This document shows, piece by piece, positions 1 to 64,000 of a DNA stretch of 64,000 nucleotides. Location of the stretch: the NCBI RefSeq assembly GCF_019634815.1, contig NZ_JAHCAP010000019.1, positions 1 to 64,000 of the forward strand, written 5' to 3'. How positions within the stretch are numbered: position 1 is the first letter of the stretch; the number at the start of each line of letters is the position of its first letter. The translations under genes and the position numbers were made by a program. This DNA comes from Dokdonella sp. (GTDB taxonomy: Bacteria; Pseudomonadota; Gammaproteobacteria; Xanthomonadales; Rhodanobacteraceae). The notes beneath the pieces were generated by a model that made no database searches, was not told the DNA's origin, and saw only the letters and a program-made list of their open reading frames with translations.

Positions 1-1316
1 TGTGCAAAGGCCGCTTCGCCCTGCTTGCGCACCTGCTGATAATTGAGCAGGCCGGTCAGCCCATCGTGCTGCGACTGCCAGCGATAGCGGTGGCGCTCAC
101 GCGAGAGACGGCGCAACAAGATGCCCAGCAGGACTGCCGCAAGCAGCAGACCGACGAGGCCGAACAGCATCAGCAACACCCGACGCCGGGTTGCCGTTTC
201 ACGCAAGGCCGCGGTCTCGCGTTCCGCCTCGAGCAGGGCAATCTGCTGCTGCTTCACCCTGGAATCGAACTGCACCTGCAGAAAGGCCACTCGTCGCAGC
301 CGGTCGTTGCGGTCGGCGCGCTCGATCTGGACCAGTGCCTCCCGGGTGTGGCTGAGTGCGGCCTCCAGATCACCCCGTCGTTCGGCAAGTCGCGCCAGCA
401 GCCGTTCGACCTCGCCCACGGCAGCATAGGCACTGCCTTGCTTGCGGAATACCTGCAGGGCTTGGGTCAGCAATGCCTGTGCCCGCTCCGGCTCGCGATC
501 GAGCTCGATGAGGCTGCCGGCAATCGCCAGGCGGGCATCGGCGATGCCGACCGTGTAACCGACGACCTCGTAATCGGCTAGCGCCCGGCCGAGCCAGTCA
601 AGCGCAGCGGCATGCCGCCCTTGCATGGCCTCCATCTTGCCCACGCCATATTTGCCGGATGCTGCAAACAGGGCATCGCCGGTGTTGCTGCAGGTTTCGA
701 TCTGACGGTGCCGCCAGTCGCTGGAGGCCACGTATTCGCCAAGCCGCTCCTCGGCAAGGGCCAAGTCGCCATAGGCCCGGCACAGCAAGTCAGGTGAATT
801 GCTGTCCTGGGCGCGCAGCAGGGCTTGCGAAGCCAGTTCGCGCGCCTTGTCGAATTCGCCGACGAAGCCGTAGACGTAACTGGCGGCACCGAGCAAGTTG
901 GCGGAATCAAACGACGATTGCGGCAAGGAGGCGAGCGCGGTGTTGAGCCAATTGAAGGCGTGCGACCAGTCCTCGACGTTGGCGGCCACACTGATCCCGG
1001 TGGCGTAGACACGGCTGCGCAATGGCTCGGCCAGATCATGCCCGAGCAGATCGACCAGACCTTGCAATGCGGTTTCCTGATCGCCCGACAGGGCGACGCC
1101 ACGCCAGTGGATGTATTCGAGCCGCTGGCGCTGCGCCGTCGTCAACTTGCCCTGTTGTGGCGCGAGCGCATCGATGCGCGCCTGCACGGTGCGCCACGGC
1201 GCCTTGATCGAGAGCTGCTCGATCCGGCCGACTTCCGCTTCGAGGTCATCATCGGCCCGAGCCGGCGCGATGATCGCCAGCAGTCCAAGCAAAACGATGA
1301 CCAGAAAGCGCGGCAT
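1..1316 (-). CDS. TPR-containing membrane diguanylate cyclase (C-terminus cut off by window edge)
   Basis: Probable diguanylate cyclase, making c-di-GMP from GTP at the inner membrane. The start ATG at 1316 gives a signal-like hydrophobic N-terminus (MPRFLVIVLLGLLAIIAPA). A long alpha-helical region with the periodicity of TPR repeats follows, then one hydrophobic segment (about residues 385-405, around LLMLFGLVGLLLAAVLLGIL), then DGLTGLLNYQQ, which is the canonical opening of a GGDEF domain. The GGDEF motif itself lies beyond the window, so activity cannot be judged. The architecture (periplasmic TPR sensor, one membrane span, cytoplasmic GGDEF) is common in Xanthomonadales. It lies 25 nt downstream of the small LigA-like gene on the same strand and may be cotranscribed with it. 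Confidence 0.85.
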   Translation of the reverse strand, partial: MPRFLVIVLLGLLAIIAPARADDDLEAEVGRIEQLSIKAPWRTVQARIDALAPQQGKLTTAQRQRLEYIHWRGVALSGDQETALQGLVDLLGHDLAEPLRSRVYATGISVAANVEDWSHAFNWLNTALASLPQSSFDSANLLGAASYVYGFVGEFDKARELASQALLRAQDSNSPDLLCRAYGDLALAEERLGEYVASSDWRHRQIETCSNTGDALFAASGKYGVGKMEAMQGRHAAALDWLGRALADYEVVGYTVGIADARLAIAGSLIELDREPERAQALLTQALQVFRKQGSAYAAVGEVERLLARLAERRGDLEAALSHTREALVQIERADRNDRLRRVAFLQVQFDSRVKQQQIALLEAERETAALRETATRRRVLLMLFGLVGLLLAAVLLGILLRRLSRERHRYRWQSQHDGLTGLLNYQQVRKQGEAAFA

Positions 1317-1341
1317 CGACGCGACCCGGCGAGCGAAACCG

Positions 1342-1560
1342 CTACTCGTCGTAGGCCCGGATGATGTGGTTGGTCGCGAATTGCCCGTCGGCCAACCCGG
1401 TCAGCCGCTTGATCGCCTCGTAATCCTTGGCGAGCATCGCCTTGCGCTCTTCATCGGACAAACCGTGTCGGCGCATCGCCTGATCGGGATCCTTTTCGTA
1501 TTCGGCAGCCAGGGCCGCATCCCGACCCAGTCGACGCATGAATTCAAGCAGTCTTGGCAC
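1342..1560 (-). CDS. Small LigA-like helical protein, 72 aa
   Basis: A 72-residue charged helical protein. The start is GTG at 1560, chosen because a strong Shine-Dalgarno sequence (GGAGGGG) lies 4 nt upstream. The pattern LLEFMRRLGRD, then DPDQAMRRHGLSDEER, then KDYEAIKRL resembles the LigA-subunit-like fold (PF07746 type) that appears as free-standing small proteins as well as in protocatechuate 4,5-dioxygenase. No LigB catalytic partner is visible next to it, so ring cleavage is unlikely from this evidence. It directly precedes the TPR-GGDEF gene on the same strand (25 nt gap). The family call rests on motif resemblance; the function is unknown. Confidence 0.65.
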   Translation of the reverse strand: MPRLLEFMRRLGRDAALAAEYEKDPDQAMRRHGLSDEERKAMLAKDYEAIKRLTGLADGQFATNHIIRAYDE

Positions 1561-1782
1561 GATCCCCTCCCTACGTGACCTTGGCGCAGGCGATCTTGCC
1601 GCCCCCTGTGCGCGCCTCTGGCCCAGGCACCGCTCCTTCACACAAGCGAGCCGTACCTGCTGCCCCAGACCTGCCGACGTTACCACAGATGGATCCCGTT
1701 CCCGCGTCTGTGGGTCGCGGCATCTCGCATCGGCCAGTGCGGCGCGGCACAATTCCACTTCGCTACCTCCGAGTTGCCACGC

Positions 1783-3114
1783 ATGGACACCCAGCACCCC
1801 GACCTGCATATCCTCTATGCGGAACACCTCGCCATACTGCGCAGCCGCACCGATGCCGCATTGCAACGCGAGGGCCATGACCACCTGCTGGTCGCCGCCG
1901 GGCAGTCGCACTTTCAGTTCCTCGACGATCGCGACTATCCGTTCTGCGTCAATCCGCATTTCAAGCACTGGCTGCCGGTCTCGCGGGCGCCGGGCTCCTG
2001 GCTGATCTACACGCCGGGCCAGAAACCGCGCTTGGTATTCCTGCAGCCGCACGATTACTGGCATGTCGTGCCGGCTGCTCCCGCAGGCTATTGGGTTGAT
2101 CATTTCGACATCCAGATCATCCGCGAACCCGCGCAGGCCCGCGCGCACCTGCCACGTGATCTGGAGCGCTGCGCGATCATCGGCGAAGCCAATGCGGCGC
2201 TCGATGGCGTGGTACCGAACAATCCGTCCGGCGTGCTCGATCATCTGCACTGGTACCGCTCTTGCAAGACCGCCTACGAACTGGCACTGATGCGCGTTGC
2301 CAGCCGCCTTGGCGCGCGCGCGCATCGCGCCGCCGCGGCGGCGTTCCATGCCGGCGCCAGCGAGTTCGACATCCACATGGCCTACCTCGCCGCCGCGCGC
2401 CAGACCGACAACGAGCTGCCCTACGGCAACATCATTGCGATCAACGAACATGGCGCGATCCTGCACTACACCGACCTCGCCCACGCGCCACCGACGCAGC
2501 GCCGCTCCTTGCTGATCGATGCCGGCGCCAGCTTCCACGGCTATGCCAGCGACATCACGCGTACCCACGCGGCAGCGGACGCCGGGGAATTCCGCGAGCT
2601 CATCGAGGCCGTCGACACCGCGCAACAGGGCTTTTGCGCCAAGGTCCGCAGCGGCCAGAGCTATCCCGAACTGCATCTGCATGCGCATCAGGTGCTCGCC
2701 GGCATCCTCAAGGACCACGGCTTCATCCGCATGAGTGCCGAGGGCGCGGTCGAATCGGGATTGTCTTCGACATTTTTCCCGCACGGGCTCGGCCATCCAA
2801 TCGGCCTGCAGGTGCATGACGTGGCGGGCTTCCAGGCCAGCGACAGCGGCGGCACGATTCCACGCCCGCCCGGCCATCCCTATCTGCGCATGACCCGCGT
2901 ACTCGAAGCCGGCATGGTGGTGACGATCGAGCCGGGTCTGTACTTCATCGACCTCCTGCTCGCCCAGCTCAAGGACAAGCCACTCGCCAGGGAAGTGCGC
3001 TGGGACCGCGTGGACGCTTTCCGTCCGTTCGGCGGCATCCGCATCGAGGACGATGTGGTCTGCACCGGCGGCGATCCGGAGAACCTCACCCGCGACGCCT
3101 TCGCGCAGCTTTGA
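1783..3114 (+). CDS. pepQ: Xaa-Pro dipeptidase
   Basis: Cytosolic metallopeptidase of family M24 that cleaves dipeptides with C-terminal proline; members also hydrolyse organophosphates. It is 443 residues from ATG 1783, the length of E. coli PepQ; an in-frame TTG at 1774 is the only close alternative. The dinuclear metal ligands of the pita-bread fold are all visible in order: LLIDAGASFHGYASDITRTH (two Asp), HGLGHPIGLQVHDV (His), TIEPGLYF (Glu) and GGIRIEDDV (Glu). The N-terminal half (LHILYAEHLAILR) matches the creatinase-like N-domain. It is followed 83 nt later by mprF on the same strand. No regulatory signal is obvious upstream. Confidence 0.95.
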   Translation: MDTQHPDLHILYAEHLAILRSRTDAALQREGHDHLLVAAGQSHFQFLDDRDYPFCVNPHFKHWLPVSRAPGSWLIYTPGQKPRLVFLQPHDYWHVVPAAPAGYWVDHFDIQIIREPAQARAHLPRDLERCAIIGEANAALDGVVPNNPSGVLDHLHWYRSCKTAYELALMRVASRLGARAHRAAAAAFHAGASEFDIHMAYLAAARQTDNELPYGNIIAINEHGAILHYTDLAHAPPTQRRSLLIDAGASFHGYASDITRTHAAADAGEFRELIEAVDTAQQGFCAKVRSGQSYPELHLHAHQVLAGILKDHGFIRMSAEGAVESGLSSTFFPHGLGHPIGLQVHDVAGFQASDSGGTIPRPPGHPYLRMTRVLEAGMVVTIEPGLYFIDLLLAQLKDKPLAREVRWDRVDAFRPFGGIRIEDDVVCTGGDPENLTRDAFAQL

Positions 3115-3197
3115 AACAAATCCGATAGCGGACAGCCAGGCGCAAGGTCACGCGCCATAGAATCGCGTCGCTTTGACACGGCAGGATTGCCCGCACC

Positions 3198-5825
3198 ATG
3201 AGCACGCCCGAAACGGCACGCCCTCTTTCACGGCTGCAGCGCTGGCAGCCGCTGCTGCGCTGGCTGCTGCCGCTCGGGCTGCTGAGCGCAGTCGCGGCGC
3301 TGGTCTGGCATGGCGTCGACGGCTTCGATCTGCCGCAATTGCAACGCACCCTGCTTGCGGTGCCGACCGTGCCTGCGATCGCCATCGCCCTGCTGGCTCT
3401 GGCTTCGGTCGCCTTCACCGGACTGATCGACCTGGTGATCGCGCGCTGGTTGGCGCTGCCGATCGGTGCGCGCGACATGCTGCGTCTTTCGTTTGTCGCC
3501 AATGCGCTCGCCAACGCGCTCAATCTCTACGGCACGCTCGGCTCGGGCGTGCGCCTGCTGGGCCTGGGTACGCGCGGCATCGAACTGGCGCGCAGCGCAG
3601 CCTTGATCGGCCTGCAGGTATTGTCCTTGCCGCTGGGCCTGTCGCTGCTGGTGATCCTCACGGTCGCGCTGGGTTCGCGGCCGATCACGCCGAGCACGAC
3701 CACGCATTGGCTGGCGATGGCCGTGCTCGCTGCCGCGGCCTGCTATCTGCCACTGTTTCATCTGGTCACCGCGCGACGTCGCTTCATGCGCTGGCTGCCC
3801 GCAGGCAGCGATCTGCCGCCCTTGCGACTCAAGCTCGGCCTGACCCTGCTGTCGTTCATCGACTGGCTGCTCAATGCCGCGGTGCTGTATGGATGCCTGT
3901 ACCTGTGCGGCGTGCCGGTTCAACCCGGCGCCCTGCTCGGCAGTTTTGCCGCGGCGCAGACTCTCGGCCTGCTCAGTTTGATCCCGGGTGGCTTCGGCGT
4001 GTTCGACGGACTCATGCTGCTGGCCTTGACCACGGCGGGGCACGACAGCGCCGCGGTGCTCTCCGGCCTGTTTTTGTTTCGCATCGCCTACTATCTGTTG
4101 CCCCTGATGAGTGGTCTGTATGTCGGCTCGGGCCTGCTGGTGGCTCGCATGCCCGCGCTGTCGCGCGCGGGCGAGCGCCTGCGTCGCCATCCCTTGTTCG
4201 GCCTGCTCGGCCTGCCCGGCAACCTGCTCGCCGGCTTCGGCATGCGCGTACTGGCAATTCTCACCTTCAGCGCCGGACTGGTGCTGCTTGCCTCGGCGGC
4301 GATTCCCGCGGTTCACGAACACATCGAGCTGGTACGTCGCTTCCTGCCACTGGCCGCGGTCGAAAGTTCGTACTGGTTTTCGATCCTCACCGGTGTGTTG
4401 CTGCTCGGCCTGGGACGCGGCATCGATGGCCGCCTGCGTTTGGCCTATGGCCTGACCCAACCACTGCTCGTGCTCGGCGCGATCCTTGCGATCACCAAGG
4501 GCCTGCACTTTGGCGAGGCCTTGTTCCTGCTCGCGATTGCCGTCCTGTTGCGTTTGCGCAAGCGCGAATTCAGCCAGCGTGCGATGAGCCTGACCTCGGT
4601 GACGACGCTGGCCTGGTTCGGCGGCCTGCTGCTGGTGGTGCTGGCGTTCTTTGCGATCGGCATCGGCGCAGTCCTGGGCGATGACAGTTTCGACTTGTGG
4701 TATTTCGGCCACGGCGAGCATTCCTCGCGCATCGCGCGCGGCCTGTTCGCTGCGGCAATCGGCGTGTTCGCCTATCTGATCTGGCAGGCCTTCGCCGTGC
4801 GTCGGCCGGCGCTGAAACTTCCCGATCATGCCGAGCTGGAACAGGCGCGCGCGGTGTACATGCAGCATGGCGGAGGTGAGTTCGCGCATCTGAGCTTCAG
4901 TGCCGACAAGCACCTGTTCTGGTCGGCCGACCACGGCGCGGTGGTCGCCTACGGCATGGTGCGCGATCGCCTGGTGGCGCTGGGCTCGCCCAGCGGTCCG
5001 GCGGCGGCGATCAAGCGCACGATCCTCGACTTTCGCCAGTTCGCCGACGCCCAGGATCGGGTGCCGCTGTTCTACGAAGTGCTCGAACCCGAGCTCTCGC
5101 TCTACCACGACCTCGGCTTCGACCTGTTCAAGCTCGGTGAACTGGCGACGATCCGTCTTGCCGAGTTCAGCCTCGCCGGCAAGCGCTGGGAAGATCTGCG
5201 CCAGGCGGTCAACCGTTCGCTCAAGGAGCAGCTCGAGTTCGAACTCGTCGAGCCACCGTTCGATACCGTGCTGATGAGCCAGATCGAGCGCGTCTCCGAT
5301 GCCTGGCTCGCCGCCAAGGGCGCGCACGAGAAGGGCTTCTCGCTTGGCCGCTTCGATGCCGATTACCTGGCCTGGAGTCCGCTCGCACTGGTGCGTCGCG
5401 CCGGTGAAATCATCGCCTTCGCCAACTTGCTGCCACCCTATGGCCCGAACGGCACCGCCAGCATCGACCTCATGCGGCTGCTCGACGATGCGCCGCGCGG
5501 CACCATGGACTTCCTGTTCGCGCGCGTGATGCAGTGGGCCAGGGACGCCGGCCACGCGCAGTTCAGCCTGGGCATGGCGCCGCTGTCGGCGGTTGGCGAC
5601 AATCCCTACGCACGCATCAACGAGCGCCTGGCTGCACTGGCCTTCCAGTACGGCGGGCGCTTCTACAACTACCAGGGCCTGCGCCACTACAAGCAAAAGT
5701 TCCAGCCGCAGTGGACGGGCGCCTATCTCGCCTACCCGCGTGGCCTGTGGGTGCCCGGACTGCTCATCGACATCACGGCCCTGGTCGCCGGTGGCTACCG
5801 GCACCTGTTGCTGGGCGGGCGCTGA
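3198..5825 (+). CDS. mprF: Phosphatidylglycerol aminoacyltransferase/flippase MprF
   Basis: Inner-membrane enzyme that transfers an amino acid (lysine or alanine) from aminoacyl-tRNA to phosphatidylglycerol and flips the product outward. This lowers surface negative charge and sensitivity to cationic peptides. It is 875 residues, the usual MprF length. The first ~540 residues form many hydrophobic spans (start MSTPETARPLSRL); the C-terminal third is a soluble GNAT-like DUF2156 synthase domain, including WSADHGAVVAYGMVRDRLVALG and the terminal YYxYQGLRHYKQKFQP-type segment (seen as NYQGLRHYKQKFQPQW). The amino-acid specificity cannot be read from the sequence. Its end lies 11 nt from the convergent run that contains an AcvB-like hydrolase, a family known to hydrolyse aminoacyl-PG. 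Confidence 0.95.
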   Translation: MSTPETARPLSRLQRWQPLLRWLLPLGLLSAVAALVWHGVDGFDLPQLQRTLLAVPTVPAIAIALLALASVAFTGLIDLVIARWLALPIGARDMLRLSFVANALANALNLYGTLGSGVRLLGLGTRGIELARSAALIGLQVLSLPLGLSLLVILTVALGSRPITPSTTTHWLAMAVLAAAACYLPLFHLVTARRRFMRWLPAGSDLPPLRLKLGLTLLSFIDWLLNAAVLYGCLYLCGVPVQPGALLGSFAAAQTLGLLSLIPGGFGVFDGLMLLALTTAGHDSAAVLSGLFLFRIAYYLLPLMSGLYVGSGLLVARMPALSRAGERLRRHPLFGLLGLPGNLLAGFGMRVLAILTFSAGLVLLASAAIPAVHEHIELVRRFLPLAAVESSYWFSILTGVLLLGLGRGIDGRLRLAYGLTQPLLVLGAILAITKGLHFGEALFLLAIAVLLRLRKREFSQRAMSLTSVTTLAWFGGLLLVVLAFFAIGIGAVLGDDSFDLWYFGHGEHSSRIARGLFAAAIGVFAYLIWQAFAVRRPALKLPDHAELEQARAVYMQHGGGEFAHLSFSADKHLFWSADHGAVVAYGMVRDRLVALGSPSGPAAAIKRTILDFRQFADAQDRVPLFYEVLEPELSLYHDLGFDLFKLGELATIRLAEFSLAGKRWEDLRQAVNRSLKEQLEFELVEPPFDTVLMSQIERVSDAWLAAKGAHEKGFSLGRFDADYLAWSPLALVRRAGEIIAFANLLPPYGPNGTASIDLMRLLDDAPRGTMDFLFARVMQWARDAGHAQFSLGMAPLSAVGDNPYARINERLAALAFQYGGRFYNYQGLRHYKQKFQPQWTGAYLAYPRGLWVPGLLIDITALVAGGYRHLLLGGR

Positions 5826-5836
5826 AGCGGGCTCGC

Positions 5837-6832
5837 TCAGCGCTTGTCGATGAAGGCACCGGAAATCAGGTCACCCAGCGCGTAGGGTGCGCTGCGGTCG
5901 AGCATGCGCGAATGGTCGGCATATTCCTGCCCTCGACCGAACTGCACATGCGCGGCAAGCATGCGCACGCTGCGCAGGCACAATTCCTGCCGCGTGGGAT
6001 CGATGCTCGAGATCGACAACAGCGCCACGCCCTTGCGTCCGAGCTGCAAGGCGTAGCAGTCGAGCATCGGCTCGCCGCGACCGTATTTCGACACTTCCTC
6101 GACCCAGGTTGCGCGCGCGGTCCGCGGGTCGAACGATGGCAACTCGGCGTATGCCGAAATGTGGTCGGGCTCGGCGCTCAACAGCTCGGCCTGACGATTC
6201 ATCGCCGCCTGGGCGTCCGCACGCAGCGTCTCGGTGGCGACACCGGCAAGACCGCTGTTGGCCACGTAGCCGTCACCGAAGTAATCGACTTCGACATGCC
6301 AGGCCCGCTTCCCGGTGAGGTCGACGCGTTCGTGCACGAACCAGCCGATGGTGCTCGCTGCAGGCTCATCCACGGTGCCGCCGAAAGCCTGCATCAGGGC
6401 TTCGCGGTCGATGAAATGGAAGTGAGCGGGCGGGTTGATCGCGATCGGCGCATCGGAAATGGTCACGGTGTCGTTGCGTCGCGGAAGATTGGCCAGCGCA
6501 CGCGCGCGGCGTGCATTGCGACTGATGAGATCCTCGTCCGCCGGTGCCGTGATGGCCTCGTCGAATCCCGGACCTTCATCCTCGATCAGATGCAGGCGCG
6601 GCATGAACATCAACACCAGCAACAACGCAAGCACGCTCGTGCCGAGCGAGGCCAGCAAGGGCATGCGCGGGCCATCGCCTTCGTTCCAGTACTTGACCAA
6701 AACGTAGATGCCGACCGGCCAGAACAGGAACATCAGCACGGCAAGCAGGGGGCTGATTCGCCAGGTGCGCACCAGCGCCATCAGATAGAACACCAACCCG
6801 ACGAGCCACAGCAGGACGAGAAGCAAATACAT
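5837..6832 (-). CDS. Membrane-anchored protein resembling DUF2167
   Basis: 331 residues of unknown function. The start ATG at 6832 has GGAGG about 10 nt upstream, placed at the very end of the preceding gene. Three hydrophobic segments (about residues 2-22, 28-48, 62-80) precede a soluble C-terminal domain. That domain contains WFVHERVDLTGKRAWHVEVDYFGDGYV and LDCYALQLGRKGVALLS, which resemble DUF2167-type membrane-anchored proteins in which a similar soluble domain is tethered. That family call is tentative. It lies 6 nt downstream of the exported-protein gene, so the two are probably cotranscribed, and it is convergent with mprF with 11 nt between the stops. Confidence 0.75.
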   Translation of the reverse strand: MYLLLVLLWLVGLVFYLMALVRTWRISPLLAVLMFLFWPVGIYVLVKYWNEGDGPRMPLLASLGTSVLALLLVLMFMPRLHLIEDEGPGFDEAITAPADEDLISRNARRARALANLPRRNDTVTISDAPIAINPPAHFHFIDREALMQAFGGTVDEPAASTIGWFVHERVDLTGKRAWHVEVDYFGDGYVANSGLAGVATETLRADAQAAMNRQAELLSAEPDHISAYAELPSFDPRTARATWVEEVSKYGRGEPMLDCYALQLGRKGVALLSISSIDPTRQELCLRSVRMLAAHVQFGRGQEYADHSRMLDRSAPYALGDLISGAFIDKR

Positions 6833-6838
6833 GCGCGA

Positions 6839-7303
6839 TCAACCTCCCAGGGGCGTGATGTGCTTCACCTGTTCGCGGCGCAACACATAGCTTGCCCTGC
6901 CGCCCGAGCGTCGCACGCTCAAGGTCACTTCCTTGGCGTTGGCGGCGATGATCTTGCCGCGATGCTCGCGCTCGTTGATGGTCTTGATGATCGCCTGCCG
7001 CCCGACATGGGTGGCCAGATCATCGAAGGTGAGCCCTTCCCCGTCGGGGTGCGTGACGAGCCAGTCGTCGTTCTCCTGCGCCTGCGGCGGCGCCACAGCG
7101 GCGATCACGGGCGTGAATTCATCGGGAACCTCGGCCACGGCCGGCGTGGCCGCATCGGCACCCGGCGCAGTCGTTGCCGAGGTCGCCGCCGAATCGGCGA
7201 GCATGAGCTCTTCGATGCGTGCCTCGTCCTCCTCGGGCGTCGGCGGCATCGCCAGCGCCGCGCCGGCCAGCACCAAGGCGCACAGTGCACCCATTGTCCG
7301 CAT
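6839..7303 (-). CDS. Small exported protein of unknown function
   Basis: 154 residues with a signal peptide (MRTMGALCALVLAGAALA, cleavage expected after ALA), an acidic linker rich in Ala/Thr/Pro, and a compact C-terminal domain (about residues 85-154: DGLTF-like segment, VGRQAIIKTINEREHRGKI, then KEVTLSVRRSGGRASYVLRREQV). The end resembles small SH3/RNA-binding-type beta barrels, but I do not recognise a family. ATG 7303 is preferred; it has GGGGGAAG about 12 nt upstream, whereas TTG 7312 would sit too close to that site. It is followed 6 nt later by the DUF2167-like membrane protein, with the ribosome site of that gene inside its end, suggesting translational coupling. Confidence 0.75.
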   Translation of the reverse strand: MRTMGALCALVLAGAALAMPPTPEEDEARIEELMLADSAATSATTAPGADAATPAVAEVPDEFTPVIAAVAPPQAQENDDWLVTHPDGEGLTFDDLATHVGRQAIIKTINEREHRGKIIAANAKEVTLSVRRSGGRASYVLRREQVKHITPLGG

Positions 7304-7435
7304 GGCTTGCAAACTTCCCCCTTCGTGCCTTCCGCGGCATGCTGATGCCTTGGTCCGGCACCCTGCCTGTTTCTGCCATCCTAGACCAAGGCGCCGCGTC
7401 CGTGTGTGGCGGCCGGCGCAGTTCAGGATTTCACG

Positions 7436-8827
7436 TCAACGCGACGTCACCGCTGTCAGCGCTCGGGAAATCAGCGCGCCGAGCGCGGCATAGTCGCCAT
7501 CGTAGTGATGACCGCCGGGCAATGCTGCGGCGCGCACCCTGACCGGCAGGGGGCCACTGCAGGGACTGTCATCCTCATCCGCCCCATGCACGCACAGCAG
7601 GGACACCTGACTGCGCGCCAGCTCGGGGACGAGCGGCAGGGCGCCCTCGTGATGGGTCGAGCCAAACCAATCTCCGACATGGATCTCGAACACCGCCTCA
7701 TCGTCAGGCGAGATCATCACGCCCAGTTCGATGCGCGCGCGCAGCGCCGGCGGCAAGCGATTGAGGATCACCGGCACCAGACTCGCGCCGAAGGAATAGC
7801 CGACCAGCACGAAGCGGGTGTTCGCGGCGTCCTTGCCGTAGTGCGCGATCACGCGCGCAATCGCGTCGGCGGCGGCCTGTGGCGTCTGCGTATGCCAGAA
7901 GAACTTGAGCGTGGAGAAGCCGACCACGCGCACGCCCTGCGCCGCGAGCGCCTCGGCGACGCCGCGGTCGAGCCCGGCCCAACCCCCGTCACCGGTGACG
8001 AGGATCGCCACGCGCCCATTGGCGGTGATGGTCGGCGCGACTTCGGTCAGCGGCAAATCGGCAACGTCGTCGGGCAATGCGGGCGCTGACGCGCTCTGCT
8101 GCCGCTGCCAATCGAGCCAGATCCGGGCCGCATCGTCGGCCGCATCCACGGATGTCGACATCGGGCACAGCCAAGCGGTCACGCGCCAGACCGCTGCGAG
8201 CCATGCACCCAGACCATCGCTGCGTGCACCCGGCGCGAACAGCCGCGGCCACCACGGCAAGGGCATCGCCGTCACTGGCACCACTCGAAACCGCCCAGCC
8301 CCATCCGCGGTCGTGATCGCGCCCGCATCGCCGGCACACAACGGCTTGGCCAGACGCAGCGCCTCGTCCCAACCGAGGGTGATGAGGCCGGAAAAAGTAC
8401 CCGCCGGTGCCTGCGCGCTCATCGCGTAGGCGAATGTCGCGCCAACGCCATCACCGATCACCAATGGCGCGGCGTATTGCGCGATGTTTTCGTGCCGCGC
8501 GATCCAGTGCGCCACCTCTTCGACATGACCGGCCGGATACGAACACTTGTCGTCGATCGCCTGCAGGCGCTTGAGATAGGCGGGCGTGTCGATACCCACC
8601 ACCAGCGCGCCCTGTGTGGCGATCGAGCCGGCAATCGACTCTTCACGCGCATTCCAGCCATCAGCATCGGAAAACTGCAACACCATCGCATTGCTCGCCG
8701 CGGCCGGGCGTGCCAGATGCAAATTGCCGAACAAGCCGTAATTGACCGCCTCGCTCGGTGCAGGCGCGCGCGCGCCGGCATCAGCGCAAGCCGACAACAC
8801 GGCCAGCAACAACAAGCCACGCATCAT
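7436..8827 (-). CDS. AcvB/VirJ-family lipoprotein hydrolase (putative aminoacyl-phosphatidylglycerol hydrolase)
   Basis: 463 residues, the length of full two-domain AcvB rather than the shorter VirJ. The N-terminus MMRGLLLLAVLSACADAG carries a lipobox (LSAC), so it should be a periplasm-facing lipoprotein. The C-terminal half is an alpha/beta hydrolase: VAILVTGDGGWAGLD oxyanion strand, nucleophile elbow GYSFGA with Ser345, MISPDDEAVFEIHVGDW, LLCVHGADEDDS (acid) and ALPGGHHYDGDY (His). Agrobacterium AcvB and the Pseudomonas PA0919 protein hydrolyse aminoacyl-PG and neighbour their synthases. Here mprF ends 1.6 kb away and convergent. The start ATG at 8827 overlaps the pepP stop (ATGA), implying translational coupling. 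Substrate is inferred from family and context. Confidence 0.88.
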   Translation of the reverse strand: MMRGLLLLAVLSACADAGARAPAPSEAVNYGLFGNLHLARPAAASNAMVLQFSDADGWNAREESIAGSIATQGALVVGIDTPAYLKRLQAIDDKCSYPAGHVEEVAHWIARHENIAQYAAPLVIGDGVGATFAYAMSAQAPAGTFSGLITLGWDEALRLAKPLCAGDAGAITTADGAGRFRVVPVTAMPLPWWPRLFAPGARSDGLGAWLAAVWRVTAWLCPMSTSVDAADDAARIWLDWQRQQSASAPALPDDVADLPLTEVAPTITANGRVAILVTGDGGWAGLDRGVAEALAAQGVRVVGFSTLKFFWHTQTPQAAADAIARVIAHYGKDAANTRFVLVGYSFGASLVPVILNRLPPALRARIELGVMISPDDEAVFEIHVGDWFGSTHHEGALPLVPELARSQVSLLCVHGADEDDSPCSGPLPVRVRAAALPGGHHYDGDYAALGALISRALTAVTSR

Positions 8828-10137
8828 CGAGCCGCGGCCATCAGAGCTTCGATTTCATCGGCATCCTTGGGCACGCCGTCGGAAATCACGATCGGATCGC
8901 CGTCGGTGACGATCACATCATCCTCGATGCGGATGCCGATGCCGCGGTATCGCGCGTGCACGCGCCTGGCGTCGGGCGCGATGTACAGCCCCGGCTCGAC
9001 CGTGACCACCATGCCCGGCTCGAGCACGCGAAATTCGCCGTCGATGCGGTAGTCGCCCACGTCATGCACATCCAAGCCGAGCCAATGCCCGGTCTTGTGC
9101 ATGTAGAAGTCGCGGTAGGTCTGATCGCGCAGGTTCTTTTCCAGCGTGCCCGACAGCAGGCCGAGACGGATCAGGCCACGCGTCAGCACGCGCACTGCGG
9201 CTTCGTGATACGCATCGAAAGGGCGCCCCGGGCGCACCTCGTCGATCGCGGCAAGCTGCGCGGCAAGCACCAGATCATAGAGTTCGCGCTGCGGCGGCGA
9301 GTAGCGACCATTGACCGGGAAAGTACGGGTGATGTCGGAGGCGTAGCAGTCGAATTCGGCGCCGGCGTCCATGAGCAGCAGATCGCCGTCGCGCAGGGGC
9401 GCATTGTTGGCGCGGTAATGCAGCACGCAGCCATTGGCACCGCCACCGACGATGGGTTCGTAACTGGGCACCGCGCCATGCCGGCGCAGCACGTGCAACA
9501 GTTCGGCCTCGACCTCGTGCTCGTTCATCCCCGGCCGCACCGTCTGCATCACGCGCCGATGCGCGGCGGCGGCAATCTGCGCCGCTTGTTTCATCACACT
9601 CAGCTCGGCGCGCGACTTGAACAAGCGCAGATCATGAAGCAAGTGCGACAGGGCGACGAATTCATGCGGCGGGCGCACGCCATGACGCATCTGTGCCCGC
9701 AGGCGGTTGACCCAGGACATCAGGCGCAGGTCGAAATCCACATCCCGACCGAAGTGGTAGTAAACGCGCTCGCGGCCTTCGATCAAGCCGGGCAGGATGT
9801 CGTCGATGTCCTCGATCGGGAATGCATCGTCCATCGCGTAGCGGGCGACTGCGCCTTCGGTGCCCGCGCGTGGCCCATCCCAGCGTTCACGTTCGGGATC
9901 GCGCTCGCGACAGAACAGGATGACCTCCCCGGCAGCGCGCCCGGGCACCAGCGCCAGCACCGCCTCGGCCTCGGGAAAGCCGGTGAGATAGTGGAAATCG
10001 CTGTCTTGTCGATAGGGGTAATGCGCGTCGTTGTTGCGCACGCGCTCCGGAGCGGCGGCAAGGATCAGGATCGCGTCGTTGCCCGCCATGCGCATGAGCT
10101 GCTTGCGGCGGCGGGCATATTCGCGTGGCTGGATCAT
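8824..10137 (-). CDS. pepP: Xaa-Pro aminopeptidase P
   Basis: Cytosolic M24 metallopeptidase releasing N-terminal residues that precede proline. It is 437 residues from ATG 10137 (MIQPREYARRRKQL), close to the 441 of E. coli PepP. The N-domain motif YPYRQDSDFHYLTGFPEAEAV and the metal ligands DAGAEFDCYASDITRTF, HKTGHWLGLDVHDVG, TVEPGLYI and GIGIRIEDDV are all intact. It is the second M24 prolidase in the window besides pepQ. It heads a minus-strand run; its stop overlaps the start of the AcvB-like gene. An upstream extension is possible but adds unrelated-looking residues. Confidence 0.95.
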   Translation of the reverse strand: MIQPREYARRRKQLMRMAGNDAILILAAAPERVRNNDAHYPYRQDSDFHYLTGFPEAEAVLALVPGRAAGEVILFCRERDPERERWDGPRAGTEGAVARYAMDDAFPIEDIDDILPGLIEGRERVYYHFGRDVDFDLRLMSWVNRLRAQMRHGVRPPHEFVALSHLLHDLRLFKSRAELSVMKQAAQIAAAAHRRVMQTVRPGMNEHEVEAELLHVLRRHGAVPSYEPIVGGGANGCVLHYRANNAPLRDGDLLLMDAGAEFDCYASDITRTFPVNGRYSPPQRELYDLVLAAQLAAIDEVRPGRPFDAYHEAAVRVLTRGLIRLGLLSGTLEKNLRDQTYRDFYMHKTGHWLGLDVHDVGDYRIDGEFRVLEPGMVVTVEPGLYIAPDARRVHARYRGIGIRIEDDVIVTDGDPIVISDGVPKDADEIEALMAAAR

Positions 10138-10251
10138 CGTGATGTGGATCGGCTCAGTGATTGAAGGCCGGCAGCAGGGCTGCGCCGCGCGCAATCTACC
10201 ACCTGTGACCGCCCAACATGATCGACGCATCGGATCTTGACTCGACGGCGC

Positions 10252-10281
10252 TTGGCGGAAGGGCCGCGGTTTGCCTAAACT
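10252..10281 (+). promoter_or_regulatory. Possible sigma70 promoter for the large GGDEF/EAL sensor
   Basis: TTGGCG (10252-10257) and TAAACT (10276-10281) are separated by 18 nt in the intergenic space between divergent pepP and the sensor gene, about 75 nt before the chosen start. It is the best pair I could find by eye and is only a weak match. Confidence 0.3.
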
Positions 10282-10356
10282 GGCAGCAGACCGACGCGCG
10301 GATTCCCCTTGCCAGTGACTGCGCCAGCCTCACGCCACAACGGACCGCGATGGCGT

Positions 10357-13300
10357 ATGCGGGCGGCCCTGTTTGCGTGCCTGGCCTGCGTCCTTTTGCA
10401 GGCTCAGGCCCAGACTCAATCGCAGCCGGATGGCGAGGCGGCGACGCTGCGCGAGTTCCATTTCCAGACCGTGACGGTCGATCAGGGGCTGGCCGAAAAC
10501 TCGATCAACGTGCTGCTGCAGGATCACGCCGGCTATGTCTGGGTCGGCAGCGACGGCCCGCTGCAGCGCTACGACGGCTTCAACTTCACCAATTACTCGC
10601 CGGCCAACCCCGACGGCAACTCCATACGCAACGGGATCAGCGCGCTGGTGGAAGACTCTGCGCATCGCATATGGGTCGGCACCTACAACGCCGGACTGCT
10701 GCGTCTGGCACCTGATTCGAAGTCACTGGAGAAAATCGCCCTCGACGCGTCCGCGATCGGCAGCGTCCACTCCCTGCTCGTCGATGGCAAACGCGGCCTG
10801 TGGGTCGGCAGCGTTCAAAAGCTGGTGCTGCTCGACCCCGACAGCGGCGCGCTTCGGCAAAGCTGGGCACTGCCCGGGGCCCGCCGGGGCACGCTGGTGC
10901 AGCAACTGTGCCTGACCGCCGATGGCACTCTTTGGATCGGCACCTCGAGTGGCTTGTGGAAGCTCGCGACGACCACGGCGCAGCCGCAACCGGTCGATGC
11001 CGCGGAACTGGCGGCGATCACCGCACTGCAGGTCGACGCCAACGGACAGTTGCACATCGGGACCACCGATGGGCTGTATGGCATCGATGAACAGGGCCGG
11101 GTGGAACGGCAATGGCCAGTGCCTGGCAGTGCGGCCATCAGCGCAATCGCCCAGGATCGCCAGCAACGCCTGTGGCTGGCGGTCGCTGGGCGCGGCATCG
11201 CGATCATCGATCCGTCCAACCAGCAGTCACGCTGGCTGCTGCCAGACCCGTTCACGCCCGGCAGCCTCCCCGACGTCAACGTGACCCTGCTCATGCTCGA
11301 CCGCTCAGGCCTGATGTGGGTCGGCACGCATGATCGGGGGCTCAGCCGGGCAGATTCAGCGGGTACGCCGTTTCGCTATCTCGTCGATCACAATGACAGA
11401 GTCGATTCCAGTCGGCGCAACGATGTCCATGCGCTGGCAAGCGATGCCGACGGCACGCTCTGGATCGGCGACAGCCGCGGCCTCAAACGCTACCTGTCGG
11501 ATTTGAACCGCTTCGACTACGTGCGCAGCGTTGTACCGGTGAAGGGCGATCACAGCCTGCCCGCGCAAGACCTGCAGTCGGTCAGCGCGATCGTTCCTGC
11601 GGGGAACGGCCGCTTCTGGCTGGCCTCGCAAGTCGGCGTCGGGCTGTTCGATCCGGTCCGCAACACGATTGCGCCACTCGCGGGCAGCGATGCGAATCTC
11701 GGCTCCGCGCAAGCCTACTGCCTGGCCACGGGGGCCGAACAGCGCCTGTGGATCGGAACGCGCCGCAGCGGCCTGGCCCGCTATCAGGTCGATACCGGAC
11801 AATGGATCTGGTATCGCAATGGCGCCAGCCCGGCCAACGCGATTGCCGCCAACATGATCATGGCCGTGCATGAGGATCGCGTTGGCCGCGTATGGGTGGC
11901 CACTCTGTTCGGTCTCAACCTGATCGACAGTCAGACCGGTTCGATCCGCCTGTTCCGCCACGCAGCCGACGATCCGCGCTCGTTGTCCTCAAGCACGATC
12001 TTGTCCATCCACGAGAGTGCCGATGGCCAGCTCTGGTTCGGCACGCAGGGCGGGCTCAACCGCCTCGAGGCCCTGGATGCCCGCCATGCGAGCTTCTCGC
12101 GTTGGCAGCAGGCCTCGGCAAATACCGGAACGATCCATTCGATCGAGGATGATGGCCTTGGGCACCTCTGGGTCGGCACCAATCGCGGGATTTTCTCGCT
12201 CGACGTCGTCGCCAACCGCTGGCAGCGCTACACCCTCAATCAGGGTTTGCAGGGGCTGAACTTCAATACCGGCGCGAGCACGCGCTTTGCCAACGGTGAA
12301 CTGGCTTTCGGCGGCAGCGACGGCATCAACCTGTTCCGGCCCCAAGGCGTGGTCAGCAGCCGATTCATTGCGCCGGTGGTGGTGACGCAAATCGAGGTCG
12401 GCGCAGACGCGGCCCCGGCGCAAAAGATCGATGGCAGCCTCACCCTGGAGGCCAGCGATCGGCTGGTGCGCTTCGAGTTTGCCGCGCTCGACTACGCCGC
12501 CCCCGAACGCAATCGCTTCGCTTACCAACTCAATGGCTTCGACGACCGCTGGGTCGAAGCCGGCTCGCGCCACGAAGCGATCTACACCAACCTCGCCCCC
12601 GGCAGGTATACCTTCAATTTGCGCGGCAGCAACCACGATGGTTATTGGAATCCATCGATCACGCGCGTGGAAATGAACGTGCTGCCGGAATGGTGGCAGA
12701 GCCTGCCGGCCAAGTCGCTGTACGGCCTGCTGGGTGCCAGCGCCCTGCTCGTGTTGATACGCACGCAGCGCCGCCGGCGGCGGGCCGAGCTCCTCCACCA
12801 CCACGACCTGCGGGAGCGCGAGGATCGCTTGCGGCTGGCGCTGTGGGGCTCGGGCGACGATTTCTGGGACTGGGACATGGCCAGCGATCACATGGTGCTG
12901 ACCGGATCGAGTGGATTGTTCAGCGGCCAGCGCAGCCAGACCAGCATCGAGTTCAGTCGTTGGTTCCGCGCCAATGTGCACCCGGCCGACCTGTCCGAAG
13001 TCGAGCAGCGCCTGGATCGACACATCCGCGGCAAGACCGATGCCTATGAGGCCGAGTACCGCATTCGCACCGAATCCGGACGCCTGATCTGGTTGCTCGC
13101 GCGCGGCAAGATCGTCGAGCGCGACGCCAACAACCAACCGATGCGCATGTGCGGCACGACTCGCGACATCACCGTCGAGCGCGCCGCCGAGCAGGAACGT
13201 CGCATCGCCCACGAAGTGTTCCGCAGCATGGGCGAGGCGGTGATCGTCAATGACCTCGACTTCCGCTTCACCACCGTCAATCCCGCCTTCACCCGCATCA

Positions 13301-14898
13301 CCGGCTGGACCCAGGCTGAAGTCGAAGGGCAATCGCTGTCCCTGCTCGATTGCGCACACCATCCCACCGAGATCTATCGTGACTTGCGCAAGACCGTCGA
13401 GGCCAGCGGGCAATGGCGCGGCGAGCTGTGGCAACGGCGCAAGAATGGTGAAGAATTCCTAAGCTGGTGCGAGGTGCAGGAAGTGCGCGACGCCAACGGC
13501 GCACGCAGCCATTTCGTCGGTGTCATCAGCGACATCACCGACCGCAAGCGCGCCGAGCAGGAATTGCGCTATCTCGCCAACTACGACGCGTTGACCGGCC
13601 TGCCCAATCGCTCGTTGCTGGTCGAACGCATCGAGCGGGGCATCGCACGGGCACGGACCGAAGAGCGCGGTTTGGCCGTGCTGTTCCTCGACCTCGACCG
13701 CTTCAAGCATGTCAACGATTCGATGGGACATTCGGCCGGCGATTCACTGCTGCGCGCGGCCGGCGCGCGCCTGCGTCAGGTGGTGCGAGGCAACGACTCG
13801 GTGGCGCGCATCGGCGGCGACGAATTCACCGTCGTGCTCGAGGACATCACCGGAATCAGCGATGCCGAGTCGGTGTCGGGAAAGATCCTCGCCGCCTTCG
13901 AGGAACCGCTGGAACTCGACAACGGCCAGGAGGTGGTGATTTCACCTTCGATCGGCATCAGCCTGTTTCCCGACCACGGCAACAATGCCAACGACCTGCT
14001 CAAGTACGCCGACACCGCGATGTATCAGGCCAAGGATCACGGTCGCCGCACCTGGATGGTCTATGCCGAGGCGATGGATGCTGCCGCACGCTTGCGTGCC
14101 ACCACGATGGCAGCGTTGCGCAAGGCGCTCGATCGTTCCGAGTTCCATTTGCGCTACCAGCCCAAGATGTCCCTGCGCGACAACCGCATCACCGGGTTCG
14201 AGGCCCTGCTGCGCTGGCGCAGCGGCGACATCGGCGAGGTTGCGCCAGGCGTGTTCATTCCGATCGCGGAAGAAACCGGGATGATCGTGGAAATCGGCAA
14301 TTGGGTGATCGAGCAGGCCTGCCGTCAGCTCGCCCGCTGGCGCGCCGAGGGCCTCACCGAAATCAGCCTGTCGATCAACCTGTCGGTGGCCCAGCTGATG
14401 CACGCCGACCTGATTCACCGCCTGAGCGAAAGCCTGATCGCGCACGACCTGCCGCCGGCCCTGCTCGAGCTCGAGCTCACCGAAAGCATGATCATGGCCA
14501 ATGCCGAGCGCGCGATCTCGACTTTGCGCCGCATCAAGGAAGTCGGCGTCGCTCTGGCCATCGACGATTTCGGTACCGGCTACTCATCATTGAGTTATCT
14601 GCGCCGCCTGCCCATCGACGCACTCAAGATCGACAAGGAGTTCATCGACGATCTCACCACCGATCCCGATGACGACGCGATCACCGCCACCGTGATCGCG
14701 ATGGCCCACTCGCTTGACCTGAACGTCATCGCCGAAGGCGTCGAGAAGCCGATCCAGGTCGAGTATCTGCGCGGACACCTGTGCGACGAGATCCAGGGGC
14801 ACTGGCTGGCCGAACCGCTGCTGCCGGAGCAATGCCCACCCTTCGTGCGCGCGCACGCGCGCAGCCAGTCGCCGGCAGGACAAGGCCCGAACGACTGA
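10357..14898 (+). CDS. Giant sensor: beta-propeller/Y_Y_Y ectodomain, TM, two PAS, GGDEF and EAL domains
   Basis: 1,513-residue membrane protein for c-di-GMP turnover. ATG 10357 begins a signal peptide (MRAALFACLACVLLQAQA); TTG 10309 is a possible earlier start. Residues ~30-680 hold about 13 Reg_prop blades of the form [LVI]W[VI]G[TS]xxGL. A Y_Y_Y domain follows (~690-765, YQLNGFDDRWVEAGSR). Next are one membrane span (~785-805), PAS 1 (~818-945), PAS 2 (~950-1068), GGDEF (~1070-1235; DALTGLPNRSLL, RIGGDEF near 1150) and EAL (~1250-1500; FEALLRW at 1282, ELTESMIM, DDFGTGYSSL, KIDKEF, AEGVEK). Both catalytic signatures look intact, so the protein could be bifunctional or use one domain regulatorily. 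The periplasmic propeller probably binds a ligand or partner protein. Confidence 0.95.
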   Translation: MRAALFACLACVLLQAQAQTQSQPDGEAATLREFHFQTVTVDQGLAENSINVLLQDHAGYVWVGSDGPLQRYDGFNFTNYSPANPDGNSIRNGISALVEDSAHRIWVGTYNAGLLRLAPDSKSLEKIALDASAIGSVHSLLVDGKRGLWVGSVQKLVLLDPDSGALRQSWALPGARRGTLVQQLCLTADGTLWIGTSSGLWKLATTTAQPQPVDAAELAAITALQVDANGQLHIGTTDGLYGIDEQGRVERQWPVPGSAAISAIAQDRQQRLWLAVAGRGIAIIDPSNQQSRWLLPDPFTPGSLPDVNVTLLMLDRSGLMWVGTHDRGLSRADSAGTPFRYLVDHNDRVDSSRRNDVHALASDADGTLWIGDSRGLKRYLSDLNRFDYVRSVVPVKGDHSLPAQDLQSVSAIVPAGNGRFWLASQVGVGLFDPVRNTIAPLAGSDANLGSAQAYCLATGAEQRLWIGTRRSGLARYQVDTGQWIWYRNGASPANAIAANMIMAVHEDRVGRVWVATLFGLNLIDSQTGSIRLFRHAADDPRSLSSSTILSIHESADGQLWFGTQGGLNRLEALDARHASFSRWQQASANTGTIHSIEDDGLGHLWVGTNRGIFSLDVVANRWQRYTLNQGLQGLNFNTGASTRFANGELAFGGSDGINLFRPQGVVSSRFIAPVVVTQIEVGADAAPAQKIDGSLTLEASDRLVRFEFAALDYAAPERNRFAYQLNGFDDRWVEAGSRHEAIYTNLAPGRYTFNLRGSNHDGYWNPSITRVEMNVLPEWWQSLPAKSLYGLLGASALLVLIRTQRRRRRAELLHHHDLREREDRLRLALWGSGDDFWDWDMASDHMVLTGSSGLFSGQRSQTSIEFSRWFRANVHPADLSEVEQRLDRHIRGKTDAYEAEYRIRTESGRLIWLLARGKIVERDANNQPMRMCGTTRDITVERAAEQERRIAHEVFRSMGEAVIVNDLDFRFTTVNPAFTRITGWTQAEVEGQSLSLLDCAHHPTEIYRDLRKTVEASGQWRGELWQRRKNGEEFLSWCEVQEVRDANGARSHFVGVISDITDRKRAEQELRYLANYDALTGLPNRSLLVERIERGIARARTEERGLAVLFLDLDRFKHVNDSMGHSAGDSLLRAAGARLRQVVRGNDSVARIGGDEFTVVLEDITGISDAESVSGKILAAFEEPLELDNGQEVVISPSIGISLFPDHGNNANDLLKYADTAMYQAKDHGRRTWMVYAEAMDAAARLRATTMAALRKALDRSEFHLRYQPKMSLRDNRITGFEALLRWRSGDIGEVAPGVFIPIAEETGMIVEIGNWVIEQACRQLARWRAEGLTEISLSINLSVAQLMHADLIHRLSESLIAHDLPPALLELELTESMIMANAERAISTLRRIKEVGVALAIDDFGTGYSSLSYLRRLPIDALKIDKEFIDDLTTDPDDDAITATVIAMAHSLDLNVIAEGVEKPIQVEYLRGHLCDEIQGHWLAEPLLPEQCPPFVRAHARSQSPAGQGPND

Positions 14899-15007
14899 AG
14901 GGGAAATCGTGGCGAGGGCCGGTGCCGGTCGGGCCGTCTTTCGTGCTGCGACGCGGCGGACACGGCCCAGCTGACTCCGCCCGGCAACTCCCGCTATATT
15001 GCGAGCC

Positions 15008-15226
15008 ATGTCCGGCGTCGACCAAAACCTCTCCGTCATCGATGAGCGCATCGATCGCCTGCTCGCGCTGTGCCGCAGCCTGCAGGAAGAGAACCGCAGC
15101 TTGCGTGCGAGCCAGGAATTGCTGGTCGGAGAACGCGCGCAGCTGATCGCACGCAACGAACAGGCGCGCACCCGCGTGGAAGCCATGATTGCGCGACTCA
15201 AGTCGCTGGAGCAGAACCAGGCATGA
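15008..15226 (+). CDS. Small coiled-coil protein, TIGR02449 type (ZapB-like)
   Basis: 72 residues from ATG 15008, almost entirely heptad-patterned coiled coil (VIDERIDRLLALCRSLQEEN, then ARTRVEAMIARLKSLE). This matches the TIGR02449 type of gene that sits just upstream of zapA in many gammaproteobacteria, and by analogy with ZapB may act in FtsZ-ring organisation; that role is inference. Its TGA overlaps the zapA ATG (ATGA), a strong sign of a single operon with coupled translation. Confidence 0.85.
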   Translation: MSGVDQNLSVIDERIDRLLALCRSLQEENRSLRASQELLVGERAQLIARNEQARTRVEAMIARLKSLEQNQA

Positions 15227-15525
15227 GCGAAGACGAGCCCGTCAAGGTCACGATCCTCGACCGCGAATTCCACGTGGCCTGCGCGCCCGGCGAGCGCGCC
15301 GGCTTGCTCGCCGCAGCGCATCATCTGGACGACCGCATGCGCGAAATGCGCAATGCCGCGCGCACCGTTGGCATCGATCGCATCGCGATCCTCGCTGCAC
15401 TCAATTTCTGTCATGAATTGCTCGAGTCACGCAGTCGCGAAAGCAAGGGCGAACAAGCCTTGGCAGAGAAGCTGCATGCGATCAATCTCAAGCTTGAACG
15501 TGCCTTCCCACCCTCATTACAATGA
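15223..15525 (+). CDS. zapA: Cell division protein ZapA
   Basis: 100-residue FtsZ-associated protein that promotes bundling of FtsZ filaments at midcell. ATG 15223 overlaps the stop of the coiled-coil gene. The N-terminal beta-rich domain VTILDREFHVACAPGERAGLLAAAHHLDDRMREMR is a typical ZapA globular domain, followed by DRIAILAALNFCHELL and the C-terminal helix that dimerises. The stop codon is embedded in the -10 element of the 6S RNA promoter directly downstream. The order zapA-6S RNA-fau is conserved in gammaproteobacteria. Confidence 0.92.
   Translation: MSEDEPVKVTILDREFHVACAPGERAGLLAAAHHLDDRMREMRNAARTVGIDRIAILAALNFCHELLESRSRESKGEQALAEKLHAINLKLERAFPPSLQ
15494..15523 (+). promoter_or_regulatory. 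Sigma70-type promoter of 6S RNA
   Basis: TTGAAC (15494-15499), an 18-nt spacer and TACAAT (15518-15523) place a transcription start near 15530, where the 6S RNA stem begins. Both boxes lie inside the 3' end of zapA; the -10 box shares its last base with the zapA TGA. Confidence 0.7.
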
Positions 15526-15529
15526 GCGC

Positions 15530-15719
15530 GGGTGTCCTCTGCAGAACTCGGCAGCGCTCTTACATATTGCCTTGTTCCTATAAACGACCCCGGGATGGTT
15601 CCACCAGACTGTTGTGCAAGTCCGCCCGGAGCGGAAAGCCTTGAAGACTGGTCGACTCTCCCACCTGATCCTTGGGATCAAGGTCGTTCGATGCGCACCG
15701 GCTCAGGCGGAGGACATCT
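15530..15719 (+). ncRNA. ssrS: 6S RNA
   Basis: A ~190-nt gap between zapA and fau, the classic ssrS position. The 5' end (GTGTCCTCTGC, 15532 on) pairs with the 3' end (GGCGGAGGACATC, up to 15719) to close the terminal stem. Inside are the family's recognisable pieces: GAAAGCCTTGAAGACTG (compare GAAGCCTTAAAACTG in E. coli) and CACCTGATCCTTGGGATCAAGG, the 3' hairpin. 6S RNA mimics an open promoter and sequesters sigma70-RNA polymerase in stationary phase. The exact ends are estimated to within a few nt; the downstream T-rich stretch CTTCTTTTCTTG could help 3' end formation. Confidence 0.88.
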
Positions 15720-15789
15720 TCTTTTCTTGTGCGCATAAGCCACGCTCGTCGGCGAGCCACGGGCCCGGCGGCCACTTGCAGCCGCAGCC

Positions 15790-16395
15790 GTGACTTCAGC
15801 CAATGCCAGGCGGGCCTCGTTGCGCAACAGCTTGCGCGCGCGACGCGCGGCCCTGTCGCCTGCAGCGCGCGTGGCCGCGGCGCAGGCTCTGGTCGCGCAG
15901 GTGGAGCGGATTCCGGAATTCATCGTTGATACCCGCATCGCCGGGTACTGGGCAATCGCCGGCGAACTGCCGCTGGCCGCGCTGATGTCCGGCGTGAGCG
16001 TGCGCGGGCAGATCTGGCACCTGCCGATCGTCGACGACGATGGCCTGTTGCGATTTGCGCCGTGGCGCACGGGCGCCGAGCTGGCGGCCAACCGCTTCGG
16101 CATCCCCGAGCCGGTCTGCACGCTTGAGCAGAGCTGCGCGCCTGCCGATCTCGACGTCGTGTTGGTGCCCTTGCTTGGTTTCGATCGCGCAGGCTGGCGG
16201 CTTGGATTCGGCGGCGGTTACTACGATCGCAGTTTCGCCTTCCTGCGTGATCGCAGCGCTCCGGGAAAGCCGCTGCTGGTCGGCATCGGCTACGCCGTGC
16301 AGGAGGTCGATCCGATCGAGGCCCAACCGTGGGACGTGCGCATGGACTACATCGCGACCGACCGCGAATTGATCGATCTCACGCCACCGGTGTGA
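15790..16395 (+). CDS. fau: 5-formyltetrahydrofolate cyclo-ligase
   Basis: Cytosolic enzyme (also called YgfA/MTHFS) that converts 5-formyl-THF to 5,10-methenyl-THF using ATP, recycling folate. 201 residues from GTG 15790. Family signatures visible are the basic N-terminus RRASLRNSLRARRAALSP, the IAGYWAIAGELPL segment, and the substrate/ATP loop LVPLLGFDRAGWRLGFGGGYYDR. It lies directly behind 6S RNA, with which it is cotranscribed in E. coli. The start lacks a good Shine-Dalgarno, which is compatible with translation from a processed 6S-fau transcript. Confidence 0.93.
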   Translation: MTSANARRASLRNSLRARRAALSPAARVAAAQALVAQVERIPEFIVDTRIAGYWAIAGELPLAALMSGVSVRGQIWHLPIVDDDGLLRFAPWRTGAELAANRFGIPEPVCTLEQSCAPADLDVVLVPLLGFDRAGWRLGFGGGYYDRSFAFLRDRSAPGKPLLVGIGYAVQEVDPIEAQPWDVRMDYIATDRELIDLTPPV

Positions 16396-16441
16396 ATCGC
16401 ACCGGCGCCCACGCCGCGCATACCGACAGACAGGATCTTGC

Positions 16442-16912
16442 ATGCGCCACTGGCTGATGAAGAGCGAACCCGATGTGTTCTCGATTGACGATCTGGCGAA
16501 GGTCGACATCGAACCCTGGAGCGGCGTGCGCAATTATCAGGCACGCAATTTCATGCGCGATGACATGCGCGAGGGGGACGGCGTATTGTTCTACCACTCC
16601 AGTTGCGCGCAACCCGGCGTGGTGGGCATCGCGCGGGTGGCCAGCGCCGCCTATCCCGATCCGACCCAGTTCGATCGGCGCAGCGAATACTTCGATGCCA
16701 AGGCCCGCCGCGAGACTCCCCGCTGGATGCTGGTCGACCTGCGTTTCGAGCGAAAGCTCGCCGGCCCGATCGGCTTGACCGAACTCAGGGCGCAACCACG
16801 ACTGTCCGACTTCGCGCTGCTGCAGCGAGGCAACCGCCTGTCGATCCTGCCGGTCACAAGGCAGCAATGGGACGTCATACTTGGCATGGAATCGCCGCGC
16901 CGCGGCCACTGA
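16442..16912 (+). CDS. EVE domain-containing protein
   Basis: 156 residues forming a complete EVE domain of the PUA-like superfamily: HWLMKSEPDVFSIDDL at the N-terminus, then WSGVRNYQARNFMRDDMREGDGVLFYHSS and PTQFDRRSEYFDAKA. EVE domains bind modified bases (for example 5-methylcytosine or modified RNA nucleosides) in an aromatic cage, but the role of this stand-alone subfamily is unsettled. ATG 16442 has AGGATC just upstream. It sits 46 nt after fau and 9 nt before rpiA, an arrangement seen in other gammaproteobacteria and suggesting an operon. Confidence 0.92.
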   Translation: MRHWLMKSEPDVFSIDDLAKVDIEPWSGVRNYQARNFMRDDMREGDGVLFYHSSCAQPGVVGIARVASAAYPDPTQFDRRSEYFDAKARRETPRWMLVDLRFERKLAGPIGLTELRAQPRLSDFALLQRGNRLSILPVTRQQWDVILGMESPRRGH

Positions 16913-16921
16913 CGAACAGCA

Positions 16922-17566
16922 ATGAATCAAGACGCAGAAAAACGCAAGGCCGCGCGCGCCGCGATGCGCTATGTCGAACCCGGCATGGTGGTGGGCGTGG
17001 GCACCGGTTCGACGGTCGCGCACTTCATCGACGCGCTCGCCGAGCGCCGCCACGACATTGCCGGCGCGGTGTCGAGCTCGGAATGGTCGACGCAACGCTT
17101 GCGCGAACGCGGTATCGAAGTGCTCGACCTCAACGCCACCGGCGAACTGCCGCTGTACGTCGATGGCGCCGACGAATGCGATGGCCAGCGCTGCCTCATC
17201 AAGGGCGGCGGCGCGGCGCTCACGCGCGAAAAGATCGTCGCGGCGGCGTCGCGGCAGTTCGTCTGCGTGATTGACGCGAGCAAGCGCGTCGACGTGCTCG
17301 GCCGCTTTCCGTTGCCGGTCGAAGTGGTGCCGATGGCACGCAGTCTGGTCGCACGTGCCATCGTCAGACTTGGTGGCCAGCCGGTATGGCGGGATGGCGT
17401 GGTCACCGACAACGGCAACTGGATCCTCGACGTGCACCACTTGCGCATCAGCGATCCCGTGGCCGTGGAACGCGAGTTCAACCAGATCACCGGCGTGGTC
17501 TGCGTCGGCCTTTTCGCGGCGCGACCCGCCGATGTGGTGCTGATCGGCGACCAGATCATGGCCTGA
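16922..17566 (+). CDS. rpiA: Ribose-5-phosphate isomerase A
   Basis: Interconverts ribose 5-phosphate and ribulose 5-phosphate in the pentose phosphate pathway. 214 residues, close to the 219 of E. coli RpiA. Visible signatures: [16 protein letters not shown] (phosphate-binding loop), [19 protein letters not shown] (catalytic Asp), [13 protein letters not shown] (catalytic Glu/Lys region) and [15 protein letters not shown] 16922 lies 9 nt after the EVE gene. The T-run at 17573-17580 shortly after the stop may contribute to termination, though no convincing stem precedes it. Confidence 0.95.
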
Positions 17567-17611
17567 CAGCGATTTTTTTATTCACGATGGATGGTCAGGA
17601 TCGAATCGACG

Positions 17612-19138
17612 ATGAATCACCTCTGTCCACGCAACCGCCGTCGCGCGATCCCGCGCGTGTTGCCACTCGCCCTGTCCTCCACCCTGCTTGCCACGACGGG
17701 CCTGCTCGCGGCTGCCGCACGCACTGCGGACAACGGCTGGATTGGCCCGCGCAGCGATCCGGCACGACACCTCTTCACGCGCCTGCCATTGCCGCGCAGC
17801 GCGGCACCGCGGGCCACCCCGGCTGCCTTGCTGCCCGTGGCCAATTGCAACGACGACGGCGCGGGGAGCCTGCGCGCAACGGTTGCGGCGGCCGCCAGTG
17901 GCGACGAGATCGACCTGCGCCAATTGCAGTGCTCGAAGATCACCTTGAGCACCGGCGCGGTCGAGGTCGATGTCGACGATCTGGCCTTCCTCGGGCCGGG
18001 CCGTGACAGGCTCGTGATCGACGGCGGCAATCAGGATCGACTGTTCATCCACCCGCACGGCGGCAGACTCGGCTTCTTCGGGCTTACGCTTGCGAACGGT
18101 CGCAATCGCGCAACCGGTTTCGATGTCGCGGGCGGTGGTTGCGTGGCCTCGGGCGGCTACCTCTTCGTTGTCGATTCCAGCGTGCGCAACTGCTACGCCG
18201 GCGGCGAGGGCAGCTATGGCGGCGCGCTCTATGCCTATTCACTGACCCTGAGCAACAGTTCAGTCACCGGCAACCATGCCTATGGCACCCACGAGGCAGC
18301 CGGCACCGCCGCTTTCGGCGGCGCTGCCTTCGTTTACGCGCTCGACCTGTCAGCGAGCACGGTCAGTGGCAATCGCGCCGACCACCGTGTCAATCCCGGG
18401 TTTTCCAGCTACGACACCGGCGGCGCGATCGTGGCGGTGACCGGCGGCACGATCCGCGAATCGACGATCGACTCCAACACCAGCGGAGGTCGTGCCGGCG
18501 GCATCGCCAGCTTCAATCCGCTCACCGTCATCAACAGCACGATCTCGGGCAATCGAGCCCTCAGCGACATCGGCGGCGGCTTGTTCCTGCGCTGGCCCTC
18601 GACGCTCGAAATGGACAACAGCACGGTGACCGCGAACCAGGCAGCGTTCGATGGCGGCGGCATCTGGCTCAATGCGCCGGGCAGCCGCATCCGCAGCAGC
18701 ATCGTGTTCGGCAACTCCAGCGACCTTGGCAACGCCGACAATCGCTACGGCTTGCCCGGCACATTCGCGATCGATGGGGTGGCCAGCATCATCGGCTCCG
18801 CATCGGGACTGATCACGTTGCCGATCGATACGCTCGGCAGTGACCCCCTGCTGCGCCCGCTTGCCGCCAACGGCGGCCCTACGCGCACGCATGCGCTCGG
18901 CGCGGGCAGCCCCGCAATCGATGCCGGCAGCAATCCCGCGACGCTCGCAAACGACCAGCGTGGCAGCGGCTTCGTGCGTGTCCACGGCAGCGCCGCGGAC
19001 ATCGGTGCGTTCGAAGTCCAGCCGGCTGCGCCGAACGCCGCACTTGCGGTCCCGACCCTGTCACGGCTTGGCGCGGCGCTCATCGCGGGCCTGCTCGCAA
19101 TCGCAACGCTTTTTTGGCGCAAGCGCCGGCGGATATGA
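17612..19138 (+). CDS. Secreted beta-helix repeat protein with choice-of-anchor Q region and IPTL-CTERM sorting tail
   Basis: About 508 residues from ATG 17612 (ATG 17591 is an alternative). A signal-like hydrophobic stretch (VLPLALSSTLLATTGLLAAA) is followed by a polymorphic-outer-membrane-type parallel beta-helix with repeated S-x-x-x-G-N steps (NSSVTGNHA, ASTVSGNRA, NSTISGNRA, NSTVTANQA). The region NGGPTRTHALGAGSPAIDAG through SAADIGAFEVQ matches the choice-of-anchor Q pattern. The last ~29 residues (VPTLSRLGAALIAG, hydrophobic core, then WRKRRR) form an IPTL-CTERM signal, a proteobacterial tail expected to be processed by an exosortase-like protease. Likely cell-surface or matrix-associated. 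Ligand unknown. Confidence 0.85.
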   Translation: MNHLCPRNRRRAIPRVLPLALSSTLLATTGLLAAAARTADNGWIGPRSDPARHLFTRLPLPRSAAPRATPAALLPVANCNDDGAGSLRATVAAAASGDEIDLRQLQCSKITLSTGAVEVDVDDLAFLGPGRDRLVIDGGNQDRLFIHPHGGRLGFFGLTLANGRNRATGFDVAGGGCVASGGYLFVVDSSVRNCYAGGEGSYGGALYAYSLTLSNSSVTGNHAYGTHEAAGTAAFGGAAFVYALDLSASTVSGNRADHRVNPGFSSYDTGGAIVAVTGGTIRESTIDSNTSGGRAGGIASFNPLTVINSTISGNRALSDIGGGLFLRWPSTLEMDNSTVTANQAAFDGGGIWLNAPGSRIRSSIVFGNSSDLGNADNRYGLPGTFAIDGVASIIGSASGLITLPIDTLGSDPLLRPLAANGGPTRTHALGAGSPAIDAGSNPATLANDQRGSGFVRVHGSAADIGAFEVQPAAPNAALAVPTLSRLGAALIAGLLAIATLFWRKRRRI

Positions 19139-19415
19139 TCTTCGACGTCCAACGCGTCCCATGCCCTGTGCAAGGTCCGTCGGCTTTGCGTGTCAGCAAA
19201 GAAAGCGGGCTTGTGTTGCGCATGGAGCCTTCAAACGCGCCTTCAAACTCGTCTGGCGTTCGCCTATCGCCGCCATTGTCTCAAGCGAAAGCATCCAGCG
19301 GATCCAAATGACCATTGCTTGCAGCTTTGACCGACTGTAGAACCCGTCGCTGCCATTCTTCGCATCGCACCGCTTGTTTGGTCGATCTCGCTGGCAGGTG
19401 CGCGGTGCGCGCTCC

Positions 19416-19532
19416 GGGGCCAGCTTCGCTCGCGCTGCGCTGTCCAGAATCGCTCCCGGCGATTCTGTCGAACCAAGGTCCAAACCGTCGTTTCCCCAGC
19501 CAGAAACGACAAACCCCGCTGGCGCGGGGTCG
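19416..19532 (-). repeat. tRNA-Gln-adjacent repeat, copy 1
   Basis: Begins GGGGCCAGC and ends with a GC-rich core followed by GTCGGCG. It contains the hairpin 19446-19466 (8-bp stem, loop TCCCG) and a one-sided copy (19494-19530) of the terminator arm found beside tRNA-Gln. It aligns with copy 2 at 19598-19702, with substitutions concentrated in paired positions. Confidence 0.75.
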
Positions 19533-19597
19533 GCGTCATGTTGCGACAAGATCGGGGACCAGGATTGCTCGCCCCATCCATGGGGCTCGCCCCTCTC

Positions 19598-19702
19598 GGG
19601 GCCAGCCTGCGGCTGTCCAAATTCGCTCCCGGCGAATTTGTCGAACGGGTCCGAACCGTCGTTGCCCCAGCCAGAAACGACAAACCCCGCTGGCGCGGGG
19701 TC
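19598..19702 (-). repeat. tRNA-Gln-adjacent repeat, copy 2
   Basis: Second copy of the unit at 19416-19532. Its internal hairpin (19619-19639, 8-bp stem, same TCCCG loop) differs from copy 1 at two base pairs, and both are compensated on the opposite arm. Its right end merges into the large terminator palindrome next to tRNA-Gln. Orientation is given for the tRNA transcript. Confidence 0.75.
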
Positions 19703-19720
19703 TGTCGTTTCTGGCTGGGG
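19665..19720 (-). terminator. 26-bp terminator palindrome overlapping the 3' end of tRNA-Gln
   Basis: Two 26-nt arms (19665-19690 and 19695-19720) pair at 25 of 26 positions around the 4-nt loop TGGC. The right arm contains the tRNA 3' end including CCA (19712-19720), so tRNA 3' end and terminator are mutually exclusive folds of the same transcript. Read on the minus strand, the stem is followed by no long T-run. Confidence 0.7.
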
Positions 19721-19785
19721 GACTAGGATTCGAACCTAGATAAACGGAGTCAGAGTCCGTTGTCCTACCGTTAGACGATCCCCCA
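19712..19785 (-). tRNA. tRNA-Gln (anticodon CTG)
   Basis: A complete 74-nt cloverleaf. The acceptor stem TGGGGGA pairs with TCCCCCA, the D-loop carries TAACGGTAGG, the anticodon stem ACGGA/TCCGT encloses loop CTCTGAC with anticodon CTG (glutamine), the T-arm holds GGTTCGAATCC, and the CCA end is encoded. It starts 35 nt after the rpsI stop on the same strand with no obvious promoter in that gap, so it may be processed from a rplM-rpsI-tRNA transcript. Confidence 0.96.
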
Positions 19786-19820
19786 ACAAACCGGGCGACG
19801 CGAGCCGGAAGGATCCAGCG

Positions 19821-20213
19821 TCAGCGCTTGGAGTACTGGGTGGCGCGGCGGGCCTTGTGCAAACCGACCTTCTTGCGCTCGACTTCGCGTGCGTCACGCG
19901 TCATGAAGCCGGCCTTGCGCAGCGGGGTCTTGAGCGATTCGTCGTACTCGACCAGCGCGCGGGCGATGCCGAGGCGGATCGCACCGGCCTGACCGGTCAT
20001 GCCGCCGCCTTCGACCGTCACCAACACGTCGAACTTGTCCTGACTCTGGGTCAGCTCAAGCGGCTGGCGCACGATCATGCGCGAGGTCTGGCGACCGAAG
20101 AAATCGTCGAGCGCCTTTCCATTCACGGTGATCGCACCGCTGCCTTTGCGCAGGAACACGCGTGCTGCGGAGGACTTGCGACGACCGGTGCCGTAGTTCT
20201 GCTGGATTGCCAT
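19821..20213 (-). CDS. rpsI: 30S ribosomal protein S9
   Basis: 130 residues, the standard bacterial S9 length. Recognisable by [20 protein letters not shown] at the N-terminus, [19 protein letters not shown] in the middle and the invariant YSKR C-terminal tail that contacts P-site tRNA. It lies downstream of rplM, as in nearly all bacteria, separated by 63 nt containing a perfect hairpin. Confidence 0.98.
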
Positions 20214-20242
20214 GTCAGTGTCTGCTGTTTATTGAAGTGTCC

Positions 20243-20261
20243 GCGCCCGCAACGCGGGCGC
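20243..20261 (-). promoter_or_regulatory. Intercistronic hairpin between rplM and rpsI
   Basis: A perfect 8-bp GC-only stem with a 3-nt loop lies between the rplM stop and the rpsI start. There is no T-run after it on the minus strand, so it is more likely an RNA-stability or attenuation element than a terminator. Confidence 0.45.
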
Positions 20262-20276
20262 AGGCGAAAAATCGGA

Positions 20277-20711
20277 TCAGGCCTTGATGTCGAGCGTCTG
20301 CGGCTGCTGGGCAGCATGCGGATGATTCGGACCGGCATAGACCTTGAGCTTGCGATACATCGCGCGGCCCAGCGGATTCTTGGGCAGCATGCCCTTGACG
20401 CCGATCTCGATCACGCGCTCGGGATGACGCGCGAGCATGTCCTTGAGCGGCGTGGTCTTGAGATTGCCGATGTAGCCGGTGAAGCGATGATAATTCTTGT
20501 CATCGAGCTTCTTGCCGGTGACGGCGATCTTCTCCGCATTGATCACGACCAGGTAATCGCCGGTATCGACGTGCGGGGTGTAGATCGTCTTGTGCTTGCC
20601 GCGCAGGCGGTGGGCCAGCTCGGCACACAGGCGACCCAGCGTCTTGCCGCTGGCATCAACCAGGTACCAATCGCGTTTGACGCCGTCTGCCTTGGCGCTG
20701 ATCGTGTTCAT
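20277..20711 (-). CDS. rplM: 50S ribosomal protein L13
   Basis: 144 residues from ATG 20711 ([20 protein letters not shown]). Family signatures include [51 protein letters not shown] and [21 protein letters not shown]. It heads the rplM-rpsI operon and is divergent from coq7; the 210-nt space between them should hold its promoter and any L13 autoregulatory leader. Confidence 0.98.
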
Positions 20712-20921
20712 ATCCGTAGTACTCTGCTGGGCCCGGGAAAACCGGGGCACTCGAAAACGAGGGCGCGGGAGGATAGCCGAAGCATCCAGACACCGCAACC
20801 GGTGAACCTTGCGTTGTGAACCGCGGATGATAGCACGAATGAAGCGTTTGCCCATGCCCCGACCTGCCAGGAATCCCCGAACCTGGCCAGCCCCGACCGT
20901 TTCCACAGCGGAAAACGCATC

Positions 20922-21566
20922 ATGATCGAACGTCGCCACTCGCCAATGGACCGGCTGCTGATCGAGGCGGAGCGGGCGCTCGGGTCGATCTTCGTGGCGG
21001 CGCCACCCACACGTGAGTCCTCGCCGGCAGCCGCAATTGCCGACCCAACCTTCGACGACGCCGAGCGGCGCCATGCTGCCGGGCTGATGCGCATCAACCA
21101 CGTCGGCGAGGTCTGCGCGCAGGCGCTGTATTTCGGACAGGCCAGCGTTGCGCGTGAAGCAAGCCTGCGCCGTCACCTGCTCGAAGCCGCCGCCGAGGAA
21201 AGCGACCACCTGGGCTGGTGCGGCCAGCGCCTGCAAGAGCTGGGCAGCCGCCCCAGCCTGTTCAATCCGTTCTGGTATGCGGGCGCCTGGCTGATCGGCG
21301 CCGGCGCCGGCCTGGTTGGCGACCGCCTGAGCCTGGGCTTCGTGGTCGAAACCGAACGCCAGGTCGAGGCCCATCTGGGCGAACACCTGCAATCCTTGCC
21401 GTCGGGCGACTTGCGCAGCCGCGCGATCGTGCGGCGCATGCAAGCCGACGAGGCGCGTCACGCACAGGCTGCGCGCGCGAAAGGTGGTGTCGAGTTGCCG
21501 CCGCCTTTGCCCATGCTGATGCGCCTGGCTTCGGCCTTCATGAAGAAGGTCGCTTACCGCCTTTGA
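20922..21566 (+). CDS. coq7: 3-demethoxyubiquinol 3-hydroxylase (Coq7)
   Basis: Carboxylate-bridged di-iron monooxygenase that performs a late ring hydroxylation in ubiquinone biosynthesis. 214 residues from ATG 20922. The di-iron ligands appear in the expected order: [13 protein letters not shown] (Glu), EESDHLGW (Glu..His), [12 protein letters not shown] (Glu) and MQADEARHA (Glu..His). Peripheral membrane association is typical. Divergent from rplM. The window also carries ubiE, another ubiquinone-pathway enzyme, at 39.5 kb. Confidence 0.94.
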
Positions 21567-21604
21567 ACGGGGCCGCGTGGATCTCGTCGCGGCAGCCCGC
21601 GCGC

Positions 21605-22390
21605 TCAGGTCAGGTTGCGCCCGTGGAACAGCTCTTCGATCTCGCGCCGCAGCAGCTGCTCGATGCGCTGGCGGTCCTTGAATGACAGATCGTCGGCGTG
21701 CGCCTCGAACAGATAGGTGTCGAGGTCGAACTCCTTCACGTGCATCTTGGTGTGGAACATGTTTTCCTGATACACGTTGACGTCGAACATCTCGTATTTC
21801 TGGCGGATGTGTTTGGCCAGATAGTCTTGGATCGAATTGATCTTGTGGTCGATGTAGTGCTTGCGCCCCTTCACGTCACGGGTGAATCCGCGCACGCGGT
21901 AGTCCATCGTCACGATGTCCGACTCGAAGCTGTCGATCAGGTAATTGAGCGCCTTGAGCGGCGAAATCACGCCGCAGGTGGCCACGTCGATGTCGGCACG
22001 AAAGGTCGCAATGCCGTTGTGCGGATGCGTTTCCGGATAGGTATGGACGGTGATGTGGCTCTTGTCCAGATGCGCGACCACGGCATCGGAAATCATGTCC
22101 TTGCCGAGCTTTTCGACGATCGGATGCTCGGAAATCAGGATCGTCACCGAGGCGCCCTGCGGGTCGTAATCCTGCCGCGCGATGTTGAGGATGTTGGCGC
22201 CGATGATCTCGGCCACGTCGGACAGGATCTGGGTGAGGCGATCGGCGTCGTATTGCTCGTCGATGTACTCGATGTAGCGCCCGCGCTGCTGCTCCGACAC
22301 TGCATAGCAAATGTCGTAGATGTTGAAGCTCAGCGCCTTGGTGAGGTTGTTGAAGCCCTGCAATTGCAGGCGGGGAATCGGCTTGACCAC
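21605..22390 (-). CDS. speD: S-adenosylmethionine decarboxylase proenzyme
   Basis: Makes decarboxylated SAM for spermidine synthesis. 261 residues, E. coli-type class. GTG 22390 ([15 protein letters not shown]) is chosen because GAGGT lies 7 nt upstream and homologues begin the same way. The self-cleavage serine that becomes the pyruvoyl group is in [31 protein letters not shown] and [16 protein letters not shown] are further signatures. Divergent from the Clp-like regulator, an arrangement shared with Xanthomonas and, for vfr, Pseudomonas. Confidence 0.96.
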
Positions 22391-22622
22391 GGCGCATACC
22401 TCGGCAACGGAAAACGTCCGGTGTGGATCCCGGGGGCGCGGATTATGGGCCATGCGTGCCCGCGATGAAACCGCGGCCGATGGCCACGGCGGCGCGGACC
22501 TGCTGCTACCGCCTTGGCAATTTGCAATACTATGAGCCACTTGCCCGTGGCGGGCCTGCGTGGCACCCGATGCCTGCGCACTCCACCCCGGATTCATCCG
22601 CTTGCAATGCGTAGGGGTCTGC

Positions 22623-23336
22623 GTGGAATCCCAAACCAAGATCGCCGATTTCCGCTACAACCTGCAGCGCGAGGTCAACCGCGTGCAGGCCCCGGAGATG
22701 CTGGTGCCCGACCGCGCGGCAATGGAGCGCTTCCTCGGCGCCTGCCATCGGCGTCGCTACCCGAGCAAGACCGCGATCATCCGTCCCGGGGACTCGGCCA
22801 ACATCCTCTACTACGTGATCGACGGCTCGCTGACGGTCTCGTCCGAGGACGAGGAAGGCAACGAGCTGATCCTCGCCTACCTCAATCGCGGCGAGTTCAT
22901 CGGCGAAATGGGCCTGTTCGTGGAAACGCCACGGCGCGAGGTGATGGTGCGTACGCGCACACCCTGCGAATTGTCCGAGATCAGCTACGAACGCCTGTTT
23001 GCGCTGTTCGAAGGCCCGCTGCGCGAGGAATGCCCGAAGGTCCTCTTCGCAATCGGCTCGCAACTCACCAACCGCCTGCTGCACACCTCGCGCAAGGTCA
23101 GCCGGCTCGCCTTCATGGATGTCACCGGACGCGTCGCCAAGACCCTGCTCGACCTCATCGACGAGCCCGACGCGATGACCCATCCGCGTGGCAAGCAGAT
23201 CCGCATCTCGCGCCAGGAAATCAGCCGCATCGTCGGCTGCTCGCGTGAAATGGTCGGGCGCGTGCTCAAGCAGCTCGAGGAGCAAGGCATGATCAGCGTC
23301 AGCGGCAAGACCATCGTCGTGCTCGGTTCGCGCTGA
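22623..23336 (+). CDS. clp: Clp-like CRP/FNR-family global regulator
   Basis: 237-residue transcription factor from GTG 22623 (AGGGG 6 nt upstream). The N-terminal cyclic-nucleotide-binding fold runs from [16 protein letters not shown] through [24 protein letters not shown]. The long dimer helix follows, then a winged helix-turn-helix with the recognition segment [30 protein letters not shown]. It resembles Xanthomonas Clp, whose DNA binding is inhibited by c-di-GMP through the same GEMGLF[VI]E region. With three GGDEF proteins in this window, c-di-GMP control is plausible but not shown. cAMP binding cannot be excluded. Confidence 0.9.
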
Positions 23337-23389
23337 GCGCGGCGCAAGGCCCGCAGCACAGGCTGGCGCTGGCGAAATTCCGGCACCCC

Positions 23390-24076
23390 ATGAGCCGCAA
23401 TCTGCCCGCCCGCCGCGCCGAAGATCAGGAGCGCGGCGACGCGCGCCTGATCCGCACGATTCTCGATATCGCCGGGCGCATACCCCCGACGGACAGAGTC
23501 GCCAGTGACGAACCGGCGCAGAGAGCCCGTGCGATCGCAGTCGTGGCCCAGCGCAAGGCTGCGCTTGCGGCGGGCGGCCTGGCCTTGCCTCCCGGTGCGC
23601 TGGGCTGGCTGACGATCCTGCCCGAACTGTCGGTGATCTGGACCGTCCAGCGCCAGATGGTCGCCGACATCGCCGGCGTCTACGGCCAGAGCGCGGGACT
23701 GACCCGCTCGCACATGCTCTACTGCCTGTTCCGCCATGCCGCCGCACAGGCAGTGCGCGATCTCGCCGTGCAGGTCGGCGCTCGCCTGCTGATCCAGGAC
23801 GTTCCGCTGCGAGCACTCGAGCGCGTTGCTGCCCTGATTAGCGTGCGCCTGTCGCAGCGCCTCGTCGCGCGCGGTCTCTCGCGCTGGTTGCCGGTCGCAG
23901 GCGCGGTCGGCGTCGGCGCCTACGCCTGGTACGACACGGCCCAGGTGGCACGGACTGCCATGGCCCTGTTCGCGGGCGAGCCGCTGCCCGACACGCGGCG
24001 CGCGCGCCGGTTCACGCAAGGCAAGCGCGCCGACCTCGGCCCTGAGACTCCTCACGGTGATGGTTCAAATGGTTGA
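23390..24076 (+). CDS. EcsC-family protein
   Basis: 228 residues from ATG 23390. The central hydrophobic part with PPGALGWLTILPELSVIWTVQRQMVADIAGVYG, followed by AQAVRDLAVQVGARLLI and LPVAGAVGVGAYAWYDTAQVARTA, is typical of the EcsC family (PF12787 type), named after a Bacillus ABC-transporter-associated protein; biochemical function unknown. Likely membrane-associated. 53 nt after the Clp-like gene on the same strand, possibly cotranscribed. Confidence 0.8.
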   Translation: MSRNLPARRAEDQERGDARLIRTILDIAGRIPPTDRVASDEPAQRARAIAVVAQRKAALAAGGLALPPGALGWLTILPELSVIWTVQRQMVADIAGVYGQSAGLTRSHMLYCLFRHAAAQAVRDLAVQVGARLLIQDVPLRALERVAALISVRLSQRLVARGLSRWLPVAGAVGVGAYAWYDTAQVARTAMALFAGEPLPDTRRARRFTQGKRADLGPETPHGDGSNG

Positions 24077-24164
24077 TGTTGCTGGATTTGTCGTCATCGC
24101 GATCGACCAGATCGAGACCCGCACAATTAACGGCAAGCCAAGGTCGGCCTGTTAAAGTAGGCCC

Positions 24165-25766
24165 ATGTATCTTGAGCATTACGGGCTGCGCGAGGCGCCG
24201 TTCTCGATCACGCCCGACCCGCGCTACGTCTTTCTATCCGATCGCCATCGGGATGCGCTCGCACATCTGCTGTATGGCATCGGCAAGGGCGGCAGCGGCG
24301 GCTTCGTGCAGCTGACCGGCGAAGTCGGCACCGGCAAGACCACCCTGTGCCGCCTGCTGCTGGAGCAGTTGCCCGAAAACACCTGTGTCGCCCTCGTGCT
24401 CAATCCGAAATTGTCGCCGGTCGAATTGGTCGAGACCGTTTGCGAGGAACTCAAGCTCGGGATCGACGGCAAGCGCGGCAGTCTCAAGGCGCTCACCGAC
24501 ACACTCAACATCTTTCTGCTCGACGCCTACGCGCAGGGCCTGCGCGTCGTGCTGATCATTGATGAAGCACAGAACCTGTCGACCGAATCGCTGGAGCAGG
24601 TGCGCTTGCTCACCAACCTCGAAACACCAACACAAAAGCTGCTGCAAATCATCCTGCTCGGCCAACCCGAGTTGCGCGAGGTGCTGGAAAAGCCCGAGCT
24701 TCGCCAGCTCGCCCAGCGCATTACCGCGCGTTATCACCTCACACCACTGGACGCGAGCGAGACCGAAGCCTACGTGCGCCACCGCATGGCCGTTGCGGGC
24801 TGCACGCGCCAGCCGTTCACGCGGTTGGGTCTGAAAGCGCTGTATCGCCGCTCGGGCGGCGTGCCACGCCTGATCAACATCATTGCCGACCGTGCCCTGA
24901 TGGCCGGTTTCGCACGCGATCAGGACAGCCTGGGCGAGCGTCTGGTTGACCGTGCCGCCGACGAAACCCTGCCCGGACACGCACGCTACTGGCTGCGTCG
25001 CCACGGCGCCTGGGCCGCGCTGGTCGTGGTGGCGCTGGTCGCTGCTGCCGGCACCTGGGCCTGGCAGCATCGCGCTGCGCCACCGCCTGCCTTCGTCGAC
25101 GAACCCAAACCGGAGGCAACCGCCACCGGCGCTGGTGACGAGGAAGGCGAGCGACTGCGCGCGGCGCTCGCTGCCGCACCGGATACCGCCTTGATCGCCT
25201 ACACCCAGCTGCTCGCGCGCTGGCATGTCGATGCCGAACAGATTTCCGTGCGCGACGCGGCCCGTTGCCCCGCGCTGATCGCGCCCGGGCTTGCCTGTCT
25301 GCGCGGTCACGCCTCGCTCGAACAATTGGCGCGCTTCGACCGGCCCTTGCTGCTGCTGTTCGGCAAGGCACCGCACGAAATGCCCGCGGTGCTGCAGGGC
25401 GTGGGCAAGGAGCGCGTGCGGATCGACCTTTCCGGTCAACGCTACAGCCCGAGCCGCGAAGCCCTTGCAAGTCTCTGGGATGGTGATTTCAGCGTGCTCT
25501 GGCGTGTGCCTGCAAACATGCCGGCGCGGCTGGACCGCGGCGCCTCCGGCCCCGGGGTGGATTGGGCACTCAACCGCCTCAAGAGCTTCGATGGCGGCGA
25601 CGGCGCCAGCCCCGGCGCGAACTTCGATGCCGCCATGCAAGCTCGCGTGGAGAAGCTGCAGCAGGCCTACGGCATCCGCGCCGATGGCATCATCGGTCCG
25701 GAAACTCTGTTCGCCCTGTCGGCGCTCGACGATGACGGGCCGCATCTGTCGCGCACGATGGACTGA
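24165..25766 (+). CDS. gspA: GspA/ExeA-like AAA ATPase with peptidoglycan-binding C-terminus
   Basis: 533 residues. The cytoplasmic AAA domain starts YLEHYGLREAPFSITPDPRY, with Walker A TGEVGTGKTT (51-60), Walker B VLIIDEAQ (129-136) and a C-terminal lid RRSGGVPRLINIIADRAL. One membrane span (~280-300) leads to a periplasmic region ending in a PG-binding-1-type module (ARVEKLQQAYGIRADGIIGPETL). In Aeromonas, ExeA binds peptidoglycan and with ExeB helps assemble the type II secretin. The gspB-like gene follows 51 nt later. No other type II secretion gene is in the window, so the partner machine is elsewhere. Confidence 0.92.
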   Translation: MYLEHYGLREAPFSITPDPRYVFLSDRHRDALAHLLYGIGKGGSGGFVQLTGEVGTGKTTLCRLLLEQLPENTCVALVLNPKLSPVELVETVCEELKLGIDGKRGSLKALTDTLNIFLLDAYAQGLRVVLIIDEAQNLSTESLEQVRLLTNLETPTQKLLQIILLGQPELREVLEKPELRQLAQRITARYHLTPLDASETEAYVRHRMAVAGCTRQPFTRLGLKALYRRSGGVPRLINIIADRALMAGFARDQDSLGERLVDRAADETLPGHARYWLRRHGAWAALVVVALVAAAGTWAWQHRAAPPPAFVDEPKPEATATGAGDEEGERLRAALAAAPDTALIAYTQLLARWHVDAEQISVRDAARCPALIAPGLACLRGHASLEQLARFDRPLLLLFGKAPHEMPAVLQGVGKERVRIDLSGQRYSPSREALASLWDGDFSVLWRVPANMPARLDRGASGPGVDWALNRLKSFDGGDGASPGANFDAAMQARVEKLQQAYGIRADGIIGPETLFALSALDDDGPHLSRTMD

Positions 25767-25817
25767 GCCTCGCCCCGACGCGCCACGCCGACACACCGCA
25801 CCCGATCCGGATTCCGC

Positions 25818-26690
25818 ATGTCACTGATCCTCGAAGCCCTGAAGAAATCCGAGCAGCAACGCCACCTTGGCGAAGCGCCCAACCTCGGCACACCGATCGT
25901 GCTCACGCGCCCGCGACGCAGCGCATTGCCCGCGCTCGCCGCCGCGATCGTGATCGCGCTCGTCGCCGGCTGGTGGTTGCTGCGCGAGCCGGCACCCACC
26001 GCCCCGGCAATGTCGGCGGTCCCGGCCAAGCCTGCGGCGCCCGCACTGGCGCCGGTGCCGGCAGCGACCAAACCAGTGAGCAGGATCGGCAGCCCGAACC
26101 GTCCCGTCCCGGCGACGCCTGTGGGCAACCACGCGGCGCCAAGCAAGCCGGTCGAAGTCGCGCAACCCGTGTTGCCCATGCCCGGATTGCCGGATGCGCC
26201 GGGCTCGGTCACCGCGCCGGCAATGCCGATGCCCAGTCCAGTGGTGATTGGTGGCGAGGGCACGCCGAAGGACGATGCGGCTGCGGCTGCGCCCGGTGCC
26301 GCGAAGAATCCCGCCCAGGTCGCCACGCGGTCCACCGCCAAACCTGCGTCCACGGTCACGACACCCGCTGCCGCGACGGGCGCGCTTCCGGTACCCGCGG
26401 CCCCACCGGCGCCGGCCGCGGCGCGGCGGGCGACGGCAAAACCCGTGCAACCCAGCCTGCCGTCGATCTGGGAATTGCCTTACGCCACACGCAAGGACTT
26501 GCCCGAGATCGACCTGACCATGCATGTGTGGTCGCCGACACCGGCCGAGCGCTTCGTCGTGGTCAAGGGCGAGCGTCATGTCGAAGGCGAGCAGATTGCC
26601 GATGGGGTGGTGCTGCAGCAGATCACCACCGACGGGCTCGTGCTGGAGTTCCACGGCCAGCGCTTCACCTTCCCGCGCGACGGACGCTGA
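25818..26690 (+). CDS. gspB: GspB-like general secretion pathway protein
   Basis: 290 residues. It starts with the diagnostic cytoplasmic motif MSLILEALKKSEQQRHLGEAP, followed by one membrane span (~35-55, AAAIVIALVAGWWLL), a long Ala/Pro-rich periplasmic linker (~60-205) and a small conserved C-terminal domain from SIWELPYATRKDLPEIDLTMHVW to GLVLEFHGQRFTF, the GspB/PulB C-terminal domain. It is expected to form a complex with GspA/ExeA that inserts the type II secretin through the peptidoglycan. Cotranscribed with gspA. Confidence 0.92.
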   Translation: MSLILEALKKSEQQRHLGEAPNLGTPIVLTRPRRSALPALAAAIVIALVAGWWLLREPAPTAPAMSAVPAKPAAPALAPVPAATKPVSRIGSPNRPVPATPVGNHAAPSKPVEVAQPVLPMPGLPDAPGSVTAPAMPMPSPVVIGGEGTPKDDAAAAAPGAAKNPAQVATRSTAKPASTVTTPAAATGALPVPAAPPAPAAARRATAKPVQPSLPSIWELPYATRKDLPEIDLTMHVWSPTPAERFVVVKGERHVEGEQIADGVVLQQITTDGLVLEFHGQRFTFPRDGR

Positions 26691-26699
26691 GCCGCACGC

Positions 26700-27383
26700 G
26701 TGTTTGTGCAGTTGCCGAGCCGTCGCCGCAGCGGGCCGCCACTGGCAACACTGTTCATCGTCGTCGCCTGCGTGGTGGTGTTCGTCTGGCTCGCATCGCT
26801 GCCGGAGGCAGAACGCGCTGTCACGATCATGCGCTGGGGAACGGTGCCGACCACCCTGCTCGATCACAACATCGGCTGGTTGCAGCAGTTGCTCGAACTG
26901 CGCGCGATGCGTTTGGTGAGTGCGCTGTTCATCCACGCCGACTGGCTGCACCTGACCGGCAACCTGCTGTTCCTGATCGTGTTCGGCGTATCCGCCGAAC
27001 GCGTGCTCGGCTCACTGCGCTTCCTGCTGCTGTTCGTGCTCGGTGGCGCGCTCGCCAACCTGTTCGGCGCCCTGATGCTGGCCGGCACCAGCGCACCGAT
27101 CATCGGTTCGAGCGGCGCGGTGTCGGCCGTGGTGGGCGCCTATCTCGCGCTGTTTCCCCGCGCACGGCTTGGGCTGGTCCTGCCGCTGGGCTTCTTCCTC
27201 GAATTCGTGCGCGTGCCGGCGATGCTGCTGATCGGCTTCTGGGCCGCGCTGCAACTGCTGTTCACCTATGTCGGCCCGGCCTTCGGTGCGGTCGCGTGGT
27301 GGACGCACGTGGGTGGCTTCATCATCGGCATCGCCCTGGCCCTGCTGTCGCGTCCGGCGATCGCGCGACGCCTGCGCCAGTAG
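26700..27383 (+). CDS. Rhomboid-family intramembrane serine protease
   Basis: 227 residues from GTG 26700, 9 nt after gspB. Polytopic membrane protein with HADWLHLTGNLLFLIVFG (the HxxxN motif of TM2), the catalytic serine Ser138 in IIGSSGAVSAVVGAYL (TM4) and the catalytic His203 in WWTHVGGFIIGIALAL (TM6). It cleaves membrane-spanning substrates within the bilayer. Substrate unknown; the tight linkage to gspA-gspB hints at a role in envelope assembly but could be incidental. Confidence 0.93.
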   Translation: MFVQLPSRRRSGPPLATLFIVVACVVVFVWLASLPEAERAVTIMRWGTVPTTLLDHNIGWLQQLLELRAMRLVSALFIHADWLHLTGNLLFLIVFGVSAERVLGSLRFLLLFVLGGALANLFGALMLAGTSAPIIGSSGAVSAVVGAYLALFPRARLGLVLPLGFFLEFVRVPAMLLIGFWAALQLLFTYVGPAFGAVAWWTHVGGFIIGIALALLSRPAIARRLRQ

Positions 27384-27506
27384 GGCAAGCCGCCGGGAAC
27401 ATTTATCTCGCTCCCTGCATCGAAGTGCTCGAGTCGACCGCGCCGAACAAAGGCCGGCCCGCGGCTCGAACATCACATCGAATGGTCAAAACAGGGGACC
27501 GGATAC

Positions 27507-28064
27507 ATGAAATTGGCAGCACCCAATGCGGCACCACGCATGTACCTCAAGGACATCGACGGCAAGACCATCGTCATCGGCAAGGCCAGCGGCAGGCGCA
27601 CCCTGCTCTGCTTCTTCCGCGATGCGGCCTGCCCGTTCTGCAATTTCCGCATCTACGAACTCACCGCCAAACACGCTGCATTGCAACGTCTTGGCCTTGA
27701 CGTGATTGCGGTGTTCAAGTCGGACGTTCCTGCGGTCAGGCGCTTCGTCGCCAGGCAGCCCCGTCCGTTTCCGGTGATTGCCGATCCGGCCGGACTGGCC
27801 TACGAAACCTACGGCATCGAACGCTCGCTGTGGGGCAAGCTCAAGGCGATCGCCATGCGCATCCCGACCTTGCTCAAGGGTCTGCGTATCGTTGGCCTGG
27901 CGGGTCTCAATACCAACAACGTGATGCCGGCCGATTTCCTCATCGATGGCGAGGGCAAGCTCGTGGAGACCTGGTACGCCCGCGATGCCGGCGATCACAT
28001 CCCGTTCGAGCGGATCGAGTTGTTCGTTGCCCGTGACCTGATCGAGCGCAGCGCCGCAGCCTGA
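27507..28064 (+). CDS. Peroxiredoxin-like (AhpC/TSA, thioredoxin-fold) protein
   Basis: 185 residues from ATG 27507, with GGGGAC about 8 nt upstream. A thioredoxin fold is evident: LLCFFRDAACPFCNFRIYEL contains a CPFC dithiol, then LDVIAVFKSD, FPVIADPAGLAYETYGIER and ADFLIDGEGKLVETWYA. The CxxC in place of the single peroxidatic Thr-x-x-Cys of classical Prx suggests a thiol oxidoreductase/peroxiredoxin-like (DUF899/AhpC-like) activity. No signal peptide. Convergent with the GGDEF gene, with a bidirectional hairpin between. Confidence 0.82.
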   Translation: MKLAAPNAAPRMYLKDIDGKTIVIGKASGRRTLLCFFRDAACPFCNFRIYELTAKHAALQRLGLDVIAVFKSDVPAVRRFVARQPRPFPVIADPAGLAYETYGIERSLWGKLKAIAMRIPTLLKGLRIVGLAGLNTNNVMPADFLIDGEGKLVETWYARDAGDHIPFERIELFVARDLIERSAAA

Positions 28065-28069
28065 GGCGC

Positions 28070-28089
28070 GCACGGCACATCTGCCGTGC
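28070..28089. terminator. Bidirectional terminator-like hairpin
   Basis: A perfect 8-bp stem (GCACGGCA / TGCCGTGC) with loop CATC lies in the 31-nt space between the convergent peroxiredoxin-like and GGDEF genes. There is no strong T-run on either side. Confidence 0.5.
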
Positions 28090-28095
28090 AGACCC

Positions 28096-29253
28096 TCAAG
28101 CGAACCGGGACTTGTCGGCGTACATTGCCTGGTCGGCCTTGCGCAGCGCCGCCTCGGCATCGCCGCCCGGCGCAAGCAGGCCGATGCCGACCGAAAAATC
28201 AATGGTTGGCTGCTCGACTGCACTGCCCTTGAGATGCTGGCGCACTGCCTCGATCCGCGCGTGCAGGATTTCGCTTGATGCGGACTGGGCAACCACCACG
28301 AACTCGTCACCGGCGAAACGGACGATCTGATCACCGCTGCGAAAACTGGCCTTGAGCGCATCGGCGAAGCGCACCAGGCAGTCATCACCGACATGATGGC
28401 CGTGGCGATCATTGACGTGCTTGAACTGGTCGATGTCGAAAAACAGGATCCCCGCTCCGTGCCGCGTTGCTGCGTCGAGAATCGCCGGCAAGGCGCGGCG
28501 GTTGAACACGCCGGTGAGCTGGTCCTGATGCACCAGATCCTGCAAACGACGCTGCGCCTCACGCAGCTCGACATTGGCGCGGCCGAGGTCACGTTGGATG
28601 ATGTCCTGAAAGGCGAGCAGCGAAGCGAGCGCAATCACCCATTCGGTCGCCGCATCGAGCGAGGATGCTGCCGCCATCAAGGTTCCGATCGGCAGATCCG
28701 CCGTGCCTTGCCATTGTTGCCACAGGGCGAGATTTCCGGAAATCTCGGCAAAGCCGAGCAGGGCGCGCATGCCCAGACCAGCCGCGAGCCAGCCGCAACG
28801 CGGCGCCTGCGTGAGCAGGATCTGGAGCGCGCAGGTGCCGAAAGCCACCGCAATGAGGATCGACTGCAACAAGCCCAGGATGTGGAACGAGCGCAACGAC
28901 AACAACGCACCAAGCGCGGCGTAAGCCACCGAGAACACGAGGATGCCTCGCAGCGGCGGTACGAAGCGCGGATTGGCCAGCGACAAGGATGCCGTCACCA
29001 CCAGCAACACGAACATCGTCTTGGCGAACAAATAGACCGCAAACGACGCCAGGGTCGGCAGGGCGGTCTTCTGCAGCACGGTCCAATAAAGCGCCACCGC
29101 GACCAGGGCGATCAGGTTGCACAGCCATGCCCGCGCCCACAGACCCAGGTTGGCGTACGGCAAGGAGCGCGACAGGACGAGGAAGAACGTCCAGATCAAC
29201 AGGTCCGAAACGGCCTGGGCCAAGGTGCTCCAGCGCCACAACATGAGTTCCAT
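28096..29253 (-). CDS. Membrane diguanylate cyclase with AGDEF active-site motif
   Basis: 385 residues. ATG 29253 (MELMLWRW) has GGGGGG 4 nt upstream; ATG 29265 is an alternative. About seven hydrophobic segments cover residues 1-215, then a short helix leads into a GGDEF domain: DQLTGVFNRRALPAIL, FFDIDQFKHVNDRHGHHVGD, and the signature FAGDEFVVV, where the first glycine is alanine. The c-di-GMP inhibitory I-site RSGD sits exactly five residues upstream. AGDEF variants can be active, so I expect a product-inhibited cyclase. The membrane domain resembles 7TM-type sensory modules but I do not recognise a named family. Confidence 0.9.
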   Translation of the reverse strand: MELMLWRWSTLAQAVSDLLIWTFFLVLSRSLPYANLGLWARAWLCNLIALVAVALYWTVLQKTALPTLASFAVYLFAKTMFVLLVVTASLSLANPRFVPPLRGILVFSVAYAALGALLSLRSFHILGLLQSILIAVAFGTCALQILLTQAPRCGWLAAGLGMRALLGFAEISGNLALWQQWQGTADLPIGTLMAAASSLDAATEWVIALASLLAFQDIIQRDLGRANVELREAQRRLQDLVHQDQLTGVFNRRALPAILDAATRHGAGILFFDIDQFKHVNDRHGHHVGDDCLVRFADALKASFRSGDQIVRFAGDEFVVVAQSASSEILHARIEAVRQHLKGSAVEQPTIDFSVGIGLLAPGGDAEAALRKADQAMYADKSRFA

Positions 29254-29461
29254 GTCGCCCCCCATGCATTCCGCCGCAATCCCGGGATCAGCGAAACACG
29301 GGCCGCACTTTAGCGCAGATCCGTTGCGGGCATCGCCGCCAATCGCGCGTGGCGGCGATGTGGCAGCAAGCTCGGGCGCCTCCTCGCCCGTCGACAACTG
29401 GTCGCCATTGCGTACCTGCCGCTATGCTCATGGCCACTTCCTTGAAGCCAAGGGGATGATC

Positions 29462-31243
29462 ATGTTTCGATGGCTTTGTGCCTGCGCCCTGGCGTGTGGA
29501 TTCGGTCTCGCGGGTGCGCACGCGGCAGGCGCGATCGAACTCAGCGTCCGCGACGCCGCCACCGGTGCGCCGCTCGCCGCCACGCTCGACTACAGCGTCG
29601 GCAGCACCCGGCACAGCGTCGAGTTGGCGCCCGATGCGCCCACCACCATTGCATTGGCGCAGTCCGGCGTCGCCGTACTGAGCGCGCCCGGCCATCACGC
29701 CTTGCAATTCCGCCTCGAAGGCGCGCAAGGCCAGCTCACCGTGCTGCTCGACCCGGAGCAGGAACCGGCTGCCTATTCAGCGCTCGCGGGGCGCGCGCGG
29801 GACCAACCCGGGGCACGCTGGCTGCAGGGTTTCGTGCGGCGCGCACGCGATGGCGCTGCCATTGCCGACGCCCTCGTCCGCAGCGAAGGGCGCAGCACGC
29901 GCAGCGATGCAGAGGGCTATTTCGAGCTTGAATTGCCTGCTCTGGATGACGGCGACACCACGCGCGCCAGTCTCGACGTCGATGCCGGCAACGCCGGCGC
30001 GCAACATCGCACCGGATTGCTGCGCGTCCGCGGCGTGCAGCGCCTGCTGATCGCACTGGAAGCGGGCGCAGCGCGCATTGCGCACAACCAGATCGGCGCA
30101 CTCGACCGCGGCGAACGCGCCGCTGGCTCGGATGACGGGCGGCCTGCACCCCTGGCCCGCCTGCAAACTCCGGTGGGTCCGCTGCTCGCACCGGGACTCG
30201 CGCCGCCGGCCTCGATCCGCGTGGGCTACGCCGATGCCGCCTGCACACAGTCCTGCTGCACCGGTTCCTGCACCAACACCTGCGTGCTGCCGCTGGAAAC
30301 CTATGTGCGCCGCGGCCTCGACAGCGAGTGGATCGCAAGCTGGAACACGCAGAGCCTGCGTGCCGGCAGCATCGCCTACCGCAGTTATGGTGCATGGCGC
30401 GTTGCCCACCCGATCCGCGCGAACTTCGACATCTGTTCGAGTGCCTGCTGTCAGGTCAACGATGCCGGCACCGCAAACAGCACCGACAATGCGATCGCGC
30501 GCACACCCGGCATCCTGCTCACACGCACCGGCAGCGAGGCAGCCTCGGCGGAATACTCGGCCGAGAACAACAGCTGGGACGATCCCAACGACGGCCTGTC
30601 GTGCAGCAACAGCGACTTGTCCTGCGGCAACGGCTTCGCCGGCTCGCCCGCCAATGGCTGGCCGTGTCTGGCCGACAGCGTCGGCAGCGGCCACGGCTGC
30701 TTCGGCCACGGTCGCGGCATGTCGCAATGGGGCACGCAGCGCTGGGCAATCGACGCAAGCGCAAGGCGCTGGCCGTGGATCGTCGACCACTATTTCAACG
30801 ACAGCGGCGCCGGCAGTGGCCAACGCACTGCGGTGATGACCTCGCCGCTTGCGCTGGCCAATCTTGCGGCGCAACCGGCAGCGGCCGCACCCGGCACCTT
30901 GATCCAGCTCTCGGCAGATGCCGACAACACGGCCGGCGCCAGTCACAGCCATCTTCTGATCGGTGCGAGCCTGTACCGCAGCGGCGTCGGCTACATCGAC
31001 GATTCCGCGCATGACGCGCCGCTCGTGCTCGCCACCGGCAGCCACGCGATCACCCGCGCCTTCACGATTCCACCCGCAACCGCGCCGGGCAGCTACGACC
31101 TGCTGCTCTCGTTGTATCTGGACGTCGATGAGAATGGCACGATCAGCTCCGCCGACTTGCCACTGGCGCTGGCCACGCAAGTGGCCGCCGTGCAACTGAT
31201 CGACGATCGCATCTTCGCCGACGCCTTCGACGGCTCGCCCTGA
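29462..31243 (+). CDS. Secreted SpoIID/LytB-like domain protein
   Basis: 593 residues from ATG 29462 (AGGGG upstream; ATG 29456 is an alternative). Signal peptide ([21 protein letters not shown]), two regulatory-like beta domains (~25-110; ~125-190 with [17 protein letters not shown]), then a SpoIID-type domain: [34 protein letters not shown], and the closing motif [17 protein letters not shown]. SpoIID-family proteins are lytic transglycosylases acting on denuded peptidoglycan in spore formers; here it is an exported protein in a Gram-negative. A Cys cluster ([14 protein letters not shown]) precedes the domain. The C-terminus ends [13 protein letters not shown], a tail motif shared with other secreted proteins here. 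Activity is unproven. Confidence 0.82.
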
Positions 31244-31263
31244 GCTTGCCCACCGATTGCGAC

Positions 31264-31290
31264 GGCCCGGGTCGGAATCAGGCCCGGGCC
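31264..31290 (+). terminator. Terminator-like hairpin after the SpoIID-like gene
   Basis: GGCCCGGG and CCCGGGCC pair perfectly around an 11-nt loop, followed by ATCTTGTT. It lies 20 nt after the stop of the secreted gene and upstream of fdxA. Confidence 0.6.
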
Positions 31291-31352
31291 ATCTTGTTGG
31301 ATTACAATTGGCGCTGCCGTGGCACGGTCCGGCAGATTCCCTGGAGAGCATC

Positions 31353-31676
31353 GTGACGCACGTCGTCACCGACAACTGCATCGCCTGCAAGTACACCGAC
31401 TGCGTCGAAGTCTGTCCGGTCGATTGCTTCCACGCCGGCCCCAACTTCCTCGCCATCGATCCGATGGAATGCATCGACTGCACGCTGTGCGTGGCCGAGT
31501 GCCCGGCCGAGGCGATCTTCGCCGAGGATGACGTGCCCGCCGGACAGGAGCATTTCCTCGCGCTCAATGCCGAGCTCGCGCCCCTGTGGCCGGTACTGGC
31601 CGAGCGCATCCCCGCGCTCGAGGATGCCGATCGCCTCAACGGCGTGCCCGACAAGCTGCCGATGCTCAAGCGCTGA
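31353..31676 (+). CDS. fdxA: Seven-iron ferredoxin FdxA
   Basis: 107 residues from GTG 31353 (GGAG 6 nt upstream), the same length as Azotobacter ferredoxin I. It carries the [3Fe-4S]/[4Fe-4S] ligand pattern [17 protein letters not shown] and [12 protein letters not shown], followed by the long C-terminal extension of this family. Soluble electron carrier. It lies just upstream of lipA, which needs reduced iron-sulfur electron supply, though a functional link is only inference. A TACAAT box at 31302-31307 could be its -10. Confidence 0.95.
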
Positions 31677-31748
31677 CGCGCGCCGCCTCCCGCCCCTGCC
31701 GCGGCGACGCCAGCGTCGCCACGCTCACTTCCCGCACAGATCCCGCCA

Positions 31749-32741
31749 ATGACCGACCCAGCAGCCAGCTCCAAGCCACGCGACGGCGACAAATACGTGA
31801 CCGCCGAAGGCACGCGCGCGGTGCATGGCGGCATGCGCCCCAATGCCAACGCCAATACGCCCGATGTCGGCCGCAAGCCGCCGTGGCTGCGCATCCGCCT
31901 GCCCAGCGGGGCGCGCTACGAAGCCGTGCGCGACATCGTCAAGACACACAAGCTGCATACGGTGTGCGAGGAATCGCGGTGCCCGAACATTGCCGAATGC
32001 TGGAGCGGCGGCACCGCGACGATGATGCTGATGGGCTCGGTGTGCACGCGCGCCTGCCGCTTCTGCGCGGTGAGCACCGGCAATCCGCACGGCTGGCTCG
32101 ATGCCGGCGAGCCGGACCAGGTCGCCGATGCCGTGGCGCTGATGAAACTCAAGTACATCGTGCTGACCTCGGTCGATCGCGACGACCTTCCCGATGGCGG
32201 CGCCGCACACTACGCCGCCTGCATCCGCAGGATCCACGAACGCGCACCGCAGACCGCAGTCGAGGCGCTCACGCCCGACTTCTGCGGCAAACACGAACTG
32301 GTGGCGACCGTGCTCGATGCCGGTCTGGTCACCTACGCGCAGAACCTGGAGACGGTCGAGCGCCTCACCGGCCGCGTGCGTGACCCGCGTGCCGGTTACG
32401 CGCGCACGCTCGACGTGCTCGCCTTTGCCAAGCGCCATGCGCCGCAGACCCTGACCAAGACCAGCCTCATGCTCGGACTTGGCGAGACCGACGAGGAACT
32501 CGAACAGGCCTTCGACGACATGCGCAATGCCGGCGTCGACATCGTCACGCTCGGCCAGTACCTGCGTCCGACGCCCAACCATCTGCCGGTCGAGCGCTTC
32601 GTCACGCCCGAACAATTCATCGCCTATCGTGATCTCGCGCTGGCCAAGGGCTTCGTCGAGGCGGTGGCGGGACCGCTGTCACGCTCGAGCTACCGCGCCG
32701 AACGCGTGCTCGAGCGCAACAATGCAGGCTTGTGCGGCTGA
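31749..32741 (+). CDS. lipA: Lipoyl synthase
   Basis: Radical-SAM enzyme inserting two sulfurs into octanoyl groups on lipoyl domains of pyruvate and 2-oxoglutarate dehydrogenases and GcvH. 330 residues. Both clusters are present: auxiliary [12 protein letters not shown] and radical-SAM [23 protein letters not shown] and the C-terminal SRSSYRAE (the conserved serine ligand of the auxiliary cluster) are also seen. Its stop is one base from the ctpA stop on the other strand, so no independent terminator separates them. Confidence 0.97.
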
Positions 32742-32742
32742 T

Positions 32743-34158
32743 TCAGGATTTCGCCGGCGCCGGAGGCGCTGCCGGCGTTGCCCGCAGCGCCAACACCTTG
32801 AGTGCATTGAGCGCTTCATTGAGCGCATAGTCGCTGGGCACCTCGTGTTGCGTGATCGCCGCGCGATCCGCCGCGCCCTCGTTGACGCCCTTGAGGTGGT
32901 TGCGCAAATCACGCTCACCCAAGCCACTGTCGAAGTCGTCATTGCGCGCGCTCAGGCTCAGATCGGCAAGTTCGATATCGGGTCGGATTCCGGCCGCCTG
33001 GATCGAGGTACCGCTGGGCGTGTAGTAGCGCGCGGTGGTGAGCTTGACCGCATGCTCGCCATCGATCGGCAGCACGGTCTGCACCGAACCCTTGCCGAAG
33101 GTGCGCCGGCCCATCAGCAGGGCGCGATGGTTGTCCTTGAGTGCACCGGCAACGATTTCGGCCGCCGATGCACTGCCGTTGTCGACCAGCACCACCAACG
33201 GCGCACCTGCGAGCAGGTCACCCGGCGTCGCGCTGAAACTGGTGTCGGCCTGCTTGACGCGGCCGCGCGTGCTGACGATCACACCGCGGTCGAGAAAGTC
33301 ATCAGCGATTTCAACCGCGGCGGCGACCAGCCCGCCGGGATTGCTGCGCAGGTCGAGCACGACGCCGCGCAGAGGCGCCTTGTTCGCTGCCTGCAGGCGC
33401 TCGAACTGCTTGCGCAGCTGCATCGCGGTTTCTTCCTGGAACTGGCTGACGCGCAGGTAGCCAAAACCGGGCTCGAGCAAACGCCCGCGCGCGCTGGCGA
33501 CATGGATCGCCTCGCGGGTGAGCGTGATGTCGACCGGTGCGGTCTGCTTTTCGTGCAGCACGCTGAGCGTGACGCTGGTGCCCGGCTTGCCGCGCAGGCG
33601 CGCGATCGCGCCATCGAGATCGTCGGACTGCACGGCCTTGCCATCGATGCGCAGGATGATGTCGCCAGCGCGGATGCCGCCGCGCTGCGCCGGCGTATCG
33701 TCGATCGGCGTCACCACACGCAGCGTGCCTTCGACCTGTGCAACTTCCAGACCGAGCCCGGCATAGCTGCCGGTGGTTTCTTCGGTCAGGCCCGACAGCT
33801 CTTCCTTGTCGAGATACTCGCTGTGCGGATCGAGTCCGGCGAGCATGCCGCGGATCGCGCCGCGCATGAGGCTGCGGTCATCGATCTCCTCGACATAGGC
33901 CTGCTTGATGAGGCTGAACACCGCGGTGAAGACGCGGATGTCGGCCATGTCCACGGATTTGCGTGCGGCTGGCGCATTGGCGAACGCGGGCAAAGCCGCG
34001 CCTTTCGGGTTTGCGTCTTTCGTGTCCTTGCCCGGGTCGGAGGCTGCATCTTTCACAGGCGCAGCACCAGAGGCCTTGTCCGCCGGCGGTTCAGCAAGCG
34101 CAACGGCGCTGCCGAGAACAAGGATCGAGGCGAAGACGAGCAAGGGGCGCATGGGCAT
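32743..34158 (-). CDS. ctpA: C-terminal processing peptidase (S41)
   Basis: Periplasmic serine protease with a PDZ domain; Pseudomonas CtpA degrades peptidoglycan endopeptidases. About 471 residues from ATG 34158 (MPMRPLLVFASILVLGSAVALA signal peptide); ATG 34152 and 34179 are alternatives. The order is a charged linker, the S41 N-region (FSLIKQAYVEEID.. GMLAGLDPHSEYLDKEE), a PDZ (GLEVAQ.. TPAQRGGIRAGDIILRIDGKAV) and the catalytic region with the serine in DNGSASAAEIVAGALKD and the lysine in FGKGSVQTVLPI. It closes the minus-strand set gpmI-envC-ctpA, a common gammaproteobacterial order. Confidence 0.94.
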   Translation of the reverse strand: MPMRPLLVFASILVLGSAVALAEPPADKASGAAPVKDAASDPGKDTKDANPKGAALPAFANAPAARKSVDMADIRVFTAVFSLIKQAYVEEIDDRSLMRGAIRGMLAGLDPHSEYLDKEELSGLTEETTGSYAGLGLEVAQVEGTLRVVTPIDDTPAQRGGIRAGDIILRIDGKAVQSDDLDGAIARLRGKPGTSVTLSVLHEKQTAPVDITLTREAIHVASARGRLLEPGFGYLRVSQFQEETAMQLRKQFERLQAANKAPLRGVVLDLRSNPGGLVAAAVEIADDFLDRGVIVSTRGRVKQADTSFSATPGDLLAGAPLVVLVDNGSASAAEIVAGALKDNHRALLMGRRTFGKGSVQTVLPIDGEHAVKLTTARYYTPSGTSIQAAGIRPDIELADLSLSARNDDFDSGLGERDLRNHLKGVNEGAADRAAITQHEVPSDYALNEALNALKVLALRATPAAPPAPAKS

Positions 34159-34231
34159 GTCCACGATCAGGAGAGGCATCGAGTGTACGGCAGGCAGGGT
34201 GCGGGCATCGACCGCCCCGGCCGCGTGAAAT

Positions 34232-35392
34232 TCAGCGCAGCCAACGGCGCGGATCCACGGGCTTGCCGTCGCTGCGCAGTTCAAAGTACAGCCCGGCGCT
34301 ACGCTGCCCACCACTGGCGCCACTGGTGGCGATCGTGTCGCCGGCATCGACCCAGTCACCCACTTCCTTGAGCAGACTTTCATTGCAGCCATACAGGCTG
34401 AGATAGCCGTCGCCGTGGTCGAGGATGATCACCATGCCGTAGCCGCGCAGCCAATCGGCAAAGGCCACGCGGCCGCGCGCGACCGCAGCCACCGGCGTGC
34501 CAACCTTGGCCGCAAGCAGCAGACCACTGCTGGGTCGTCCGCCTTCGCCGGGCGCGCCGAAAGCAGAAACGATGCGTCCTGCCAACGGCCAGCGCAGACG
34601 TCCACGCTGGCTGGCGAAGGCTTCGGCGCCCTTGATCTGCTGCGGGATATCGGCAAACACATCGTGCAGGCGCTCGAGCAGCTTGACCAGCTCGTCTTCG
34701 TCGCGACCGAGCCCGGCCAGATTCCGGCCCTGCGCCTTGAGCCTGGCATCGAGCTCGCCAACCAGGGCTTCGCGCTGCACGCGCTCGCGTTCGAGACTCG
34801 CGCTTTCGGCGGCACGTGCCTGACGTGTGGATTCGAACTGCGCGCTCTGCGCGCGGATCGCATCTTCGAGCGCAAGCAGTTTCTTCATTTCCTCGCGCAC
34901 CTCATCGAGCTGCGCGATGCGCGCGCGCTGGAAGTAGCGATGATAGGCGAGCACGCGCGCCACCGCAGCGACGTCGTCCTGCTGCAGCAACAACTTCAGT
35001 TCCTCATGTTGCCCCAGTGCGTAGGCCGAACGCAGCAGGGCGGCGAGGTCCTGTTTGCGTGCCGAGAGCTGCGTCAGCAGGCTGGCGTGCTGGTCGCCCA
35101 GCGCGGCCAGACGCTCCTGCTGGTCGGCAAGCTGTTCGTCCAGCGCATGCAGCTCGCGCGCAATCGCGGCAATCGCCAATTCCTGCTCGCGCAGATCACG
35201 CAGCGCCACGTCGCGCTGATCGGTCGCCGCGCGCTGCTGCTCAACCAGCGCCTTGATCTGCGCACGCACCGCCGTGAGCTTGTTCGTGGTCTCGACTTCC
35301 TGCGCCTTGCGCCGCGCACTGTCGACATCCTGCGCCTGCACAATCGCGGTCACCGCCAGACCGAGCAGCAGCAGACATGCCAGACGAACCAC
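34232..35392 (-). CDS. envC: Murein hydrolase activator EnvC
   Basis: 386 residues from GTG 35392. A signal peptide (MVRLACLLLLGLAVTAIVQA) is followed by a long coiled-coil region (~22-250, e.g. VRAQIKALVEQQRAATDQRD) and a C-terminal LytM/M23 domain (~265-386: RLRWPLAGRIVSAFG, YGMVIILDHGDGYLSLYG, LYFELRSDGKPVDPRRWL). The zinc ligands of active M23 enzymes (HxxxD and HxH) are not both present, as expected for EnvC, which activates amidases during septum splitting instead of cutting peptidoglycan. It lies 12 nt after gpmI, the same pair as in E. coli. Confidence 0.95.
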   Translation of the reverse strand: MVRLACLLLLGLAVTAIVQAQDVDSARRKAQEVETTNKLTAVRAQIKALVEQQRAATDQRDVALRDLREQELAIAAIARELHALDEQLADQQERLAALGDQHASLLTQLSARKQDLAALLRSAYALGQHEELKLLLQQDDVAAVARVLAYHRYFQRARIAQLDEVREEMKKLLALEDAIRAQSAQFESTRQARAAESASLERERVQREALVGELDARLKAQGRNLAGLGRDEDELVKLLERLHDVFADIPQQIKGAEAFASQRGRLRWPLAGRIVSAFGAPGEGGRPSSGLLLAAKVGTPVAAVARGRVAFADWLRGYGMVIILDHGDGYLSLYGCNESLLKEVGDWVDAGDTIATSGASGGQRSAGLYFELRSDGKPVDPRRWLR

Positions 35393-35404
35393 GGCGGCGA
35401 GCCC

Positions 35405-36934
35405 CTAGTCGAAGCGGACCAGACTGCGACCGCTCATCTGCGGCGGCTGCGGCAGACCCATCAAGGCCAGCACGGTCGGCGCCAGATCACGCAGCGCGCC
35501 GCGCTCGAGTCGCGCCGCTCGGCCAACATGGACCAGCGGCACCGGGCCCACCGTGTGCTGGGTGTGCGGCACGCCGTTGTCGTCAACCATCTGCTCGAGA
35601 TTGCCGTGGTCGGCACTGATGAGCATCTCGCCACCGGCCGCGCGGATCGCGGCTTCGATGCGACCGAGCGCGGCATCGACCGCTTCGGCCGCGGCAATCG
35701 CCGCGCCTTCGATTCCGGTATGCCCGACCATGTCGGGATTGGCGATGTTGCAGACGATGAAGTCGAATTGGCCTGACGCAATCGCCGCGACCAATCGATC
35801 GGTGAGCTCGGGACAGCTCATTTCCGGCTTGAGGTCGTAGGTGGCGACCTTGGGGCTCGGCACGAGGATGCGCTCCTCGCCCGCAAACGGCGCTTCGCGT
35901 CCGCCCGAGAAGAAAAACGTGACATGTGCGTACTTCTCGGTTTCGGCGATGCGCAACTGGCGCAAGCCGAGACCGGCAAGGTATTCACCCAACGTGTTGT
36001 CCATCGATTGCGGCGGGAATGCGATCGCGCTGTCGGCGACCAAACCCTTTTCGTATTCGGTCAAGGTCGCGCAGGCCGACAACTGCGGCACGCGACTGCG
36101 CGCGAAACCGCTGAAATCCGCATCGACGAAGGCATGCGAGATCTCGCGCGCACGATCGGCGCGGAAGTTCATGAACACGATCGCATCGCCGTCGTTGACC
36201 GCGGCACCCCCAGCGATCACGGTCGGTTTGACGAACTCGTCGTTCTCGCCGCGCGCGTAGGCCGCGTCGAGTGCGGCCAGCGCGTCGGCGGCGTGATGAT
36301 CCGCCTGCGCCAGCGCAATCGCCTGCCATGCGAGTTGCACGCGATCCCAGCGCTGATCGCGATCCATCGCGAAGTAACGGCCGGTTACGCTCGCGACCTT
36401 CGCGTTGCCGAGCCGCGCGCACTGCGCGGCAAGGCGTTCGAGCGAGGCGCGCGCACTGCGCGGCGGCGTGTCGCGCCCATCCAGGAAGGCATGCACGGCC
36501 ACGCGCGCCACGCCGCGGTCATGCGCCAGATCGAGCAGGGCGAAAATGTGGTCTTCCTGACTGTGCACGCCACCGGGCGAGAGCAGACCGAACACGTGCA
36601 GGGTGCCCTCGTGACGGCGCGCTGCATCACAGGCGTGCAGCAGCGCGGCGTTGTCGAAGAAGCTGCGATCGGCGATTGCGGCGTCGATGCGGGTGAGGTC
36701 CTGATGGACGATGCGCCCGGCGCCGATGTTCATGTGACCGACTTCGGAGTTGCCCATCTGCCCGTGCGGCAGCCCGACATGTTCGCCGAAGGTATCGATG
36801 AGGGTATGCGGACACTCGCGCAGCAGCCGCCGCCAGTTGGGCAAGTTGGCCAGCGCGATCGCATTGTGCGCGGTCTCCTCGCGATGGCCCCAGCCATCGA
36901 GTATCAGCAGCAGGACGGGTTTGGGTCGGGACAC
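35405..36934 (-). CDS. gpmI: 2,3-bisphosphoglycerate-independent phosphoglycerate mutase
   Basis: Glycolytic enzyme interconverting 3- and 2-phosphoglycerate through a phosphoserine intermediate and two Mn ions. 509 residues from GTG 36934. Signatures: VLLLILDGWG, HGQMGNSEVGHMNIGAG (catalytic Ser), LLSPGGVHSQEDH, HAFLDGRDTPPRSA, FMNFRADRAREIS, EKYAHVTFFFSGGRE, NPDMVGHTG and ISADHGNLEQM. It starts the gpmI-envC-ctpA set. The 550 nt upstream consist mostly of REP elements, so its promoter must lie in or next to the array. Confidence 0.97.
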   Translation of the reverse strand: MSRPKPVLLLILDGWGHREETAHNAIALANLPNWRRLLRECPHTLIDTFGEHVGLPHGQMGNSEVGHMNIGAGRIVHQDLTRIDAAIADRSFFDNAALLHACDAARRHEGTLHVFGLLSPGGVHSQEDHIFALLDLAHDRGVARVAVHAFLDGRDTPPRSARASLERLAAQCARLGNAKVASVTGRYFAMDRDQRWDRVQLAWQAIALAQADHHAADALAALDAAYARGENDEFVKPTVIAGGAAVNDGDAIVFMNFRADRAREISHAFVDADFSGFARSRVPQLSACATLTEYEKGLVADSAIAFPPQSMDNTLGEYLAGLGLRQLRIAETEKYAHVTFFFSGGREAPFAGEERILVPSPKVATYDLKPEMSCPELTDRLVAAIASGQFDFIVCNIANPDMVGHTGIEGAAIAAAEAVDAALGRIEAAIRAAGGEMLISADHGNLEQMVDDNGVPHTQHTVGPVPLVHVGRAARLERGALRDLAPTVLALMGLPQPPQMSGRSLVRFD

Positions 36935-37021
36935 AGGCGAAACCGCGGAAGGGAAAGCACTATCCTAGCCGATGCATCGCGCGCTGACCCTGTCCCGTGC
37001 GCAGGCGCGGCGCGGGCAGCA

Positions 37022-37445
37022 CGGGAGCGGAGCAAGCTCCGCTCTACGATGGTGGTGGTGTGCTCCTGCAGAGCCGAGCTCGCTCGGCTCGGGGTGCTCT
37101 TGTAGATCCGAGCTCGCTCGGCTCGGATGCGCGAAAGCAGCGGAGCAAATGCGAGATCGGAGCAAGCTCCGCTCTACGGGGCGGTGGGTTTTGTAGAGCC
37201 GAGCTCGCTCGGCTTGAGGCGCACGGGAGCGGAGCAAGCTCCGCTCTACGGGAAGGTCGCGACTGCCGTCGCTCCTGCAACAGCGCGCTGCAGGAGGGCC
37301 GGAAGGCCCGACCTGACGAACGGGAGCGGAGCAAGCTCCGCTCTACGATGGTGGTGGTGTGCTCCTGTAGAGCCGAGCTCGCTCGGCTCGGATGCGCGAA
37401 AGCAGCGGAGCAAATGCGAGAGCGGAGCAAGCTCCGCTCTACGGG
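37022..37445. repeat. REP array: nine GTAG palindromes in alternating orientation
   Basis: Nine ~23-nt palindromes of two sequence types. Type A, written GTAGAGCGGAGC-TT-GCTCCGCTC, occurs reversed at 37025-37047, 37155-37177, 37227-37249, 37324-37346 and 37420-37442. Type B, (GTAG)AGCCGAGC-TC-GCTCGGCT, occurs forward at 37068-37090, 37102-37127, 37193-37215 and 37367-37389. Orientation mostly alternates, giving REP doublets. A different palindrome (CTCCTGCA..TGCAGGAG) lies at 37271-37295. Such GTAG-headed REPs are typical of Stenotrophomonas/Xanthomonas genomes and are mobilised by RAYT (TnpA_REP) enzymes; none is encoded here. The array lies between the M1 peptidase 3' end and the gpmI start. 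Confidence 0.92.
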
Positions 37446-37485
37446 ACGCGCTTTTGCTCGAGGCGTTCGCCGCGAAGGGGCAGGC

Positions 37486-39321
37486 TCACTTGCCCGCCAG
37501 CGCCTTCTCGATGCTCACCTGGGTCATCGGGTGATAGCCGGGCTTGGCCTTGGCGTAGACCTCGCGTGCGAAGCGCAGGCCGTCGGGCGTCTTGGCCAGT
37601 TCCTCGTAAATCGGCACCACCAGATAGCGGCGACCGATGCGCGTCATGTACTTGGCCATCTGGGTGCGCGCGGGACGAAAGTCCGAGCGCGCCGCAGCCA
37701 GATACCAGCGGCGCGCAATTTCGGCGTTGGGCGATCCATTGAGGTGCCAGGCCGCATCGAGCGTGGCCAACTGTTGCGCGCTGAGTTTGTCCGGCAGTCC
37801 GTCGAGGAAATACATCCACTCTTGCGTGTTCCAGCGCTTGGCGTCGAGCTTGATCGCGGTGCGCTTGCCTTCCAGCCACTGGCTGCGCGCCTCGGCGATC
37901 GCCTGCAACTGCGGCGAAGTCGGCAGCGGCGCATCGGCGGGCACGCCGCCTTGGTAGATCCACGCCTTGACTTCGTCGAGACTCATCTTGCCCGGATACT
38001 TGTCGAGCAAGTTGGGTTTGAGCCAATCGAGCATCTGCTCGGTAGTGATGCTCCGGAACGCGAAATGCTCGAAATAGCTGCGCAGATAGGCGTCGAAAGC
38101 CTCGCGCCCGAAGCGCGCCTCAAGCGTACGCAGCAGCCATGCGCCCTTGACGTAGGCAAAGTCGGAAGCGGCATCGTCGGCATCGTCGAGATCGGGCACG
38201 AGTCGCTGGGTCGGCGCCGGCGTCGATTTGACCTCGCGCAGCAATTCATCGGCAGCGATGATGAATTCCTCGTCGGCCTGCACCTTGCCGTAGACCGCCT
38301 CGACGATGCGGTTCTCGACATAGCTGGTGAAGCCCTCGTTGAGCCACATGTGGCGCCAGCTTGCATTGGTGACGAGATTGCCCGACCAGGAATGCGCGAG
38401 CTCGTGCGCGACCAGCGACACCAGACTGCGGTCGCCGACCAACACGGTCGGGGTAGCGAAGGTCAGGCGCGGATTTTCCATGCCGCCGAATGGAAAACTC
38501 GGTGGCAGCACGAGGATGTCGTAGCGCTCCCAGCGGTACGGGCCGTAGAGCTTCTCGGTCGTCTCGATCATCTTCTCGGTGTCGGCAAATTCGTAGGCGG
38601 CCTTGGCGACCACCGAGGGCTCGGCATACACCGCGCTGCGCGGCCCGGTTTCGCGCACGGCGAGGTCGCCGACCGCGATTGCGAGCAGATACGAGGGAAT
38701 CGGCTGCTCCATCCTGAAGCTGAAATCACCATCGAGTGGGTGCTTGGCATCGTTGTTCGCGCTCATCACCACGCGCAGCGCCTTGGGCCCGGTCACATGC
38801 GCGCTGTAGGGAAAGCGCACCGCAGGCGTGTCCTGCAGCGGCACCCAACTGCGCGCATGGATCGACTGCGATTGCGAATACATGAACGGCTGCTTCTTGC
38901 CCGCGGTCTGCGCTGGCGTCATCCACTGCAGGCCAGAGGCCTGCGGTGCGGTGTGATAACGGATGCGCACCTTGGGCGCCTGCGCGTCGAGCGCAATGCG
39001 CAGCGCCGAGCCGAGCACCGGATCGCGCGCGGCCAGACTCCACTTGAGTGCATGCGCAGCGCCCTGCGCATCGAGCGCCTCGATGCCTTCGATGGTGAGA
39101 TCGCGCGTATCGAGCACCAACTCGCGCGCCTCGGGATCATGCCAGGCCAGTGCCAGCTCGGCGCTGCCGGCCAACTCACGCTTGTCGAAATCGACCTTGA
39201 GATCCAGCGAAAGCGCAGTCTGCGTGACCTTGGCCGGTTCGGCGTAACTGAAGCGATCGTGTTCGGCGGCCGAGGCTGACATGCACAGGAAGAACGATGC
39301 GGCGAGGAGGCGTTGCAGCAT
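37486..39321 (-). CDS. M1-family metallo-aminopeptidase, exported
   Basis: 611 residues from ATG 39321. Signal peptide MLQRLLAASFFLCMSASAA, so periplasmic or secreted. It has the M1 exopeptidase motif FPFGGMENPRLTFA and the zinc site VAHELAHSWSGN followed by NEGFTSYVE. The overall length, the YSQSQSIHARSWVPLQDTP segment and the C-terminal helical domain ending VSIEKALAGK are those of the leukotriene-A4-hydrolase/aminopeptidase B branch. Probably cleaves N-terminal residues from peptides. Followed by the REP array. Confidence 0.93.
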   Translation of the reverse strand: MLQRLLAASFFLCMSASAAEHDRFSYAEPAKVTQTALSLDLKVDFDKRELAGSAELALAWHDPEARELVLDTRDLTIEGIEALDAQGAAHALKWSLAARDPVLGSALRIALDAQAPKVRIRYHTAPQASGLQWMTPAQTAGKKQPFMYSQSQSIHARSWVPLQDTPAVRFPYSAHVTGPKALRVVMSANNDAKHPLDGDFSFRMEQPIPSYLLAIAVGDLAVRETGPRSAVYAEPSVVAKAAYEFADTEKMIETTEKLYGPYRWERYDILVLPPSFPFGGMENPRLTFATPTVLVGDRSLVSLVAHELAHSWSGNLVTNASWRHMWLNEGFTSYVENRIVEAVYGKVQADEEFIIAADELLREVKSTPAPTQRLVPDLDDADDAASDFAYVKGAWLLRTLEARFGREAFDAYLRSYFEHFAFRSITTEQMLDWLKPNLLDKYPGKMSLDEVKAWIYQGGVPADAPLPTSPQLQAIAEARSQWLEGKRTAIKLDAKRWNTQEWMYFLDGLPDKLSAQQLATLDAAWHLNGSPNAEIARRWYLAAARSDFRPARTQMAKYMTRIGRRYLVVPIYEELAKTPDGLRFAREVYAKAKPGYHPMTQVSIEKALAGK

Positions 39322-39507
39322 GGAAGGTGGTCCCTGAACGGCTTGCGATTGCGTATTGTCGCCGATCCGGCGCCACGCCGCGCCGGATCCACGCGCGCGC
39401 TCGATGCGGACCGGAAATCCGTGTCGAGGCCGTGTCCGGTCAAGCTGTCCGCTCGTGCCGGCCAGCATTCGAAAACGCAAGGCTAACCGATAGGCGAGCG
39501 GCTTGAA

Positions 39508-40254
39508 TCAGATCCGGTAGCCGCGATGGATCGCGACGATGCCCGCGGACAGGTTGCGCACGTCGACGCGCTCCAGCCCGACGCTTTCCATCATCGCCTT
39601 GAGCGTTTCCTGATCGGGATGCTTGCGGATCGACTCGGCGAGGTAGCGATAGCTGCCCTCGTCACCCGCGATCAGCGCACCGATGCGCGGCAATACCTGG
39701 AATGAATGGAAGTCGTAGAGCGGCTTGAGCAGTTCGGCCTTGAGCACGGAGAATTCGAGAATCAGCGCGCGACCACCGATCTTGAGCACGCGCTGGATCT
39801 CGGCCAGCGCCTTGTCCTTGCGGGTCACATTGCGCAGACCGAAGGCCATCGTGACGCAATCGAAGCTGCGATCGGGGAACGGCAAGGCCTCGGCATCCAT
39901 CTGCGCGCATTGCAAGCCCTGCACGAGACCACGATCGAGCAGGCGGTCGCGCCCGACGCGCAGCATGTCGCCATTGATGTCACCGACCACGATGCTGCCG
40001 CGCGCACCGACCTTGGGCCGCAGCAGCGCGGCGATGTCGCCGGTGCCGCCGGCCAGATCGAGCACCCGATCGCCTTCGCGCACGCCGCTGGTGGCAACGA
40101 AATAGCGCTTCCACAGCCGATGGATGCCAAATGACATGAGGTCATTCATGAGGTCGTACTTGCGCGCGACCGAGGTGAACACCTCACCGACCAAGCGCGC
40201 CTTGTCGGCCTCGGGGACGTCGCGGTAGCCGAAGTGGGTGGTGGATTGCGTCAT
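39508..40254 (-). CDS. ubiE: Ubiquinone/menaquinone biosynthesis C-methyltransferase UbiE
   Basis: SAM-dependent C-methyltransferase in ubiquinone (and, where present, menaquinone) synthesis. 248 residues from ATG 40254. Signatures: [38 protein letters not shown] at the N-terminus (shown in pieces), [12 protein letters not shown] (SAM loop), [21 protein letters not shown], and [25 protein letters not shown]. Divergent from the DUF2207 gene with about 110 nt between starts. Confidence 0.97.
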
Positions 40255-40366
40255 GTTGCCATCGTACCGCATCGCGCCATTGTCGCGCCGCGCATTCATG
40301 CGAAGATCGCCGCCGCGAGCGCCGCCACACGCGGCAGATCGACCGCCGACCAGGGGAGCATTGGCC

Positions 40367-42286
40367 ATGACGATCCTCAATCGCTACGCCCTGATCTTGC
40401 TGATCCTGTGCGGGGCCGCGGGATCATCGGCACGCGCCGACGAACGCATCCTCGCCTTCGACAGCCGCATCCAGGTGCAGGCCGATGGCAGCATGGATGT
40501 CACCGAGACGATCCGCGTGCGCGCCGAGGGGCAGCAGATCAACCACGGCATCTACCGCGACTTCCCCACCGACTACCGCGACCGGGGCGGCAACAAGGTC
40601 CACGTTGCGTTCGAGCCGCGCACGCTCACGCGTGATGGCGCCAGGGAAGACTTCCGCAGCGAGCGCCACGGCAACGGGGTGCGCGTGTATTTCGGCTCCA
40701 AGGACATCACGCTCAGCCCGGGGGAATACAGCTACGCCTTCAGCTACCACACCAATCGCCAACTCGGTTTCTTTGCCACGCACGACGAGCTGTACTGGAA
40801 CGTCACCGGCAATGGCTGGGATTTTCCGATCGATGCCGCCAGTGCCGAGGTGAACCTGCCCGGCGCGATTGCGACGTCGGCGCTGCAGCTTGAAGCCTAC
40901 ACCGGCGTCGAGGGTGCCAAGGACAAGAACTACGAAGCGACTGCCGATGCGCCGTCGCAAGCGCGTTTCCGCACCACGCAAGCCTTGATGCCGCGCGAAG
41001 GCTTGACGATCGTCGTCGGCTTTCCCAAGGGTGTCGTTGCCGAGCCCAGCAAGGAGCAACGCGCAGCTTGGTTCTTCGCCGACAATGCCGGCGTGCTCGC
41101 GCTGTGCGGGGGCCTGCTGCTGATCTTCATCTGGTATCTCGTGCAATGGCTGCGCGTCGGCCGCGATCCCGAACCCGGGCCGATCTTCCCACGCTACGAG
41201 GCGCCCGACGGCCTCACGCCCAGCGCGCTGCGCTTCATCGAGCGCATGGGCTGGGATGAGCGCTGCGTCGCCGCCGACCTCGTCGATGCCGCGGTGCGCG
41301 GCGCGATCCGCATCAACAACACAGCCGACAGTTATCGCATCGAGCGGGCCGACGCCGTCGATCTACCCAGCCGCGAGGCGCAACTGATCGGTGACCTCTT
41401 GCAGGGCGCCGGGGAATTCGACCTCAAGCGCAGCAATCACCAACGCATCTCCACGGCGATCAAGGCACACAAAAAAGGACTCACCAGCGAATACGGTGAT
41501 CGCTATTTCAACAAGAACACCCGATTGGTGGTGATCGGCGGTCTTCTCACGCTGGCCACGGTGATCGGTGCGGTGCTGTTGCTCGGCGAAAAGGACAGGA
41601 TGATCGGTGGCGGCTTCATGCTGGTCTGGTTGGGCGGCTGGAGCCTGGGCGTGTTTGCCCTCGGCAGTGGCGTGATCGATGCCTGGCGCTCGGTCGCCAG
41701 CGGCAACAAGTCCGGTTCACTCGGAGTCCTCGCCGCGCTCGGCGTGACCCTGTTCGCCTTGCCGTTCTTCATCGGCGAAGTGGTCGGACTGGGTGCCCTG
41801 CTGATGATCTTCGGCATCGCCTTTTCGATTGCGATCGTCGTGTTGCTTGCGACCAACCTGTTGTTTGCGCACCTTATGAAGGCGCCCACGATTGCCGGGC
41901 GCAAGGTACTCGACCAGATCGAGGGCCTGCGCCTGTATCTGGGCGTGGCCGAGCGCGACGAACTGGCGGCACAGAAGGCGCCACCGCTGACCACCGGGGA
42001 ATACCAGCGCATGCTGCCCTATGCGCTGGCGCTCGGCGTGGAAAAGAACTGGACCGATCAATTTGCCGCGGCGATCGGGCCTGCCGCCGCAGCCGCCGCG
42101 GTGGCTGCTGCGGGCTGGTATCACGGCAGCTCGATCAACAACCTCGGCAGCTTTGCCAGCGGCATCGGTTCCTCATTCGGCAGCGCGATCTCGTCCTCGT
42201 CGAGCGCGCCCGGCTCCTCCTCGGGCGGTGGCGGCGGCGGTTCATCGGGCGGCGGTGGTGGTGGCGGCGGTGGTGGTGGCTGGTGA
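40367..42286 (+). CDS. DUF2207 membrane protein with glycine-rich tail
   Basis: 639 residues from ATG 40367 (AGGGGAG upstream). A signal peptide ([18 protein letters not shown]) precedes an extracytoplasmic beta domain typical of DUF2207/YciQ proteins ([48 protein letters not shown]). A membrane span (~245-265, [15 protein letters not shown]) follows, then a cytoplasmic region ([22 protein letters not shown]), further spans (~385-425, ~470-510) and a Ser/Gly-only tail ending in a poly-Gly run and W. Function of the family is unknown. Confidence 0.9.
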
Positions 42287-42352
42287 AGTGTCCAGCCATG
42301 CGCTGCGCGCCTCGCCTCAATCAGCTCGCCCCCCGCGTTCGCGCCCATCCCG

Positions 42353-42385
42353 TGCGTGCCGGCACGCAGGACGCGCGCCCTGCGT
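42353..42385. terminator. Nested palindromes between convergent genes
   Basis: TGCGTGCC/GGCACGCA (42353-42368) is a perfect 16-bp palindrome. Its right half is reused by a second stem, ACGCAGG (42364-42370) with CCTGCGT (42379-42385). The two structures are mutually exclusive. They sit between the convergent DUF2207 and beta-helix genes and may act as a bidirectional terminator. Confidence 0.45.
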
Positions 42386-42393
42386 GACCTACC

Positions 42394-43380
42394 CTACTCA
42401 CCGGTAATTGGCTGTCCGTTTTCATGCCACACATTGCCAGAGCGAATATTGCCTGGCGCGGTCGCATCAAATTGTCCGAGTGCCTGAAAAGTGCCGCACT
42501 CGGGGTGATAGACCGTCGAGAAGCGGTTGTCCAATATCCGAATATCATGCGTATCGTCGGGATAGTTGTGGGTTTGGCCGCCCCGCACGCAGATGGAACC
42601 GCCCGCAACCAGATTGTTCTGGAGCAGGTAGTTGGTGACCGGCGCATAGTCGCTGTACATGTTCACCGATGACGAACAACCGGTATTGACGCAGATGAAA
42701 GTATTGCCAGTCACGGTGAAATTGTCGCCGCCATGCGTGCTGATCGCGGTTCGGTGCGCGCCCTCGATGGTGCGGTCCGAATAGACATATGAATCCCTGA
42801 CCGTGATATTTCCGTAGATCATCATGCCGCGACCGACATGGTGAATCTTGACGTGGTCAAAAGTCTGGCCGCCCGGGCACCGCTGATAGACTCCCCAGGG
42901 GATGCCGGGCGCAGGCGACTTGTCGACCTCGGTATATTCGATCAGGGTATTGGCCGGGCAAGTTGAAACACCATATCCGATATCAATCCCGTACAGACCG
43001 CCACTGATGACCGTGGTGTCGCGCACGGTCACGTTGTTGTGCTGGATGCGAAGCTCGCCATGGATGCACATGCCTTCGATCGTCTGGCCGTCGCTTGATG
43101 TCGTGAAGTTGCCGTTGAAGGTACTCGTACACGTGTATCTCGGGCCGGTATTGCAGGGATTGGCCCGGCCCGTGAGATCAGGCCCCTCGATACCCAGCGC
43201 AAGACCCGGGGACTGGCTTGCAGTCGAAAGTCCGCCCGCGGCACCCCCTGCCGCGGGCACTTCGAATCCGCTGACGAAGATCGAATCGATCCCGCAGGAT
43301 TGGGCACGAGCGCCCCCTGCCGCGAGCACAATGGCCGCAGTGCCCAGGATGCCGCATTGCCATTTCGTTACCGTACGCAT
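42394..43380 (-). CDS. Secreted right-handed beta-helix protein
   Basis: 328 residues from ATG 43380. A signal peptide (CGILGTAAIVLAAGGARA) is followed at once by SCGIDSIFVSGFEVP, a motif related to the tails of two other secreted proteins in this window. From ~residue 85 the sequence shows parallel beta-helix repeats of the pectate-lyase type (IEGMCIHGELRIQHNNVTVRDTTV, FDHVKIHHVGRGMMIYGNITVRDSYVY, NFTVTGNTFICV, HDIRILDNRFS). Several paired cysteines suggest disulfides. No catalytic residues of polysaccharide lyases can be assigned. Base composition looks less GC-rich than its neighbours, so transfer is possible. Confidence 0.82.
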   Translation of the reverse strand: MRTVTKWQCGILGTAAIVLAAGGARAQSCGIDSIFVSGFEVPAAGGAAGGLSTASQSPGLALGIEGPDLTGRANPCNTGPRYTCTSTFNGNFTTSSDGQTIEGMCIHGELRIQHNNVTVRDTTVISGGLYGIDIGYGVSTCPANTLIEYTEVDKSPAPGIPWGVYQRCPGGQTFDHVKIHHVGRGMMIYGNITVRDSYVYSDRTIEGAHRTAISTHGGDNFTVTGNTFICVNTGCSSSVNMYSDYAPVTNYLLQNNLVAGGSICVRGGQTHNYPDDTHDIRILDNRFSTVYHPECGTFQALGQFDATAPGNIRSGNVWHENGQPITGE

Positions 43381-43632
43381 GAGTCGCCCTCTCCGATCAA
43401 CCGTTCAAAACAGTGCAGCGCCGAAAGAGTTCGCACTGAACCCATGCGGCGGCGCCGAATCCCCCATGTGCGCGGACTCGGCTCATTCAAGATCAAAGGC
43501 CTGTGCGCTCGATCGGCGGATGCACCCTCCATGGCGCGCGACAATGGCGGAGTTTTCAATGTCTCCCGAGAAAGACCCCGCTTGGCAGCTGCCTTGGCTC
43601 GGCTTGCTTGTTGTCGCAACGGACGGGTTCAG

Positions 43633-43666
43633 TCCCGGACCGGCAGATTCACCTGCCGGCCCGGGA
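43633..43666 (-). terminator. Terminator-like hairpin after the Cys-rich secreted gene
   Basis: A 14-position stem with one mismatch (TCCCGGaCCGGCAG with CTGCCGGcCCGGGA) and a 6-nt loop lies 8 nt downstream of the minus-strand stop at 43675, separating that gene from the beta-helix gene. Confidence 0.55.
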
Positions 43667-43674
43667 GGGTTCAA

Positions 43675-45123
43675 TCAGTCACAGGTTGGTGCATTTTTTG
43701 CCCAGTCGTAAGCACAACGTCCGCCGTAGACGCTATAGCTGCGTCCATGCACGGCCTGAACCTGGGTATACGAGTCGTCGTTGCAGTTGTGGTAGCCCGA
43801 CCGACCGATCAGCCAGTAATTGGTGCGGCAGGTGTGCCAAGAGGCTGCGCCCGGGCTTGGCGACCAGGTGGTCGATGGGATGTGGTAGGACGAGGAACGA
43901 TAGCCGAGATAGGTGCACTTTCGGCTCATGTTGCCATTGTAGGCGCAGCCTCCGTGATTGCAGAAGCTCCTCGTGCCGGTACGGTGGTAGGTCTGTGAAG
44001 ATGCGCTGTTGTACTTGTACAGCTGAACGTACGTGGCGGAGTGCTCGCCAACCCATGATGGCATGCCCCACACCCCGGTCCTCCAGACCTGGATGCTTGT
44101 GCGATAGATGCCAGCCGCCTTGGGAATGGCGAAACCAGCCATTTGACTGTCGCGGTCCCGTCCCGGCAACAAGTCTCGCGCCGAGGCCTTCGCCATGCGC
44201 TGCATCGCATCCAGTTCATCGGCGCGACTGAGTGAGGCACCGGGAATCGCCTTGGCGCTGTAGGCCAGGGCGTTCAGGGCTGACGCCGCCCTGCCGAATT
44301 CGCTTGCCAATTCGTGATGATCCCGTGTGGTCTGCTTCTCCAGCGCGCCCCGCCACCCTGCCGGCACCGCGTCGCCCGTCAATTCGGCCGCCAGCGCATA
44401 GCCATCGGCATCGGTCAGCATCAGATTGGTTCCGACGCGACCAAAATACCCCTCCTCATTCAGCTCGTCGGGAAAAAATTCCTGTCCGATCTGAAGAGTC
44501 ATGCCATCAGCCAGATCCACGCGCAACGCATCGCCGCTGGTTCGCGCCATTGCCACGTTGCGGACGGCATCGATGTAGAAGTCGGCAACTTCCGCGGCAC
44601 TGACCGGCGCCGCGCCCTTGGCGACACTTTCGTCACGCAAGGGAAACCCTGCTGCAGGCGTATTGGCGGCGCCCATGGCCAGCGTCGCCAGAGCGGCCTT
44701 TTCAGCGCGCAGCGAGGTATGCAGGTGGGTGCTTTCCAGCGCGCGCCCCAAGCCCTCGAGCAGGTGGGCGTACTTGAAACCCTCCGTCACCAGGAACTCG
44801 CCTTGCGCCGGCGTCGAGCTCGATTTGGCGTGCTGACCCGACAGCGCCAGCGTTCGGCCCGCTGCATCGACCAGGCGCATTTCGAGAGAGCCAAATGCAC
44901 CGCCATCGGCATCGTCCGAACGTCGAGCTTCGAAATAGATTGTTTCCCCGTTCAGATTGTAGGCACCTGCAAGACCAAGCTCCGGATCGACCAGGAAGAA
45001 TTCCACGCTGCCCGGTTGCGCTGCTTGCTGCGCGGGCTGCAACGATTGCCTTGCCTGCAGGACGGTGGACAGGCTCAGTGCGACTGCTGCAGACAGTACG
45101 ACCGCCTTGAATATGTGTTTCAT
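43675..45123 (-). CDS. Secreted protein of unknown function with Cys/Tyr-rich C-terminus
   Basis: 482 residues from ATG 45123 (AGGGGAAG 4 nt upstream). Signal peptide MKHIFKAVVLSAAVALSLSTVLQA. Residues ~35-330 are a soluble Ala-rich region with a beta start (VEFFLVDPELGLAGAYNLNG) and several helices. The last ~140 residues are compositionally different: rich in Ser, Tyr, Trp and Cys (IQVWRTGVWGMPSWVGEHSA, SFCNHGGCAYNGNMSRKCTY, WHTCRTNYWLIG, YHNCNDD), suggesting a small disulfide-bonded module that could bind a surface or glycan. I recognise no family. Lower-GC texture, like the beta-helix gene next to it. Confidence 0.8.
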   Translation of the reverse strand: MKHIFKAVVLSAAVALSLSTVLQARQSLQPAQQAAQPGSVEFFLVDPELGLAGAYNLNGETIYFEARRSDDADGGAFGSLEMRLVDAAGRTLALSGQHAKSSSTPAQGEFLVTEGFKYAHLLEGLGRALESTHLHTSLRAEKAALATLAMGAANTPAAGFPLRDESVAKGAAPVSAAEVADFYIDAVRNVAMARTSGDALRVDLADGMTLQIGQEFFPDELNEEGYFGRVGTNLMLTDADGYALAAELTGDAVPAGWRGALEKQTTRDHHELASEFGRAASALNALAYSAKAIPGASLSRADELDAMQRMAKASARDLLPGRDRDSQMAGFAIPKAAGIYRTSIQVWRTGVWGMPSWVGEHSATYVQLYKYNSASSQTYHRTGTRSFCNHGGCAYNGNMSRKCTYLGYRSSSYHIPSTTWSPSPGAASWHTCRTNYWLIGRSGYHNCNDDSYTQVQAVHGRSYSVYGGRCAYDWAKNAPTCD

Positions 45124-45617
45124 TTGCTTCCCCTCGGATTCAGGTTGAGTGTTGGGGTCAACGCTGCCGGTGATGCGAGCTTTCAAATCCCCTTCCCCGG
45201 CGGGATGGACTTTGCGTGGCGGCTTGGCGGGTGTCGTGTCGGCTGGGTGTCGAAGTCCCGCAGGATCACGCCCCAAGCGATGCGTGATCGATGTGCAAAC
45301 GATGCCGGAGCGCTGAAAGCGACTTGCGGCGGCGACGGAGGGAGCCGCAGAGCGGATGCAGCGGCGATCCGGTGGGTGCGGCGCATGTCACGCAGCCGAG
45401 CGCATGACCTGTCGCGCCACCGCTCCTGCCGCAGCGAAGCAGGCTGGGCGCAAGGTTCGGGCCGCGCCCACCCGCCAGCAGGGCGGCGAATCAATCACTT
45501 GCGTGATCAGCTCGCGTGCAGCGTGTCCGCGCGCCGCGTTGACAGGATGCTCTTGTGGATTTTTCAGCTTCCTGCTGGTTGTGATCCAATCCACCCATCC
45601 GAAGCCGAGCAAACACG
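45124..45617. other. 494-nt divergent intergenic region
   Basis: Lies between the divergent Cys-rich secreted gene and the patatin gene and should carry both promoters. TTGACA at 45539-45544 is a perfect -35 box towards the patatin gene, but no good -10 follows at the right distance. No RNA gene, repeat or convincing ORF is seen. Confidence 0.5.
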
Positions 45618-47870
45618 ATGCGTCAATGGATGGTCTTGTCTGGCCTGATGGCCTGTCTCGCCCTCGCGCCAGCCCGGCCATCGGCGCAGCCCTTGGCCCA
45701 GCCGGCGGCGGCGAGCGCCTCGCGGCCACGTACCTGCCTGGTGCTGGGTGGTGGCGGCGCGCGCGGCGCGGCCCACGTCGGCGTGCTGCGCGTGCTCGAG
45801 CGCGAGCGCGTACCGATCGACTGCATCGTCGGCACCTCGATGGGCGCGATCGTCGGCGGCATGTACGCGGCCGGCTACAGCGCCAACCAGATTGAAACGA
45901 TCCTCGAGCACATCGACTGGGACGACGTGCTACGCGACCGCACGCCGCGGCAGGACCTGAGCGTGCGCAGCAAGCGTGACGATCTGCGCCGTCTGGGCGG
46001 AATCGAACTCGGCATCCATGCTGGCAAGATTGCGATACCTCAGGGGCTCATCCAGGGCCAGCGTCTTGAACTGCTGCTGCGTCGCCTGATGTTGCCGACC
46101 TGGCAGGCGCGCAATTTCGACCAGTTGTCGATCCCGTTTCGCGCGGTGGCCACCGACATCGTCAATGGCGAGAAAGTCGTGTTCGAACAGGGCGAGCTGG
46201 CAATTGCGATCCGCGCCAGCATGTCGGTGCCCGGCGCGTTCGCGCCCGCCCGCGTAGATGGCCGCCTGCTGGTCGATGGCGGCATTCTCGACAACGTGCC
46301 GATCGACGAGGCGCGCAAGCTGGGGGCGCAGCGCCTGATCGTATCCAAGGTCGGCACGCCATTGGCCACCGAGGAGCAGCTCAATTCACCGCTGGCCATC
46401 ACCCAGCAGGCGATGCGCGTGCTGATGAAACGGACGGTCGAGACCCAGCTCGCCGGCCTCGGCCCGGATGACTTGCTGATCTCGCCGGACCTGGGCGGGC
46501 TGGGTGCCGCTGATTTCAAGCGCACCGCCGAAGCCTCGGCCATCGGCTTCGCCGCCGCCGATGCGGTGGCGTCGCAACTGCGCCGCTACAGCGTCGATGC
46601 CGCCAGCTACGCCCGCTTCGTGCAGCACCATCATTTGCCGTCTGACGATGCGCCGCTGCTCGCCTTCATCGACGTGCTGGGCACGCAATCGCGCAGCGGC
46701 AGGGACCTCGAGCGCCAGCTCGACCGTCTCGGCGGCCAGCCCCTGGATCTGGCCGCACTCGAACACGAACTGGGCGAAGCCTACGGCGATGGCCGCTATC
46801 AGCGACTGCAATGGCATCTGCGCGAACGCGATGGGCAGACTGGCCTGGCGATCGAGCCGGAACCCAAACGCTGGGGTCCGGACTTCCTGCATGGCTCACT
46901 GCGGATTTCCAGCGATTTTTCCGGGGAGAGCGATTTCCAGCTTGGCGCCGAATACGTCAAAACCGGCCTTGGCAGCGAATCGGGCGAGGCGCGCGTGCAA
47001 CTTGGCCTGGGGCGCATCGACAGCCTGACAGGCCAGTTCCGTCAGACGTTCGGCGCGGGCGATGACCACGCCTGGGTGGCGCGGGCGGAATACCGCGCCT
47101 TCGACGTGCCCCTGCTCGCGCTCGACAATTCCAACCTCGCCCAGTTCCGCTACGACCAGTTGAGTGGCTCGATTGGCTGGCGCTTCGAGCCCGACAACCG
47201 CTGGCAGTTCTCGCTTGATGCCACGCGCCGGCGCGAACGCATCCGCCTGCTGGTGGGCGATCCCGCGGAATGGGGCGGTTCGCGCGCTGGCATGAGTGAT
47301 CTCACCCTCGGCGTGCGGTACGACACGCTCGACAGCTCGACCTTTCCGCACCAGGGTCAACGCTTCGACGCGAGCGTCCAGCGCTTCCTGCCGGCGCTGG
47401 GCGCCAAGATCGACGCCAACGTCGTTCGCCTTGGCTGGGATGGCGTGGTTTCGCGCGGCCGCAACAGCCTGCTCGCCGGGATATCGCTGTCATCGGCGTC
47501 CGACGGCGGCATGCAGGTACTGGCCGCACACGATTTCCTCGGCGGCCTCGGGCAGCTCTCGGGCTATCAGGAAGATGCCCTGTTCGCACCCCAGACCGCG
47601 CTGGCGCGCCTGGTCTATTACCGCAAGATCGGCGGCGACAGTGGCATGTTGAACTTGCCGATCTACGTGGGCGCCAGCCTCGAAGCGGGTGGCGGCTGGC
47701 TGCGCCGAAAGGACATCGGCCGTGACGACCTCATCGGCGCCGGCAGTGCCTTCATCGGCTTCGACACCGGCATGGGACCGATCCTGTTCGGCTACGGCCA
47801 CACCAACAATGGTCAAGGTTCGTTCTACCTGCTGTTTGACTCCCTGCTGCGCGAACGCCCGAACCGCTGA
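45618..47870 (+). CDS. PlpD-type patatin phospholipase autotransporter (type Vd secretion)
   Basis: 750 residues from ATG 45618. A signal peptide (MVLSGLMACLALAPARPSA) is followed by a patatin domain (~38-330) with oxyanion loop GGGGARG (44-50), nucleophile GTSMG (Ser74) and catalytic Asp220 in LVDGG. A POTRA-like stretch (~355-400, GQPLDLAALEHELGEAYGDG) leads to a 16-strand BamA-like barrel (~420-750), ending in alternating residues SFYLLFDSLLRERPNR. Pseudomonas PlpD has this architecture and releases a lipase A1. Here the lipase would be exported across or displayed on the outer membrane. Confidence 0.94.
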   Translation: MRQWMVLSGLMACLALAPARPSAQPLAQPAAASASRPRTCLVLGGGGARGAAHVGVLRVLERERVPIDCIVGTSMGAIVGGMYAAGYSANQIETILEHIDWDDVLRDRTPRQDLSVRSKRDDLRRLGGIELGIHAGKIAIPQGLIQGQRLELLLRRLMLPTWQARNFDQLSIPFRAVATDIVNGEKVVFEQGELAIAIRASMSVPGAFAPARVDGRLLVDGGILDNVPIDEARKLGAQRLIVSKVGTPLATEEQLNSPLAITQQAMRVLMKRTVETQLAGLGPDDLLISPDLGGLGAADFKRTAEASAIGFAAADAVASQLRRYSVDAASYARFVQHHHLPSDDAPLLAFIDVLGTQSRSGRDLERQLDRLGGQPLDLAALEHELGEAYGDGRYQRLQWHLRERDGQTGLAIEPEPKRWGPDFLHGSLRISSDFSGESDFQLGAEYVKTGLGSESGEARVQLGLGRIDSLTGQFRQTFGAGDDHAWVARAEYRAFDVPLLALDNSNLAQFRYDQLSGSIGWRFEPDNRWQFSLDATRRRERIRLLVGDPAEWGGSRAGMSDLTLGVRYDTLDSSTFPHQGQRFDASVQRFLPALGAKIDANVVRLGWDGVVSRGRNSLLAGISLSSASDGGMQVLAAHDFLGGLGQLSGYQEDALFAPQTALARLVYYRKIGGDSGMLNLPIYVGASLEAGGGWLRRKDIGRDDLIGAGSAFIGFDTGMGPILFGYGHTNNGQGSFYLLFDSLLRERPNR

Positions 47871-47962
47871 GAGCGATCCAGGCCGTGCGCACGGCTTCGC
47901 CCCGATTGCAGTGCCCACGGCCTCGCCGATAATGCGTGCGTTGTCGACCTTGGAGCGTTGGG

Positions 47963-48499
47963 ATGCTCGAATGGGGATTGGGCGCGCTCGCGCTCGCGCT
48001 GGCTGCAGCTCTGGTGGTGCTGTTCAACCAGTTGATTGCGGCGCGCAATCAGGTGCGCGCCGCATGGAGCGACATCGACGTGCAGCTCACGCGCAGGCAC
48101 GACCTCGTGCCGCAGCTGGTGGCCGCGGTGCAGGGCTACGCCAGCCACGAACGCGCGACGCTGGAGGCGGTGACTGCGCTGCGGCAACAGGCGCTGCAGG
48201 CGGTTGCACTTGACGACAAGGCACGCATCGAGGCTGCGCTTGCGCAGCAGGTCAATCGTCTGCTCGCTCTGCAGGAGAACTACCCCGAGCTCAAGGCCAG
48301 CGCCAACTTCCTCCAGCTGCAACGCGAGCTGGTCGAGGTCGAGGATCACCTGCAATACGCACGGCGCTTCTACAACGGCGCGGTGCGCGAGCTCAACAAC
48401 CACATCGAGACCTTTCCCTCGATGATCGTGGCCCGGCTCGCGCGCTTCACGCCTGCCGAGTTCTACCGCCATGGCGAGGAACAGGATGCGCCCGCCTGA
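47963..48499 (+). CDS. lemA: LemA-family protein
   Basis: 178 residues. One N-terminal membrane span (GLGALALALAAALVVLFNQL) is followed by the LemA helical bundle: NQVRAAWSDIDVQLTRRHDLVPQLVAAVQGYA, LQENYPELKASANFLQLQRELVEVEDHLQYARRFYN, and FPSMIVARLARFTPAEFY (quoted in pieces). LemA proteins are anchored with a short outside N-terminus and a cytoplasmic bundle; molecular role unknown. ATG 47963 is preceded by GGAGCGTTGGG. The usual neighbours (TPM domain, HtpX) are missing here. Confidence 0.93.
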   Translation: MLEWGLGALALALAAALVVLFNQLIAARNQVRAAWSDIDVQLTRRHDLVPQLVAAVQGYASHERATLEAVTALRQQALQAVALDDKARIEAALAQQVNRLLALQENYPELKASANFLQLQRELVEVEDHLQYARRFYNGAVRELNNHIETFPSMIVARLARFTPAEFYRHGEEQDAPA

Positions 48500-48526
48500 G
48501 CCACGCGCGTCACGCGCGTCACGGCC

Positions 48527-48910
48527 TCACGCCTGCGGCTTGCGCTTGCCACCCGGTTCGCGCGAGAGGCCGGCTTTTTCCATCGCCGCGAGATAGGACT
48601 GCCAGTTGGCATCCTGGTTGCGGCCCAGCTCGTGCAGCACCTGCCAGGAAAAGATGCCGCTGGCATGGCCGTCGTCGAAGCGCAGCAGCACCGCGTAGTT
48701 GCCGACTGGCTCGACTGCGAGAATCTTGATGTATCTGCGCCCCCACACCAGCGTGCGCTGGCCTGGTCCATGACCCTGCACTTCGGCGCTCGGCGAATGC
48801 GTGCGCAGGTATTCAGCCGGCAAGTGGAAACGCTCGCCGCCGTCGAAGGCGACTTCGAGTATTCGTGATGCGCGGTGCAGGATGATCTCGGTGACGACCG
48901 GGCTGCTCAT
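48527..48910 (-). CDS. DUF971 protein
   Basis: 127 residues from ATG 48910 (MSSPVVTEIILHRASRILEV); ATG 48925 is an alternative. The fold is that of DUF971, the N-terminal domain of gamma-butyrobetaine hydroxylase-like proteins: LEVAFDGGERFHLPAEYLR, then RYIKILAVEPVGNYAVLLRFDDGHASGIFSWQVL. Stand-alone DUF971 genes often sit near hslU in proteobacteria and have been proposed to act in iron-sulfur cluster or metabolic roles; function is not established. Convergent with lemA. Confidence 0.88.
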   Translation of the reverse strand: MSSPVVTEIILHRASRILEVAFDGGERFHLPAEYLRTHSPSAEVQGHGPGQRTLVWGRRYIKILAVEPVGNYAVLLRFDDGHASGIFSWQVLHELGRNQDANWQSYLAAMEKAGLSREPGGKRKPQA

Positions 48911-48990
48911 GACGGGTGGGTCCATCGCAAGACTGCGCGAATCGGCGTACCGAAGCTCGCGCTCGGGCCGCGCGCCCGCGGCCGGCTCAC

Positions 48991-49605
48991 TCAGTGCAGG
49001 CGCTCGCTGGCCGGCGCCCGCGGGGCTTGCGGACCGACCGGCGCACCAGCAACTTGCCACAGTGCGTCGAGATAGCCGTTGCCGAAACCGATCGAGCCGA
49101 GCGCTTCGTATTCGTAGGCACCGGTGTCGGGGTACCACTGTGCGTTCGGATCGAGTTCGCGCAGGACCAGCGCCTCGGCCTCGACTGCGCTGAGCTGGCC
49201 GACATAGCTGATCTCGCCCTCGTCGTCTTCGACCATGTTGACGGCGATCAGCGGCGCACAGGTCATCGCCGAACGCGCAATCGACGCCCAGTCATCGAGC
49301 CGGAAATCGGCGGGCACGGTGAGCTTCTCGCCACGCAGGGCCAGCGCCTTTTCGACGAACTCGCGCGAGGGATCGACTTCGAGCGTGCTGATGTCGGCAA
49401 TCGCGATGGCGACATAGCCATCGAAACGCAGCATGTCGCCGATCTCCGCGATCAGGCAGAAATCGCGCGACAAGGCCACCACGTAACCGTGGATCGCGCC
49501 TGGATGCAGACGTTCACGCCGGATGCGAAGCACGATGCGCTGCTCGAAGGCCTCGCGCAGCTCGGCGCGCACGCCGCGCGCCTTGAAGGGAACAACCTTG
49601 CTCAT
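48991..49605 (-). CDS. Conserved hypothetical cytoplasmic protein
   Basis: 204 residues from ATG 49605, no signal peptide or membrane span. The N-terminal part (FEQRIVLRIRRERLHPGAIHGYVVALSRDFCLIAEIGDMLRFDGYVAIAIADIS, read in pieces) looks like a small beta barrel of Sm/SH3 type; the C-terminal part is acidic (NMVEDDEGEISYVGQLSAVE). It has clear coding character (no frame breaks, codon bias as neighbours) but no family I can name. 80 nt upstream of the DUF971 gene on the same strand. Confidence 0.75.
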   Translation of the reverse strand: MSKVVPFKARGVRAELREAFEQRIVLRIRRERLHPGAIHGYVVALSRDFCLIAEIGDMLRFDGYVAIAIADISTLEVDPSREFVEKALALRGEKLTVPADFRLDDWASIARSAMTCAPLIAVNMVEDDEGEISYVGQLSAVEAEALVLRELDPNAQWYPDTGAYEYEALGSIGFGNGYLDALWQVAGAPVGPQAPRAPASERLH

Positions 49606-49676
49606 GTGTGTATGGTCGGCCAGTCAGGCCCAAGGTGCAAGCTTGCGAGCGCCGTGCCTGCGTGCCGAGCCCACGC

Positions 49677-50735
49677 TTACGCCGGCCTGCAACCGGGAAC
49701 CAGCGGCAGGGACAGCCGACGCCGCGGGGCAGAAATGTCTTCGACCAAGGCCGCAAGCGAGGCGTTGATCGCGCCGAACAGGCGCTCGACCGTGTGCGCA
49801 TCGTCGGCCTGCGCGCTGTACCAGTTGAGCATGAATGCAAACGTGATCCAGGTTCCGGTCACATTCAATCCGCCGGCAATCGTGCGCACATGAAATCCTT
49901 CGGTGTCGGCATTGCCGCTCTTGGCATGGGCGCCCACGCCCTCGGGCAGCGGGACGAGGTGGATGTAATCACACAGGGACAGGATGCGGCGGAACTCATC
50001 CAGCGTCTGCGCGTGCGCGAAGAAGTCGCCCTGCAGTGCGCGCGAATAATACGAGACCAGATCGTCGGCCGAAGAGGCCAAGGTCTGCACCTCGTTGAAG
50101 AAGGGATGCAGCATCGGCCCCTGGATCAAGTCCAGCAATTCGTCCCAGGTGATCGAATCGGGATCGGGCGCGCCCCACAGATACGCCGTGAACGCGCGCG
50201 TACTGTCCGGCACGAGCGTCTCGGTCAGACCCGCATCGGCGATGAAGCGGCGGACATTGGCGGCACCGGCAAGCTTGAAAGCCATGTCGGTCGCGGTGTT
50301 GTCGCTGCGCGTGATCATCGCCTCGAGCACGGTGCGGACCGAAACGGTGCCGCTCAGGTCCGGGGGATTGAAGATCGGGCTGCCGAGTGACCAGATCGAG
50401 GAATCCAGCAGCAGTTCTTGCTGTTCAAGTCGATGCTTGATGTCATCCGAATCGAATTGCCGCAAGGCTTCGGCCAGCACGAAGGTCTTGATCGCGCTGG
50501 CTGCGAACAAGCGTCGCCCCGCGTCCTGCCCGGCAACGAACGCGGTGCTGCGGTCAGGCCGCGTGACCCGGATCTTCCAGCCAAGATCGCCGGGCAGCCC
50601 TTGAAAGCGCGCTGCGATCGATGCGGGGCTGACGGAAATCTGCCTGTGCGCATCGACGCCGTCGCTTGCCGGCAGCGCCATCACGGCAGCGGCGCGCGCT
50701 GTCGATTTCAGGAAATCCCGCCGTGAATTGTCCAT
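49677..50735 (-). CDS. Tat-exported class A beta-lactamase-like serine hydrolase
   Basis: 352 residues from ATG 50735 (GGAGG 4-5 nt upstream). A twin-arginine signal, SRRDFLKSTARAAAVMALPA, exports a penicillin-recognising fold. Motifs: SxxK as Ser80-Ala-Ile-Lys83, Ser144-Asp145-Asn146 and Lys272-Ser273-Gly274. The omega-loop ExxLN of true class A enzymes is not seen (WDELLDLIQG instead), so deacylation of beta-lactams may be weak. It could be a resistance enzyme, a DD-peptidase or another serine hydrolase of the beta-lactamase-2 group. No regulator of the ampR type is adjacent. Confidence 0.85.
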   Translation of the reverse strand: MDNSRRDFLKSTARAAAVMALPASDGVDAHRQISVSPASIAARFQGLPGDLGWKIRVTRPDRSTAFVAGQDAGRRLFAASAIKTFVLAEALRQFDSDDIKHRLEQQELLLDSSIWSLGSPIFNPPDLSGTVSVRTVLEAMITRSDNTATDMAFKLAGAANVRRFIADAGLTETLVPDSTRAFTAYLWGAPDPDSITWDELLDLIQGPMLHPFFNEVQTLASSADDLVSYYSRALQGDFFAHAQTLDEFRRILSLCDYIHLVPLPEGVGAHAKSGNADTEGFHVRTIAGGLNVTGTWITFAFMLNWYSAQADDAHTVERLFGAINASLAALVEDISAPRRRLSLPLVPGCRPA

Positions 50736-50819
50736 CCATCCTCCGCCTGGATCGATGTCACACGGTGCCAGCACGCGCGCGCGCCTGCAAGGACCTCGCA
50801 GTGGCGGATGCGGCCTGCG

Positions 50820-52157
50820 CTACAGGATATAGCGCGACAAATCCTCGTTCCTGGCCAAGGCGCCCAGATGCGCATCGACGTAAGCGGCATCGATGCGGCA
50901 ATGCTGGCCGCTGCGATCGGAAGCCTCGTAGGAAATCTCGTCGAGCAGGCGTTCGAGCACGGTATGCAGCCGACGCGCGCCGATGTTCTCGGTGGTTTCG
51001 TTGACCTCGAAGGCGATCTGCGCAAGTCGCGCGATGCCGTCATCGGTGAACTCCACGGTCACGCTTTCAGTGGCCAGCAGCGCAGCGTATTGCTTGGTCA
51101 GGGCGTGCTGGGGCTCGCTGAGAATGCGGCGGAAATCCTCGGCGGTGAGCGCAGCCAGCTCGACCCGGATCGGGAAGCGTCCCTGCAGCTCGGGCACGAG
51201 GTCCGAGGGTTTGGCCAGTGAGAACGCACCCGAGGCAATGAACAGGATGTGGTCGGTCTTGACGATGCCGTACTTGGTCGACACCGACGAGCCTTCAACC
51301 AGCGGCAGCAAATCGCGCTGCACGCCTTCGCGGCTCACACCCGCACCGCTCCATTCGCCACGTTGGGCAACCTTGTCGATCTCGTCGATGAAGACGATGC
51401 CATTCTGTTCGGCGTTCTCGATCGCGCCGGCCTTGATCTCCTCGTCGTTGACGAGCTTGCCGGCTTCTTCTTCGATCAACAGGGGTCGCGCCTGCGCGAT
51501 GCTCAGCTTGCGCGACTGCGTCTTGCCGCCCTGCAGCGACTGGAACATGCCGCGCAACTGGCTGGTCATTTCCTCCATGCCCGGCGGCGCCATGATCTCG
51601 ACACCGACATTGAGCGCAACTTCAAGTTCGATCTCGCGCTCATCGAGCGTGCCTTCGCGCAACTGCTTGCGCAGCTTTTGCCGCGTATCGGCTTCGCGCG
51701 CATCGGGTTGGACCGGCTCGTTGGCAAAACCCACACCTTGGCGGCGCGGCAGCAGCGCATCGAGGATGCGCTCCTCGGCACGATCCTCGGCCTGACTGCG
51801 CACGCGTGCCTTGGCCCGCTCGCGCGCCATCTTCACCGCGGCGTCGGCGAGATCGCGAATGATCTGCTCGACATCCTTGCCGACATAGCCGACCTCGGTG
51901 AACTTGGTCGCCTCGACCTTGATGAACGGTGCGTTGGCAAGCGCGGCAAGGCGCCGCGCGATCTCGGTCTTGCCCACGCCCGTCGGCCCGATCATGAGGA
52001 TGTTCTTGGGCGTGACTTCCTCGCGCAACGCAGGATCCAGTTGCATGCGTCGCCAGCGGTTGCGCAGCGCGATCGCCACCGCGCGCTTGGCCGCCTTCTG
52101 GCCGATGATGAAACGGTCGAGTTCGTTGACGATTTCGCGCGGAGTGAGTTCGGACAT
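50820..52157 (-). CDS. hslU: ATP-dependent protease ATPase subunit HslU
   Basis: 445-residue AAA+ unfoldase that feeds substrates to HslV. N-terminus [17 protein letters not shown], Walker [10 protein letters not shown], the pore motif after [14 protein letters not shown], the intermediate I-domain (~115-240), Walker [11 protein letters not shown], sensor GRFPIRVEL, and the C-terminal LSRYIL that docks into HslV. Its start is 221 nt from the hslV stop, far more than the usual few bases. Confidence 0.97.
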
Positions 52158-52378
52158 GGCGATTCTTTCAATGGTGTCGAGAAGGCAGGAAAACCGTCGC
52201 GGGCGAGGACAGAGTGCGTGTCGCCGGAGCGCGCGAACCGGAGTTTAGGTGCGTGCGGATGGGGCGTACGCGCTGCTTCCGCAACTCGCCCCACGGACCG
52301 GCTGCGCCGTTCGCTTCGGCATCCCGCCCTCGCAGTTCGGGCACCGTCGGCGCGCACTCCGTCGAGCGCAGCAGGTTT
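52158..52378 (-). other. 221-nt spacer between hslV and hslU
   Basis: Normally hslV and hslU are nearly contiguous. This spacer has no credible ORF. It contains a 7-bp stem TGGGGCG/CGCCCCA (about 52259-52292) with a long loop. It may hold a separate hslU promoter or attenuation signal. Confidence 0.4.
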
Positions 52379-52912
52379 TCACAGCGCTTCGATCGTGATG
52401 TTGTGGTTGGTGTAGATGCAGATGTCACCGGCGATCCCGAGCGCCTTCTCGACGATCGCACGCGGTGCCAGTTCGGTGTTTTCCAGCAGCGCCTTGGCTG
52501 CGGCCTGTGCGAACGGTCCGCCCGAGCCGATGGCGAGGATGCCCTGCTCGGGCTCGAGCACGTCGCCATTGCCGGATATCAGCAGGGAGGTGTTCTTGTC
52601 GGCCACCGCCAGCATTGCCTCCAGCCGCCCGAGACGGCGGTCGGTACGCCATTCCTTGGCCAATTCGACCGCGGCGCGGGTGAGGTTGCCGCCGTGCCTC
52701 TCGAGCTTGGCCTCGAACAATTCGAACAGGGTGAACGCATCGGCGGTGGCGCCGGCGAAACCGGCCAACACATCCCCCTTGCCCAGCCGCCGGATCTTGC
52801 GCGCATTGGCCTTGACCACGGTATTGCCGAGCGTGACCTGGCCATCACCGCCGATCACGACCTCCACGCCGCGGCGCACGGAAACGATGGTGGTGGCGTG
52901 AAAGGATTCCAT
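52379..52912 (-). CDS. hslV: ATP-dependent protease peptidase subunit HslV
   Basis: 177-residue proteasome-like threonine protease. The N-terminus [15 protein letters not shown] matches HslV, in which the propeptide is removed to expose a catalytic Thr (first Thr of TTIVSVRR). Further signatures: [55 protein letters not shown] and [11 protein letters not shown]. In related genomes xerC precedes it on the same strand; here a surface-protein gene in the opposite direction lies between them. Confidence 0.97.
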
Positions 52913-53235
52913 GGCTTGCCTTGGCGTGCGCTGCGGGAAAGTGTCGAGATGGGGTCACGCCCGGTCTTTGCAAGCGACTCTGGCTGGCGATGGACTGCGC
53001 GCCCCGGCTTGGTCGGAACGCGGATTTCCGGCGATTCCCGCGGTCATCGGCAGCGCAGTCCGCGGGGTTCGCACCCTGCTTGCCCCATCCCCTTTCGCCA
53101 TCCGGCCGAAATGAGATTACGATGCGATCCGCCACCCAACCCGCGAATCCGTCGGCCGCTTGTTCCGACTTGAAGCACGCGCCGATTGAAACTTGTTGAT
53201 TTTCAGACCGTCTCGACCCAGGGGAGATATTGCCA
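52913..53235. other. 323-nt divergent intergenic region
   Basis: Between the divergent hslV and the glycine-rich surface gene. It should contain both promoters, but I see no convincing -35/-10 pair, palindrome or RNA gene. The only clear signal is AGGGGAG at 53219-53225, the ribosome site of the surface gene. Confidence 0.45.
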
Positions 53236-54558
53236 GTGAACAAGATCAAGGCACCCATGTTTGCAGCCATCAGCCTGGCGCTGGCCAGCTTCGGATCACA
53301 CGCGGCGGTCCTGACCGTCAACAGCACGGCGGACGACACCATCGTCGGCGACGGCCTCGTCACTCTGCGCGAAGCCATCATCGCCGCCGAAGCCGACAGC
53401 AGCACCGATCTGGGTCAAACCGGCAGCGGCGCGGACACGCTCGACCTGTCGGGGATTGCAGGGGCGATCACCCTTGGCTCCAGCCTGCCGACGATCAGCA
53501 CGCCCATCAGCCTGATCGGGGACGCGAGTACGCGGGTGAGCATCGATGGCAACGACGGCAGCACGCGGCACCGACTGTTCGTGGTCGACGGGGGCGCGCT
53601 CGAATTGCTCTCGATCGATCTCGTCAATGGCCAGGCCGTCGGCGGCGCAGGCGCCAGCCGTCAGCAGCGCAGCGGCGCCGGCGGCGGTGGCGCTGGCCTC
53701 GGCGGCAGTGTTTTTCTCAATGCCGGCAGCCTGCGCATGACCGATGTCAGCGTGAGCACAAGCCAGGCAATAGGCGGAGCGGGTGGCGTCCGCGAATTGC
53801 CTGCCGGCGGAGCCGGCGGCGCAGGCGGCGGCGGAATGATGCTCTCGGCTGTCAATCCCGTCGATCCGCACGGCAGCGCAGGCGCTGATGGCCTGCCCCT
53901 CGGCGGGCTGGGCGGCGCTGCCGCAACGACCTCGAGTCCGGCCGGCGCCGGTGGCGATGGCGCCGGTGGCGGCGGTGGCGGCAATGGTTACATCGGTGAG
54001 CCGATGCCTGGCGGAGCCGGCGGCTTCGGTGGTGGCGGCGGCGGCGGCGGCTACGGCCAACTCGATGGATTCAGCCCACCCGGCGGCGTCGGTGGTTTTG
54101 GCGGCGGTGGCGGCGGGCGTGGCGCCAGTGGCAACGTGACGGATGGCCCCGGCGCCGCCGGCGGCATGTTCGGCGGTGCCGGCTCTGCCAGCACCGGAGA
54201 CGGCAATGTCGGTGGCAACGGCGGCGGTGGCGGCGGCCTCGGCGGTGCAATTTTCGCGCGCGCCGGCACCGTGATCCTCGACAGCGTCCAGTTTGACAAT
54301 TGCGTGGCAACGGGGGGTGCTGGCGGTGTCTACCCATCGACGCCTTCGGGCGATCGCGGACTCGGCAAGGGGGGCGCCTTGTTCCTTGCCGACGGCGTGA
54401 CCGCATTGGCAAATGCGGTTTCGTTCAACGAAAACAGTGCGCAGGACGGCGCGGGATTTGGCTATGTCGAAGGCAGCCCCGCCGACACCATGGACGTTTA
54501 CGGCACGATCAATCTGCTCGATACCATTTTCGTTGACGGCTTTGATGGACCGCAGTGA
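53236..54558 (+). CDS. Secreted glycine-rich beta-helix surface protein
   Basis: 440 residues from GTG 53236 (GGGGAG 9 nt upstream; TTG 53230 is too close). Signal peptide APMFAAISLALASFGSHAA, then a start typical of secreted proteins with choice-of-anchor or POMP regions (VLTVNSTADDTIVGDGLVTLREAI). Residues ~135-350 are extremely Gly-rich with repeats such as [14 protein letters not shown] and GGVGGFGGGGGGRG, giving low complexity. The C-terminus is LLDTIFVDGFDGPQ, the shared tail motif. Probably a surface or matrix protein. It lies opposite to the hslV-xerC operon direction and looks like an insertion. Confidence 0.82.
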   Translation: MNKIKAPMFAAISLALASFGSHAAVLTVNSTADDTIVGDGLVTLREAIIAAEADSSTDLGQTGSGADTLDLSGIAGAITLGSSLPTISTPISLIGDASTRVSIDGNDGSTRHRLFVVDGGALELLSIDLVNGQAVGGAGASRQQRSGAGGGGAGLGGSVFLNAGSLRMTDVSVSTSQAIGGAGGVRELPAGGAGGAGGGGMMLSAVNPVDPHGSAGADGLPLGGLGGAAATTSSPAGAGGDGAGGGGGGNGYIGEPMPGGAGGFGGGGGGGGYGQLDGFSPPGGVGGFGGGGGGRGASGNVTDGPGAAGGMFGGAGSASTGDGNVGGNGGGGGGLGGAIFARAGTVILDSVQFDNCVATGGAGGVYPSTPSGDRGLGKGGALFLADGVTALANAVSFNENSAQDGAGFGYVEGSPADTMDVYGTINLLDTIFVDGFDGPQ

Positions 54559-54953
54559 ACGCGTCGAATCGATGGCCGCCGAGCCCGGCCAAGCCGCAAA
54601 TCAAACGCTGACTGCGGCATGCGGTGCACGACGAGGAACCAGCGGACCAAGGCTGCTGCCCGCCAATTGAAATCCCGCGCCGCGATGCTTCAAGCCATCG
54701 CGGTGCGGTGATCCGCATTCAGCTGTGGCGTACCTGGCATCGCTGCATGAATCGCCGTCTTGCAGGCACCGACCTGCGGGGAGGCTGCCCGGCTGCGCTC
54801 AAGCATGCATTGCCACACGAGCGTCGCTGAAGTTCCCAGCTTGCTCTTGCCTTCCCTAAGCAGGCGAGACAATCGGGGTTTATCCAGAAATCGCGGCCGG
54901 TTGCAAGAGAGCGAGTTCGCACCCGTTCGTACCGACAATAGCAAGAAGGCGGA
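54559..54953. other. 395-nt gap between convergent surface gene and xerC
   Basis: I see no gene, repeat or strong hairpin here. Minus-strand open frames (around 54690-54944) overlap the end of xerC or lack coding character. It might be residual sequence from insertion of the surface gene. Confidence 0.5.
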
Positions 54954-55847
54954 TCACGGCTTGCGCCGCGCGCGCGGATGGGCGGCGTCGTAGACCTTGG
55001 CCAGATGCTGGAAATCCAGGTGCGTGTAGACCTGGGTGGTGGCGATGTCGGCATGACCGAGCAGTTCCTGCACCGCGCGCAGGTCGCCCGAGGATTCGAG
55101 CAGGTGACTGGCGCAGGAATGGCGCAGCAGGTGCGGGTAGACGCGCTTCCAGATGCCCTGTTCCTGGGCGCGGCGCTTGAGCCTTGCGCGCACGCCATTG
55201 GGCGTGAGCGGCTTGCCGCGCGCCCCACGCGCGAGCGGATCGGCATCGCCGCAACGATCTTGCGCACGCAGCGCCGCCAGTGCCTCCAGCGCCTTGCTGC
55301 CGACCGGCACCATGCGTGTCTTGCTGCCCTTGCCGGTCACGCGCAGGGTGCCACCGGCAAGATCGAAATCGGCCCAGCGCACGCCGCACAGTTCCGACAC
55401 GCGCAGGCCGCTGGAATACAGGAGTTCAAGCAGCGCGCGATCGCGCACGGCTTCAGGGTCATCGCCCGGCACCTCGACGAGTTGGCCCATCTCATCGGCA
55501 TCGAGCACTTCGGGCAGCTTCCGGCGCAGCTTGGGCGTGCGCAGTCCGACCGCAGGATTGGCCTGCACTTCACCTTCGCCAGCAAGAAACTTGAAGAAGC
55601 CGCGCCAAGCCGACACCGTGTGGCGCAGGGTGCCGGCAGCGAGCTGCTGGCGATGCAGATCGGCGAGCAGGGCCTGTGCCTGAGCCGGCTGCAATTGCGA
55701 CCAATCGCCGATCTGCAACGCGCTTGCGCGTTCGAGCAGACGCACGAGCGAGCGCGCATAGTTGTCCAGGGTGCCGGGCGCATAGCCCTTTTCGACGCGC
55801 AGCTTGGCGAGGTAGCGATCGATCGCCGACTGCAGCCCCGCGTCCAC
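54954..55847 (-). CDS. xerC: Tyrosine recombinase XerC
   Basis: 297 residues, the normal XerC length, from GTG 55847, which begins one base after the DUF484 stop (TGAcGTG). XerCD resolves chromosome dimers at dif. The N-terminal SAM-like domain (AIDRYLAKLRVEKGYAPGTLDNYARSL, in pieces) and all catalytic residues are present: Arg149 (SGLRVSE), Lys173 (TGKGSKTR), His239 and Arg242 (HLLRHSCASHLL), His265 (LLGHADI) and nucleophile Tyr274 (TQVYTHL). Part of lptM-dapF-DUF484-xerC, as in E. coli. Confidence 0.96.
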   Translation of the reverse strand: MDAGLQSAIDRYLAKLRVEKGYAPGTLDNYARSLVRLLERASALQIGDWSQLQPAQAQALLADLHRQQLAAGTLRHTVSAWRGFFKFLAGEGEVQANPAVGLRTPKLRRKLPEVLDADEMGQLVEVPGDDPEAVRDRALLELLYSSGLRVSELCGVRWADFDLAGGTLRVTGKGSKTRMVPVGSKALEALAALRAQDRCGDADPLARGARGKPLTPNGVRARLKRRAQEQGIWKRVYPHLLRHSCASHLLESSGDLRAVQELLGHADIATTQVYTHLDFQHLAKVYDAAHPRARRKP

Positions 55848-55848
55848 G

Positions 55849-56565
55849 TCAGCTCACCGGAAAGCGCGACACCGCGGTCGAAATCGCTTCGCCGATGAGT
55901 TTGAGAAAGACCGTGCCCATGCCCGGATGGAAGCGGTTGGCATCACCGCTGCCGATCGCGAGCATGCCCGCGCCGATCGGCAACAACACCGCCGACTGCA
56001 CCTGCTGCGCCTGCGCACCGAACAGCGCATCAAGCTTGTCCTGCTGCAAGCGTCCGCACAGTGGCTCGGCACGCTTGAAGAATTCGGTGAAAGCCGGGAA
56101 GGCCTCGGTGCCGGCGGGCTCGGCAATCAACCATTCGGCAGCGGGCAGGTCGGGATCGGCGCGGAACAGCACCAGCCGCACCAGCACGGATGCGCCACCG
56201 CCGGCATCGCCGCGCGTGGCCGGATCGCGGAAATCCTCACCGAGTGCGGCGACGATGGTGTTGGCCGTTTCCGGCAAACTGCGCGCACGCATCAGTGCAA
56301 GCGTGAGCGTATGCACGCGCACCATCAGCGCTTCATTCTCGTGCGCAATGTCGATGAGTTCGTGCAGGCGACGATTGATTTCCCGGTTCTTGTCGCGCAG
56401 CACGTCGAGTTGATAGCTCGCCAGCGAGGCCGCCTTGCCCTGTTCGCGCGGCATGGTGAGGGCCATCGCGATATCGGGAAACTCGACGAGGAATTGCGGG
56501 TGCCGGCGCAGGTAACTGGCCACATCCATCGCATCCAGACCGGCCTTGACGCTCAGTTCACTCAT
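55849..56565 (-). CDS. DUF484 protein
   Basis: 238 residues from ATG 56565 (GGAG 5 nt upstream). GAF-like DUF484 family: DVASYLRRHPQFLVEFPDIAMAL at the N-terminus, a coiled-coil helix (SYQLDVLRDKNREINRRLHEL) and a C-terminal GAF-like half (VLLPIGAGMLAIGSGDANRFHPGMGTVFLKL). E. coli YigA is the homologue, between dapF and xerC; function unknown. Its translation is tightly coupled to xerC. Confidence 0.94.
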   Translation of the reverse strand: MSELSVKAGLDAMDVASYLRRHPQFLVEFPDIAMALTMPREQGKAASLASYQLDVLRDKNREINRRLHELIDIAHENEALMVRVHTLTLALMRARSLPETANTIVAALGEDFRDPATRGDAGGGASVLVRLVLFRADPDLPAAEWLIAEPAGTEAFPAFTEFFKRAEPLCGRLQQDKLDALFGAQAQQVQSAVLLPIGAGMLAIGSGDANRFHPGMGTVFLKLIGEAISTAVSRFPVS

Positions 56566-56623
56566 GGGGTCTCCGTTGCTTGCACATGCAGCGCCATCAT
56601 AGGCCAAGCCGACGCGATCGGCC

Positions 56624-57472
56624 TCACGCCCCTTGCAACAGGCTCGCATCAAGCTGGCCATCGAACACGAACGCCGCCGCGCCGATCATGCGCATGGCCG
56701 CGTCGCCGCCTTGCCATTCAATATCGAGCGCGCCACCGGGCAGGTGCACGCGCACCTGCGCATCGACACGACCACGTCGATGCAGGATCGCCATCGCAGC
56801 GCAAGCACCACTGCCACAGGCCAGCGTTTCACCAACGCCACGCTCCCATACGCGCAAGGCGATCGCATCGCGCGCAAGCACTTGGGCGAAGCCGACATTG
56901 CAGCGCTGCGGAAATACCGGCGCATGTTCGATCAAGGGCCCGATGCGACCAACTTGGGCGCGGGCGATGTCGTCGACCTCGAGCAGGGCGTGCGGATTGC
57001 CCATCGATACCGCGCCAATCTCGAACGACTCGCCGATCAGCTCGAGGTGATAGCGATCGGCCTGCTGTGCCTGCCGCAGCGGAATTTCGGCCGGGAGAAA
57101 ATGCGGCACGCCCATGTCGGCCGCCACGCGGCCGTCGGCAAGCAGCTCGACCGCAACCACGCCGCCCGGACTGTGCAATCGAGTCTGACCGACGCCGATG
57201 AGTCCGGCGCGTGCCAACCAGCGCGCCACGCAGCGCAAGCCGTTGCCGCATTGTCCAGCACGCGAGCCGTCCGCATTCCAGATCGAGTAGCCGAACGCGC
57301 AGCGCGCATCGAGCGCCTTCTCGATCGTCAGCAGTTGATCGAAACCGACGCCGAAATGGCGGTCGGCGAGACGTCGCAGATGCGCCGGATCGAGATTCAG
57401 GGGCTGTTCGCGGCAATCGACGACGATGAAATCGTTGCCGAGGCCATGCATCTTGGTGAAAGCCAGGCCCAT
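56624..57472 (-). CDS. dapF: Diaminopimelate epimerase
   Basis: PLP-independent racemase converting LL- to meso-diaminopimelate for lysine and peptidoglycan. 282 residues from ATG 57472 (MGLAFTKMHGLGNDFIVVD). The two catalytic cysteines are Cys75 (GQCGNG) and Cys219 (LACGSGACA). Further signatures: FGVGFDQLL, SIWNADGS and SMGNPHALL. It starts 8 nt after the lptM stop. Confidence 0.97.
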   Translation of the reverse strand: MGLAFTKMHGLGNDFIVVDCREQPLNLDPAHLRRLADRHFGVGFDQLLTIEKALDARCAFGYSIWNADGSRAGQCGNGLRCVARWLARAGLIGVGQTRLHSPGGVVAVELLADGRVAADMGVPHFLPAEIPLRQAQQADRYHLELIGESFEIGAVSMGNPHALLEVDDIARAQVGRIGPLIEHAPVFPQRCNVGFAQVLARDAIALRVWERGVGETLACGSGACAAMAILHRRGRVDAQVRVHLPGGALDIEWQGGDAAMRMIGAAAFVFDGQLDASLLQGA

Positions 57473-57480
57473 CGCGGGAT

Positions 57481-57645
57481 TCAACGTGCAGGCGTTGGCG
57501 CGGGCGCGGGCGTGGCCGACGAAGCCGGCGTGTTTGGCGCCTTGTCCGCATCCGGCCGCATCAGCGGCCCCTTGTTGCCGCAACCCGCAAGCAGTCCCAG
57601 GGCAAGGCCGCAGGCGAGGAGGCAGGATCGGCGTGACAGGGACAT
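57481..57645 (-). CDS. lptM: LPS-assembly lipoprotein LptM (YifL type)
   Basis: 54 residues from ATG 57645 (alternatives at 57654 and 57660). A lipoprotein signal, CLLACGLALGLLAGC, with lipobox LAGC is followed by the family's hallmark GNKGPL and a Pro/Ala/Thr-rich tail. In E. coli LptM (formerly YifL), upstream of dapF, helps LptD fold and form correct disulfides. Same gene order here supports the call. Confidence 0.9.
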   Translation of the reverse strand: MSLSRRSCLLACGLALGLLAGCGNKGPLMRPDADKAPNTPASSATPAPAPTPAR

Positions 57646-57717
57646 GGGCGGCATCCACATGACGGAAGTCGCGCGAGTATAGCCGCGAGCGCCAGCGCAA
57701 GCCGGTATGCTGCGCGC

Positions 57718-58404
57718 ATGTCGCTGCTGCCACTGATCATCGGACTCTACGTTGCCGCGGCGCTGTTTGCGCTGGCGATGCTGGCCCAGCTCGGCGCCGC
57801 ACGCGTACGCTGGCGCGCACGCCGGCGACTGGGTGCAGGTCACCGCCTGCTGTGGGCACTGGTGTTCCTGCTCACGGCGCTGCTCGCGGCGACACTGGCC
57901 ACCGCGCTGCATGGCTATCGGCGCCTCACCGGCGAAGCGCTGGTGGCGCGCGTCGAGGCACGTGCGCTCGCACCACAACGCTACATCGTCACGCTGGACT
58001 TGCCGGATGGCTCGCAGCAGGCGTTCGAGATCGCCGGCGACGACTGGCAGCTCGATGCGCGCGTGATCAAGTGGCAACCGCGTGCAGTCCTGCTCGGCGC
58101 ACCGCCGCTGTATCGGCTCGAACGGCTCGCGGGGCGCTGGAACTCGGTCGAACAAGCGCGCTCGAATCCGCCCGATGTGCATGCGCTCGATGAACCCGGC
58201 TTGCTCGATCCCTGGCGTCTGCAGCAGCGCCTGCCCGCAAGCCTTGCGCTGATCGACGCGGCCTTCGGCAGCAGCGCCTGGTTGCCGCTGGTGGATGGAG
58301 GTCACTACGTGGTCACGCTCGCCGCAGCCGGCGGTCTGGTCGCGCGCCCTGCCGATCCCGTCACCGCCCAGGCGCTGCGTGACGCCGGCTGGCCGACGCC
58401 TTGA
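57718..58404 (+). CDS. Membrane protein of unknown function
   Basis: 228 residues from ATG 57718. Two N-terminal membrane spans (LLPLIIGLYVAAALFALAML and LLWALVFLLTALLAATLATA) are followed by a soluble domain containing YIVTLDLPDGSQQAFEIAGDDWQLDARVIKW and a C-terminal LPLVDGGHYVVTL. Similar proteins in Xanthomonadales are often labelled multidrug-efflux-like, but nothing in the sequence shows transport. Divergent from lptM; overlaps or nearly overlaps the following DUF454 gene. Confidence 0.75.
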   Translation: MSLLPLIIGLYVAAALFALAMLAQLGAARVRWRARRRLGAGHRLLWALVFLLTALLAATLATALHGYRRLTGEALVARVEARALAPQRYIVTLDLPDGSQQAFEIAGDDWQLDARVIKWQPRAVLLGAPPLYRLERLAGRWNSVEQARSNPPDVHALDEPGLLDPWRLQQRLPASLALIDAAFGSSAWLPLVDGGHYVVTLAAAGGLVARPADPVTAQALRDAGWPTP

Positions 58405-58439
58405 ACCCGGCGCCGCACACACCGCAACCGCGTTCGGTG

Positions 58440-58793
58440 ATGCGCTGGGCCTGGTGGCTGCTGGCGTGGCTGGCGCTGGGCCTGGGCTTGATCGGCATCG
58501 CGCTGCCGGGCCTGCCGACCGTGCCCTTCATTCTGCTCTCGGCCTATGCGGCCGCGCGCGGTTCGCAGCGCCTGCATGCCTGGCTGCTCGGCAATCCACA
58601 TTTCGGTCCGATGATCCGCGACTGGCAGGCACATGGCGCGGTCAGTCGCCGCGCAAAATGGCTGGCGACGGCGATGATGAGCGTGAGCGGAGTCTTCATG
58701 CTCGTGTTCGCACCGCGCGTTTCGGCGCTGATCACGATCGCCTGCATGGCGGCGGTGGCGCTGTGGTTGTGGCGGCGGCCCGAACGCCACTGA
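58440..58793 (+). CDS. DUF454 (YbaN-like) inner-membrane protein
   Basis: 117 residues from ATG 58440, typical of DUF454. TTG 58401, which overlaps the previous stop, is an alternative that would add 13 residues. Signatures: LGLGLIGIALPGLPTVPFILLSAYAAARGSQRLHAWLLGNPHFGPMIRDW in consecutive blocks, then two more membrane spans. Function unknown. Confidence 0.88.
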   Translation: MRWAWWLLAWLALGLGLIGIALPGLPTVPFILLSAYAAARGSQRLHAWLLGNPHFGPMIRDWQAHGAVSRRAKWLATAMMSVSGVFMLVFAPRVSALITIACMAAVALWLWRRPERH

Positions 58794-58800
58794 ACGCAGC

Positions 58801-59355
58801 TCAAGCCAGCTGCTTCTCGTAGCGCCAGGCATCGGCGCCGTCCTCGTAGTAGCGCTCGATGCGAGTGATGCGCTGGTAGCCATGCCGCTCGTACAGCCGC
58901 TGCGCCGGCGCATTGTCGTCACGCACTTCCAGCCGCAGGCGATCGCAGCGCCGGCGCCGCGCGATGCGCTCGACCGCCGCCAGCAGTTCCGTTCCCAGAC
59001 CGCGGCCGCGCCGGGCGGTCGCGACCGCGAGTGAATACAGGCGCGCGACGCGGCTGCCGCTGCGGAAAAACACCACCGCTGCGCCCGCGGCATGGCCACC
59101 CTGCGCCGCCACCAGGATCCACGCCCCGGGATTGTCCAGATGGTGTTTCCATTGGCGCAGGCTGAGGCGGTCGCCGGAAAAGCTCGCGTTTTCCAGTTCG
59201 ACCAGGGCTGCGAGATCCGCCGGCACGGCACGTCGCACGAGCGGCGCGGCGCGCGTGGCGGAGGTTTCGGAAGGCTTGCGCAGTGGTACGGCCACGGCCG
59301 CGCAGGGTAGGCCTTGTGCGCGCCAGCGACAACCGCCTTCGCGGCGTCCATTCAT
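58801..59355 (-). CDS. GNAT-family N-acetyltransferase (RimI-like)
   Basis: About 184 residues from ATG 59355; GTG 59295 (164 residues) is an alternative closer to usual GNAT length. The fold is clear: VRRAVPADLAALVELENASFSGDRLSL at the N-terminus, VARLYSLAVATARRGRGLGTELLAAVERIARR (acetyl-CoA loop R-G-x-G-L-G-T) and LRLEVRDDNAPAQRLYERHGYQRI. RimI-type enzymes acetylate N-terminal amines of ribosomal and other proteins; substrate not predictable. Divergent from the RimK-like ligase. Confidence 0.85.
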   Translation of the reverse strand: MNGRREGGCRWRAQGLPCAAVAVPLRKPSETSATRAAPLVRRAVPADLAALVELENASFSGDRLSLRQWKHHLDNPGAWILVAAQGGHAAGAAVVFFRSGSRVARLYSLAVATARRGRGLGTELLAAVERIARRRRCDRLRLEVRDDNAPAQRLYERHGYQRITRIERYYEDGADAWRYEKQLA

Positions 59356-59551
59356 TGTCGCTTCATCGCCCCGGATGACGCTGCCCGAACGCGCGCGAAC
59401 GTGGCAGACTGCGCGCCTCATCCATGCCGCGCGACCCCGCCAAGTCCAACGATCAACCGCTGCGCCACACGCGCACGCGGCTCCGTGGGCAGCGCCCGGC
59501 CCACACCGCCATCACGACTCCAACCGCCCATCTCAGCAGCGGACGCAGCGC

Positions 59552-61036
59552 ATGAGCCGACTTGTCATCGTCGTCGAAAAATCCTCGGACTGGGGTTCGT
59601 ACTACCCGTCCGACAATGTCGTCACCGCGCAGGACTATCTCAAGCAGGCGCTGGGCGCCGACGACGAACGCACCCAGGTGATCAATCTGTGCCGCAGTTA
59701 CAAGTATCTGGGCACCGGCTACTACGTGTCCTTGCTGGCCGAGGCGCGCGGACACAAGGTGATTCCGTCGGTGCGCGCGATCAACGATCTGCGCCGACGC
59801 TCGCTCTATGGTCTGGACATCGAAGACCTCAATGCCCGGCTGGGCAATTTCCTGCCCGCAGGCGGACGCGACACCACCGACCTCGGCATCCTCGTCTATT
59901 TCGGCGAGACCTCGTATCCGGCGCTCGAAGATCTCGCGCGCCAGGTGTTCGAGTTGTTTCCGTGCCCGATCCTGCGTCTGGAGTTCGAGCGCGAGCGGGT
60001 CTGGCAGATTGCCGCGATCAAGCCGACCGGCCTGCACACGCTCGCCGATGCCCAGGAAGACGCCTTCGCACAGGCGCTCGACAAGTTCTCCAAAAAGCTC
60101 TGGCGCAAGCCGCGCGCGCGGCGCAAGTTCCGTTTCGACCTGGCGATGCTGATCGATCCAGACGAAAGCATGCCGCCCTCGAACAAACGTGCACTCAAGG
60201 CCTTCGTCGAAGCCGGCGCCGAGCTCGGCATTGAAGTCGACTCGCTCACGCGCAACGACTACACCAAGCTCGCCGAGTACGACGGCCTGTTCATCCGCGC
60301 CACCACCGCGCTCGACAATTCGACCTATCGATTCGCCAACAAGGCCGAGAAGGAGGACATGGTCGTCATCGACGACCCCAGTTCCATCCTCAAGTGCACC
60401 AACAAGATCTACCTGCACGACCTGCTCAAGTCACGCAAACTGGCAACTCCGCGCACCGAAATCCTCTACCGTGACGAACCGAAGAAGCTCGCGGAGCTGC
60501 CCGAGCTGCTCGGCTTCCCGATCGTGCTCAAGATTCCGGATGGTTCGTTCTCGCGCGGCATCGTCAAGGTCGAGAATGCCGATCAGCTCAAGAGGGCGGT
60601 CGACGACCTGTTTCAGCACACTGCGCTGGTGCTGGCGCAGGAATTCATGTTCACCCAGTTCGATTGGCGCATTGGCGTACTCAACCGCGAGCCGCTGTAT
60701 GCCTGCAAGTATTTCATGTCCCGCGGGCATTGGCAGATCTACAACCACGGCGCCAAGGGCACCGCCAAGTCGGGTGGTTTCGAAACCCTGCCCACGCGCG
60801 CGGTGCCGGCCGACGTGCTCAAGCTCGCGCTCAAGGCCACCGCACCCATCGGTGACGGCCTCTACGGCGTGGACCTCAAGCAGACTGATGAACGACTGGT
60901 GGTGATCGAGGTCAACGACAATCCCTCGATCGATGCCGGCGTCGAGGACGCCTATCTTGGCGAAGATCTGTATCGCCGCATCATGGACGAATTCCTGCGG
61001 CGCATGCAGCGCAAGCGCATGGGCCTGAGCCACTGA
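59552..61036 (+). CDS. RLAN/RimK-like ATP-grasp ligase
   Basis: 494 residues from ATG 59552. The N-terminal ~190 residues form an RLAN-type domain (LVIVVEKSSDWGSYYPSDNVVTAQDYL, CRSYKYLGTGYYVSLLAEARGHKVIPSV). The C-terminal half is a RimK-like ATP-grasp ligase (IYLHDLLKSRKLATPRTEIL, FPIVLKIPDGSFSRGIVKVEN, LVLAQEFMFTQFDWRIGVLN, GLYGVDLKQT, VVIEVNDNPSIDAGVED). ATP-grasp ligases join a carboxylate to an amine via an acyl-phosphate. The true RimK adds glutamates to ribosomal protein S6; RLAN members may use another protein or peptide. Substrate unknown. Confidence 0.9.
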   Translation: MSRLVIVVEKSSDWGSYYPSDNVVTAQDYLKQALGADDERTQVINLCRSYKYLGTGYYVSLLAEARGHKVIPSVRAINDLRRRSLYGLDIEDLNARLGNFLPAGGRDTTDLGILVYFGETSYPALEDLARQVFELFPCPILRLEFERERVWQIAAIKPTGLHTLADAQEDAFAQALDKFSKKLWRKPRARRKFRFDLAMLIDPDESMPPSNKRALKAFVEAGAELGIEVDSLTRNDYTKLAEYDGLFIRATTALDNSTYRFANKAEKEDMVVIDDPSSILKCTNKIYLHDLLKSRKLATPRTEILYRDEPKKLAELPELLGFPIVLKIPDGSFSRGIVKVENADQLKRAVDDLFQHTALVLAQEFMFTQFDWRIGVLNREPLYACKYFMSRGHWQIYNHGAKGTAKSGGFETLPTRAVPADVLKLALKATAPIGDGLYGVDLKQTDERLVVIEVNDNPSIDAGVEDAYLGEDLYRRIMDEFLRRMQRKRMGLSH

Positions 61037-61058
61037 AGACCTCGCGCATGCGTAGCGA

Positions 61059-61436
61059 TCAGGGCTTTGCCAGGATCGATCTGGCTGCCTCTGGCCGACG
61101 CGCAGTCAGGCATCGCCGGGCCTGCTGGCGCAGCGATCGCCGCTGCAACGCAGCCCGCAAGCGGCGGATCAAGGCACGGCGCGTGACCCATGCCAGATCG
61201 ATCAGCGGCGCCGCAACCAGCCAGAACGGCACACTCGCGCCCCACCGCGCATCACCTCGTGCTGCGGGAACGCACAACAGGATGCACGAACCCAGCAGGA
61301 ACCAGACCACCAGCACGATCGGCTGCACCAGTTTGCGCCGAGCGGGAAGCTCCGCGCGGACGTTTGGCACGCGGCGCTTGCGCGCACTGGGCGGGGTTGC
61401 GATCAAGGCAGCGGGACTGGCGGGGACAAGCAACAT
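61059..61436 (-). CDS. Small two-span membrane protein
   Basis: 125 residues from ATG 61436. A basic N-terminus is followed by two hydrophobic spans (IVLVVWFLLGSCILLCVPAA and VPFWLVAAPLIDLAWV), and then a strongly Arg-rich cytoplasmic tail (TRRALIRRLRAALQRRSL). The hydrophobic pattern with a conserved-looking RG turn supports it being real, and similar short proteins appear in Xanthomonadales, but no family name. Convergent with the ATP-grasp gene and divergent from the KefB/C gene. Confidence 0.6.
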   Translation of the reverse strand: MLLVPASPAALIATPPSARKRRVPNVRAELPARRKLVQPIVLVVWFLLGSCILLCVPAARGDARWGASVPFWLVAAPLIDLAWVTRRALIRRLRAALQRRSLRQQARRCLTARRPEAARSILAKP

Positions 61437-61577
61437 CGGCGTGGCTCCGTTGGGGTGTGCGCGTAGCCTGCGGCGATGGCGTCTCACCGACTGCGATCGC
61501 GCCCATCTGCCCCGTGTCGGCATGCGGGACCGCCCTGCGCGCCATGCCATACTTGCGTGAATCTCGCTGGAGCCTTC

Positions 61578-63386
61578 GTGGAAGACCACGGCTATCTGCA
61601 TTACGCGCTGATCCTGCTGCTGGCCACCGTGATCATGGTGCCGCTGGCCAAGCGCTGGCGGCTCGGCGCGGTGCTTGGCTATCTCGGCGCCGGCCTGTTG
61701 ATCGGTCCGTCAGGCATGCGCCTGGTCGGCGATACCGAACAGATCAAACAGATCTCGGAACTCGGCATCGTGCTGATGTTGTTCGTGATCGGATTGGAAC
61801 TGTCGCCAAAGCGTCTGTGGGTGATGCGACGCAGCGTGTTCGGCGCCGGTTCCCTGCAGATGGCAATCAGCACGGCCGTGATCACGGCGCTCGCGGTTGC
61901 GCTCGGACTGGAATTGAAAGTCGCGCTCGTGCTCGGCCTCGGCCTTGCCCTCAGCTCGACCGCAATCGACCTGCAGCTGCTGTCCGAGCACAAGCAACTG
62001 AGCAGCCCGCATGGCCGACTCGGTTTTGCGATTCTGTTGTTCCAGGATCTGGCAGCCATTCCGATCCTTGCCCTGGTGCCCTTCCTTGGTGGCAGTGAGC
62101 ACAACCTGCATGGCGCCGACGCGGTGCTCGCGGCCGCGCGCGCATTGTTGATGATCGCCGCGATCGTGCTTGCCGGCCGCTATCTGCTGCGCCCGATGTT
62201 CCGTGCCGCGGCGCAACTGACTGCCACACCGGAGATCTTCACCGCCACCGCGCTGCTGGTCGTGCTGGGAACCGGGCTGGTGATGGAACTGGCCGGAATG
62301 TCGATGGCCCTGGGCGCGTTCCTCGCCGGCGTATTGCTCGCCGACTCGGAGTATCGCCACGAGATCGAAGCGCAGATCGATCCGATCCGCGGCCTCCTGC
62401 TCGGCCTGTTCTTCGTGAGCATCGGCATGTCGCTCGACCTGCGCAGCGCGCTGGATCATCCGCAACAGATCGGCCTGCTGCTGGCAGCGCTGATCGCCGC
62501 CAAGGGCGTGGTGCTCTACCTCGTGGCACGTCTCTCGGCACGACTCGAACGGGGTGAGGCGCTCTCTCTCGCGGCCCTGCTCAGTCAAGGCGGCGAGTTC
62601 GCCTTCGTGGTGTTTGCCCTGGCTTCCGCCAACGGCCTGCTCAGTCCGGCGCAGCGCGATCTGGCGGTGATCGTGATCACTCTGTCGATGGCAGCCACAC
62701 CCCTGCTGGTGCGTCTGTGCAGCGAGCTGCCGGCGCCGCGCAGGCAACAGGTCGCCACGCCCAACTATGACAAGATCGACGGAGGCGACCGGCGCGTGAT
62801 CATTGCCGGCATGGGGCGCGTGGGCCAGATCGTCGCCCGCATCCTCAACGCCAACGGCATCGCCTTCACCGCGCTCGAAGCCGATCCCGAGCAAGTCGAT
62901 TTCATGCGCCGTTTCGGCAATACGGTGTACTTCGGCGATGCCTCGCGGCTGGACCTTTTGCGCGCAGCGCAGGCCGAGCGTGCCGAAATCTTCATCATCA
63001 CCGCGGGTGACATCGAGACCAATCTGCGCACTGCGCGCCTGCTCAAGCGCCACTTCCCAAGAATCAAGGTGTTCGCGCGCGCACGCAACCGCCAGCACGT
63101 GTTCAAGCTCATGGATCTGGGCGTGGATGGCATCATCCGCGAAACCTTCTTTTCGAGCCTCGAAATCGCGCGCGGCGTGCTCGAAGCACTCGGCTACGAC
63201 GCAGCGACGGCCAAGGATCGCATCGAGCGTTTCCGCAGCCACGACGAACAGGTGCTTGCCCAGCAGTACCCGGTGCACGATGATGATGCGGCTTTGCTGC
63301 AAACGGCGAAGGATGCGCGCGAGGAATTGATGCAGTTGTTCCAGGCCGATGCCGGCGACAAGGAGGTCGCGGATGAGCGACGCTGA
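61578..63386 (+). CDS. Monovalent cation:proton antiporter KefB/KefC type
   Basis: 602 residues from GTG 61578 (GGAG 5 nt upstream), matching KefB length. About 13 membrane spans (CPA2 antiporter domain: GAVLGYLGAGLLIGPSGM, ISELGIVLMLFVIGLELSPKRLW, FQDLAAIPILALVPF, GGEFAFVVFALA) are followed by a cytoplasmic RCK/TrkA-N NAD-binding domain from residue ~404 (RRVIIAGMGRVGQIVARIL). In E. coli these are glutathione-gated K+ efflux systems that acidify the cytoplasm against electrophiles. KefB versus KefC not resolved; the ancillary KefF/KefG gene is missing from the window. Confidence 0.93.
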   Translation: MEDHGYLHYALILLLATVIMVPLAKRWRLGAVLGYLGAGLLIGPSGMRLVGDTEQIKQISELGIVLMLFVIGLELSPKRLWVMRRSVFGAGSLQMAISTAVITALAVALGLELKVALVLGLGLALSSTAIDLQLLSEHKQLSSPHGRLGFAILLFQDLAAIPILALVPFLGGSEHNLHGADAVLAAARALLMIAAIVLAGRYLLRPMFRAAAQLTATPEIFTATALLVVLGTGLVMELAGMSMALGAFLAGVLLADSEYRHEIEAQIDPIRGLLLGLFFVSIGMSLDLRSALDHPQQIGLLLAALIAAKGVVLYLVARLSARLERGEALSLAALLSQGGEFAFVVFALASANGLLSPAQRDLAVIVITLSMAATPLLVRLCSELPAPRRQQVATPNYDKIDGGDRRVIIAGMGRVGQIVARILNANGIAFTALEADPEQVDFMRRFGNTVYFGDASRLDLLRAAQAERAEIFIITAGDIETNLRTARLLKRHFPRIKVFARARNRQHVFKLMDLGVDGIIRETFFSSLEIARGVLEALGYDAATAKDRIERFRSHDEQVLAQQYPVHDDDAALLQTAKDAREELMQLFQADAGDKEVADERR

Positions 63387-64000
63387 AACACGCGGTTTTG
63401 CGCTGGCACGCGCACGCCTGCGCAGTTTCGACCGCCAGTTCGACGTCGCGGTCAGCGTTCAGCAACCCGACCGCTACCGCCTGCTCGATGCCCTGCCCGC
63501 CGATCAGCCGCGCATCGCGCGCGGCTCGGGGGTGTCCTATGTGGCGGCGAGTTTCGGCGCCAATGCGGTGAGCGTCGACATGCGCAGCTTCAATCGTTTG
63601 CTCGCTTTCGACATGCGGACGGGACTGCTGTGCGTCGAGGCCGGCGCCTGCATCGGCGACGTGCAACGCTTCCTCTTGCCGCTCGGCTGGTATCTGCCGA
63701 TCGCGCCCGGGCACCCGCGTGCGAGCATCGGCGGCTGCATCGCCGCCGATGTACACGGCAAGAATCCCGCGCGCGATGGCACCTTCCGCAGTCTGGTCGA
63801 GGAACTGCAACTGCACGTTCCTGGTCGCGGCCTGTTCAATCTCGACACGCGCGATTCCAGCGGCCTGTTCGCGGCGACCTGTGGCGGATTGGGCCTGAGT
63901 GGCACGATCACCCGCGCCACCTTGCGCCTGAGTCGGCCACCGCGCGCGCTGGCGCTGCGCCGCGTGCTCGTCGACGACCTCGCCCAAGCCGCGCGCGTGT
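63373..64000 (+). CDS. FAD-binding oxidoreductase, DprE1-like (truncated by window edge)
   Basis: At least 209 residues from ATG 63373, with a perfect AGGAGG 6 nt upstream. It overlaps the antiporter gene by 14 nt, so it is translationally linked. A PCMH-type FAD domain is visible: ARGSGVSYVAASFGANAVSVDM, LLCVEAGACIGDVQRFLLPLGWYLP, and IGGCIAADVHGKNPARDGTF, the last closely resembling the ADxHGKNH motif of decaprenylphosphoryl-ribose oxidase DprE1 and its proteobacterial relatives. Those relatives oxidise polyprenyl-linked or free sugars. A sugar substrate is inference. The C-terminus is outside the window. Confidence 0.88.
   Translation, partial: MSDAETRGFALARARLRSFDRQFDVAVSVQQPDRYRLLDALPADQPRIARGSGVSYVAASFGANAVSVDMRSFNRLLAFDMRTGLLCVEAGACIGDVQRFLLPLGWYLPIAPGHPRASIGGCIAADVHGKNPARDGTFRSLVEELQLHVPGRGLFNLDTRDSSGLFAATCGGLGLSGTITRATLRLSRPPRALALRRVLVDDLAQAARV

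Follow-up and report, generated by a model that had tools for sequence, protein, structure and literature searches.

A Structured, Mobile Module with CsrA-type Loops behind tRNA-Gln in a Dokdonella Genome and Its Probable Place in the tRNA-linked Repeat Family

Introduction

Descriptions of tRNA-linked repeats (TLRs) in E. coli go back to 1978, and to our knowledge RrA, RrB, and RrF are the only ones with a known function. The descriptions are those of Egan and Landy 1978 and Rudd 1999 (as cited in PMC8144298). RrA, RrB, and RrF are TLRs located between T1 and T2 of rrnA, rrnB, and rrnD (PMC8144298). Read-through of T1 gives an rRNA transcript from which RrB is processed. RrB binds CsrA in vitro, and replacing three GGAs, of which two lie in loops, lowered the binding strongly (PMC8144298). 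Deletion and overexpression of rrB had modest effects only, and these were of the same sign. The same study traced rrB only within the Enterobacteriales and predicted no CsrA binding for the 19 tRNA-operon TLRs of E. coli (PMC8144298).

Here we analyze two repeat units found behind a tRNA-Gln gene of Dokdonella sp., in a stretch of 64,000 nucleotides that is referred to throughout as the window.

Results

The repeat locus. In the window the tRNA-Gln(CTG) gene adjoins rpsI and is followed on the same strand by tandem units, which occupy positions 19416-19711 of the minus strand with a period of 171-173 (Table 1). In order from the tRNA, the units comprise a terminator-like hairpin, repeat 1, a second copy of the terminator, and repeat 2. 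The repetition is seen as a 55-nt pair (19477-19531 and 19648-19702, 96% identity) and a 35-nt pair (19439-19473 and 19612-19646, 89% identity), and both of the tandem units that a first-pass annotation had claimed beside tRNA-Gln were thus located. In the terminator foldback, the distal arm repeats the trailer and the tRNA 3' end in inverted form. The left flank of copy 1 also holds half a T-arm ending in GTTCGA, which is the insertion site (discussed below).

Table 1. Features of the repeat locus behind tRNA-Gln, in transcription order (window positions)
Feature	Position	Strand	Basis
tRNA-Gln (CTG), intact, upstream of the repeats	19712..19785	-	ARAGORN; Rfam tRNA
Terminator hairpin (core 19684-19701), extended to a 26-nt foldback	19665..19720	-	26-nt arms, 96% complementary
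Left flank of copy 1, degenerate inverted T-arm (GGTTCGGACC)	19641..19664	-	Sequence; family flanks
Copy 1 of module X, 75 nt, four hairpins	19566..19640	-	R1 98.6 bits, E 1.8e-24; R2 E 4.7e-21; fold
Hairpin 1 of copy 1, loop CGGGA (first-pass annotation: 19619-19639)	19618..19640	-	Sequence; covariation; fold
Hairpin 2 of copy 1	19603..19615	-	Fold; covariation
Hairpin 3 of copy 1	19589..19602	-	Fold; covariation models
Hairpin 4 of copy 1, loop C-ATGGAT-G (fits CANGGAYG)	19571..19586	-	Fold; loop tables
Copied tRNA 3' segment ATCCTGGTCCCC (tRNA reads ATCCTAGTCCCC)	19554..19565	-	Sequence
Second terminator-like hairpin (core 19512-19531) and trailer copy, between copies 1 and 2	19494..19531	-	
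Degenerate copy 2 of X, without hairpin 4; hairpin 1 kept intact at 19445-19467	19416..19467	-	R1 40.5 bits, E 5.1e-8

The first-pass annotation had seen a single hairpin per repeat, with an 8-bp stem. The hairpin stands, but its stem is 9 bp long since an outer C-G pair forms too, and the unit itself is larger, namely a 75-nt module of four hairpins, here called X, that lies inside a copied tRNA 3' end. The shared loop was as described, reading TCCCG on the plus strand and CGGGA on the tRNA strand in both hairpins. On the minus strand the hairpin 1 stems read CAGAATCGC-loop-GCGATTCTG in copy 2 and CAAATTCGC-loop-GCGAATTTG in copy 1. They differ at the two pairs noted earlier (G-C to A-T and A-T to T-A); each change is compensated, and there is no other difference in the hairpin. 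The minimum-energy fold of copy 1 consists of the four hairpins (-46.8 kcal/mol, z -3.5). Copy 2 folds no better than shuffled sequences and is probably decaying.

Elsewhere in the window, a 6S RNA (RF00013, 82.9 bits) was detected at 15533-15717 on the plus strand, upstream of a reading frame resembling 5-formyltetrahydrofolate cyclo-ligase, which is the usual neighborhood of 6S RNA. A weak RsmY match in the window covered only a terminator hairpin and was discarded.

Family identity. Direct blastn with the window repeat understated the family, and a structure model was required. Three models were used: R1, from 10 copies in the genome of origin; R2, trained on relatives of the window copies; and R3, with both end loops masked. 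R1 matched all four rtT repeats of E. coli tyrT (E 7e-6 to 1.6e-3), and the E. coli rrnB T1-T2 element was matched both by R2 (62.8 bits, E 2e-15) and by R3 (E 4.6e-14), the E-values of such custom models being rough. An Rfam search of the window copies gave no RtT match at E ≤ 1. However, the tRNA-Gln(TTG) gene of this genome is followed by two sibling copies, C8:75933 (52.3 bits) and C8:76078 (50.2 bits), that exceed the Rfam RtT cut-off of 45 bits. The window copies are homologous to RtT, yet are not filed as RF00391.

As in TLRs, the window repeats lie directly downstream of a tRNA gene on its own strand, and their repeat core is common to E. coli rrB and rtT. By definition a TLR also repeats, at its 3' end, the last 18-19 bp of the upstream RNA gene. 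At the end of copy 1, 12 nt correspond to the tRNA apart from one mismatch, and CCA is missing; copy 2 lacks the tRNA 3' stretch, and other family copies retain longer ones. We consider it nearly certain that the window repeats are TLRs. The first-pass annotation could name no known RNA family, a statement now superseded by the TLR family with rtT (Rfam RF00391) and RrA, RrB, and RrF.

Other Rfam matches were set aside. Those to sX4 (RF02223) near X were carried by tRNA-Ser itself, and those to Plastid-psbl-rps4 and Plastid-ycf2 were antisense tRNA. RF04351 and RF04354, two "plastid UTR" models, matched antisense bacterial tRNA genes and seem to contain tRNA sequence. Matches to STnc430 (RF02053) below the cut-off were seen at L123:1578-1666 and 1968-2056 (plus strand), 3' of a 5S rRNA gene and beside or overlapping X on the opposite strand; STnc430 may be an antisense reading of rrn-linked X.

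Structure and covariation. Among the 10 copies from the genome of origin, 95.7% of cells pair under the four-hairpin model, against 28-46% in slid controls, and in a set of 65 copies from the order the values are 97.2% and 31-44%. The 65-copy set has double changes at 18 of 24 pairs (0 of 500 shuffles). It contains 293 double-change cells (76.5 in shuffles) and has a covariation of 0.574 (0.171 in shuffles); because these counts are per sequence and not per event, and because the alignment was fitted to the model, the argument rests on the size of the effect and not on its exact value. The internal hairpins 2 and 3 covary as well. Selection on the secondary structure of X in many genomes, which the first-pass annotation had proposed for RNA or DNA from a single pair of hairpins, is thus strongly supported.

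Distribution and insertion rule. The 3.2-Mb genome of origin contains 17 matches (blast and structure model combined), with copies adjoining tRNA-Gln (CTG and TTG), tRNA-Ser (GGA and CGA), tRNA-Arg (CCG), tRNA-Tyr, and tmRNA. R1 matched 47 of 61 genomes of the order, that is, the genome of origin and 46 of its 60 relatives. The first-pass annotation had named the absence of further copies, or broken stems, as grounds for refutation; there are further copies both in the genome of origin and in these relatives, and their stems are kept. R2 matched 164 of 369 sampled genomes of the class and also further genomes of the phylum, mostly from one family. In two locus sets, 119 of 151 copies have a tRNA or tmRNA gene no more than 600 bases away, where a rough count would predict about 2%; the sets were picked by score, so the contexts are mostly those of best-scoring copies and the share is no census.

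Read together, the copies in the genome of origin show that X mostly has GGTTCGA directly before it and ATCC directly after it. This places the module, between GA and A, in the T-loop of an extra and usually incomplete copy of the neighboring tRNA, with the intact gene alongside. On reading the loci, an intron-like interpretation was dropped for this reason. In 82 copies near a tRNA gene, the junction left on removal of X agrees with that tRNA in at least 15 of 18 positions. Eighty of these are in sense orientation and 2 antisense: 62 are in the T-loop, 9 in the anticodon loop, 8 in the D-loop, and 1 in tmRNA, and the 2 antisense copies are in tRNA-Phe. Counted at independent loci, T-loop insertions are 47 sense and 0 antisense (p 1.4e-14), despite the palindromic TTCGAA. 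Since T-loop placement is sense-only, the structure selected in the tRNA-linked copies points to RNA. Away from tRNA loops X again mostly follows GA; in E. coli rrnB the triplet before it is GGA, within a copied 5S 3' end.

At L024:1400-1660 (G000:C24), the D-loop of a partial 5' tRNA-Arg copy is interrupted by another, shorter kind of insert (TCGAACCGGTTGCG...). About 5.4 kb from it there is an additional X together with a piece of tRNA-Arg, as if the two bounded a small island. In G052 (L066), a tRNA-Ser(CGA) copy has X in its D-loop and again in its anticodon loop, and this arrangement is repeated several times in tandem.

Mobility. One genome (G195) has X inside protein genes in both orientations with the reading frames open. 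Relative to X-free plasmid homologues from Leisingera and Roseomonas, one helicase gene has clean in-frame insertions of 25, 25, and 26 residues. At least nine copies lie inside or between genes of one region (L148, G195:C1:1267000-1273500), where the reading frames run open through the insertions. The genes of this region resemble a phage-defense-type cluster, with a PglZ/phosphatase-like and an SNF2-like helicase gene. At L149:441-520, X is inserted in hairpin 1 of another X, between GA and A. Copies also occur within another hairpin repeat (G019) and within a dispersed repeat of roughly 300 bp with inverted ends ATTGCACCAAGG/CCTTGGTGCAAT, present in seven near-identical copies in G181 (L136-L142). 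At nested, coding, and tRNA sites alike, X had inserted on the 3' side of GA, and no target duplication was seen. Since X is found in frame in protein genes and inside another X, it is, or has been, mobile at the DNA level. A plain stand-alone sRNA was dropped as an interpretation on the same two grounds.

These observations are what a selfish element would leave. Hairpins 1 and 4, with their shared GGA loop, would then mark the two ends for a trans-acting transposase that works on single-stranded DNA, of the HUH/Y1 type known from REP and IS200/IS605-derived elements. Insertion would take place 3' of GA and leave no target duplication, and tRNA loops would simply be hit often. Nesting, in-frame insertion in either orientation, near-identical dispersed copies, the loop common to both ends, and the lack of target duplication all suit this explanation. 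The Y1_Tnp domain co-occurs with X at an odds ratio of 2.5 (p 1.6e-5, uncorrected for genome size and phylogeny), but at E 1e-10 no Y1_Tnp is detected in 61 of the 164 X-bearing genomes, and an unsystematic look turned up no transposase gene flanked by X ends. The explanation also sits poorly with the exclusively sense T-loop copies, with covariation in hairpins 2 and 3, and with the binding of CsrA by RrB (PMC8144298). We regard a purely selfish element as possible but rather doubtful.

Orthologous tRNA-Gln loci. Orthologous loci were anchored on rpsI in named genomes, the closest being a Rhodanobacteraceae MAG. Seven of the named genomes have X behind tRNA-Gln (among them Rhodanobacter, two Dyella, and Arenimonas metalli) and 33 lack it; three copies occur at one locus, so that species range from 0 to 3. 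The far arm of the terminator continues as an inverted trailer and tRNA 3' end in 7 of 8 X-bearing loci (the window included) but in only 1 of 33 X-free loci (p 2.8e-6). Two template switches, one at the terminator hairpin and one at the T-arm, would yield the order forward, inverted, forward (with X).

The association of these foldback arms with X would be expected of a cis-acting processing or termination element in which X is a spacer. The copied tRNA 3' end would pair either with the preceding inverted copy, enclosing X, or with the following one, forming a long terminator, and the switch would tune tRNA-Gln read-through and 3' maturation. The forward-inverted-forward layout recurs in E. 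coli tyrT and in tRNA-Ser units. Such an element leaves unexplained the conserved GGA loops, the covarying internal hairpins, and the copies away from RNA genes, and we consider it unlikely. Less probable still, and already disfavored, is a functionless tandem duplication produced by recombination or template switching at the terminator hairpin. Copy 2 is degenerate, the copy number at a single locus varies between species as given above, and rtT copy number likewise varies between Salmonella serovars (PMC2658671), all as such an origin would have it; strong covariation and GGA conservation across distant genomes speak against it.

GGA loops. The GGA triplet in a hairpin loop is the motif recognized by CsrA. 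Copies found with GGA-containing models have GGA in the loops of both hairpin 1 and hairpin 4 in 57 of 61 and 79 of 86 cases. Because the models themselves contain GGA, R3 was built with these loops masked and copies were sought afresh. GGA was then present in hairpin 1 of 52 of 62 copies, in hairpin 4 of 52 of 62, and in both of 47 of 62, against a composition expectation of 10-13% per loop; the excess has p 7e-37 when the copies are treated as independent, which they are not fully. GGA conservation as a search artifact was set aside on this result. The loops of hairpin 4 mostly read C-A-(N)-GGA-N-G, the last N being mostly Y/R, and this is the CsrA/RsmA consensus. Copy 1 in the window has both GGA loops, CGGGA and ATGGAT; copy 2 has GGA only in hairpin 1. 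Antisense copies inside genes also retain GGA. The rtT copies of E. coli have no GGA loops.

A csrA gene is present in the genome of origin (C23:73713-73868, E 7.5e-26). Across genomes csrA and X show a weak association, with an odds ratio of 2.2 and p 0.013 before any correction for phylogeny. No csrA was found in 16 of the 164 X-bearing genomes, one of which (G072) is nominally 100% complete and has a single X with both GGAs. In five genomes X lies within about 0.2-0.8 kb of csrA (G205:C70, G342:C1, G385:C22, G192:C23, and G285:C16), probably through a neighboring tRNA-Ser gene.

Discussion

Our best reading, which we hold with moderate confidence, is that X is a mobile module kept in tRNA transcripts as a predicted CsrA-binding RNA. 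In the window, two copies interrupt the T-loop of a duplicated tRNA-Gln 3' end between GA and A, beyond the terminator of the tRNA. Leaky termination would allow part of the tRNA-Gln transcript to enter the repeat, and processing at the copied tRNA 3' end would release a short RNA. Hairpins 1 and 4 of this RNA would display their GGA loops to CsrA/RsmA, so that CsrA could be titrated in step with tRNA output. For the window copies, we infer transcription, release, and CsrA binding.

We favor CsrA binding because the GGA loops, the sense-only placement, and the parallel with RrB would all follow from it. Counterarguments are the lack of GGA in E. coli rtT, the weakness of the csrA association with its 16 exceptions, and the GGA kept by antisense genic copies; this last point suits loops that are needed for mobility. 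The loss of hairpin 4 from window copy 2 also counts against it, as do the prediction that the 19 tRNA-operon TLRs of E. coli do not bind CsrA and the modest effects of rrB deletion and overexpression (PMC8144298). Both may hold together, X being a mobile element whose RNA the host uses. More speculatively, X could be a mobile CsrA-binding RNA domain that brings two predicted CsrA sites wherever it inserts, repeatedly retained in stable-RNA transcripts as a growth-linked CsrA sponge, with its mobility rewiring the Csr network.

The TLR module, traced earlier for rrB only within the Enterobacteriales, was found here in the 164 class genomes and in a further lineage of the phylum. Its insertion follows a fixed rule, it also occurs in frame in coding sequence, and its CsrA-type loops are conserved. 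Should the CsrA interpretation be correct, many bacteria contain dispersed CsrA sponges tied to tRNA and rRNA output, and rrnB T1-T2, a laboratory sequence common in vectors, is one member of the set.

The closest known counterparts are RrA, RrB, and RrF. They share with the window copies the four-hairpin module, insertion after GA in the copied 3' end of a stable RNA, the layout terminator-module-terminator, and GGA in both end loops. Hairpin 1 of rrB (CAAATCCGC-CGGGA-GCGGATTTG) is one compensated pair apart from that of window copy 1. However, rrB sits in a copy of the 5S rRNA 3' end whereas the window copies sit in a tRNA-Gln copy, and in the window the 3' copy is shorter and imperfect, and the second unit is degenerate. 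RtT (RF00391, from the E. coli tyrT operon) shares with them tandem units behind a tRNA and the order inverted tRNA 3' end plus TTCGA, X, tRNA 3' end, differing in the GGA loops as described.

AaHKsRNA22 (RF02902) aligns over the hairpins of X in relatives with 22.4 bits (L045) and 35.2 bits (L112), against a cut-off of 39.8 bits, so that a relationship to X is only suggested. The comparison suggests that Rfam RtT, and perhaps AaHKsRNA22, are parts of one family. The Rickettsia palindromic elements resemble X in being short palindromic elements in frame inside protein genes (PMC10969869); they are about 150 bp long and found in Rickettsia, whereas X is about 75-84 nt long, has GGA loops, and favors tRNA loops. 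CsrB, CsrC, and RsmX, RsmY, and RsmZ have GGA in hairpin loops, as X does, and titrate CsrA. Those RNAs are encoded by stand-alone sRNA genes and carry many GGAs, whereas X is a dispersed two-site module in stable RNA transcripts.

Follow-up and report, generated by a model that had tools for sequence, protein, structure and literature searches.

A composite array of GTAG-type REP elements with an internal duplication between the M1 peptidase and gpmI genes of a Dokdonella genome

The window analysed here is a stretch of 64,000 nucleotides of Dokdonella sp. DNA (contig NZ_JAHCAP010000019.1 of assembly GCF_019634815.1, positions 1 to 64,000 of the forward strand). The genome to which it belongs, a draft of 3.24 Mb in 60 contigs, is referred to below as G000. 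Co-directional genes for an M1 peptidase and for the phosphoglycerate mutase gpmI are separated in the window by a 551-bp intergene (36935–37485), most of which is occupied by an array of repetitive extragenic palindromes (REPs); as scored for the window array, these lie outside the coding regions. The coordinates of the array, its elements and its neighbours are shown in Table 1.

An initial annotation had described a composite REP array with an internal duplication, and both the anatomy of the elements and the repetition of whole blocks bear this out. The array is a composite BIME, or REPIN-type array, of eleven GTAG-type REPs: five of type A, four of type B and one doublet of a type that we call G. 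Read on the + strand, with the spacers given in nucleotides, the order is A- 20 B+ 12 B+ 32 A- 15 B+ 13 A- 6 G- 11 G+ 12 A- 20 B+ 32 A-. Taking the 22-mers GTAGAGCGGAGCTTGCTCCGCT and GTAGAGCCGAGCTCGCTCGGCT as references for A and B respectively, all nine copies in the array have at most one mismatch. Each is built of a tag, an 8-bp stem and a 2-nt loop, and the tag is GTAG in eight of the nine. Only two palindrome types had been recognised at first; the third, G, present as an inverted doublet, was missed. It follows the pattern GNAG-GA-stem-GAC, and both of its elements in the array have the tag GCAG. The types A and B had also been said to alternate in opposite orientation. Their opposite orientation holds, but strict alternation does not, as B1 and B2 lie head to tail and form the array's exception to the rule. 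A supposed A with four mismatches on the + strand (37417–37438) was dropped, since it is A5 read on the opposite strand.

Table 1. Elements of the array, with the genes and smaller features around it (positions in the window).
Feature	Position	Strand	Remarks
gpmI, cofactor-independent phosphoglycerate mutase	35405–36934	-	iPGM_N, Metalloenzyme
TAGGAT, possible gpmI -10 element	36962–36967	-	Between array and gene; by eye
Left block (A1 B1 B2 A2)	37022–37180		
REP A1	37026–37047	-	GTAG + 8-bp stem, loop TT; 0 mismatches to A 22-mer
REP B1	37068–37089	+	Tag GCAG; 1 mismatch
34-bp step (B REP + 12-nt spacer)	37090–37123		Left block only; offsets 299 and 265
REP B2	37102–37123	+	Single stem base altered (GATCC); 1 mismatch
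REP A2	37156–37177	-	Single stem base altered; 1 mismatch
REP B3	37193–37214	+	0 mismatches
Hybrid cassette A- G- G+ A-	37228–37346		8 copies, at 6 of 21 scanned G000 loci
REP A3	37228–37249	-	0 mismatches
G-type REP	37256–37278	-	GCAG-GA, GCGAC/GTCGC stem; similar elements at many loci
G-type REP	37290–37312	+	GCAG-GA, GGGCC/GGCCC stem
Right block (A4 B4 A5)	37321–37445		
REP A4	37325–37346	-	0 mismatches
REP B4	37367–37388	+	0 mismatches
REP A5	37421–37442	-	0 mismatches
M1 peptidase gene	37486–39420	-	Peptidase_M1, Leuk-A4-hydro_C; array starts ~40 bp past stop codon

The sequence between the array and gpmI contains, outside the array, a CGGCTAGGAT motif that by eye is kept in the sister genome and is similar in some other relatives. 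A scan for consensus sigma-70 promoters found nothing. For the - strand RNA of 36950–37490 the folding energy is -282.1 kcal/mol (z -8.62 relative to 100 shuffles), values that palindrome arrays give anyway. Among the candidates considered and set aside were an intrinsic terminator on the strand of the genes (there is none on the - strand, and two on the opposite strand, where 0.4 are expected), a structured RNA family (four Rfam matches, all below the gathering score, the best being a microRNA family at E 0.013) and a + strand open frame (36997–39279), which crosses the array and is antisense to the M1 peptidase gene.

The repeated stretches are as first reported: 37022–37092 recurs at 37321–37391 with one mismatch in 71 bases, and 37111–37180 recurs at 37376–37445 with one mismatch in 70. 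The matches were judged on their length, a chance model being deemed unnecessary at 70–71 bases. The right block had been interpreted as a copy of the left lacking about 20 bp; local copying is well supported, the missing 20 bp less so. The difference between the two offsets is 34 bp, which is the sum of the 18-nt gap between the two stretches on the left (37093–37110) and their 16-nt overlap on the right (37376–37391), and equals one 22-nt B REP with a 12-nt spacer; the boundaries of this step are loosely set, in that it can be placed almost equally well in other 34-bp windows between B1 and B2. These 34 bp may have been gained on the left or lost on the right. Between the two blocks are 140 bp that contain four elements, namely B3, A3 and the G doublet. 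The blocks differ at three sites (the B1 tag, the B2 stem and the A2 stem), and at each of these the letters of the right block are the common ones. A single crossover between B1 and B2 in their present form would not yield the B of the right block, so the three base changes in the left block probably postdate the copying.

The duplicated block's 32-nt spacer has two copies, both in this array and identical to each other. With up to three mismatches allowed, no other copy was found in 16 genomes of the genus, and the nearest spacer in the compared loci is 0.88 alike. Spacers were also compared over 20 G000 loci, leaving out those longer than 60 nt, those adjacent to G elements and those between neighbours of the same type (A-A, B-B). 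Head-to-head spacers are more alike within loci than between them (0.715 vs 0.510; 46 spacers from 17 loci, with none of 2000 label shuffles as high), and so are tag-to-tag spacers (0.684 vs 0.619; 45 spacers from 16 loci, 6 of 2000 shuffles). Without the window array the values are 0.722 vs 0.507 and 0.681 vs 0.615, with 0 of 1000 shuffles each. Spacer lengths recur, as they do in BIMEs and REPINs, with 13 nt in 19 of the 46 head-to-head spacers and 15 nt in 12 of the 45 tag-to-tag spacers. Judged from these comparisons, a local duplication within the array is well supported. The initial annotation had gone further and suggested stepwise growth by REP doublets. Stepwise local copying is indicated by the private 32-nt spacer, by the likeness of spacers within loci and by the single A in the gap of the sister genome described below, but the doublet is not the unit, as what was copied is A-B-A.

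The same intergene was compared in a sister genome, G004, and in further relatives, including G009 and G010. G004 has 90% DNA identity to G000 over the start of gpmI, and its M1–gpmI gap (L039) is ~180 bp long and contains one perfect A, so that the comparison of copy number proposed at the outset sets eleven REPs here against one in the sister. The gaps of G009 and G010 (~0.98 and ~0.93 kb) contain no A or B REP. No outgroup with REPs in the M1–gpmI gap was found; the other genomes looked at have different genes there or longer REP-free gaps, and for this reason outgroups could not fix the direction of change. An identical array in distant relatives would speak against recent growth, as the initial annotation pointed out. 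None was found among the candidates scored in 30 relatives (for some of these genomes, part of the candidates), and that objection does not arise.

For seven G000 sites with A/B REPs, both flanks found a match in G004. At four of them both genomes have A/B arrays: L018, L023, L032 and the second array of L030, which is separated from its matched left flank by 1.3 kb of unaligned DNA. The window site, with its one A in G004, is the fifth, and at the other two G004 is without any A/B REP (L029, compared with L188, and L033, compared with L152, where only G elements are present). The reverse case was also observed with both flanks compared: G004 has a mixed A/B/G array (L156 1231–2688, on contig C6) where G000 has none (L027 4243–4351, on contig C9), and an array of this kind in the sister alone implies loss or gain on both sides. 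The G000 interval is a REP-free gap of 109 bp, with a mixed array of G000's own ~0.9 kb further on. The arrays of L027 and L156 had been entered as the same array site; this was rejected on comparison, and they were removed from the counts.

Matches on one flank show REPs in both genomes at L024, L025, L034 and the second array of L021, and no REPs in G004 at L020 and the first array of L030. Of eleven flank probes made, ten were run against G004. Those for L021, L022, L028 and L031 had no G004 match among the 40 of 252 candidates scored, and L022, L028 and L031 consequently enter no presence/absence count. The L019 probe matched two places in G004, at 74 and 70%; this locus was left out, its left flank (84%) having no A/B REP adjoining and its right flank only a paralogue-like 70% stretch. 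Locus L026, at the end of G000 contig C31, and L021 (C40:3000-8800) match neighbouring parts of G004 contig C26 (L189), between which there are 132 bp free of REPs. On the G000 side each match adjoins a REP array, and one of them has several kb of C40 beyond it.

The REP families themselves are abundant in G000. Among the 16 genomes of the genus, exact copies of A number 63 in G000, 24 in G004 and 6 in G007. Exact B with a TC loop occurs 38 times in G000, 2 in G004, 0 in G007 and 1 in G010, and exact B with a TT loop 10, 24 and 11 times in G000, G004 and G007. The remaining genomes of the genus have no exact A or B copies, and reversed-pattern controls gave 0 in all 16. The G000 counts of A and B thus fall in the range of tens to hundreds. 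Most of the fetched G000 A/B loci share the same A-/B+ layout and a limited set of spacers; these loci were gathered by their similarity to the window array, with part of the candidates scored, and their copies are not independent. The proportion of TC to TT loops among exact B copies differs between G000 and G004 (38:10 vs 2:24, Fisher p 1.9e-9), as do the loops at the four shared two-flank sites (7 TC and 5 TT in G000 vs 15 TT in G004, p 0.0009), these p-values being descriptive because the copies are related.

The hybrid cassette in which a G doublet is enclosed by two A elements was sought by regular expression in 21 of the 28 G000 loci, the window included, and in 19 G004 loci. Its eight G000 copies are of the same length and are divided among L018 (three) and the window, L019, L023, L025 and L026 (one each). 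A form without the G doublet is present at four G000 loci (L024, L025, L026 and L030). By the same expression, neither form was found in the 19 G004 loci. A related form missed by the expression was seen by eye in G004 (L149, C37:1-2000, at 178–964), with the inner G doublet nine times. Elsewhere in G004, L158 (C21:22000-24500) has from 1082 onwards eight G elements in the same orientation, 27–32 nt apart.

It had been suggested that the genome would hold a cognate RAYT gene. No REP-flanked RAYT was found in G000 among its Pfam Y1_Tnp genes, all candidates being scored. There are two such genes, both on contig C37. Against a cut-off of 80 they score 79.7 and 78.6 bits on NF047646, and the 8 kb fetched with them showed no GTAG REP. 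In G007 a RAYT lies beside A and B REPs. It scores 119.3 bits on NF047646 (cut-off 80), has the HVH motif and the invariant tyrosine, and matches TnpA-REP 4er8 (E 4.2e-6). G007 has 17 exact copies of A and TT-loop B, every one of them on the RAYT contig between 27.8 and 42.1 kb (~14 kb, the RAYT included), in an assembly that is 86% complete and in 380 contigs; this clustering is like the concentration of REPs near rayt genes described in an excerpt of PMC2817692. The RAYT stretch was fetched as L160 (C5:25500-40500), and the last of the 17 REPs lies beyond it. In G004 a different RAYT (137.7 bits) is embedded in a G cluster of 2.1 kb (L148, C11:66500-72000); the matching site in G000, which is assembled (L162, C56:117500-127583), has a 220-bp G cluster and no RAYT. 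REP-flanked RAYTs are thus present in the relatives G007 and G004, and the cognate RAYT expected of a BIME or REPIN system was not found in G000. Since the literature allows for RAYT loss, this negative result lowers the case for an active REPIN system rather than that for a REP array.

We note clear parallels to known systems. The REPs of Stenotrophomonas maltophilia, or SMAGs (Smal1; GTAG-6 to GTAG-9), likewise have a GTAG tag directly on a perfect GC-rich stem with a short loop. In excerpts of PMC2817692 the Smal1 REP (its Table 1) has stem letters identical to those of B, and inverted REP doublets and hybrid clusters are known in that species. The Dokdonella elements differ in their loop, TC or TT in place of CCAT, in their host, and in that a cognate RAYT was not seen in G000. 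The BIMEs and REPIN clusters of E. coli and P. fluorescens SBW25 also share inverted REPs in series and clusters repeated together with flanking sequence, and arrays of two REP groups have been described (PMC3116915 and PMC8266576, in excerpt); in P. fluorescens, one REPIN is found inserted into or beside another (excerpt of PMC3116915). The window array differs from these clusters in detail only, in that a G doublet is nested among its A and B elements. Every feature of the array has a precedent in Stenotrophomonas, Pseudomonas and E. coli, and it is ordinary in kind. We found no literature linking Dokdonella to repetitive extragenic palindromes. The array is of interest as a readable record of REP array change, with one A in the sister, a private duplication, a nested second family and a species-specific loop letter, and the G000/G004 pair could be of use in telling spread by a RAYT apart from simple recombination.

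We think it likely that the array, a BIME of GTAG-type REPs, was enlarged in the window lineage by local copying and the arrival of a cassette. The A and B REPs would first have been dispersed by a RAYT transposase related to that of G007, and the common ancestor with the sister would have had one A or a small array in the M1–gpmI gap. Recombination or replication slippage between neighbouring REPs would then have enlarged it in the window lineage: A-20-B-32-A would have been copied, a 34-bp step of B and spacer gained or lost, and the A-G-G-A cassette brought in from other arrays. Net growth since the split from the sister is favoured by the comparisons above, and is likely rather than established because arrays differ both ways between G000 and G004. 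The sister's single A is compatible with collapse, which counts against a fixed direction of change. Indeed, a large array could be ancestral, the sister having lost its REPs by recombination between A copies with no recent growth in G000. The array starts and finishes with an A element, both in one orientation, so that a deletion between them would yield the sister's state; an E. coli mutation-accumulation line is described, in an excerpt of PMC8049555, as having lost by deletion five of the six REPIN copies in a tandem cluster; and the arrays present in both genomes, or in the sister only, are in keeping with such losses. However, the private duplicated spacer records at least one copying step inside the array, and at L029/L188 and L033/L152 the sister has no remnant of any A/B REP. 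We regard this ancestral array as unlikely, albeit deserving of some weight. The copy numbers may themselves be wrong, given a 60-contig draft in which some contigs end in REP arrays, and a misjoining of short reads among similar arrays has been considered; C4, C12, C24 and C31 start or end with REPs that lie within ~100 bases of the contig end. Against such an artefact, unique sequence frames the array on both sides, one spacer is private and three base differences separate the blocks, and we hold it to be very improbable.

Another route to an array of this kind is that a RAYT inserted REP doublets again and again in independent events, and the recurrence of head-to-head spacers and A-G-G-A cassettes at several loci means that REP units do travel. 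As an account of the window array in place of local copying it is nevertheless improbable, because the two 32-nt spacer copies are identical with nothing else within three mismatches in 16 genomes, and because a REP-flanked RAYT was not found in G000. The array lies upstream of the presumed gpmI promoter, and once transcribed it would fold into a series of hairpins where the M1 peptidase mRNA has its 3' end. Its position just past the stop codon and the stability of the - strand fold, albeit one that any palindrome array would have, could suggest a selected regulatory element whose hairpins protect that mRNA end or insulate gpmI. The sister manages with one hairpin, though, and neither a terminator-like site on the strand of the genes nor an Rfam match above the gathering score was found, which leaves selection for regulation a poor prospect. 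The array is most likely a tolerated by-product; as far as the sequence allows, it may act at the 3' end of the M1 mRNA, perhaps by stabilising the RNA mildly.

The TC and TT loops of B resemble the 'orthoswitch' of Nunvar et al. 2013, in which, according to an excerpt of PMC3686654, related strains have different REP letters and still retain older copies; the same paper describes REPs that are abundant in a genome lacking their RAYT, although relatives have the gene. The present case differs in that one B loop base is involved (TT to TC), also at arrays in the same gene positions of both species. These loop differences at arrays shared with the sister, together with the A-G-G-A cassettes at several loci, raise the idea that REP arrays in this lineage continue to change genome-wide although no cognate RAYT was found. 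Dispersed arrays may recombine or undergo gene conversion with one another, and REP families may thereby be homogenised with no transposase of their own, an alternative agent being a TIR-flanked relative of the RAYTs acting in trans; we give this rather little credence. The inverted-repeat flanks of the two C37 Y1_Tnp genes are like those of the TIR-flanked RAYT relatives of Di Nocera et al. (excerpt of PMC3733652). By eye these repeats are of a non-REP kind; the genes themselves are closely similar and in tandem (L017, C37:1-8000, at 1–1692), and the flanking inverted repeats contain TTCAAACGGATAATTACTCCG. From 2007 onwards in L017, an antitoxin-like and a PIN-toxin-like gene are seen by eye beside the pair, and in G004 (L146) a similar transposase adjoins an antitoxin-like frame.
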